Assembly: GCA_009784085.1 (NCBI GenBank)
Contig: WRCJ01000004.1
Span: 1-34,983 of the forward strand
Length of the DNA: 34,983 bases
Source: Oscillospiraceae bacterium
Lineage (GTDB): Bacteria > Bacillota > Clostridia > Oscillospirales > UBA929
Reading direction: 5' to 3'
The stretch's first letter is position 1; each line of letters starts with the position of its first letter. The notes below the pieces were generated by a model. The model was not told where the DNA came from and did not search any database. It saw only the letters and a list, made by a program, of their open reading frames with translations. This document shows, in pieces, positions 1-34,983 of the stretch. The position numbers and the translations under genes were made by a program.

Positions 1-115
1 GCAGGCAGGCAGGCGCAGGCAGGCAGGCGCAGGCAGGCAGGCAGGAAGGCACAGGCAGGCAGGCAGGCACAGGCAGGGAGGCAGGCAGAGGGGGGGAGGG
101 AGGCACGGGGAGGGG
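1..115. repeat. (GCAG)n tetranucleotide array with interspersed G-runs
   Basis: GCAGGCAGGCAGGC x2, then further GCAG/GCAC units and G7-type runs; lies inside the open minus-strand frame. Confidence 0.9.
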
Positions 116-1460
116 GGGAGGCGGGCGGGGGGAGGGGTGCGGGGGCGGGCGGGGCGGTGGGGGCGAATGGCGCGGGTGCGGGCGGGGCGGTTGGGGCGAA
201 TGGCGCGGTAACCATCTGCGGCGCAGGCGCGTACGGCGCGGCTGGGGCATAGGGGGCGGGTGCGGGCGCGAACGGCGCGGCGGCCATCTGCGGCGCGGGT
301 GGCGTGGTTCCCCTGGTTGCCGCGCTCGTTGCGGATACCACGGGTGCCGTAGGCGTTGCGGGCGCCGCGGATAGGGGCGTTTCGGCGCCGGGGATGGAAA
401 AAGTGGCCGCGTTTTTGTCCTTTGCCGCCTTTGGGGGTTTCGTTTGGGATGCCTTCGCTTGCTTTTGCGCCTTGTAGGCCGCCTTGTTATCCTTGTTGTA
501 GTGCATCAAGAGATGTAGCATGGTGACCTCTTTCTGCGGCCCGCCCGCCCCAGACGCCTTCGGCGTCTTCGATGCCTTCGGTGCGTCTTTCGGGGGGCGG
601 GGCGTGGGCGCGGGCATCGCCATGGCGGGCGCCGGGGCTGGTGCCATGACCGGGGTTGGGGCCGTTGCCATTGATGGGGCTGACGCCGGGGCCGTGAACG
701 GGGCAGGGGCTGGCGCGGTGACCATGGCGGGCGCCATGAACGGGTTGGGGGCCGGTGCCATGACCGGTGCCGGGGCTGGACCTGGGACTGAGGTGATGGT
801 CGGCGTCAACCCCGCCGGTTGTGCCGGCGATACCGCCGGAGGCGTCAGGGGCTGTGGCCATTGGGGGGGGATAGCGGCGGACGCGGGCGCGGGCGGCGCG
901 GCGAATCCCGTCTCGCGGAGCATCTCCCTGACTACCGCCAAAAACCCGCCGAGGGAAAAGGATTCCGCCCCGTTGACGGCATTGATAATGACAGCGACAT
1001 AATCGTTGTTTTCGGTTTTATCATATTGGGCGCTCAGAATAACTTTCTTCAAAAAAGCGGGCAGTTCCTCTGTTTGGACGCCGGAGCCGACAACCGGTAG
1101 GCAGATGAGTTGTGGTTCGCATGTGGAAACATCGACGAAGATGTATTCCGGGTCGAGCACAAACAGGGAAGGATCGATCATATATTCTTCGGCGGTGAGG
1201 AGGGCCTCGGCAATTCCAGCGAACACGCGCAGCATCTGCGCCTTTTTTACCGCCCCAGCCAAGAACCTGTGAAGCGGCGCCTTCGCCGAGATGTTGTATT
1301 TCAGGTATACCGACTCGTCCGCTTGCGTGTACAGGATGGCCGACAAGCCTTTGACGCGGTTGTTGGTCATCATGCCCAAGCTCAGCGAATCGATGGTATC
1401 GCCCGGTTGGAGCCGATAGGACAAGTATGTGTTTGCTCCTTGGTTCTCAATCGAAAACAT
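1..1460 (-). CDS. DUF6382-like N-terminal domain protein (FHA-associated type) with long Pro/Ala-rich tail; truncated at left window edge
   Basis: Hand translation from ATG at 1460: MFSIENQGANTYLSYRLQPGDTIDSLSLGMMTNNRVKGLSAILYTQADESVYLKYNISAKAPLHRFLAGAVKK...LLTAEEYMIDPSLFVLDPEYIFVDVSTCEPQLICLPV..., then a PAPAP-rich tail. AAAGGGAAC SD upstream. No CTA/TCA/TTA on + strand in 1-486, so the frame stays open to the edge. Missing from the ORF track, presumably because it has no stop. Confidence 0.8.
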   Translation of the reverse strand, partial: MFSIENQGANTYLSYRLQPGDTIDSLSLGMMTNNRVKGLSAILYTQADESVYLKYNISAKAPLHRFLAGAVKKAQMLRVFAGIAEALLTAEEYMIDPSLFVLDPEYIFVDVSTCEPQLICLPVVGSGVQTEELPAFLKKVILSAQYDKTENNDYVAVIINAVNGAESFSLGGFLAVVREMLRETGFAAPPAPASAAIPPQWPQPLTPPAVSPAQPAGLTPTITSVPGPAPAPVMAPAPNPFMAPAMVTAPAPAPFTAPASAPSMATAPTPVMAPAPAPAMAMPAPTPRPPKDAPKASKTPKASGAGGPQKEVTMLHLLMHYNKDNKAAYKAQKQAKASQTKPPKAAKDKNAATFSIPGAETPLSAAPATPTAPVVSATSAATRGTTPPAPQMAAAPFAPAPAPYAPAAPYAPAPQMVTAPFAPTAPPAPAPFAPTAPPAPAPLPPPASPPPRASLPPSACLPACACLPACAFLPACLRLPACACLP

Positions 1461-1620
1461 AGACGTTCCCTTTCTTTATGGATTGTTGGTTGTATATCAC
1501 CCGGGCGGTGCGACGCCGGGTAGGTGGATTGCCGTATATCGCCTGTGCGGCGCGTCAGGGATGCCGCGCCCTACAACGCGCCGGGATTGTCGTCGTGGGG
1601 CGTATATTACCTGAACGATA

Positions 1621-2922
1621 TCAGTGGTTGAACCTGTATAGCCGCAAGAGGTTCCACTCGTTATCCCGTTTTACGAAGACGCCGCCTCGGCTGTTGAAAT
1701 CTTTCGCGCCCTCGAAGGTGTAGGGGATGACAAGATTTCCCTCTGCATCGATAAACCCCCACTTATCCTCGCTCATGACCGCCGCGAACCCGCCCGAAAA
1801 GCTACGTGCATCGGCATAGGCGGGTGGGATGGCCATCCGTCCGCCGGTGTCTATGAAGCCCCACTTCCCGTCTAACTTGACGGCTGCGTACGTGTCGTCA
1901 CAGAACAGGCGCGCATCCTCATAGGGGGTTTCGGAGACCTTGTTCCCGTTTGTTTCGACCAGGTAATAGTACCCGCCCTCCTGGGCAAACAGCCTGTCGT
2001 TCCGACAGACGACACCCTTTTCATCCTGGACGATCGCCTCATAGGTTTTGTTGGAGAGGGCTTCGCCGCTGTTGTCCAGCAAATGCCACCGCCCCTCCTC
2101 CAAGACCGCGACCACGCCGTTTATGTACGAGGAGGCGTCCTCGTATCCACCGGCGACGAGCTCGCCGTCATCGCTGTAGAGGCCCCATGTCGATCCGTTG
2201 TAGAGCGTATAGAATCCCGATTCCGAGACGCCCAGCGTACAGGTCCGGTTCATGCCCGGCGCCACCTTCATTTTATTGCCCTCCGCATCGATGTAGTACG
2301 AGTCGGATTCCCTATCCTCGACAGGCGCCAATCCATGCCTGAACGCGCCCGCCTTCAAGTAACTTGACGTGATGGCGCTGCCGCCGGTCTCGGTCACATA
2401 ACCCCAGGTTTCTTTCTTTCTCACGGCGCAGAGCCCTTCGCTGAAAGCGGACACCTCTTCGTAATTCCCTTTGAAAAAGTGGGTGTACCCGATCTCGTCC
2501 AGGATGGCGGAGACTGTCTGCCTGGAGATGTTGCGCTTTTCCATGGTGTCGGCCAGGACAAAGCAGGCTGCGTAGTCTTCCTTTTCGTGATACAGTTCCA
2601 TCATGTATTGATAGGCTTCCACGCTGTATGGATAGGTGTTCAGCATTTCCTGGCCCCATTTTTCGGTGGATCTGAAATCTTCGCCCCCTTGATAGATACG
2701 CGCGATTTCCAGCCGCAGCGGGAGGGACTCTTGGATGCCAAGCGCTTGCGCATAATGCTCCAACGCTGTGACGACAATGCCCTGCGCCGCATAGGAACGC
2801 GCGGCGGCGAGGTATGTGTGGTACTCTTCGTCGGCCTTTCCGTTGGCATCGAAAGTCATGTAGAGGGAAGCCAAAAACAGGACGACTAAAACCAGGGGCG
2901 CCAGCAATTTATAGTTTTTCAT
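1621..2922 (-). CDS. Membrane-anchored TPR/WG-repeat protein
   Basis: N-terminal TM (MKNYKLLAPLVLVVLFLASLYM), TPR-like helices, repeated WGF/WGL motifs (KWGFIDTGGRMAIPPAYADARSFSGGFAAV, KWGFIDAEGNLVIPYTFEGAKDF). Confidence 0.85.
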   Translation of the reverse strand: MKNYKLLAPLVLVVLFLASLYMTFDANGKADEEYHTYLAAARSYAAQGIVVTALEHYAQALGIQESLPLRLEIARIYQGGEDFRSTEKWGQEMLNTYPYSVEAYQYMMELYHEKEDYAACFVLADTMEKRNISRQTVSAILDEIGYTHFFKGNYEEVSAFSEGLCAVRKKETWGYVTETGGSAITSSYLKAGAFRHGLAPVEDRESDSYYIDAEGNKMKVAPGMNRTCTLGVSESGFYTLYNGSTWGLYSDDGELVAGGYEDASSYINGVVAVLEEGRWHLLDNSGEALSNKTYEAIVQDEKGVVCRNDRLFAQEGGYYYLVETNGNKVSETPYEDARLFCDDTYAAVKLDGKWGFIDTGGRMAIPPAYADARSFSGGFAAVMSEDKWGFIDAEGNLVIPYTFEGAKDFNSRGGVFVKRDNEWNLLRLYRFNH

Positions 2923-2938
2923 TTTCTTGCCTCCCCAC

Positions 2939-3694
2939 TCACATACCGGTCAAGAATACGGAGATATATGTGCCGATCATCAGCGCGGGCGCAAAGGGGA
3001 TGACGTCTTTGCGCTTTTTCTTCCGGGTGATCAGGAAGACGGCGGAGATGACAAAGGAAACAATGAGCGACACGAACACGGAACCCCATATGCCGTCCAA
3101 GCCCAGCAATAAGCCCATGACGATAAACAGCTTGATGTCCCCGAATCCGATGGAATTCTTGATGAGCAACCCGCAAAGGAACGCCGCGAGAGCCAAGGCG
3201 ACGGCGGCGATCAACTCGGCGCCGGCGCGCAGCCACAGCCCTTCCGGTTCGACGATCAACTCGCACATCAGGATGATGACCCTGTAGGCAAGCCCGGTGA
3301 CGATAAACAAGTTGGGGATCCGGTAGGTCTGGAAATCGACGAAGGCCACCGGCCACAAGAGGCTGAGCAAGCACAGCCGCTTGAGATCGAATAAAAACGA
3401 TTGGGAGGCGTTGAGTTGCGACATCGAAACGGCAATGCCGATACTAAGTAGCGTCATGAGGCTCCCGAAGATGACAAACTTTTTGGTGAGCCAAGGATTG
3501 GAAGGAAGGGTACCCGTAATTTCCGCGTCCACCGCATCCACCGCGTCCTCCGCGTCCTCCGTGTCCCCCGCAATTTCCGCGTTCCCTGTGTTCCCCGGGA
3601 GACGCTTTTTTGCCTGCCTCGCGTAGTCCGTAGCCAATATGAATACACTCAAGCCGTTGAGTACCAACGCGGCCGCGCATAATGAGAAAACCAT
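2939..3694 (-). CDS. Prepilin peptidase, A24 family (TadV/CpaA-like)
   Basis: Polytopic; GFGDIKLFIVMGLLLGL (GxGD motif) and VDFQTYRIPN aspartate motif; within Tad locus. Confidence 0.9.
   Translation of the reverse strand: MVFSLCAAALVLNGLSVFILATDYARQAKKRLPGNTGNAEIAGDTEDAEDAVDAVDAEITGTLPSNPWLTKKFVIFGSLMTLLSIGIAVSMSQLNASQSFLFDLKRLCLLSLLWPVAFVDFQTYRIPNLFIVTGLAYRVIILMCELIVEPEGLWLRAGAELIAAVALALAAFLCGLLIKNSIGFGDIKLFIVMGLLLGLDGIWGSVFVSLIVSFVISAVFLITRKKKRKDVIPFAPALMIGTYISVFLTGM
3521..3592. repeat. In-frame 9-bp tandem repeat in prepilin peptidase loop
   Basis: ttccgcgtc/caccgcatc/caccgcgtc/ctccgcgtc/ctccgtgtc...; encodes GDTEDAEDAVDAVDAE. Confidence 0.85.
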
Positions 3695-3723
3695 GGCTTT
3701 CTCTCCTTTCTGACCTTTCTGCC

Positions 3724-5103
3724 CTAACCTTCTGTGTTTTCTTTTGTATTTTCTTTTTCGGTGGGCGATCCGTAACCTGTCTTCACTTCCACCGTCAATT
3801 GAATCCCGGCAGCCGCTTTTTCGCTCACAAAGTTGCTGGCGGCCGCCTCAATCATCGCTAGATCCGCATTGTCGGGCACGACCAGGATGATCTTATACGT
3901 CTTATCTATGTCTTTGGCCGTAACGGTTGTGTTGTTCCCGTCGGCGCCTAGCACCGTCACTTGATCCTCCACCTTGCCGGCGGCGTTAAACAAGGCATTG
4001 AATTCCGACCTGAGCTTGCCCGTTACCCCGGATGAGCTGTTGTATGACACCCCGTGCATGCTGGCTATCGCGATATATTGATTCTTGTCCAGGTTGTAGC
4101 CATTGTAGCCGTTTCCGCTGGCGCCGTATGTCGGCAGGGTGAATAGATCCCTCTCCTTATCGTGGATGACCTTCCCCCGCTCCATGGGCGGCAAGTCCCA
4201 AACACTGGATTCGTTTTTTGTCCCCTCTTCTTCACCGCCGCCGCTGCTCTTTTTGTCCCGCAGTAGGGAAACCCCGTTGCCCCACGCGGCGCTCTTGGCG
4301 CATTGCTTGATGGTGAAGGAAAAATCGAAATTCAACAATTTGACGACTTCGATCTCATAGGTGACGACCATTTGGATTTCGTCGCTCACGCCGAAAGCCA
4401 TCAACGAGGATCCGCTGAAATCCAGCCCGTCCAGCCCGTCTTTCACCTTGTAGCGGCGCAGGTATGCCTCGGCGTTGTCGCTCGGCGATTCCTTCAGGTT
4501 CTTTTGCATGAAGGAACGGCAGATCAGGCCCCCCAACATGCCCTTGCCTTCTTCGAGCAATTCCTCGCCGGCCAGCATGGCCATGCCTTTGATAAACGCC
4601 TTGGGGTCGCTCAGTTCCTCTTTGTACCTGTTTATAATGCTCTTGAAACTGTCGCTCCCGGAGTTCACGGCCGTGATCAGCCCGTTGTAGTCGCCGCTAT
4701 CCCAGCTCTTCTGCCCGTCGGACAGGGCGTCCATCATCGTCGATATGCCCGACACCGTGATGTCTGCCGTTTCCCTGGACTGTGCGGTCTTCCCATGTAG
4801 GCTGGCTTGTTTTTCATCCAGGCTGAATTTGTAGTAGAGGTAGACGTATTGCGATATTTCCTTCGTGGAAGACGCGAGGGACGTCCCGATTTTAGCTTGG
4901 ATGAAACAAATGTTTACGATAGACAGTACGATGAATATGGCGAAGATAAAGACGCTCAACGCGATGGTCGCCTCGACGACGACGGCGCCGCCTTCCTTTT
5001 TGGTGCCTCGGAAAAACAACCCTCGCATCCCCGCGCCGCGCATCCCTGCGGTGCGCATTCCCGCAGTGCGCATCCCCGCGCCTCGCGTCCCCGCGCCTCG
5101 CAT
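3724..5103 (-). CDS. TadE/TadG-like pilus assembly protein
   Basis: GAVVVEATIALSVFIFAIFIVLSIVNICFIQAKIGTSLASSTKEISQY, TadE-type N-terminal TM segment; start codon uncertain because of N-terminal MRGAG repeats. Confidence 0.75.
   Translation of the reverse strand: MRGAGTRGAGMRTAGMRTAGMRGAGMRGLFFRGTKKEGGAVVVEATIALSVFIFAIFIVLSIVNICFIQAKIGTSLASSTKEISQYVYLYYKFSLDEKQASLHGKTAQSRETADITVSGISTMMDALSDGQKSWDSGDYNGLITAVNSGSDSFKSIINRYKEELSDPKAFIKGMAMLAGEELLEEGKGMLGGLICRSFMQKNLKESPSDNAEAYLRRYKVKDGLDGLDFSGSSLMAFGVSDEIQMVVTYEIEVVKLLNFDFSFTIKQCAKSAAWGNGVSLLRDKKSSGGGEEEGTKNESSVWDLPPMERGKVIHDKERDLFTLPTYGASGNGYNGYNLDKNQYIAIASMHGVSYNSSSGVTGKLRSEFNALFNAAGKVEDQVTVLGADGNNTTVTAKDIDKTYKIILVVPDNADLAMIEAAASNFVSEKAAAGIQLTVEVKTGYGSPTEKENTKENTEG
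5021..5103. repeat. 15-bp tandem repeat encoding (M/T)R(G/T)AG pentapeptides at TadE/G N-terminus
   Basis: cctcgcatccccgcg / ccgcgcatccctgcg / gtgcgcattcccgca / gtgcgcatccccgcg / cctcgcgtccccgcg / cctcgcat. Confidence 0.9.
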
Positions 5104-8100
5104 TAGGAGTACCCCCTGGTGGCCTTATAGGAGAAGGTACACCAGTCCGTTTCCTCATAGGGGTTCCCTTCCACGTCGATGGTATAGTAGGGAAGCGCCA
5201 GCATGAGCGGTTTGATCCGGACTTTCGCGTTGATGTTGAAGTGGACGAAGGCCTTGGTGAGTTGGAAACTGTCGCCCTTCCCGTTCCCATCGATGAGATA
5301 GTTCAGGTTTGCCTGCATGACGCGGGCGGTGCGCTCGTACATCTGCGGCCCTCGATCGGTGCTGTCGAAACCCAACAGCAGGAATATATACATATAGTTG
5401 TTGTAGGACAGATGCAAGCCGCTACGCTCGTTTCTTTGGGTGCCGGAAGAGTCGCTTGCCTCGCTGGCGAGCTTTTTTACCAAATCATCCCCAATGGCTT
5501 CAATGTCCGTCACCCATTCGGGATCCGGCTTGCCGTCTTTTTTTGTCTTGATGAACTTCACGGGTATGCCCGCTTTGAGCATGCTCACATCGTTGACGGT
5601 TTCGACGGCGGCCAAAATCAAGATGAGGATCGCCTTGATCAGCGGGGCGGGCACAATCCCGCATGTCGCGGATTGTATGGCGTTGGCCACGGCCGCGATC
5701 ACGGTGGCCGTGAGATTGTCGCCGCTCCAGTAGAACATGAAGGCGCTGGGGACATTTAAGATGAAGCGGATCGCGTACATGCCGGTCAGGGCGGTGTTCA
5801 CATTATCCTGGCTTGTATCTTTCCCAAAGAGGATGTATTCCCACTCGGCGCCGTGCGCCCAGTTGTTGTGTTTGTTGATAGGCTTGGTGGTCAGCGACCT
5901 GTTTTTGGCGTCTTTGGGCTTGACGCTTGTCCAATCCTTGTTATCTTTTTCAAAGAGTTTTGTAAAATCGCTATTTTTACCGATCTCCTTCATCGTATCG
6001 ATCGTGATGAGTGACCCTTTGTATTTCCCGTCGCCTTTCTCATCGGCAAGCTTGTATAGGGCTTCTTTTTCGGACGTATAGCTGCTAAACATGCCGGCCA
6101 CGTACTCTGTGGCGTATAGGGTTTCCATGCGTTGGCTCAACGCGCCCGACAAGTCTCCTTCGCCAATGCCGCTGGCAAGGTCGGTAAACAACTTCGCGAC
6201 GCTACTAAAGGCGTCCAATACGCCGAAGGCATCCCCATGGCCTTTTATGGAATTTTCTGTCACGCTGTCACTTTCCGCCTCTTGGCTTTCTTTATCTTTG
6301 CCATCCCCGCCACCTTTTGTGCCGCTCTCTTCTTGAAGTTTCTTGAACTTATCGTTCATATCATTTTTCTTGTCCGCTTCCTCCCCTTCCATCACGGACT
6401 CAAAGTTGTCGTTCATCCACACCCAAAGCGCGGGCGCGGGCGGGTTCTTGAGGTTGGGATGGTTGGACTGCGAGATGTTGGCGTCAGCGGCGTTGCCTTC
6501 GGCGGGCGTGAAAGAAAACGATGTCTCGAAATAATCTTTCAGCTCGCTTTTCGTTGTTTTGATCTTGTTACTAGCGATGCCGGAGGCATCCTTCGCATTC
6601 TTAAAGGTCTTGATGTCGAGTAGCTTTTTGTTGCCATATTTCACGGCGTCGATGGATTTGATCATGCTGTCGTACAATTCCTTCATCTGTTCCACACGGC
6701 CCTTCAGCGCGTCGATGCTCTCGTCCGTGAGGTTCGCGAGGTCTTTCATCAGCTTCTCATTCGCCACCTCGTCCCTGTCTGTCTTTCCCATATCCGTATC
6801 GGTGCCCTTGGCCTTGTCGTCCCATTTGTTAAAGGCTTCCTTGTATTTTTTCACAAGCGTCTTGAGCTTGTTCAGTTTGCCGGGGACATCTTTTAAGGCG
6901 TCGCTGCATTCCTTCATTTTCGCCTTGTCGGCTGTAATTTGCGTATAGATGTCCGAGATCGTGGCTTCCACGCTCTTGTTTACCGACGGGACTATGCGTT
7001 TATCCGGCTTGATCTTATCTTTGTTGGCCGGCAAGGTGGAGATGCGCTGGAAGATGGACATGTATTTGATGTATTTGTCGCCCGAAGATTCGTTGTTCGC
7101 CTCCACGCTGAGCACCCTGTTGAATATCCCCTGGGCTTGGCTGCATAATTTGTCGTAGTGCCAGGAATACGTATCTTCATACGTGCATCCGTCATATCCA
7201 TTATATTGCGTGCCGCTAAAGAGAAGCATCCGGCCCGTGTCCTCTTCGGGATCCAAATACGCATATGCGTTTTCGAGTTTGCACCAATTGTCCATGATAT
7301 TCTTGGACTCATTATCCATCGTCGTTATTTTGTTGGTGATTGTCGCGGCGTGTTGCGCCCAATACTGGATGTCGTATACGGTGTTCCTGTCATAGGTTGG
7401 GAATACGTCCTCCAAGGCGGTTTTCGCTTTCTTGTAAGCGGTGATGGCCTTTGCCAAACTTTGCATGATGGACCTGACGTTGCTCAGTTTCGCGTTTTTC
7501 TCATCGCTGTAAGGCGACGAGGGGTCGTGGTTGGATTTTTTGTAGACGGTTTTTCTGACTTCCTTCAGGTTTTCCGTGTTGTAGAGATCATAGACCAACG
7601 CCTCGTGGATCTCCCGGTAGATGCCGCGATAGCCGTTGAGCCGCGCCACGATCTGGTTGATCCTATCCACCTTCCCGGCTTCCTGCGGATCGATCTTCTG
7701 GTACTTATATAGCTTCTCATAGACGGAGAATGCTTCCTCCATCAGCTCGTTTTCCGCCTCATAGGACTTTCGCTTGGTGTCGGACAGTTCCTTGTCCTTC
7801 TGTTGATCCTCCACTTCCTTGCCGGCGCCCGTCAAGGAGCTGACGAACCCGGCGACGATGTTAATCGGCGCGCGGTATTTCATGAACTCCACGATCTGCT
7901 CTTTGATGATGGCGGCGTTTTCCATGTTCGCGCCCTCGACCGGCGCGATCATCGACGACTGATCCGACAACAGCTCCATCTGAAGCAGGTTGGAAATGTC
8001 CTCGCTCTTCACCATGCCTTCGATCTGCGTCCATAGGGTCTTGGTTTCCTCGGCGCTCAACCCCTTCGAGGATAGCAGGCGCAGAAAGTAGTCGGCGGAG

Positions 8101-8357
8101 GTGCTATAGAAATCGTTGATGTTTTGGCATGACGCGACCATGCCGTAGTAGTCGTTTAGGTCGTAGTCATAGTGGGTCAGCAGGGAGTTGAGCGCCAGAT
8201 CGCCGGACGCCTCCACAAGGTTTTGGCCCAGCTTCACGCGGCCCACATCCACAAAGACCGACGTGACGACGATGCAGGGGACGAGCACCAGCGCCAAGAA
8301 AACCGATATGGCGCCATGAGACGAATTCCGTTTCTTCTTCATTCCAAACTCTCCCAT
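5103..8357 (-). CDS. DUF5702-type TadG-like membrane protein of the Tad locus
   Basis: GAISVFLALVLVPCIVVTSVFVDVGRVKLGQNLVEASGDLALNSLLTHYDYDLNDYYGMVASC; large extracytoplasmic coiled-coil-like region; position in Tad operon. Confidence 0.75.
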   Translation of the reverse strand: MGEFGMKKKRNSSHGAISVFLALVLVPCIVVTSVFVDVGRVKLGQNLVEASGDLALNSLLTHYDYDLNDYYGMVASCQNINDFYSTSADYFLRLLSSKGLSAEETKTLWTQIEGMVKSEDISNLLQMELLSDQSSMIAPVEGANMENAAIIKEQIVEFMKYRAPINIVAGFVSSLTGAGKEVEDQQKDKELSDTKRKSYEAENELMEEAFSVYEKLYKYQKIDPQEAGKVDRINQIVARLNGYRGIYREIHEALVYDLYNTENLKEVRKTVYKKSNHDPSSPYSDEKNAKLSNVRSIMQSLAKAITAYKKAKTALEDVFPTYDRNTVYDIQYWAQHAATITNKITTMDNESKNIMDNWCKLENAYAYLDPEEDTGRMLLFSGTQYNGYDGCTYEDTYSWHYDKLCSQAQGIFNRVLSVEANNESSGDKYIKYMSIFQRISTLPANKDKIKPDKRIVPSVNKSVEATISDIYTQITADKAKMKECSDALKDVPGKLNKLKTLVKKYKEAFNKWDDKAKGTDTDMGKTDRDEVANEKLMKDLANLTDESIDALKGRVEQMKELYDSMIKSIDAVKYGNKKLLDIKTFKNAKDASGIASNKIKTTKSELKDYFETSFSFTPAEGNAADANISQSNHPNLKNPPAPALWVWMNDNFESVMEGEEADKKNDMNDKFKKLQEESGTKGGGDGKDKESQEAESDSVTENSIKGHGDAFGVLDAFSSVAKLFTDLASGIGEGDLSGALSQRMETLYATEYVAGMFSSYTSEKEALYKLADEKGDGKYKGSLITIDTMKEIGKNSDFTKLFEKDNKDWTSVKPKDAKNRSLTTKPINKHNNWAHGAEWEYILFGKDTSQDNVNTALTGMYAIRFILNVPSAFMFYWSGDNLTATVIAAVANAIQSATCGIVPAPLIKAILILILAAVETVNDVSMLKAGIPVKFIKTKKDGKPDPEWVTDIEAIGDDLVKKLASEASDSSGTQRNERSGLHLSYNNYMYIFLLLGFDSTDRGPQMYERTARVMQANLNYLIDGNGKGDSFQLTKAFVHFNINAKVRIKPLMLALPYYTIDVEGNPYEETDWCTFSYKATRGYS

Positions 8358-8376
8358 TCAAAAGGCTTGCTAAAGC

Positions 8377-8424
8377 TTACTATAGGCTTATTATAGGCTC
8401 ATTATAGGCTTACGATAGGCTTAC
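8377..8424. repeat. 11-bp intergenic tandem repeat
   Basis: TTACTATAGGC/TTATTATAGGC/TCATTATAGGC/TTACGATAGGC/TTAC; last TTA is the complement of the TAA stop of the TadE gene. Confidence 0.9.
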
Positions 8425-9098
8425 TTTTTCTTAAAGAACCCTTTGGCTTTGTCGATGGCCTCTTTGATTTTTTCGTCTACCCCGGTTTGCTTCAGATAGT
8501 CCTCGACCATATTCACATTCCGGATGAATTCCGGCGCGTCTGTCACGGCGGATTCGGCATGGGTCTCTACCCTGAAGCTGGAAAAGTATTGTTCCCCCAA
8601 CAGTTTGATGGGAAGCGGAACCATATAGTCCAAGTCGATGCTAAAGGTGGAGTACACCACGTAGTTGTTGGGCTGCACCTTGGCCGAGGGGCGGTTGGGC
8701 TTCATGCAGGAAAACAGCCCCGTACCGACGCCCCCCACCTGTGTTTCCAACTCTTGTTCAATGGCCTGCTGGGTGTTGCCCATTTTGGTAAAGTACCTGT
8801 AGTACCGCCATGGGTCGGTGCTTTTCCCAAACGTCGGCGCCTTGCCGGTTTTATCCACGTCTCGCAGCAGTGGGCTGGCGCAATAAGCGGCGCCATCCAG
8901 CGTCAGCTCGGTGACAATGGCTTCGATCTTGCATTTCTGATAATAGGCGTTGCCCATGAAGATCATAAAAAAGATAACTAAAAACATGACCGGGAACACA
9001 ATGGTGGCCTCGATAATCACCATGCCGCCCTCGCGCTTGTGTACACGCACGGCCTGCCCCTCCCCTCTCTCCTCTCGACGCGCATCGCAAACGCGCAT
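8421..9098 (-). CDS. TadE-family pseudopilin
   Basis: GGMVIIEATIVFPVMFLVIFFMIFMGNAYYQKCKIEAIV. Confidence 0.85.
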   Translation of the reverse strand: MRVCDARREERGEGQAVRVHKREGGMVIIEATIVFPVMFLVIFFMIFMGNAYYQKCKIEAIVTELTLDGAAYCASPLLRDVDKTGKAPTFGKSTDPWRYYRYFTKMGNTQQAIEQELETQVGGVGTGLFSCMKPNRPSAKVQPNNYVVYSTFSIDLDYMVPLPIKLLGEQYFSSFRVETHAESAVTDAPEFIRNVNMVEDYLKQTGVDEKIKEAIDKAKGFFKKK

Positions 9099-9160
9099 CG
9101 TTCATGATAAACTAACTCTATACGGTATCGGCGTAGTAACTGCGTAGCGATTGCGGCGTG

Positions 9161-9197
9161 GGCGCTTGCGCCGCTCGCAGGCGGCGGCGCAAGCGCC
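9161..9197. other. 14-bp perfect inverted repeat (9-nt loop) directly downstream of pilin gene
   Basis: GGCGCTTGCGCCGC - tcgcaggcg - GCGGCGCAAGCGCC; no U-tract on the minus-strand transcript. Confidence 0.85.
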
Positions 9198-9218
9198 ATG
9201 TTGGCCGAGCGGCTGATC

Positions 9219-9437
9219 TCAGCCTTCCTTGATGGCATTATTGGCGCTAGTCTGGATTGTGCCGAACAGCGAAGCGAGTACTTTCTCGATCTCTTTTCTA
9301 AAAAAAACTGCCAGCAGAATTGCAATGCCGCATAAAACGACGATGGCGACGATGTTGACCTCTCCGTTTTCCTTTGTGAAAAACGACTGCATCTTCGCGC
9401 GCGCGAGGGTGGCGCACACCCTGAGGCTTCCGAGCAT
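9219..9437 (-). CDS. Flp1-like pilin
   Basis: ENGEVNIVAIVVLCGIAILLAVFFRKEIEKVLASLF; strong AAGGAGGTGA SD; adjacent to tadC and tadE. Confidence 0.88.
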   Translation of the reverse strand: MLGSLRVCATLARAKMQSFFTKENGEVNIVAIVVLCGIAILLAVFFRKEIEKVLASLFGTIQTSANNAIKEG

Positions 9438-9481
9438 TTTTCTTCACCTCCTTCTCTTATAAAATATATATCAATGATGAT

Positions 9482-10351
9482 CTACCCGCCCATGTTCCCG
9501 AAGATCGGCACGATGATCATGATCAATATCCCGACAAACATGATGCAGATGGGGATGAGCAACTTGCTGGCCGCTTTTTCCCCCTGCCTCTTGATGACAT
9601 GCTTCTTCATGCCCCAGACCTCTTTGCTCTGTTCTTTGAGGAAAAAGGCCAGTTCGCTGTTGCCTTTGATAAGGCCTTGCACCAACGTGGAGGTGAACTT
9701 TTTGATCTCGGGAATGACGCATCGCGTGCCGAACCCGAACAGCGCGTCCACTTCGGAGACGCCGTTTTTCATCTCGTCGACGCATTTTTGCATCTCGGCG
9801 TACAGCACGGATTGCCCCGTATACGCCACCGTTTCCCACGCCTCGCGCAGAATCATGCCCGCGTTGGTCAGCAACGCCAGCTTGGAGATGACCTCGGAGA
9901 AATCCCGCAGCATCTCTTCGGATCGCTTGCGCATCCTCTTGCCGACAGCCGTGCCGAAATAATAGTAGGAAGCCCCCGAGAAAGCGAGCATCACGGCCAA
10001 GGCCGTCACATCGTTGGCCAATCCGTACACCACGAAGGACATGACGACCAAGGTCATCGCGATGGTGATCTTCTGCGCGTATACGACGCGGATGTAGTAG
10101 TCCGCGAACCGGTCCCCGTAGAGTATGGAGACTTCGCGGCGCAATTTGCGGTCGCCCTTGGATTTGTACGGGTACTTGAGCATTTCCACCAGCGCGTAGC
10201 CGACGAAGTAGATCTCCCGCAGCGGGAACCCCTTCCCGTCGAGCGTCGCGAACAGCCCGGCGCGCCTGTACCCCACGACGAACAAGCCCAGCCAGCAAGT
10301 CAGGAAGAACGCGCCGATGCCAAAAATAATCAGATTGGTAACCGTAAACAC
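9482..10351 (-). CDS. tadC: Type II secretion system F family protein (TadC)
   Basis: T2SSF-type ADVTALAVMLAFSGASYYYFGTAVGKRMRKRSEEMLRDFSEVISKLALLTNAGM; C-terminal TM. Confidence 0.85.
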   Translation of the reverse strand: MFTVTNLIIFGIGAFFLTCWLGLFVVGYRRAGLFATLDGKGFPLREIYFVGYALVEMLKYPYKSKGDRKLRREVSILYGDRFADYYIRVVYAQKITIAMTLVVMSFVVYGLANDVTALAVMLAFSGASYYYFGTAVGKRMRKRSEEMLRDFSEVISKLALLTNAGMILREAWETVAYTGQSVLYAEMQKCVDEMKNGVSEVDALFGFGTRCVIPEIKKFTSTLVQGLIKGNSELAFFLKEQSKEVWGMKKHVIKRQGEKAASKLLIPICIMFVGILIMIIVPIFGNMGG

Positions 10352-10363
10352 CGCATTGGCCCC

Positions 10364-11227
10364 CTATACCTTGATATTCAATACCATCTTGCCCACATAA
10401 TGCGCAACGATGAACAGCACAATTGCCACCGTGGTCGACGCGATGCCCGTCACTGTCGTGAAGTTGGCCGAGAGTTCGGGGCTCAACATCTTGAGCATGC
10501 CGACAATCGCGATGGGCATCATGACCATGATGTTCTGCTCGGTCTTGCTGGCGGTGACGACCGTGTCGATCTCTTCCCGTATCTCCATTTTGTCGGTGAG
10601 TATCTCATGCGTGGCGCGGATGACATCCTTGATGTTCCCGCCCATCCGAAAGCAGATCTGGAACACATTGGCGAAGCTGACGATGTCGTCGATGCCGCTC
10701 CTGTGCCCGAAATCCTCCAGCAAGTCCTCGATGGCCACGTTGTTCGCCACACCGGACAGGATCACTTCCAATTCGTTGAGGATGAACGCGTCTTCCTCAT
10801 ATTGCACTTTGAGGTCGCCATGCACCGCTTTGAAGGAGTCCGGCACATTCTTCCCGGCGCCCAGCGAGGTATTCAGGGCCTCCAGCATATCGCGGAATTG
10901 CGAATTCAACTTCCTTTTTCGTTTCTGGATGATCTGCGACACCCGGATCGGGAGGAATTTAATGCCCGCGATCAGACCCGTCACCCCGACGAAAAACGTA
11001 TTCAGGACGTACGTCGTCATCGTCGGATTGCCAAATTCGTCCAGCCCGATGCCCCCGTAGAAGAGGTAGCCCACGGCCCCGCCTACGCCAAACCCGATGA
11101 GGAAATATAGGATCTTCTGCGGCAGCGACATGTAGTAGACCTTGTAGTTGAGCGTGCGCATATTGGTCGCGGATTGGTAATACTGCGGCTGTTTCTCCGG
11201 TTTAGGTCCCTTGGTAAATAACCCCAT
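10364..11227 (-). CDS. tadB: Type II secretion system F family protein (TadB)
   Basis: QFRDMLEALNTSLGAGKNVPDSFKAV...DDIVSFANVFQICFRMGGNIKDVI, T2SSF domain; adjacent to cpaF. Confidence 0.85.
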   Translation of the reverse strand: MGLFTKGPKPEKQPQYYQSATNMRTLNYKVYYMSLPQKILYFLIGFGVGGAVGYLFYGGIGLDEFGNPTMTTYVLNTFFVGVTGLIAGIKFLPIRVSQIIQKRKRKLNSQFRDMLEALNTSLGAGKNVPDSFKAVHGDLKVQYEEDAFILNELEVILSGVANNVAIEDLLEDFGHRSGIDDIVSFANVFQICFRMGGNIKDVIRATHEILTDKMEIREEIDTVVTASKTEQNIMVMMPIAIVGMLKMLSPELSANFTTVTGIASTTVAIVLFIVAHYVGKMVLNIKV

Positions 11228-11243
11228 CGTTACACCTCTGATT

Positions 11244-12497
11244 TCAAATGGTTATTTTGGCGCCGGCCAATTGCAGCTTCAGGACGTTTTGCAGGGGATT
11301 GTCCGTGCGCGTGAGGCTACCCGACACCCGATCTAGCGTCGATTTCTCATCTTCCTGGAAAACAAAGAGCGGATTGAGCCGTATTTCGCCGTTCTCGTAT
11401 CCCAGGATCTCCGTGATCTCCATGGTCTTCCGGGAACGATCTCGCAACCGGGACAGATGGATGATGATATCCACCGCCGACGCGATTTGCTGCCGTATGG
11501 CCTCGAGGGGCAACCCGTTCGCCCCCTGCAAGACCATGGTTTCCATGCGGCTGAGCATGTCCCGCGTCGAATTGGCATGTCCCGTGGACAGCGATCCGTC
11601 ATGCCCCGTGTTCATCGCCTGCAACATGTCCAAGGCTTCCCCGCCGCGCACCTCGCCGACCACGATGCGCTCCGGCCTCATGCGCAGCGAGGTCTTGATG
11701 AGATCGCGTATCGTGATCCGCCCGGCGCCGGCCGAGTTGGCGTTCCTTGTTTCCATGCCTATCAGGTTGTCGATGCCCTTGATCTGCAGCTCGGCCGAAT
11801 CCTCGATGGTGATGACGCGCTCGTCCTTCGGGATATAGTTGGACAGGGCGTTGAGGAATGTGGTCTTGCCGGATCCCGTGCCGCCGCTGATGAAGATATT
11901 GAACTTGGCGCGGACGAGCACCTCCAGCTTATCGGCGATTTCCCGGGTGATGGATCCGTATTCGATCAGCTTTTCTATGGTCATCGGCGTCTTCGAGAAT
12001 TTTCGGATGGTCATGGTGGGGCCGCATAGGGCGATGGGAGGCAAGACCACGTTGACACGGGAACCGTCGGGCAGGCGCGTGTCCACGATGGGGTTGGCTT
12101 GGTTGACCTCGCGCCCCGCCAGGCCGACGACGCGCTGGATGACATCCTCCAGCCTCCGTTGGCTTTCGAACTGCTTGTCCAGTTTGCTCAGTTCCCCGTT
12201 TTTTTCGATAAAGACGTTTTCAAAGCCGTTGATCATCACCTCGGTGATGGAATCGTCCAAGATGATGCTGTCCAACAGGCCGAGGCCCCTGATGCCGCTG
12301 AATACCTGCCGTACCATCGACACCATCGTATCGATGGGGCAATACTCGTCCCCGACCCGGCACTTTACCAGCTCTTCGATCTTTTCTTGGAGTTCCTCGT
12401 CGCTGAGCGTGCTCAACGGAAGGGTTTCCGTGATATATGCCTTGACATGGGCGACGGTCTCTTCCCATTTACCTTCGTGCATGACGCTCCCCCTCAA
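11244..12497 (-). CDS. cpaF: CpaF/TadA family secretion ATPase
   Basis: Walker A ISGGTGSGKTTFLNAL, EDSAELQI, RMRPERIVVGEVRGGEALDMLQAMNTGHDGSLSTGHANS. Confidence 0.95.
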   Translation of the reverse strand: MRGSVMHEGKWEETVAHVKAYITETLPLSTLSDEELQEKIEELVKCRVGDEYCPIDTMVSMVRQVFSGIRGLGLLDSIILDDSITEVMINGFENVFIEKNGELSKLDKQFESQRRLEDVIQRVVGLAGREVNQANPIVDTRLPDGSRVNVVLPPIALCGPTMTIRKFSKTPMTIEKLIEYGSITREIADKLEVLVRAKFNIFISGGTGSGKTTFLNALSNYIPKDERVITIEDSAELQIKGIDNLIGMETRNANSAGAGRITIRDLIKTSLRMRPERIVVGEVRGGEALDMLQAMNTGHDGSLSTGHANSTRDMLSRMETMVLQGANGLPLEAIRQQIASAVDIIIHLSRLRDRSRKTMEITEILGYENGEIRLNPLFVFQEDEKSTLDRVSGSLTRTDNPLQNVLKLQLAGAKITI

Positions 12498-13568
12498 TTA
12501 TAGGACCTCTGTCAGTTTCTGAAATACGCCCATCCCTGCCAGCTGCGCCACGACATCTTTGGCCGCCGCGTGTTCGTACCGGGGCGCCCCGCCGATGGAT
12601 CGGATATCGTCGCCCAGGGTTTTCCCGGTTTTGTTGCTGAATTTGTTGTAGAACACGCAGATGCGCGGCAGCAAGGCCATGCCGGTTTGCTGCTCGACAA
12701 TCTCCATGGCCCGGTAGACGCGGGCAAACTTGGCGTTTCCCAGCGCCTCCCCGTCGCAGACAAAAACGATGGCGGCCGACTGGCGGAAGATCTCCATGGC
12801 GTACTCGCCCATGGAAAAGTCGATATCGATGACGATGGCGTTGTAGCGGCCCGTCAACCTGATATCGGCCAGCAGTTTCTTTGTATCCTCGATTTTTATC
12901 GCCATCATATCCAGCGCGGTGGGGGGGGACGCATAGAAGAACACGCCGGATTCGTCCTGCCTGACGCCGCTTTCCAGTTTCAGGGACAGGTTGGGTTTCT
13001 TGCTCTTGATCGCGAAGAGGATATCGCCGAAGTCGGACTGCCCCTCGCCGGCAAAGAAGGATTCCGCGCCGCCAAAGGTCTCCAAGTTGAGGTACAGCGT
13101 CCGTTGCCCCATGGCCGCGAGGGTTTTGGCGCATGCGGCGGCGGAAACCGAGCTGCCGCAGCCACCGCTCGCGGACACAAATGTGATGGTCCGCACCGCG
13201 GTGTCGGAGTCCATCCTCAGCCCGACGGCATCGGAGACGCTGTCGGCATAGAGTTCCAGAATGGCTTTGTAGAGGGACTCGGCCCGCTGGTACTTGCAGA
13301 CGGCCGGGCAACCGCGAAAAGCCTCGATATCAGGCGATTCCACCAAGTAGGCAAAACCGCAGTACCGGGGCAGTTTCGATATATCGATGGCAAAGCTGTC
13401 GGCTGCGAGGAACACGTTGATCCTCGCGCCCGCCATGCCGGAGAGTGCGGCGTCCCAATCGGAAAAGGAATAGATCTCCAGCTTTTCCGGGTATTTGCTC
13501 GTAAAGGCATGGGAAATGCGTTGCAAGAAGTTTGCGTCCGCGTCGAGTATGGCCAGTCTGATTCTCAT
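12498..13568 (-). CDS. CpaE/TadZ-like AAA protein (receiver-like N-terminus plus MinD-like P-loop)
   Basis: TFVSASGGCGSSVSAAACAKTLAAMGQRTLYLNLE; preferred start MRIRLAILDAD at 13568 with AGAGGAAG SD rather than track start 13637. Confidence 0.8.
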   Translation of the reverse strand: MRIRLAILDADANFLQRISHAFTSKYPEKLEIYSFSDWDAALSGMAGARINVFLAADSFAIDISKLPRYCGFAYLVESPDIEAFRGCPAVCKYQRAESLYKAILELYADSVSDAVGLRMDSDTAVRTITFVSASGGCGSSVSAAACAKTLAAMGQRTLYLNLETFGGAESFFAGEGQSDFGDILFAIKSKKPNLSLKLESGVRQDESGVFFYASPPTALDMMAIKIEDTKKLLADIRLTGRYNAIVIDIDFSMGEYAMEIFRQSAAIVFVCDGEALGNAKFARVYRAMEIVEQQTGMALLPRICVFYNKFSNKTGKTLGDDIRSIGGAPRYEHAAAKDVVAQLAGMGVFQKLTEVL

Positions 13569-13788
13569 GTTCTTCCTCTCACATTCTTCAAGTGTTGGGG
13601 AACCGTGGGCGGCGCCCATTTCAAAAGGTAACCCCATCTGGCAAACCTTATTTGAAAATACCCATCCGAAAAAGTGCGCAACAATAACGCGGGTTCGCCA
13701 TTATCGAACCAGCTGATGAAAAATCACAACACAAAGATGTCAAAATATTGAGTTGTCGCTTGCATTGTCGCTTTCCTATCGGATTGTG

Positions 13789-13831
13789 TCTCGTTGCGTC
13801 TCGTTGTTGCGTCTCGTTGCGTCTCGCGCCT
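13789..13831. repeat. 10-bp intergenic tandem repeat in divergent promoter region
   Basis: GTCTCGTTGC / GTCTCGTTGTTGC / GTCTCGTTGC / GTCTCGCGCC. Confidence 0.85.
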
Positions 13832-14007
13832 GTTTTGCGCCCAAACCTTCACCTCTATGAACCATTATAGCGAACATTCTTTCGGCTGTCAATACAATAT
13901 GTTGAAATATATTGTCAAGAGCTACTTAAATTACACTATAGGTAATGAAACCACTGTGATAAATGCTATTTAATACGATATATCATGAAAGAATATACAT
14001 TATTTTA

Positions 14008-14037
14008 TTTACAAGGTTCGTCCATCCATGTTATAAT
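14008..14037 (+). promoter_or_regulatory. Sigma-70-type promoter of the GltD-like gene
   Basis: TTTACA - 18 nt - TATAAT, about 37 nt upstream of the GTG start. Confidence 0.7.
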
Positions 14038-14073
14038 CTCCCCATCGGGAGACAAAGAACCAAGGAGGACAAT

Positions 14074-15420
14074 GTGAATAAGCATATTGTAGACGACGCC
14101 CGCCGATGCCTCCAGTGCAAGAACCCGCTGTGCATACAAGGATGCCCCGTGGAAACGCCCATCAAGGATGCCATCCACTTGCTCCTGAGCGACGGCATCC
14201 AGCAAGCCGGCCGCCTGCTGTTTGACAACAATCCGCTGTCTATCGTCTGTTCCTTGATTTGCCCCCAGGAAAACCAATGCGAAGGCCATTGTATCTTGGG
14301 GAAAAAGGGCGTGCCTGTGCATATCAGCGCCATTGAGCAATATATTTCCGACTACTATCTGAGCCTTTATAAGCCGACGGCCCCGGCGCAGGGGCAGGAG
14401 CAGGGGAAAGCCGCTATCATCGGATCCGGCCCCGCCGGCATCACGATCGCGTTTTATTTGGCGCAAAAAGGGCATCGGGTCACGATCTATGACGGGAATG
14501 AGCGGATTGGCGGCATTTTGCGCTACGGGATCCCGGAGTTCCGCCTACCCAAGGGCATCTTGGACAGGCTGGGGCATGCGTTGGCCGGTTTGGGCGTAAA
14601 AATCAGGCCCAACACCACAATCGGCGCGAGCCTGAATTTGGACGAACTCTTTCGGGATGGTTTCGACGCGGTCTTCATGGGCACCGGCGTGTGGCGCCCC
14701 AAGAAGCTGGGCATCCAAGGCGAGAGCTTAGGGCATGTGCATTTTGCCATTGAGTACCTGCGCAACCCGGATGTCTACAACTTGGGCGGGCGCGTGCTCG
14801 TCGTGGGCGCCGGCAACGTGGCGATGGACGTAGCCCGGACGGCCCTCCGGCATGGTAGTAGCGAGGTCTGCGTCGCCTGCTATGGGGAGGAGTCGGCTGT
14901 CACGGCGCAGCCTGTCGAAATGGAGTACGCAAAGATCGACGGCGTCCGGTTCATCTTCAACAAAGCCGCCCTCGCGTTTACCGAGGAGGGCGCCCTGCTA
15001 GCCGACACCCGCGCTGTAGCGGACGGCACCCGCGCTGTAGCGGATGGCGTTGGCGCTGTAGCGGATGGCACCGGCGCTGTAGCGGATGGCACCGGCGCCA
15101 CTGCGGACGACACCCGCGCCACAGCGGACGGCGTCGGCGCCTTCGAGCTTGTCCCCGGGTCCCAGCAACTCTACCCGGCGGATTCCATCATTGTCGCCAT
15201 CGGCCAAGGCCCCAGGGCCGTCATCGTATCCTCCACAAAGGGCATCGAAGTGGGCGCGTCCGGCTTGGTCGTCGCCGACGATTCCGGCCGCACGACCCGG
15301 CAAGGCGTATTCGCCTCCGGCGACGTGGTGACCGGGGCGAGGACTGTGGTGGAGGCCGTGCGGCGATCGCGCCAGGTAGCCGGCGCGATGGATGCGTACA
15401 TCCGGGCGTTGAGGGGATAG
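14074..15420 (+). CDS. NAD(P)-dependent oxidoreductase, glutamate synthase small-subunit-like (GltD family)
   Basis: CLQCKNPLCIQGCPVETPIKDAI, IGSGPAGITIAFYLAQKGHRVTIYD, VVGAGNVAMDVARTALRHG, FASGDVVTGARTVVEAV; GTG start 6 nt after AAGGAGG. Confidence 0.88.
   Translation: MNKHIVDDARRCLQCKNPLCIQGCPVETPIKDAIHLLLSDGIQQAGRLLFDNNPLSIVCSLICPQENQCEGHCILGKKGVPVHISAIEQYISDYYLSLYKPTAPAQGQEQGKAAIIGSGPAGITIAFYLAQKGHRVTIYDGNERIGGILRYGIPEFRLPKGILDRLGHALAGLGVKIRPNTTIGASLNLDELFRDGFDAVFMGTGVWRPKKLGIQGESLGHVHFAIEYLRNPDVYNLGGRVLVVGAGNVAMDVARTALRHGSSEVCVACYGEESAVTAQPVEMEYAKIDGVRFIFNKAALAFTEEGALLADTRAVADGTRAVADGVGAVADGTGAVADGTGATADDTRATADGVGAFELVPGSQQLYPADSIIVAIGQGPRAVIVSSTKGIEVGASGLVVADDSGRTTRQGVFASGDVVTGARTVVEAVRRSRQVAGAMDAYIRALRG
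15013..15138. repeat. 21-bp in-frame tandem repeat, 6 units, in GltD-like gene
   Basis: GCTGTAGCGGATGGCACCGGC-type units; protein AVADGTR-AVADGVG-AVADGTG-AVADGTG-ATADDTR-ATADGVG. Confidence 0.95.
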
Positions 15421-15506
15421 TCAGGCCACAGGTTATTATAGGCGGGTACAGGCAACAGACCCTTACAGGCGGGAATGTATAGGCGGGGTTATGATTGGCG
15501 GGAATA

Positions 15507-16142
15507 TTACAGGTGGGAATAGCCGAAAGCGTTGACCACGCCGTCGAGCTTGTGCTTCCCCGCGCACAGTGAGCAACTTTCCACTTGGTAACTGCGATAA
15601 TCGGGGATATCAGCGTTGGTGAAGATCGTGTTGATCGTATGCCCCTCGATTTCCGGAAGAATGCTGAACAAAGCGCAGACTCCCGCCGGGTGCCCCCCGT
15701 AATAATGGAGGCATTCCATGGCGCGGTGGACCGTGATGCCCGTGGATATCGAAGAGACAATCATCAGGACATTCTTGCCGCGCACCATGTTCAGGTTGCT
15801 GTCACGGAATATCAGGTGCCCCCTTGTGTTTTGCTCCGGGCGGATGACGCCCATGTCTTTCCCCGAATTGAGTATCATGCCCGGCTGGGTGAGCGCGTCG
15901 GCGATGAACGTGCCGATCATTTTGGTGCCATCCATGCAGAGGATGGTGTCGATGTCGATCGCGGTGTACCGCCCGGACAGCTCCGTGGCGATTTCCCGGG
16001 CCATTTTGAGCCGGTCTTTCGCTTGGTTGAGGTCGATGAAATAGTTGACATGGGAATGCCCGGTGGCAAAGTGCCCGCGGATGACATCGACAAATATCGC
16101 TTTCGAACGCCGTGAGACGATGACGCCGTGGACAGTACTCAT
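15507..16142 (-). CDS. Phosphoribosyltransferase family protein (orotate PRTase-like)
   Basis: TAIDIDTILCMDGTKMIGTFIADAL and GKNVLMIVSSISTGITVHRAMECLHYYGG (PRPP-loop-like); C-terminal CSLCAGKHK. Confidence 0.7.
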   Translation of the reverse strand: MSTVHGVIVSRRSKAIFVDVIRGHFATGHSHVNYFIDLNQAKDRLKMAREIATELSGRYTAIDIDTILCMDGTKMIGTFIADALTQPGMILNSGKDMGVIRPEQNTRGHLIFRDSNLNMVRGKNVLMIVSSISTGITVHRAMECLHYYGGHPAGVCALFSILPEIEGHTINTIFTNADIPDYRSYQVESCSLCAGKHKLDGVVNAFGYSHL

Positions 16143-16266
16143 ACAATACCCCTCCTAAGTTTATCAAATTCTTCAATCACACTATACCATACAAGCGGAG
16201 AGAAATCAAATCATAAGAGTAAGTCAATAAGTCTATAAATCTATAAGTGCGAAGGGGGATATCACC

Positions 16267-17745
16267 ATGCATAACACACCGAAGGTCAATCTGGGGCTCG
16301 TGGCTGTCAGCCGCGATTGTTTTCCGGCCGCGCTGTCCGTGCGCCGCCGCGCCGCCGTGGTCAGCGCATGCGCCGGCATGGATTTCGATTTATTCGAAGC
16401 CCAAACTATCTTGGAAAACGAGAAGGATGCCTTGGCCGCGCTGGATGAACTCAGGAAAGCCGATGTCAACGCTTTGGTCGTCTATCTGGGCAACTTTGGC
16501 CCGGAAGGCCCCGAGACCTTACTGGCGCAAAAATTCGGAGGCCCCGTCATGTTTGTCGGCGCCGCCGAGGAAACAGGGGACGATTTATTTGACGGGCGCG
16601 GCGATGCCTTCTGCGGGATGCTCAACGCCTCGTACAACTTGGGGCTTCGCGGCGTTGGGGCCTATATCCCGGATTACCCCGTGGGCGACGCCCGCGAGGT
16701 GGCGGGCATGATCGCCGCGTTTCTCCCCGTCGCCCGCATCCAGCTGGGGTTGGCGGGGCTGAAGATCTTCGGGTTCGGGCCGCGCCCCTACGACTTCTTG
16801 GCCTGCAACGCCCCCATCAAGCCGTTGTTCGATTTGGGCGTAGAGATCCAGGAAAACTCCGAACTCGATTTGTATGCCGCTTACCATGCCCACAAGGGCG
16901 ATAAGCGCATCCCGGAAGTGCAGGCGGACATGGCCGCCGAGCTGGGCGCCGGCAACCGTTACGCGGGGATCTTGCCGCGGCTGGCCCAGTACGAAATCAC
17001 GCTACTCGACTGGATGGCGCAGAACCTGGGCGCCTCCCGGTTCGGCGTCTTTGCCAACAAGTGCTGGCCGGCCTTCCAAACCCAGTTTGGCTTCGTCCCT
17101 TGCTATGTCAACGCCCGCATGGCGGCTCGCGGCATCCCCGTGGCCTGTGAAACAGACATTTACGGGGCGTTGAGCGAATATATCATCCAACTGGCGACGC
17201 TGTCGCCGGCCACCTTGCTGGACATCAACAACACCGTCCCCCGCGACATGGCGCAAGGGAACGCCGCCTTTGGCCCCTACAAGCCCACGGACTTGTTCAT
17301 GGGGTTCCATTGCGGCAATACGGCGGCTTGCCTCCTCAACAACCCCAAGATGAGTTTCCAGCGCATCATGCGCCGCGCGCTGGAACCGGACGGGGAACCC
17401 GATATTACCCGCGGGACGCTGGAAGGCACCATCAGGGCCGGCGACATCACGCTGTTCCGCCTGCAAGGCACGGCGGATTGCGCGTTGACGAGCTATATGG
17501 CCGAGGGCGAGATCCTGCCCGTCGATCCCAAGAGCTTCGGCGCCATCTCCGTGTTTGCCGTACCCGAGATGGGACGTTTCTACCGCCACGTGCTGATTGC
17601 CAAACGCTACCCGCACCACGCGGGCGTCGCCTTCGCCCATGTCGGGCGCGCCCTTTTCGACGCGATGAAACTGCTGGGCGTCGGCGATATCGCCTACAAC
17701 CGCCCAGCCGGCACGCTGTACTGCGGGGAGAACCCCTTCGCCTAG
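16267..17745 (+). CDS. L-fucose/L-arabinose isomerase family protein
   Basis: Family-like residues GFGPRPYDFLACNAPIKPLFDLGVEIQENSELDLY and CYVNARMAARGIPVACETDIYGALSEYI; SD AAGGGGG upstream. Confidence 0.75.
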   Translation: MHNTPKVNLGLVAVSRDCFPAALSVRRRAAVVSACAGMDFDLFEAQTILENEKDALAALDELRKADVNALVVYLGNFGPEGPETLLAQKFGGPVMFVGAAEETGDDLFDGRGDAFCGMLNASYNLGLRGVGAYIPDYPVGDAREVAGMIAAFLPVARIQLGLAGLKIFGFGPRPYDFLACNAPIKPLFDLGVEIQENSELDLYAAYHAHKGDKRIPEVQADMAAELGAGNRYAGILPRLAQYEITLLDWMAQNLGASRFGVFANKCWPAFQTQFGFVPCYVNARMAARGIPVACETDIYGALSEYIIQLATLSPATLLDINNTVPRDMAQGNAAFGPYKPTDLFMGFHCGNTAACLLNNPKMSFQRIMRRALEPDGEPDITRGTLEGTIRAGDITLFRLQGTADCALTSYMAEGEILPVDPKSFGAISVFAVPEMGRFYRHVLIAKRYPHHAGVAFAHVGRALFDAMKLLGVGDIAYNRPAGTLYCGENPFA

Positions 17746-17756
17746 CGCGGCGCGGC

Positions 17757-17915
17757 GCGTTGTAGGGGGCGCGGCCCCGCGCCCAACGGCGGTCGCGGGC
17801 GGCGCGTCACGGATGCCGCGGGCGGAATGAATGCCGCCCCTACGACGGCGCGGGTGGGCATGGACTTGGCCACCCGGCCACCCGGTTACCCAGGTCTTCC
17901 CCTACGACGGCGCGG
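17757..17915. repeat. GC-rich palindromic intergenic repeat (REP/MITE-like)
   Basis: CGTTGTAGGGGGCGCGGCCCCGCGCCCAACG palindrome; GGCGCGTCACGGATGCCGCG at 17801-17820 matches 19/20 to 1549-1568. Confidence 0.7.
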
Positions 17916-19170
17916 TCGGGGCTACGAGGAAATCATCCCAGAAGCGGGGATAGGATTTGTTCACGCTATCGGCGCCGGTCAGCGTCACCGGGCCTTGGCA
18001 ACGGATGGCCGCCACCGCCACCGCCATGGCGATGCGGTGGTCGCCTTGGGCGTCGGCTTCCCCGCCGGGCAGGGACGGCTTCCCGCGGATGGTCAGGCTG
18101 TCGGGGCCTTCTTGGATGTCGGCGCCCAATTTGCCCAGCTCCGCCGCCAAGGCGCCAAGGCGGTCGCTCTCCTTGAGCCGCAGGCGGCCTGCGTTGACGA
18201 TCCTGCTCGTCCCCTCGCAAAAACAGCATAGCGTGGCGATGGGCGGCGTCAAGTCGGGGATCGCCCGGACATCCACGGTGACCGGGCGTAACCGGTCTGC
18301 CCGCACAGAGACAAGCCCGCCTTCCCAGATGACCTCCGCGCCCATATCCCGCAGGATATCCAGCATAGCCCGGTCACCTTGGTGGCTGTCCGGCGACAGG
18401 CCGGCGCAACGCACAGAGCAACCCAACGCCGCCGCCGCCAGGAAGAAGGCGGCCTGGGAATAGTCGGCCTCCAGCGTGAGCGCGCAGGCGCGATAGCATT
18501 GCCCGCCGGGGATATGGTAATGATGTCTGCCGCCTTCCCGTACTTCTTCCACCGCAACGCCAAACCGGCGCATGGCATCCAGCGTGAGGGTCACATAGGG
18601 CGCCGACTCCAACGGGGTGGTCAGCCGCAGATCGCTTGCTTCCCGGCATAGGGGCAGTGCGAAGAGCAAGCCCGACACAAACTGCGAGCTCACGTCCCCC
18701 GGCAAGGCGATAGGCCCCCCGACGAGCGGCCCGGCCACGCGGAGTCCCTCCTGTATGGGCTGAAAGAGGAGGTTTCGCTCGGCAAACACCCGCGCGTACG
18801 CCTCCAAGGGGCGTCGAAAGAGACGCCTCCGCCCCGTGAAGGTCGTTTGGCGGGCGTCGAGGGCCGCGATGGGGATCAAGAAGCGCAAGGTGGAACCCGA
18901 TTCGCCGCAATCGATGGCGTCGTACCGGCGCCTGTCCGCGTTCTGTGATCGCCCCGTGATATGCAGGGTATCCCCGGATAGGCGCCAACTGGCGCCCAAA
19001 GCGGCCACGCCGTCCAGCGTGGCCTGAATATCCTCCGACAAGCTGATGCGGCTGATGACACTATCCTCTTCGGCCAACGCCGCGCAGATCACGGCCCGAT
19101 GGCCCATGCTTTTGGAGGATGGCGGCCGGACCAAGCCGGCGGGGAAGCGGTCAATTAGAAAGGTTTTCAT
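17902..19170 (-). CDS. aroA: 3-phosphoshikimate 1-carboxyvinyltransferase (EPSP synthase)
   Basis: PPSSKSMGHRAVICAALA, DCGESGSTLRFLIPIAAL, SQFVSGLLFALPL, RLKESDRLGALAAEL, GEADAQGDHRIAMAVAVA. Confidence 0.95.
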   Translation of the reverse strand: MKTFLIDRFPAGLVRPPSSKSMGHRAVICAALAEEDSVISRISLSEDIQATLDGVAALGASWRLSGDTLHITGRSQNADRRRYDAIDCGESGSTLRFLIPIAALDARQTTFTGRRRLFRRPLEAYARVFAERNLLFQPIQEGLRVAGPLVGGPIALPGDVSSQFVSGLLFALPLCREASDLRLTTPLESAPYVTLTLDAMRRFGVAVEEVREGGRHHYHIPGGQCYRACALTLEADYSQAAFFLAAAALGCSVRCAGLSPDSHQGDRAMLDILRDMGAEVIWEGGLVSVRADRLRPVTVDVRAIPDLTPPIATLCCFCEGTSRIVNAGRLRLKESDRLGALAAELGKLGADIQEGPDSLTIRGKPSLPGGEADAQGDHRIAMAVAVAAIRCQGPVTLTGADSVNKSYPRFWDDFLVAPTAPS

Positions 19171-19213
19171 ATCCTGTACGTTTCTCCGTTTATCATATCA
19201 TAGGGATTTCGGT

Positions 19214-19610
19214 GCGTTGTAGGGGACGCGCCCCCGCGCGTCCCGTCGCCGCACCCTACGGCGTCCCATCCGGCGCGTCCCGCCGACCAACGGCGTCCCA
19301 TCCGGCGCGTCCCGCCGTCCCACGGCGGTGCGTTGTAGGGGACGCGCCCCCGCGCGTCCCGTCGCCGCACCCTACGGCGGTGGTTGCGGCGCGTTGTAGG
19401 GGACGCGCCCCCGCGCGTCCCGCCGACCAACGGCGATCCACCCGGTGCGTCCCGCCGTCCCACGGCGGTGCGTTGTAGGGGACGCGCCCCCGCGCGTCCC
19501 GCCAACCAACGGCGATCCACCCGGTGCGTCCCGCCGTCCAACGGCGATGCGATGTAGGGGACGCGCCCCCGCGCGTCCCGCCAACCAACGGCGATGCGAT
19601 TGGGATGCCG
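19214..19610. repeat. Intergenic array of hairpin-forming direct repeats between aroB and aroA
   Basis: Core GCG(T/A)TGTAGGGGACGCGCCCCCGCGCGTCCCG starts at 19214, 19330, 19391, 19470, 19549, interleaved with CGGYGCGTCCCGCCGWCC-type units. Confidence 0.9.
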
Positions 19611-19666
19611 CACCACCCCCCGTCATCCTGCGCGCAGTCGCAGGATCCAGGATCCATACGCCGTCC

Positions 19667-20710
19667 CTACAATAATTCGCGCAGGGCGGGCATGTCGAGG
19701 ACATGCGTGAAGGCTGTGCCAATGTCGCGCAGTAGCACAAACGCGATGCCGCCCACGCCGGATTTTTTGTCCATCTCCGCACATGCCAGCAGGTCGGACG
19801 GTTTGTAGGGGCTGTCGCAGGGCAACCCGTTTGCCGACAAGGTATGGCGCAATGCGACGGCGCATCCCGCACGGGTCAGGCCCAGCTTCTCGCCGATTTG
19901 GGCGGCTATCACCATGCCGGCGGACACCGCCTCGCCGTGGGTGTGTCGTTCGTAGCCGCCCAGTTTCTCGATGGCATGGCCCAGCGTGTGCCCGAAGTTG
20001 AGCAGTTTGCGCTCCCCGCTCTCCTTTTCGTCCCGCCCGACCACGTCGGCTTTGTATCGGCAACATTCGGCCACAATGCCCGGCCACCTGTCCCGCCCGG
20101 GCGGGACGGCCAGTGATTCGAACAGTTTCCGGGAGAAAATCGCGCCGTATTTAATGACCTCGGCCATGCCACAGCGAAAATCGCGGGGGGCGAGGGTGTC
20201 TAAGGCTGTGGTGTCGATGAGCACCAATTTGGGCTGGTAGAAGGCGCCCACCAGGTTTTTCCCCTCTGGCAGGTTGACGGCCGTCTTGCCGCCCACACCG
20301 GCGTCAACCTGGGCCAGCAACGTGGTGGGCACCTGCACATACGGCACGCCGCGCATCCAAGTGGCCGCCGCAAAACCGGCCAAGTCGCCGATGACGCCGC
20401 CTCCGAAAGCGATGACCAAGCCGTCGCGCCGCAACCCGGCCTCGGCGAAAAAACGATAGACTGTCCCGAGACCGTCTATCGTTTTGTTATGCTCCCCGGG
20501 CGGCAAAGCCAGCAACGCATGGGAAAGGCCGGCTGCCCGCAGGGCGCCCGCCATGGCCTCGCCGTGAAAGCCATAGGCCGCCGCGTCGGCCACAACGGCT
20601 ATCTGCCCCTTAGGCTGGCAGGCGTCCGCGATCCTTCTGCCGAAGGTGGCCATGGCGTCGATGATTATCTCGTAACTGTCGTTGCCCAAGTTCACCCGTT
20701 GCGCGATCAT
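19667..20710 (-). CDS. aroB: 3-dehydroquinate synthase
   Basis: PPGEHNKTIDGLGTVYRFFAEAGLRRDGLVIAFGGGVIGDLAGFAAATWMRGVPYVQVPTTLLAQVDAGVGGKTAVNLPEGKNLVGAFYQP. Confidence 0.95.
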   Translation of the reverse strand: MIAQRVNLGNDSYEIIIDAMATFGRRIADACQPKGQIAVVADAAAYGFHGEAMAGALRAAGLSHALLALPPGEHNKTIDGLGTVYRFFAEAGLRRDGLVIAFGGGVIGDLAGFAAATWMRGVPYVQVPTTLLAQVDAGVGGKTAVNLPEGKNLVGAFYQPKLVLIDTTALDTLAPRDFRCGMAEVIKYGAIFSRKLFESLAVPPGRDRWPGIVAECCRYKADVVGRDEKESGERKLLNFGHTLGHAIEKLGGYERHTHGEAVSAGMVIAAQIGEKLGLTRAGCAVALRHTLSANGLPCDSPYKPSDLLACAEMDKKSGVGGIAFVLLRDIGTAFTHVLDMPALRELL

Positions 20711-21570
20711 CGTCCCTGCATCTCCCTCTTGTTGTCGCCCGCCTGCGCCAGTAGGCCGGCAAGCGTCGCCCCGTCACGCCGCGCGATGGCGCCGCGCATC
20801 CGGCGCAAATCTTCGATGTATGCATCCAGCGCCTCCAGTGTGTTGTCCCTGTTGGCCAGCAACAGCTCGCGCCAAGCGTCCGGGTTGATGTCGGCGATGC
20901 GGGTGCAGTCCCGGAAGGCGCCGGCCGTGTAGGCCAAGGTCATGTCCGGGTGGAAGTCCAGACAGAGCCCGGCTGCCGCGATGTGCATGAGATCGCTGGT
21001 GTAGGCGATGATCCGATCATGGTGCGCGGGATCGATCACCTCGATCCGAGCCGCCCCGATGTGATCCGCCAGTTCGCGCAGCAACGCAATGCCCGAGGGT
21101 TTGCTTTTGGGCAGCGGCGTGATGAGGAAGCCGGAACCCCGGTAGAGGGTGGGGCAGGCGTTCTCAAAACCGTCCCGTTCGCGGCCGGCCATGGGGTGCG
21201 CGCCCACATAGTCGATGGTATCCGGGATAAGCGGCGCCAACGTTTGGTATAGGCCGGTTTTCACCCCGCAGATGTCCGATACCACCGCGCCTTGCTGGAA
21301 ATGGGACGCGCAGGCGCGTATCAGCGGGGGGATGTGGTGGGGGTAGACGCAAAAGATGACCAGCGAGGCGCCAGACACAGCCTCGGCGGCGTCGCCATAG
21401 GCGCGTGACACCGCGCCGGCGCGCAGGACCCGGGTGCATACATCCGGATCGCTATCCGCCCCGACAATCTCACAGTCCCGAAACCCCTTCAGCGCGTAAG
21501 CCATGGAGCCGCCCATCAATCCCAGCCCGACAAGGCAGACACGATACGGCATACGATTTTCCTTATCCAT
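20707..21570 (-). CDS. tyrA: Prephenate dehydrogenase
   Basis: VCLVGLGLMGGSMAYALKGF; VGAHPMAGRERDGFENACPTLYRGSGFLITP; overlaps aroB start by 4 nt. Confidence 0.92.
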   Translation of the reverse strand: MDKENRMPYRVCLVGLGLMGGSMAYALKGFRDCEIVGADSDPDVCTRVLRAGAVSRAYGDAAEAVSGASLVIFCVYPHHIPPLIRACASHFQQGAVVSDICGVKTGLYQTLAPLIPDTIDYVGAHPMAGRERDGFENACPTLYRGSGFLITPLPKSKPSGIALLRELADHIGAARIEVIDPAHHDRIIAYTSDLMHIAAAGLCLDFHPDMTLAYTAGAFRDCTRIADINPDAWRELLLANRDNTLEALDAYIEDLRRMRGAIARRDGATLAGLLAQAGDNKREMQGR

Positions 21571-21573
21571 TGC

Positions 21574-22620
21574 TCAGGTTTCTTGGCGTCGCGTCCTGCG
21601 GGCGGAAACCACCTTCAGGATCACGGCCGCGATAAGCAGTACCGAGGGGAGGTACAAGGATATGAGAAGGTTCCTGTGCACGAAGCCGAGCATGGCGCCC
21701 AAAACCGGCGCGGACCCCACCAGCACATTGACCTGCCCCGCGGCGGCCAATTCGGAGGCGGTCCCGTCGGAGCGCAGCCGAAACCGGTTGATGGGGGCAT
21801 ACATGCCGCCGTCGCCGTCGATGGCCACTACCTTGCCCAGGGAGGGTACGCCGTCATGCGCGACAATAACCAAGGTGTCGTGCAACTTGACGAACTCCGG
21901 ATCTGTCCGGCGCGTGACGATCAACGCGCCCAGGGGCAGGGCGTCGCGCATATTGCCGGGCGTGGGGTGAAAGCTCAGCCCCATGAAAGGCTGGGCGGAA
22001 GTCCAAACCATGCCGCCAAACAGAAAGGCGACGACAAAAAGAGCAAGGGAAAAACAGAGGAAATAGCTCGAAAAACGCCATCGCCGCCACCGCTTCTTGG
22101 GGGGAGGGGAGGGTGGGGGGCTAAGGGGGGGGTCTGTGGGAGAGGGGGGAGTTTCTTCGAAGGGATCCCCCGTGAGATCCATGGCTTCGGTGATCGATCC
22201 ATCCGGTTCTAGCCGATAGCAACCGTTCAACCAGTCGACGATCTCGGGCGGTATCTCCAAGGAGATGTCGGTTGGGGGCAGCGGCGGGTCGGGTTGCCCG
22301 GAAAGCGGCGCGTCAGGGGGGCCAGGCTCCGGCGCAGATCCCGGCATGGGATTCGGCGCAGGTCCCGGCTCGGACCCCGATGTAGGTTCGGGCACAGGCC
22401 CTGGCGGAGAACTGGGCACAAGATCCGGCGCAGGCCCGGGCATGGGAGTCGGCACAAGTTCCGGCACAAGTTCCGGCGCAAGCTCCGGATCCGTCCCCCG
22501 CATTGGCTCCGGCGCTGGCCCATAGATCCCTTCATCATACTCGTCGGCATCCCACAATTGCGACGCTTGCCTTTCCAGCTCGGCGGCGTCAGGCGCCCTT
22601 CCCTCAGATGTTCTTGCCAT
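21574..22620 (-). CDS. S26/SipW-like signal-peptidase-fold membrane protein, likely catalytically degenerate, with Pro-rich N-terminal extension
   Basis: TM-PTPGNMRDALPLGALIVTRRTDPEFVKLHDTLVIVAHDGVPSLGKVVAIDGDGG...NVLVGSAPVLGAMLGFV-TM aligns by eye with the SipW layout. Confidence 0.55.
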   Translation of the reverse strand: MARTSEGRAPDAAELERQASQLWDADEYDEGIYGPAPEPMRGTDPELAPELVPELVPTPMPGPAPDLVPSSPPGPVPEPTSGSEPGPAPNPMPGSAPEPGPPDAPLSGQPDPPLPPTDISLEIPPEIVDWLNGCYRLEPDGSITEAMDLTGDPFEETPPSPTDPPLSPPPSPPPKKRWRRWRFSSYFLCFSLALFVVAFLFGGMVWTSAQPFMGLSFHPTPGNMRDALPLGALIVTRRTDPEFVKLHDTLVIVAHDGVPSLGKVVAIDGDGGMYAPINRFRLRSDGTASELAAAGQVNVLVGSAPVLGAMLGFVHRNLLISLYLPSVLLIAAVILKVVSARRTRRQET

Positions 22621-23077
22621 ATCGTAAACGCTCCCAATGTCTTTCCAGTTCTCGGGTCAGTTGATCCCGGACAGCCAGCAAACGCCCGTTTTCTTCGCGG
22701 GCCGCGTCGTTCTGCCGGGTTTCCTCTTCTCGCGCACGCGCTAAGATTTTCTGCGCCAACTCCTCGGCATCCATCAGGACGCGGGCAACCTCCCTGGTAT
22801 AGTCGGGCAGTTGATCCTGCATGCCCTCTTTTTGGCGGCTGATTTCACTTTCGAGCTGGCTGACCTTGATCCGAAAATTGGATGCCAGGCCGGCGGCAGC
22901 CTTCTTGTCGTGCTCCAGCACTTTCGCCAACAGTTCCAGTTGCCGGTACTTTTCCTCCAGCGCCTTGTATTCGCGGTTCATGTTTTCGTATTCGCCAAAA
23001 ATCCTCTCCAAATACGCATCGACCTGGTGCTTGCAGTAACCGTTTTTCTCCTCCGTGAAGGATAAATTCAAAGGCAT
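22604..23077 (-). CDS. DivIVA-like coiled-coil protein
   Basis: MPLNLSFTEEKNGYCKHQVDAYLERIFGEYENMNREYKALEEKYRQLE; start trimmed from track 23461 to avoid a large alaS overlap. Confidence 0.75.
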   Translation of the reverse strand: MPLNLSFTEEKNGYCKHQVDAYLERIFGEYENMNREYKALEEKYRQLELLAKVLEHDKKAAAGLASNFRIKVSQLESEISRQKEGMQDQLPDYTREVARVLMDAEELAQKILARAREEETRQNDAAREENGRLLAVRDQLTRELERHWERLRYGKNI

Positions 23078-23106
23078 GGGCACCACCCCCGTTGATCCAA
23101 CAGTCT

Positions 23107-25848
23107 TTATCTCCCTACAGTTTTTTCCAGGATGCCGTTCACCAGCGCCAAGGCGCCTTCCGCTTTGGAAATGTCCTTTCCGCCACCCATGGCGCTGTCC
23201 GGGCGGCCCCCGCCCGACCCGCCCGCGGCCTTGGAGACCTGCCGGACAATGTCCCCGGCGCGGATCCCCCGCATGACAGCGTTTTTGCCACAGACTGCCA
23301 GGAAGGTGAGGTTGTTCTGCTGTGTCCCCGCCAGCACGGCCACCACATCCGGGTCTTTCTCCCGCAGGAAGTCGCCGGCCTGGCGCAGATCGCCGGGCGC
23401 CGTTTCCGGCATCACAACCGTGATGAGTTTGCAGCCGGCCACATCCCGTGCTTCGGCACATAGCCTGTCCATCTCGGCCTTGAGGTTGGCGGCACGTAGC
23501 CTATCCATCTCGCGCCGGGCATCCTTGAGTTCGGACAACACTTGCGCGGCGCGGCGGAGAAGGTCATCGGGCTTGGCCTTGTAGCACTGCGCCAAATCAG
23601 AAAGCGTCCGGCCATCGGCCCGCGCGTCCTCGAAGGCCCGCAGGCCCACATGCGCCTCGATGCGGCGCACGCCGGCGGCCACCGACGACTCGCCGCGCAA
23701 CACAAAGGATCCGATTCCGGAGGTGTTGGGCAGGTGGGTGCCGCCGCAAAGCTCAGTGGACAGGTCGCCCATCTTGACCACGCGAACGAGATCGCCATAC
23801 TTTTCGCCGAACAGGGCCGTGGCGCCCAACGCCTTGGCCTCGTCCATGGCCATCTCCGAGATATCCACGGCGGTCATGGTCAGGGCCATGGTATTGACCG
23901 AATGCTCGATCATCGCCAGCTGTTCTTGGGTGCAGGCGGAATGGTGGGTGAAGTCAAAACGCAGGCGATCCGGCTCGACCAAGGATCCGGCTTGCTGCAC
24001 GTGGTTGCCTAGAGCTTGACGCAACGCGCTGTGGAGCAAATGGGTCGCCGAATGGGCCCGGGCAATGGCCGCCCGCCGCCCGGCGTCCACCTCGGCCTTC
24101 ACGGTGTCGCCCCGGGACAGCTCGCCGGCTTCAACGAAGCCGATATGCAGGAACTTTCCGTCCTTCATGCGCCTCATGTCATCCACGCGCACCAGGGCGC
24201 CCTCCGAGATCAAGCGGCCGGCGTCGGAGATTTGGCCGCCGCTCTCGGCCCAGAAGGGCGTTTGATCCAGCACGATATTGACTGGATCCCCTTCCGAAAC
24301 ACTGTCGCGCAACTGATCCCCCGAGACAAGGGCCAGGACGCGGCCTTCGCTTGCCAGTTTGTCATAGCCGAGGAACACGGTGGCAAGATCGCGATTAAGG
24401 CCGAGATCCATGCCGGCCCAGCCTAGATCCCCCTGGGACTTGCGCGCCTGGCGGGCGCGTTCCCGTTGCTGTTGCATCAGATCGTCAAAAGCCTGCCGGT
24501 CGAGGGTCATGCCCTCCTCCGCCAGTATCTCCTGCGTCAGATCGACTGGGAAACCAAAGGTGTCGTAGAGCCGGAAGGCATCGGCGCCCGGTAGTGTCGT
24601 ACCCGGCAGCGTCGTGCCCGGCAGGTCGGCGTCTGGTTGAGCCGCGCCCGGCAACGTCGTGCCCGGGAGGTCTGTGCCCGAGGCGGCTCGCGCAGCCGCG
24701 ATGGATTCACGCAACAACAGGAGGCCCGCGTCGAGGGTTTTCTCAAAGCGTTCTTCCTCCATGCGGATGACCTGTTCGATATGCGCGGCCCGGGCGCGAA
24801 GTTCCGGATAGGCCGCTTCGCTGTTTTGGATGACCGTGCGGCACACCTGGAACAGGAAGGGTTTTTCCACGCCCAAAAGCCGCCCGTGCCGCGCCGCCCG
24901 GCGCAACAGCCGCCGCAGCACGTAGCCGCGCCCCTCGTTGGAGGGCAGGATGCCGTCGCAGACCATCATCGTGGTCGATCGGATGTGGTCGGTGACAATG
25001 CGCAACGAAATGTCGCTCTTCTCGTCCCGGTGGTAAGCCACGCCGGTGATCGCCGAGATCTCTTCTCGGATGCTCCGGAAGGTGTCCACCTCAAAGATGC
25101 TGTCCACGCCCTGCATCAGGCAAGCCAGCCGCTCCAGGCCCAAGCCCGTGTCGATGTTTTTCTGCTTGAGGGGCGTGTACTGCCCCTGCCCGTCGCCATG
25201 GAACTGGGTAAAGACCAGGTTCCAAAACTCCACATAGCGATCGCAGTCGCAACCCACCTTGCAATCGGCGGCGCCGCAACTGTATCCCTCTCCGCGGTCG
25301 AAATAGATTTCGGAACACGGGCCGCACGGTCCTATGCCAATCTCCCAGAAATTGTCGGCCTTCCCCAGCCTGGTCATGTGGGCGGCATCGACGCCGACCT
25401 CATTCGTCCAGATGTCCCACGCCTCGTCGTCGTCCAGGTACACCGACACATAGAGTTTCTCCCGGGGCATGCCCAACGTCTCGGTGCAAAACTCCCAAGC
25501 CCAGCGCGCCGCCTCCCGCTTGAAGTAGTCGCCAAAGGAAAAGCTGCCCAGCATTTCGAAGAAGGTGGCGTGGCGCGAGGTCTGGCCCACCCGCTCGATA
25601 TCGGGCGTGCGGATGCATTTTTGGCAGGTCGTCGCCCGCTTGCTGGGCGGCGTGAGTTCCCCTGAAAAATACGGCTTGAGGGGCGCCATGCCCGAGTTGA
25701 TGAGCAACAGGGAGGCGTCCCCCTGCGGGATGAGGGGGAAACTGGGCAGGCGCAAGTGTGCCTTGCCCTCGAAGAACGATAGGAATTCCTCCCGGATAGC
25801 GTTGAGTCCCATAGATCGCATAGGGGATACCCTCCTGTGTGAATTCAA
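23107..25848 (-). CDS. alaS: Alanyl-tRNA synthetase (start may be 25818, MRSMGLNAIREEF)
   Basis: LRLPSFPLIPQGDASLLLINSGMAPLKPYF, RLYDTFGFPVDLT, HSATHLLHSALR, CGGTHLPNTSGIGSF. Confidence 0.97.
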   Translation of the reverse strand: MNSHRRVSPMRSMGLNAIREEFLSFFEGKAHLRLPSFPLIPQGDASLLLINSGMAPLKPYFSGELTPPSKRATTCQKCIRTPDIERVGQTSRHATFFEMLGSFSFGDYFKREAARWAWEFCTETLGMPREKLYVSVYLDDDEAWDIWTNEVGVDAAHMTRLGKADNFWEIGIGPCGPCSEIYFDRGEGYSCGAADCKVGCDCDRYVEFWNLVFTQFHGDGQGQYTPLKQKNIDTGLGLERLACLMQGVDSIFEVDTFRSIREEISAITGVAYHRDEKSDISLRIVTDHIRSTTMMVCDGILPSNEGRGYVLRRLLRRAARHGRLLGVEKPFLFQVCRTVIQNSEAAYPELRARAAHIEQVIRMEEERFEKTLDAGLLLLRESIAAARAASGTDLPGTTLPGAAQPDADLPGTTLPGTTLPGADAFRLYDTFGFPVDLTQEILAEEGMTLDRQAFDDLMQQQRERARQARKSQGDLGWAGMDLGLNRDLATVFLGYDKLASEGRVLALVSGDQLRDSVSEGDPVNIVLDQTPFWAESGGQISDAGRLISEGALVRVDDMRRMKDGKFLHIGFVEAGELSRGDTVKAEVDAGRRAAIARAHSATHLLHSALRQALGNHVQQAGSLVEPDRLRFDFTHHSACTQEQLAMIEHSVNTMALTMTAVDISEMAMDEAKALGATALFGEKYGDLVRVVKMGDLSTELCGGTHLPNTSGIGSFVLRGESSVAAGVRRIEAHVGLRAFEDARADGRTLSDLAQCYKAKPDDLLRRAAQVLSELKDARREMDRLRAANLKAEMDRLCAEARDVAGCKLITVVMPETAPGDLRQAGDFLREKDPDVVAVLAGTQQNNLTFLAVCGKNAVMRGIRAGDIVRQVSKAAGGSGGGRPDSAMGGGKDISKAEGALALVNGILEKTVGR
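24584..24688. repeat. 15-bp in-frame tandem repeat, 7 units, in alaS
   Basis: gcgcccggtagtgtc/gtacccggcagcgtc/gtgcccggcaggtcg/gcgtctggttgagcc/gcgcccggcaacgtc/gtgcccgggaggtct/gtgcccgaggcggct; encodes LPGTT-like pentapeptides. Confidence 0.95.
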
Positions 25849-25860
25849 TATTATCGCGGT

Positions 25861-25950
25861 TAATCGGGCGGCGGGTCGACGTTGGCTAATCGGGCGGCGG
25901 GTCGGGCGGCGGGTCGCCGTTGGCTAATCGGCCGGCGGGTCGACGTTGCC
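25861..25950. repeat. 26-bp tandem repeat spanning the mltG stop codon
   Basis: taatcgggcggcgggtcgacgttggc / 38-bp expanded copy / taatcggccggcgggtcgacgttgcc. Confidence 0.9.
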
Positions 25951-27144
25951 TGATCGCCTGGCCGCGTTTGCCTCGTTGACGACAATCTGGTGTTCTTCAT
26001 AGGTCTTCGAGTATTGATGCACGCCATCCTTGTTTAAGGCATAGAAGTAAAAGTCTGTTTCCTCCGGATCCAGCGCGGCGGTCAAAGAGGATTCGCCGGG
26101 GGAACAGATGGGGCCGGGCGGCAAGCCTGGGTTGCGGTAGGTGTTGTAGGGGCTGTCGATGAGCTTGTCTATCTCGGTCAACGTTTCTTGACCAGGCAAC
26201 GTGTAGAGGAGGGTGGCGTCGATCTCCAGGTATACGAATCTTTCCGGATAGTGCAGGCGGTTGTGGATGACAGAGGATACGAGGTAGGCGTCATTGACAT
26301 CGGCCGCCTCGCGTTCTATCATGGCGGCAATGGTTACCGCTTGATAGATGGACAGCCCCATCTCGTCCGCCCGCTCCCGCATCTTGTCGGTCAGTTTATT
26401 GTTAAAGTTGCTCAGCATCTTTTGCAGGACTTTGACAGGATCGTCCCCCAAGTAAAAATCATAGGTGTCCGGGAAGAGGAAGCCTTCCAGGCGGTTTACG
26501 GTTTTGGGCAGACCTTCCAGAAAGCTGTATTGGAAGTCGTGCGTCCGTGCCGCCATCCACAGTTCTTCCTCTGTGCATACGCCCCTTTCATCCAGGCGCG
26601 CAAATATCTTTTTGAGCGTGAATCCCTCCGGGATAGTCACCTTGACCTCCGATCGGAACTGGGAATCCTTTTTCATGGCGTTCACAATGGCCATGTAATC
26701 CAGGTTGAGCGCGACGACATATGTGCCGGGGACAATCTTCTCCTCGGCGCCGGTGACGCTGGCGAACAATTTAAATATCCAAGGGTATCCGATCAGATCC
26801 TTTTCCAGCAACTTGTTGGCGATGTCGGATATTGTGTCGTCCTCTTCGACGATCACGGTAACCTCGCCATCCGGTTTGGAAAACCCCATCACTTCCTCGA
26901 TGGCAGTCCATGCCAAACTGGCGAGAATAGCCGAAATGCCGACCACAAATAGAAAGTACAGTATACCGGTCAAACAGCCGGTTTGGAGACGGTTGCGTTT
27001 GAAAAGCGGGACAGGCGTTCGGCCATGGCCGACTTTTGTCACGGACAACGCGCCGCCCCGGGCGCCGGTGTCCCTGCGCGCCAGCTGGTTCCGATTTGAC
27101 TGCCGCGCCAGCTGGCTCCGATTTGACTGCTTCGGCTTCGCCAT
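25924..27144 (-). CDS. mltG: Endolytic murein transglycosylase MltG
   Basis: MIEREAADVNDAYLVSSVIHNRLHYPERFVYLEIDATLLYTLPG...YNTYRNPGLPPGPICSPGESSLTAALDPEETDFYFYAL. Confidence 0.95.
   Translation of the reverse strand: MAKPKQSNRSQLARQSNRNQLARRDTGARGGALSVTKVGHGRTPVPLFKRNRLQTGCLTGILYFLFVVGISAILASLAWTAIEEVMGFSKPDGEVTVIVEEDDTISDIANKLLEKDLIGYPWIFKLFASVTGAEEKIVPGTYVVALNLDYMAIVNAMKKDSQFRSEVKVTIPEGFTLKKIFARLDERGVCTEEELWMAARTHDFQYSFLEGLPKTVNRLEGFLFPDTYDFYLGDDPVKVLQKMLSNFNNKLTDKMRERADEMGLSIYQAVTIAAMIEREAADVNDAYLVSSVIHNRLHYPERFVYLEIDATLLYTLPGQETLTEIDKLIDSPYNTYRNPGLPPGPICSPGESSLTAALDPEETDFYFYALNKDGVHQYSKTYEEHQIVVNEANAARRSGNVDPPAD
27077..27130. repeat. 27-bp x2 in-frame repeat at MltG N-terminus
   Basis: cgcgccagctggttccgatttgactgc / cgcgccagctggctccgatttgactgc; encodes QSNR(S/N)QLAR twice. 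Confidence 0.95.
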
Positions 27145-27173
27145 AGCGATGCTCCTAACTAACTAATAACTAA

Positions 27174-27725
27174 CTAACTCTTTTGGTAATATATCTCGCG
27201 GCGAATGGCTTCGGCGACCGGCTGCCCGCGCAGGAGCGACACCAAAGCCAACGCGAAATCGGTGGCGGCGCCGGCGGCTTTGGCGGTCACAAAGGGGGGG
27301 TCTGTCACAACTTGGCTGTCGCGCTCCAAGGCAGCGCCATGACTGCGCAATGTTTCCTCGCAAGAGGGGAAGCAGACGGCGCGCCGCCCAGACAGCAAGC
27401 CCAGCTCGGCCAGCAACCCAGGGGCGGCGCAGATGGCGCCGATGGGTTTCCCCCACTTCGACACATCTTTTATCAGCGAAGTGACGGCCTGGCTGGATCG
27501 GAAATGCGCGACGCCAGGGCCGCCCGGCAACACGAGCATCTCCAAATCCAGCAGGATCACCTCTTTGAGCGATGCGTCCGCTTCCACCGTAAACCCGTGG
27601 CTGGAGGTGACGCGGCGGGTGGTCACGCCCACCGTGGTCAGCGGGATATTGGCGCGGCGCAGGATATCGATGGGCACAACAGCCTCAATATCCTCAAATC
27701 CGTCGGCCAAAAGCAAGTATACCAT
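27174..27725 (-). CDS. DJ-1/PfpI family protein
   Basis: VYLLLADGFEDIEAVVPIDILRRANIPLTTVG...LVLPGGPGVAHF...KPIGAICAAPGLLAELGLLSGR. Confidence 0.92.
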   Translation of the reverse strand: MVYLLLADGFEDIEAVVPIDILRRANIPLTTVGVTTRRVTSSHGFTVEADASLKEVILLDLEMLVLPGGPGVAHFRSSQAVTSLIKDVSKWGKPIGAICAAPGLLAELGLLSGRRAVCFPSCEETLRSHGAALERDSQVVTDPPFVTAKAAGAATDFALALVSLLRGQPVAEAIRREIYYQKS

Positions 27726-27742
27726 GGGATGCTCACTCCTCT

Positions 27743-27770
27743 GTCAGTTGTCAGTTGTCTGTTGTCAGTT
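27743..27770. repeat. Heptanucleotide tandem repeat (GTCAGTT)x4
   Basis: GTCAGTT GTCAGTT GTCTGTT GTCAGTT; last unit contains the GNAT stop codon. Confidence 0.95.
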
Positions 27771-28748
27771 GTGCATGAGTTGCATATAGGGGGCGCCATC
27801 GGAAAAGAGAAGCTCTGTGAAGCTTGCGATATCAAGCGTATCCTCGAAGGCGGGGCCGGGGTCGTGGTCGGGGTCGTGGCCGGGGTCGTGGCTGGGGCCG
27901 GGGGTGCGTGGAGGTGTGTTGCCTGAGTTCCAGGGGGCATGCGGGTCGTCCAGTTTGCGCGGGGGGATGCGCAGGGCGTTCTGCCGCGCCACGCCGGATA
28001 CCAGGGCGGCGTTTACCACCCGCAGGCATCCTGTGGGCCTCTCCGGGCCGTCTTCCCGCGCGCCGGGGCCGAAGCATTCCATCGGCGGGGCATCGTCGCC
28101 CCGGGGGAACACGGCATACCCAAGGGCGCCGTCCAAAAGGATTCGCCCGCCGCCCAACGCGCACTCGCGCAACGCGCCGCGCCAGTGTTCGGGCGTGCGG
28201 CGGACATGCGGCCTGCCGGCGAGCGACGTTTCGTAGAGGGCATCCAGCAGCGGGATGTGTCCCTCGTCGGCCGGCTGAGGCGTCCCGGAAAAATCGTAAG
28301 CCAAGGGCGGTTGGGTGAACACCGGCGCGAACCCAAAGGATCGGTAGTAGGCGAACAGCCATTGTTGCTGAGGGATCAGTGCGGCAAAGGCTACGCCGCG
28401 CAGATGCATCTCGAAGAGTGCTTGGTCGAGAAGGTCGCCAGCCAGCCCGCGCCGGCGGAAATCGGGATGCGTCCCCACGCCGTAGATGTAAGACAGTGGC
28501 ATATCGCGCCCCAACCAGGTAAACGTGTAGGGCATCATGTGCAACATGGCCACGACCTGCCCATGATCTTGCGCCTGCCCATGCCCATGCCCCGCCTCGC
28601 ACAGCAAGGCATGGGAAGGATCGTACAACGCCTTGAAAAAGTACGCCGTAAAGAGATCCTCGCCGGGGAAACAGGCTTCCCACAAGGCCATGACGGCGGG
28701 AGAATCCCCAGCCTGGGCGTAACGAATCGTCAATTGATTGTTATCCAT
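27765..28748 (-). CDS. GNAT family N-acetyltransferase
   Basis: TIRYAQAGDSPAVMALWEACFPGEDLFTAYFFKALY...LSYIYGVGTHPDFRRRGLAGDLLDQALFEMHLRGVAFAALIPQQQWLFAYYRSFGF. Confidence 0.9.
   Translation of the reverse strand: MDNNQLTIRYAQAGDSPAVMALWEACFPGEDLFTAYFFKALYDPSHALLCEAGHGHGQAQDHGQVVAMLHMMPYTFTWLGRDMPLSYIYGVGTHPDFRRRGLAGDLLDQALFEMHLRGVAFAALIPQQQWLFAYYRSFGFAPVFTQPPLAYDFSGTPQPADEGHIPLLDALYETSLAGRPHVRRTPEHWRGALRECALGGGRILLDGALGYAVFPRGDDAPPMECFGPGAREDGPERPTGCLRVVNAALVSGVARQNALRIPPRKLDDPHAPWNSGNTPPRTPGPSHDPGHDPDHDPGPAFEDTLDIASFTELLFSDGAPYMQLMHN
27858..27905. repeat. 12-bp in-frame repeat in GNAT gene
   Basis: GGGGTCGTGGTC/GGGGTCGTGGCC/GGGGTCGTGGCT; encodes SHDPGHDPDHDPGP. Confidence 0.9.
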
Positions 28749-29688
28749 TGCTATTCATATTTATATCGATATCCGTATCCGTATCCGTATGCATTGCGGC
28801 GCGTACAGCCGTGTAGCGCATGAGCAATTCTATCGGGTGATAGGATAGCTTGGCGCGGCGTAAACCTTCCAGCCCTAAATCTTCCTCGCGGTTGACATAG
28901 GTCGCCCAAGAACCCTGGTGGCGCAAAAAGGCGCGGTTGATCATCTGATAGGCGCCCACCACATCGTAATCGGCCTTCTCGACATGGATGTCGATGGTAT
29001 CCGCCCCGCAGGGGGAACCCAGCGTGAAGGCTACTACGCGGCCATCGACGCGCAACAAGCCGCCGTAAGCGCCCAGCGATTCCAGGTTCTGCAGCAACAA
29101 CGTAATGGCGGCGGACTCCTCTTGCAGGGAGTGATTGGAGGCGTAGTTGTTTTTACGACACCAGATAGCCTGGAAGGCCCATACGTCGCCTATATTATCC
29201 GGCGATATCTCTTCATATGACCAGCGGCTGGCATATGTGCTTTCAAAGCGGGCGATGAAATTTCGCTTCGCGTGGTATTTCTTCCCAGGTAACGTTCGCA
29301 AATCGGAGGCCAGATACAAGTAGTCGGCGATGTCCGGGCAAGCGGTGAACGCATATCTGCCGGGCAACACGCCTTCCACCTTTTCCCGCGTGGCTTTCGT
29401 CAGGCCGCGCAATACTAGGGGGTATCGTTGTTCCTCGGTATATCGTTCCAGTTGCAACAGGGAGGCGCCCAAGTCCCCCGGCCCATAGGGCAGTAAAAAG
29501 GAGGGGTGCGCGCCCATGGCACTGCGTATATACAGCATGTCGCCCCAATCACACAGCGAAACCTTGAATTTGTCGCGCCACATGTACAACGCCGCAAAAG
29601 AACCTTCGCTGGTCTTCTCCCGAAAGAAATCTTTGTAGGAGAAAAACAATGGTTTGTGATGGATGTCGATGTCTTCAAACTTCAGCAT
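28741..29688 (-). CDS. DUF2156 domain-containing protein (LPG synthase C-terminal-like)
   Basis: FSYKDFFREKTSEGSFAALYMWRDKFKVSLCDWGDMLYIRS...KKYHAKRNFIARFE...GRVVAFTLGSPCGADTIDIHVEKADYDVVGAYQMINRAFLRH. Confidence 0.88.
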   Translation of the reverse strand: MLKFEDIDIHHKPLFFSYKDFFREKTSEGSFAALYMWRDKFKVSLCDWGDMLYIRSAMGAHPSFLLPYGPGDLGASLLQLERYTEEQRYPLVLRGLTKATREKVEGVLPGRYAFTACPDIADYLYLASDLRTLPGKKYHAKRNFIARFESTYASRWSYEEISPDNIGDVWAFQAIWCRKNNYASNHSLQEESAAITLLLQNLESLGAYGGLLRVDGRVVAFTLGSPCGADTIDIHVEKADYDVVGAYQMINRAFLRHQGSWATYVNREEDLGLEGLRRAKLSYHPIELLMRYTAVRAAMHTDTDTDIDINMNSNG

Positions 29689-30416
29689 TTGATCCCCTTG
29701 GTTTTATATTTTCTTACCTTCAGCATAAAGGCGGGCAACCGGAAGACCCGGACAATGCGCTTGGGCTGGCGAAGTATGCGATACAGCCACTCCAGCCCCA
29801 ACCTGATAAACAGCTTCGGCGCCCGTTTCACGTTGCCGGCCCATACGTCCAAGGCGCCACCCAGGCCGACCAGCAACCGCGCACCGGTCATAACGCCGTA
29901 ACGTCGCATGAAAAGCTCCTGCTTTGGCGCCCCCAAGCAGACAAACAACGCATGGGCGCCGCTCTCCCTGACGGCTTCGGCGACGTCTTCCGGCGCGTCG
30001 GCGTATGAATAGCCGTCCAGCGTCCCGCAAATCGGAAGGCCCGGATGGGCGGCTTCCATGCGTTTCGCGGCTTCCTCGGCCACGCCGGGCTTCCCGCCAT
30101 AGAAGAAGACAGGGATCCCCCGCTCGGCCAGCGTCGGCAACAATGCCTCCGCAAAGTCGATGCCGGACACCCGTTGCGTGATAGGGTGCCCCAGCTTGCG
30201 CGCCGCCCTTACCACGCCCACGCCGTCCGGGAGCACCATGTCGGCGGCGCGCAACGCCCGGAGCAAGGCGGCGTCCCGGCACGCCAGCCATACGATCTCT
30301 GCGTTGGGCGTGACCACCGTGTGGGCATTCTCCCCGCCCAGGAAGGAAAGCGCGCGCTCCACGGCTTGGGGGAGGGTCAGGCAGTCGAAGGGGACGCCCA
30401 AAATGTCGCAGCGCAC
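29682..30416 (-). CDS. WecG/TagA/CpsF family glycosyltransferase
   Basis: TVVTPNAEIVWLACRDAALLRALRAADMVLPDGVGVVRAARKLG...RVSGIDFAEALL...FFYGGKPGVAEEAAKRM...LFVCLGAPKQELFM. Confidence 0.93.
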   Translation of the reverse strand: MRCDILGVPFDCLTLPQAVERALSFLGGENAHTVVTPNAEIVWLACRDAALLRALRAADMVLPDGVGVVRAARKLGHPITQRVSGIDFAEALLPTLAERGIPVFFYGGKPGVAEEAAKRMEAAHPGLPICGTLDGYSYADAPEDVAEAVRESGAHALFVCLGAPKQELFMRRYGVMTGARLLVGLGGALDVWAGNVKRAPKLFIRLGLEWLYRILRQPKRIVRVFRLPAFMLKVRKYKTKGIKC

Positions 30417-30520
30417 GGCTTACTCCCTCTCTCGATGCAATCTCGCATCAATTCTACCACACAACCGCATCGTTGGCAAGAGAGCATATATTTTTAGCAA
30501 GAGAGCATGTGCTTTTTAAT

Positions 30521-30542
30521 GGCGCCGATAAAAATCGGCGCC
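30521..30542. other. Perfect 9-bp inverted repeat with AAAA loop
   Basis: GGCGCCGAT-AAAA-ATCGGCGCC. Confidence 0.85.
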
Positions 30543-30599
30543 CCTGTATGGGTCATGTGAAGGGCATTTCCAATAACTCTTTGCCCAGAAATTCTATTG

Positions 30600-30627
30600 T
30601 TTACATTTCGCTGATATGTGATATAAT
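30600..30627 (+). promoter_or_regulatory. Sigma-70-type promoter of the AbiE operon
   Basis: TTTACA - 16 nt - TATAAT; AAGGAGG SD before ATG 30660. Confidence 0.7.
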
Positions 30628-30659
30628 ATTAGCATAAAAAGAACAAGGAGGCGAACGGT

Positions 30660-31247
30660 ATGGATAACAGGCTCCAAGATGCCCTGCGGGAAAACGGCGG
30701 GTTTATTACCGTCGCTCAGGGCAAAAAAGCCGGTTTGTCGCACACAAGTATTTTGCGGGCGACAAAAGCCGGCCATATCGAGCGTGTCGCTCACGGCGTC
30801 TATGAAGCCGCCGATAAGTTTGACGATGTTTTATACGCAAGCCAACTACGTCGGCCGAAGATGATTTACTCTCACGGTACGGCGTTGTATTTGCATGACC
30901 TGTCCGACCGCGACCCGCTTAACCTTTCTGTCACCGTCCCGACTGGGTATAACACAAAGCAGCTTGTTTCGGAGGGGTTTACCGTTTTTTCAGTAAAAAA
31001 AGATTTGTATAGCAACGGTGCAACCAAAATCAAAACCAAGTATGATAACGAAGTCACAGCATATAACCTGGAGCGTACAATCTGCGATTGTGTCCGTAGC
31101 CGGAGCCGTATGGACGCGGAGATCGTGACCGAAGCCGTCAAGCGGTACGCACGGAGCAAAGACCGGGACGTTCACACGTTGATGGAAACGGCGGCTATGT
31201 TCGGCGTACAAAAAATCATGCGTACTTATATGGAGGTGTTACTGTGA
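30660..31247 (+). CDS. Type IV TA system AbiEi-family antitoxin
   Basis: N-terminal wHTH (GGFITVAQGKKAGLSHTSILRATKAGHIERVAHGVYEA) and AbiEi-type domain (YSHGTALYLHDLSDRDPLNLSVTVPTGYN...YNLERTICDCVR). Confidence 0.9.
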   Translation: MDNRLQDALRENGGFITVAQGKKAGLSHTSILRATKAGHIERVAHGVYEAADKFDDVLYASQLRRPKMIYSHGTALYLHDLSDRDPLNLSVTVPTGYNTKQLVSEGFTVFSVKKDLYSNGATKIKTKYDNEVTAYNLERTICDCVRSRSRMDAEIVTEAVKRYARSKDRDVHTLMETAAMFGVQKIMRTYMEVLL

Positions 31248-32091
31248 AAACGTCAATGCAGTTAAAGGCGAAAGCGCGGAACCTTTCCACGAAAACAAAC
31301 ACGCCGCCGCATATCATTCAGCGCAATTATTTCCTTGAACGCTTCCTCGAAAGGGTATCATTATCGGGGCACAGGGACAGTATCGTACTAAAAGGCGGCG
31401 CACTCATCACGTCCCTGCTCGGCATAGAGGCGCGGGCGACGGTGGATTTGGACGCTACCGTGCGGGCGCGGACGCTGACCGCAGAGGAAATAGCGGAAAT
31501 CGTCGGCGAAGTCCTGCGAACCGGAATAGACGACAATGTGGTTTTCACGCTGACTGAAATGGAAGAAACGAGGGTAGAGGCAGAATACCCCGGTTTCCGC
31601 GTTACCCTGAACGTGACGCTGGACAAGCTACGTGATACTGTAAAATTGGACTTCACAGCCGGCGACGTGATCACCCCGAAACCGGTCGAGTACGGGTACA
31701 GGCTGATGTTCGAGGAGAGGGAAATCCGCGTCCTCGCGTATAACCTTGAAACTGTCCTCGCCGAAAAGTTTACCGCCGCGCTGTCGCTTGACGTTTCCAA
31801 CACCCGGATGAAAGATTTCTACGATATATATATATGCTCCTGACCGAACAGCGGGACGCAATCAGCCCGGGGATATTCGCGGACGCTGTGACCAATACCG
31901 CGAACCAACGGAGTATGAGCCGGCTTCTCCCGCAAGCGGGGCATATCCTTGACACGGTGGAGGGAAGCTCCGCGACGGCTGAATTGTGGAGGCGATACCA
32001 AACGGCGTATAAGTATGCCGCCGGCGTTGAGTTTGCGGACGTTATCTCGTCATTGCGGTTATTAACAGAATGGTACAATGATAATAAATAG
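31244..32091 (+). pseudogene. AbiEii-family nucleotidyltransferase toxin, frameshifted (31244-31843 plus 31834-32091)
   Basis: LKGGALITSLLGIEARATVDLDATVRA (GGT-type NTase motif) ...AYNLETVLAEKFTAALSLDVSNTRMKDFYDIY, then frame break at (AT)6 (31824-31835); the 85-aa ORF LLTEQRDAISPGIF... continues the protein. Confidence 0.85.
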
Positions 32092-32096
32092 CACCC

Positions 32097-32125
32097 TTGA
32101 ATTCTCCCTCGGGTGCGCGTATAAT
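32097..32125 (+). promoter_or_regulatory. Sigma-70-type promoter upstream of the sORF/M50 pair
   Basis: TTGAAT - 17 nt - TATAAT. Confidence 0.65.
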
Positions 32126-32165
32126 GAAGCAAGGAAAGCAAATAATTCAGTTCGGAGGCTTCCAC

Positions 32166-32273
32166 ATGGGCGTTATGGGCGTTATGGGCGTTATGGGTAT
32201 TTTGGATGTTGTTGAGCTGGTCAGACAGGTGCGCCAGCAGATGTGGGAGGAATGCAATGACGGTAATGCATAA
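32166..32273 (+). CDS. Putative 35-aa small ORF (MGVMGVMGVMGILDVVELVRQVRQQMWEECNDGNA)
   Basis: GGAGG at 32154-32158, 7 nt before ATG; downstream of promoter; 9-bp ATGGGCGTT repeat at its 5' end. Confidence 0.4.
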   Translation: MGVMGVMGVMGILDVVELVRQVRQQMWEECNDGNA

Positions 32274-32322
32274 CAGCAGCAAGATGTGGGAGGAACGCAA
32301 TGACGGTAATGCTTGACAGCAA
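32235..32322. repeat. 43-bp tandem duplication covering the M50 RBS and start codon
   Basis: cagcagatgtgggaggaatgcaatgacggtaatgcataacagcag / cagcaagatgtgggaggaacgcaatgacggtaatgcttgacagcaa. Confidence 0.9.
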
Positions 32323-33358
32323 CATCCTGTTTTTGGCCGCCGCTTCAGAGAGCGAAGCGTTTCCGCTTGAAGTCATTTTGTCTATCCTCGTCATGGTCGC
32401 CGCATTGTATGTGGGGTTCGTCGTGCATGCGATAGTCCATGAAGCGGGACATTTGGTTGCAGGAAAGCTTAGCGGGTATGACTTTTTGTCTTTTCGGATA
32501 TTCAAAATCGTCTTCGTGAAAAAGGACGGCAAAATGCAACGAAAAAAATATACCGTTGCAGGAACTGGTGGGCAGTGCCTGATGTCGCCACCTGATTATA
32601 AAGACAACAACTATCCATTTGTTTTCTACAATCTGGGCGGCTCGCTCATGAACTTTGCCTTAGGCGCAATCTTTTTTGTGCTGATGAGCGTAACATCCGG
32701 CTATGCGGCTACAGCATTTGCCGGTCTCGGATTGGTCGGCGCCGTAATCGCCGCCATGAACATCATACCCATGAAAATCGGCGGAATGCCCAATGATGGC
32801 TACAACACTATGCTGTGTGTGAAAAACGAAGGGAGCCGCCTTGCCTTGTGGGTGCACTTGCGCTATATCGTTTTGTTGTCACAGGGAGTGCGGGTTCGCG
32901 ATATGCCGGAGGATTGGTTTGCTACAATTGATGCGAATAACATAAGTTGCCCTCTATCTGCCATGGCCGCTTTTATGCGATACTGCTATTTGACCGATAT
33001 TGGCACATACGCAGAGGCGTGCGAGTATGCACGGTATCTGCTTGATAACGGCGAGAAACTGCTCGAAGTGCAGAAAAACGAGCTTCGCTGTGAGCTTATG
33101 TTTTTTGAGCTTGTGGGTGTATGCCGAATGATAGAAATCGAGGAGCTGTACAATGATAAGCTCCAAAAGTACGTCAAGGCAACCTTGACGTACATGTCCC
33201 GGCAAAGGCTCATGTACGCTTACAATAAGTTTTATCTCAGGGACGATGCCAAAGCCCAAAAATCCTTAGCGGATTTTGAAAAGGCAGCCTCCCACACGCC
33301 TTTTGCCGGAGAGATCGCGGGAGAGCGGGAGATGTTGGCACTTGCCACCGGGAGGTAA
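32300..33358 (+). CDS. M50-type (site-2-protease-like) membrane metalloprotease
   Basis: HAIVHEAGHLVAGKLSG (HExxH), NLGGSLMNFALGAIFF, NIIPMKIGGMPNDGYN. Confidence 0.75.
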   Translation: MTVMLDSNILFLAAASESEAFPLEVILSILVMVAALYVGFVVHAIVHEAGHLVAGKLSGYDFLSFRIFKIVFVKKDGKMQRKKYTVAGTGGQCLMSPPDYKDNNYPFVFYNLGGSLMNFALGAIFFVLMSVTSGYAATAFAGLGLVGAVIAAMNIIPMKIGGMPNDGYNTMLCVKNEGSRLALWVHLRYIVLLSQGVRVRDMPEDWFATIDANNISCPLSAMAAFMRYCYLTDIGTYAEACEYARYLLDNGEKLLEVQKNELRCELMFFELVGVCRMIEIEELYNDKLQKYVKATLTYMSRQRLMYAYNKFYLRDDAKAQKSLADFEKAASHTPFAGEIAGEREMLALATGR

Positions 33359-33373
33359 CACGCAAATCACGGC

Positions 33374-33411
33374 AACGGGCAACGGGCGGCGGCAACCGCC
33401 CGTTGCCCGTT
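33374..33411. terminator. Bidirectional terminator-like hairpin between convergent M50 and rnfB
   Basis: Perfect 16-bp inverted repeat AACGGGCAACGGGCGG-CGGCAA-CCGCCCGTTGCCCGTT; no long U-tract. Confidence 0.6.
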
Positions 33412-34240
33412 ATGAAATCTTGTTGCCTTCTGACATGTTGCCTTCTGACAAATTCCCGGCCGTGCGGATGCACTTCGTCGGGCAGACCGCCACGCAATCG
33501 CCGCAATTCGTACACTTTTCCGGATCCACCGAAGCCAAATACCGGTCGACGATAATCGCCCCGAACCGGCATTCTTTCTCGCATCGCTTACAGCCGATAC
33601 AACCCGTCGGGCAGAGCCTTCGCACGAACGCGCCGGTGTCGTGGGAGTGGCAACCCACAAAAACCCTGCTGGCCTTGGGAACCATTTTGATCAGGGCGTT
33701 CGGGCAACGCGCGACGCACATGCCGCAACCCGAACAAGCCCAGGGATCGACCACGGCGATACCGTCCCTGATTCGGAGCGCGCCATATTGGCAGGCATTG
33801 ACGCAATCGCCAAACCCAAGGCAAGCATGGGAACAGCTTCGCCTGCCCTGGTAAAAATAATTGTTGCTTTCACAGCTCATCGTGCCCTGATATTCCATGA
33901 TATCGTTCGCGCGCCCGCAGTCCCGGGAACATCGGACAATCGCTTGCGTCTCCATGACGTCCCCGGCGTCCCTGCCCAAGAGTTTGCCAATGGCGCGGGC
34001 GGTTTGATTCCCACCGGGCGGGCAGAGATTGAGGGGCGCGTCCGCGTCGACGATCTGCCGGGCATAGCCGTCACAGCCTGAGTGCCCGCAGGCGCCGCAG
34101 TTGACGCCGGGCAAGAGCTCCCTGACGCCGGTAAACGTTTCGTCCTCCGTAATCGCCATAAACTTCGCGGCCAAAGCTAACATCACGCCCGCCACAATTC
34201 CAATCGACGCCACAATCAGCATCGGCGTTATAATGGCCAT
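33410..34240 (-). CDS. rnfB: Rnf electron transport complex subunit B
   Basis: GVRELLPGVNCGACGHSGCDGYARQIV, multiple CxxCxxC ferredoxin motifs (CSGCGMCVARCP, CIGCKRCEKECR, CTNCGDCVAVCP). Confidence 0.93.
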   Translation of the reverse strand: MAIITPMLIVASIGIVAGVMLALAAKFMAITEDETFTGVRELLPGVNCGACGHSGCDGYARQIVDADAPLNLCPPGGNQTARAIGKLLGRDAGDVMETQAIVRCSRDCGRANDIMEYQGTMSCESNNYFYQGRRSCSHACLGFGDCVNACQYGALRIRDGIAVVDPWACSGCGMCVARCPNALIKMVPKASRVFVGCHSHDTGAFVRRLCPTGCIGCKRCEKECRFGAIIVDRYLASVDPEKCTNCGDCVAVCPTKCIRTAGNLSEGNMSEGNKIS

Positions 34241-34259
34241 ATATCCACACCCTCAATTC

Positions 34260-34838
34260 TTATATGATTCCGCCAAAGCCCATAAAGGCCAACGCCACAA
34301 TGGAGGCGGCCACCAGGGTAATGGGGATGTCGGCAAAGCTCTTGGGAATATGCTTGGCGCCGCTTGCCATTCTGGTTCGGACACCGCAAAACAGGACCAT
34401 GGCCACGAGAAAGCCGATGCCGACGCCAAAGGCGTTGACCATGGCCTGCGGGAAGGAATAACCTTCGTCAATATTGAGGATTGTCACGCCCAGCACGGCG
34501 CAATTGGTGGTAATCAGGGGCAGGTATACGCCCAACGCGCGGTATAGGGCCGGGACATACTTTTTCAGCACAATCTCAACAAGCTGCACCAAAGCCGCGA
34601 TGACGAGGATAAACACAACCGTTTGCAAATACCCGTAATCGGGCAGGAGGATCAAATTGTTGATGGGCCAAGTGGCCGCTGTGGCCATCAGCATGACAAA
34701 GGTTACGGCGACGCTCATGCCGATGGCGCTGTCCAGCTTTTGGCTGACGCCCAGGAAAGGGCAGATACCGAGGAACCTGGCCAGGACAAAGTTGTTGACC
34801 AGTATCGCGCTCACAATGATGACAAATATCTCCTTCAT
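34260..34838 (-). CDS. rnfA: Rnf electron transport complex subunit A
   Basis: MKEIFVIIVSAILVNNFVLARFLGICPFLGVSQKLDSAIGMSVAVTFVMLMATAATWPINNLIL; GGAGG SD; track start 34922 is upstream repeat sequence. Confidence 0.93.
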   Translation of the reverse strand: MKEIFVIIVSAILVNNFVLARFLGICPFLGVSQKLDSAIGMSVAVTFVMLMATAATWPINNLILLPDYGYLQTVVFILVIAALVQLVEIVLKKYVPALYRALGVYLPLITTNCAVLGVTILNIDEGYSFPQAMVNAFGVGIGFLVAMVLFCGVRTRMASGAKHIPKSFADIPITLVAASIVALAFMGFGGII

Positions 34839-34850
34839 GTTAACCTCCGT

Positions 34851-34927
34851 GTCCGCAGTTCGCAGTCCACCATTCGCAGTCCGCAGTCCACAGTCCGCAT
34901 TCCGCAATCCGCAGTCCACCATTCGCT
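34851..34927. repeat. Heptanucleotide tandem repeat, 11 in-register units, upstream of rnfA
   Basis: gtccgca gttcgca gtccacc attcgca gtccgca gtccaca gtccgca ttccgca atccgca gtccacc attcgct. Confidence 0.95.
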
Positions 34928-34935
34928 GTGGGTTA

Positions 34936-34983
34936 TTATTTTCCTTTGTTGTTGCTGGGGCACAGGGCGCTGCCGGTCGCGGA
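34936..34983 (-). CDS. C-terminal end of an upstream gene (possibly rnfE by context), truncated by right edge
   Basis: Minus-strand ...SATGSALCPSNNKGK* immediately upstream of rnfA. Confidence 0.35.
   Translation of the reverse strand, partial: SATGSALCPSNNKGK

Follow-up and report, generated by a model that had tools for sequence, protein, structure and literature searches.

The founding AbiE type IV toxin-antitoxin system, described in 2014, is a two-gene operon with a wHTH-type antitoxin gene first and a DUF1814 NTase toxin gene carrying motifs I-IV second, and mutations in each of these motifs abolished toxicity (PMC3985639). MenT toxins are bi-lobed (PMC10435456), and a paper on S. thermophilus places the AbiEii active site in a crevice between the lobes (PMC11514479). 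The same paper describes the AbiEii of S. thermophilus 90730, a natural truncation in which the catalytic residues are present and the C-terminal part is missing; the truncation is identical in five strains, no repeat is named as its cause in the passages describing it, and the protein was judged likely to be impaired, with a limited phage effect. Translational phase variation at simple sequence repeats (SSRs), as at the dinucleotide tracts of Campylobacter, involves an in-ORF repeat whose unit is not a multiple of three and an out-of-frame allele (PMC6321876). The locus reported here resembles the founding operon in its gene order and motifs, the S. thermophilus toxin in having the catalytic residues but no C-terminal part, and the SSR genes in its in-ORF repeat and out-of-frame allele. 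It lies in a window of 34,983 nt (the whole stretch of DNA analysed) at the beginning of contig 4. The draft assembly to which this contig belongs measures 1.61 Mb in 146 contigs and is 87% complete. A canonical abiEi-abiEii operon, in which the antitoxin is intact and the toxin is split, occupies 30660-32091, with the following features:

30600..30627, + strand: promoter-like site TTTACA-16-TATAAT, 5' of abiEi (11 of 12 consensus positions matched in a scan, with TG ahead of the -10)
30660..31247, + strand: abiEi antitoxin, 195 aa, intact (AbiEi_4 PF13338, E 6e-10; PADLOC AbiEi PDLC02225, E 7e-66, positions 8-194 of 198)
31244..31843, + strand: abiEii front piece, 199 aa, GTG start, NTase motifs I-IV (PF08843, E 4e-34; PDLC02288, positions 7-203 of 294)
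31824..31835, + strand: (AT)6 tract, the frameshift site, in the codons of motif IV (KDFYDIY); in-frame (AT)5 in the intact relatives L121, L122, L128 and L141
31834..32091, + strand: abiEii back piece of 85 aa, encoding the helical C-lobe in a different frame (PDLC02288, positions 203-273 of 294, E 2e-8; collinear with intact homologues by tblastn)

The site at 30600-30627 is a candidate promoter, proposed from its match to the consensus alone. An AbiEi-type gene stands directly 5' of the toxin, as expected of an AbiE system (PF13338 together with the full-length PADLOC AbiEi match), and the toxin is a DUF1814/AbiEii NTase with motifs I-IV, the invariant motif residues of which all fall in the front piece. 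A single full-length toxin ORF with a helical C-lobe is lacking, the frame being broken at 31824-31835, and the operon is a disrupted AbiE member. The GTG start of abiEii overlaps the abiEi stop as a 4-bp GTGA, and annotated abiEi-abiEii pairs such as that of Vescimonas fastidiosa likewise overlap by 4 bp. Three AbiE-type toxin genes were found in the assembly, and the two others have open frames.

The two toxin pieces are consecutive parts of one gene. In the front frame KDFYDIY runs into (AT)6 and then into ICS and a stop (GAT ATA TAT ATA TGC TCC TGA, stop at 31841-31843), and the PF08843 (AbiEii) match of this piece covers profile positions 1-167 of 238. The front piece and the 85-aa ORF follow one another along the single 294-position profile PDLC02288, and in intact homologues such as L087 and L085 both pieces match in order within one frame. 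A preliminary description had held that a 2-bp change in an (AT)6 tract splits the toxin behind an intact antitoxin, and this is borne out: the tract position is exact, the AbiEi profile is matched over 8-194 of 198, and in four intact relatives an (AT)5 is in frame. Its proposal that removal of one AT unit would join the 85-aa ORF to the front piece also agrees with the single profile and the collinear alignment; its length of about 283 aa has to be corrected, for reading the gene with (AT)5 gives a joined protein of 281 aa (196 + 85), and the close intact relatives measure 281-286 aa.

Neither abiEii half contains a further stop or frame break. The family-conserved residues K50, G51, R64, D68, D70, K175, R188, D191, Y193 and D194 are all in the front piece, and R222 and W248, which are invariant in the family, are both kept in the back piece. 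Over the whole back piece 6 of the 13 family-conserved positions are retained; of the eight intact homologues checked, seven retain 6-8 of them and the eighth retains 10. Codon-position GC is normal and similar in the two pieces. The tail of a long-dead gene would be expected to be in a worse state, and the lesion looks recent because invariant residues are kept in both halves.

The effect of the lesion on the protein was considered with an AlphaFold2 model of an intact 286-aa relative, L004 (pLDDT 92). In this model the truncation point, residue 196, lies inside the helix 189-205, and the part lost beyond it comprises the remaining helices, to residue 276. The 199-aa product is probably inactive because it would end within the motif-IV helix and lose the helical C-lobe; of the two earlier suggestions of an inactivated or a phase-variable toxin, inactivation is therefore the likely one. 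It is highly improbable that the split gene still works, with the C-lobe supplied by a frameshift or by slippage of the transcript on (AU)6, or by re-initiation at ATG 31834. Both parts of the gene are conserved and ATG 31834 overlaps the region of the TGA at 31841-31843, but neither a Shine-Dalgarno-like sequence 5' of 31834 nor an X XXY YYZ slippery heptamer is present, and a conserved recoding signal is lacking because 113 of the 119 homologue sites are open with (AT)4 or shorter. Recoding of the TGA itself was rejected, since readthrough meets further stops downstream.

The tract itself is rare. Dinucleotide shuffles of the window gave (AT)6 in 0 of 100, and in the whole 1.61-Mb assembly (AT) of at least five units occurs in two places only, in abiEii and on contig 49; the abiEii tract is the only coding one because the other lies between ftsL-like and rsmH-like genes. 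Read from its letters, the (AT)6 is the Asp-Ile-Tyr-Met codons GAT ATA TAT ATG plus one unit, with no inserted element. The D-I-Y residues would be written GAT ATA TAT in about 2% of cases by the codon usage of the host genes and in 7% by that of the abiE and M50 genes. Among the 119 homologue sites (AT)5 was found in 4, (AT)4 in 19 and shorter tracts in the rest; a phase-variable gene should keep its tract across homologues, and here the tract is not conserved because most relatives have ATT or ATC at the D-I-Y site. The homologue set was gathered in part by a search pattern containing MKDFYDIY, so that the conservation of KDFYDIY within it is partly a matter of selection. The four (AT)5 sites, at the same codons as the (AT)6, belong to L121, L122, L128 and L141, all of which are intact, which led us to reject the view that homologues with (AT)5 are as a rule broken. 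When 395 and 391 genomes were scanned for a pattern combining DFYD with (AT)5, one further AbiEii match was obtained, L141; another match, L140, is not AbiEii, the remaining one is the window itself, and the viral-contig match L139 is likewise not AbiEii.

Other repeats are present in the window. G8 runs lie at 12921-12928, within a long open ORF on the minus strand (12498-13637) of a Tad-pilus-like cluster, and at 22125-22132, within another long open minus-strand ORF (21574-22620); both exceed the seven-G/C phase-variation cut-off, but in DNA this rich in GC chance alone should produce a few runs of the kind. Tandem repeats with periods of 12, 15 and 21 lie inside open reading frames at 5024-5103, 15006-15132, 22450-22488 and 24587-24628, and many more short tandem arrays are spread across the window (36 entries). 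An intergenic array of about 79-bp units (19258-19595, 2.7 copies, 96% matches) separates aroA-like and aroB-like genes, and a 43-bp tandem duplication (32235-32321, 91%) overlaps the beginning of the M50 peptidase gene. Just 5' of this duplication stand 3.6 copies of ATGGGCGTT (32166-32197). A GCAG-rich tandem array at the contig start (1-122) is probably an assembly stop point.

The abiE operon and the M50 peptidase gene that follows it have a GC content of 48-55%, somewhat below that of the DNA on their left (53-67%) and right (55-59%), and the GC3 of this stretch is 0.61 versus 0.76. No relatives of the toxin were found in 17 related genomes (5 others of the genus and 12 further ones of the family). 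Both the lower GC and GC3 and the absence from these 17 relatives are consistent with horizontal acquisition. No DNA match to the locus was found in phages or in plasmids, viral contigs gave toxin relatives at 30-35% identity only, and this search of the genus and family genomes, phages, plasmids and viral contigs revealed no second tract allele. In an empty-site comparison at wecG, the genus relatives that have this gene proved not to be syntenic on its 5' side, so that no insertion boundary can be drawn.

The explanation that we favour, and hold to be reasonably likely, is a recent inactivation of a horizontally acquired AbiEii by a 2-bp slippage gain in its own motif-IV AT tract. A type IV (AbiE) toxin-antitoxin operon would have been acquired horizontally, and slippage, the presumed mechanism, would have added 2 bp to the AT tract that encodes Asp-Ile-Tyr-Met in motif IV. 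The C-lobe would then be out of frame and toxicity presumably abolished, if, as we suppose, the assembled (AT)6 allele is real and the sampled strain is fixed for it. The intact AbiEi would, as in the AbiE systems that have been studied, go on repressing its own operon, which would now be harmless. Slippage could in principle restore the frame, though probably rarely. On this explanation the lesion is real and ordinary, in a member of a known family, and would add a further example of a toxin lost first with its antitoxin kept.

That the true gene is intact, and that the (AT)6 is an assembly or sequencing artefact or a consensus from a strain mixture, appears rather unlikely. The draft state of the assembly (146 contigs, 87% complete), an allele known from assembled sequence alone, a lesion within a simple repeat and the constrained look of both halves would suit such an error. 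A 12-bp tract, on the other hand, is far below ordinary read length, and the local indel error rate looks low because the reading frames of the other main genes in the 35-kb window are open.

Five homologues (L021, L024, L033, L079 and L090) have AbiEii genes broken by one or a few lesions each. Single in-frame stops break the gene in two of them, a TAG seven codons past motif IV in L090 and a TAA before motif IV at L024:3502-3504. L021, from an uncultured Bacilli MAG (BRZ_HM__bin47), independently lost its frame through a 2-bp change in the same D-I-Y codons (GAT ATAT ATG, 3484-3530), past which the remainder of its protein is encoded in the next frame; it is a homologue of 38% identity, and its own relatives at 82-86% identity are in frame. 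Because L021 was independently frameshifted at these codons, the tract formed by the conserved KDFYDIY codons may be a mutation hotspot. The preliminary description had looked to disabling lesions in homologues as a sign of simple decay; these five have one or a few such lesions each, and the four (AT)5 relatives are intact. The broken genes of L024, L033, L079 and L090 constitute an ordinary background that speaks against a switch, whereas the same-codon frameshift of L021 would suit switching better than chance decay and hints against the explanation we favour.

A phase-variable toxin, in which AT slippage would turn AbiEii on ((AT)5, (AT)8) or off ((AT)6, (AT)7) as a bet-hedging form of abortive infection, appears unlikely. 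In its favour, the tract is the sole coding one of its kind in the assembly, both halves are undamaged, L021 was hit at the same codons while its near relatives stay in frame, and six units reach the dinucleotide cut-off of six or more used by PhasomeIt; the in-frame (AT)5 state, however, falls below this cut-off, and that paper itself cautions that a tract at one of its cut-offs may have too low a mutation rate for switching (PMC6321876). Frame-broken genes at the site amount to 2 of the 6 with an in-frame (AT)5 versus none of the other 110 or so genes (Fisher p 0.002), a post hoc comparison of tiny numbers that serves only to generate hypotheses and assumes (AT)5 in the ancestor of L021, which may instead have had ATT TAT with TT lost. 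Further points against switching are that the four (AT)5 homologues are simply intact, that (AT)6 is the only allele known, and that the genome has mutS (mutS1) and mutL, both with open frames, on which ground loss of mismatch repair was rejected as the cause. There is no sign of frequent or regulated switching, and the earlier suggestion of phase variation is no more than a possibility, given one known allele, a tract at the minimal cut-off and mismatch repair genes present. It is improbable that the KDFYDIY(M/I) codons constitute a built-in microsatellite acting as a recurrent slippage switch, which would make AbiE defence reversible in some lineages, with the (AT)6 and the (AT)4 of L021 as independent off-alleles. 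If the tract truly switches, the operon would be a type IV toxin-antitoxin system under phase variation; in the accessible portions of the open-access literature no paper was found that joins AbiEii with phase variation or frameshifts, and three papers (PMC8895040, PMC5786670 and PMC13335696) name both AbiEii and phase variation, never together in those portions.

Compared with the founding AbiE system (PMC3985639), the abiEii frame here is interrupted past motif IV and the C-lobe is out of frame. The truncated AbiEii of S. thermophilus 90730 differs in that the gene described here has a 2-bp change in an AT tract and its C-lobe is still encoded downstream. Unlike the SSR genes of Campylobacter (PMC6321876), abiEii has a tract of minimal length that is not conserved, one allele, and a genome in which mismatch repair genes are present. 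In fold, the model of the intact relative L004 is like the NTase toxin MenT3/TglT (Rv1045; PDB 6j7o and 8xhr) over its whole length (TM 0.61-0.65), at about 14% identity, and the copy in the window is without an in-frame C-lobe. The closest solved structure by sequence is AbiGII (PDB 9hlo chain B), with E 5e-37 over front-piece residues 7-199, but the chain there is an unbroken one of 287 aa.
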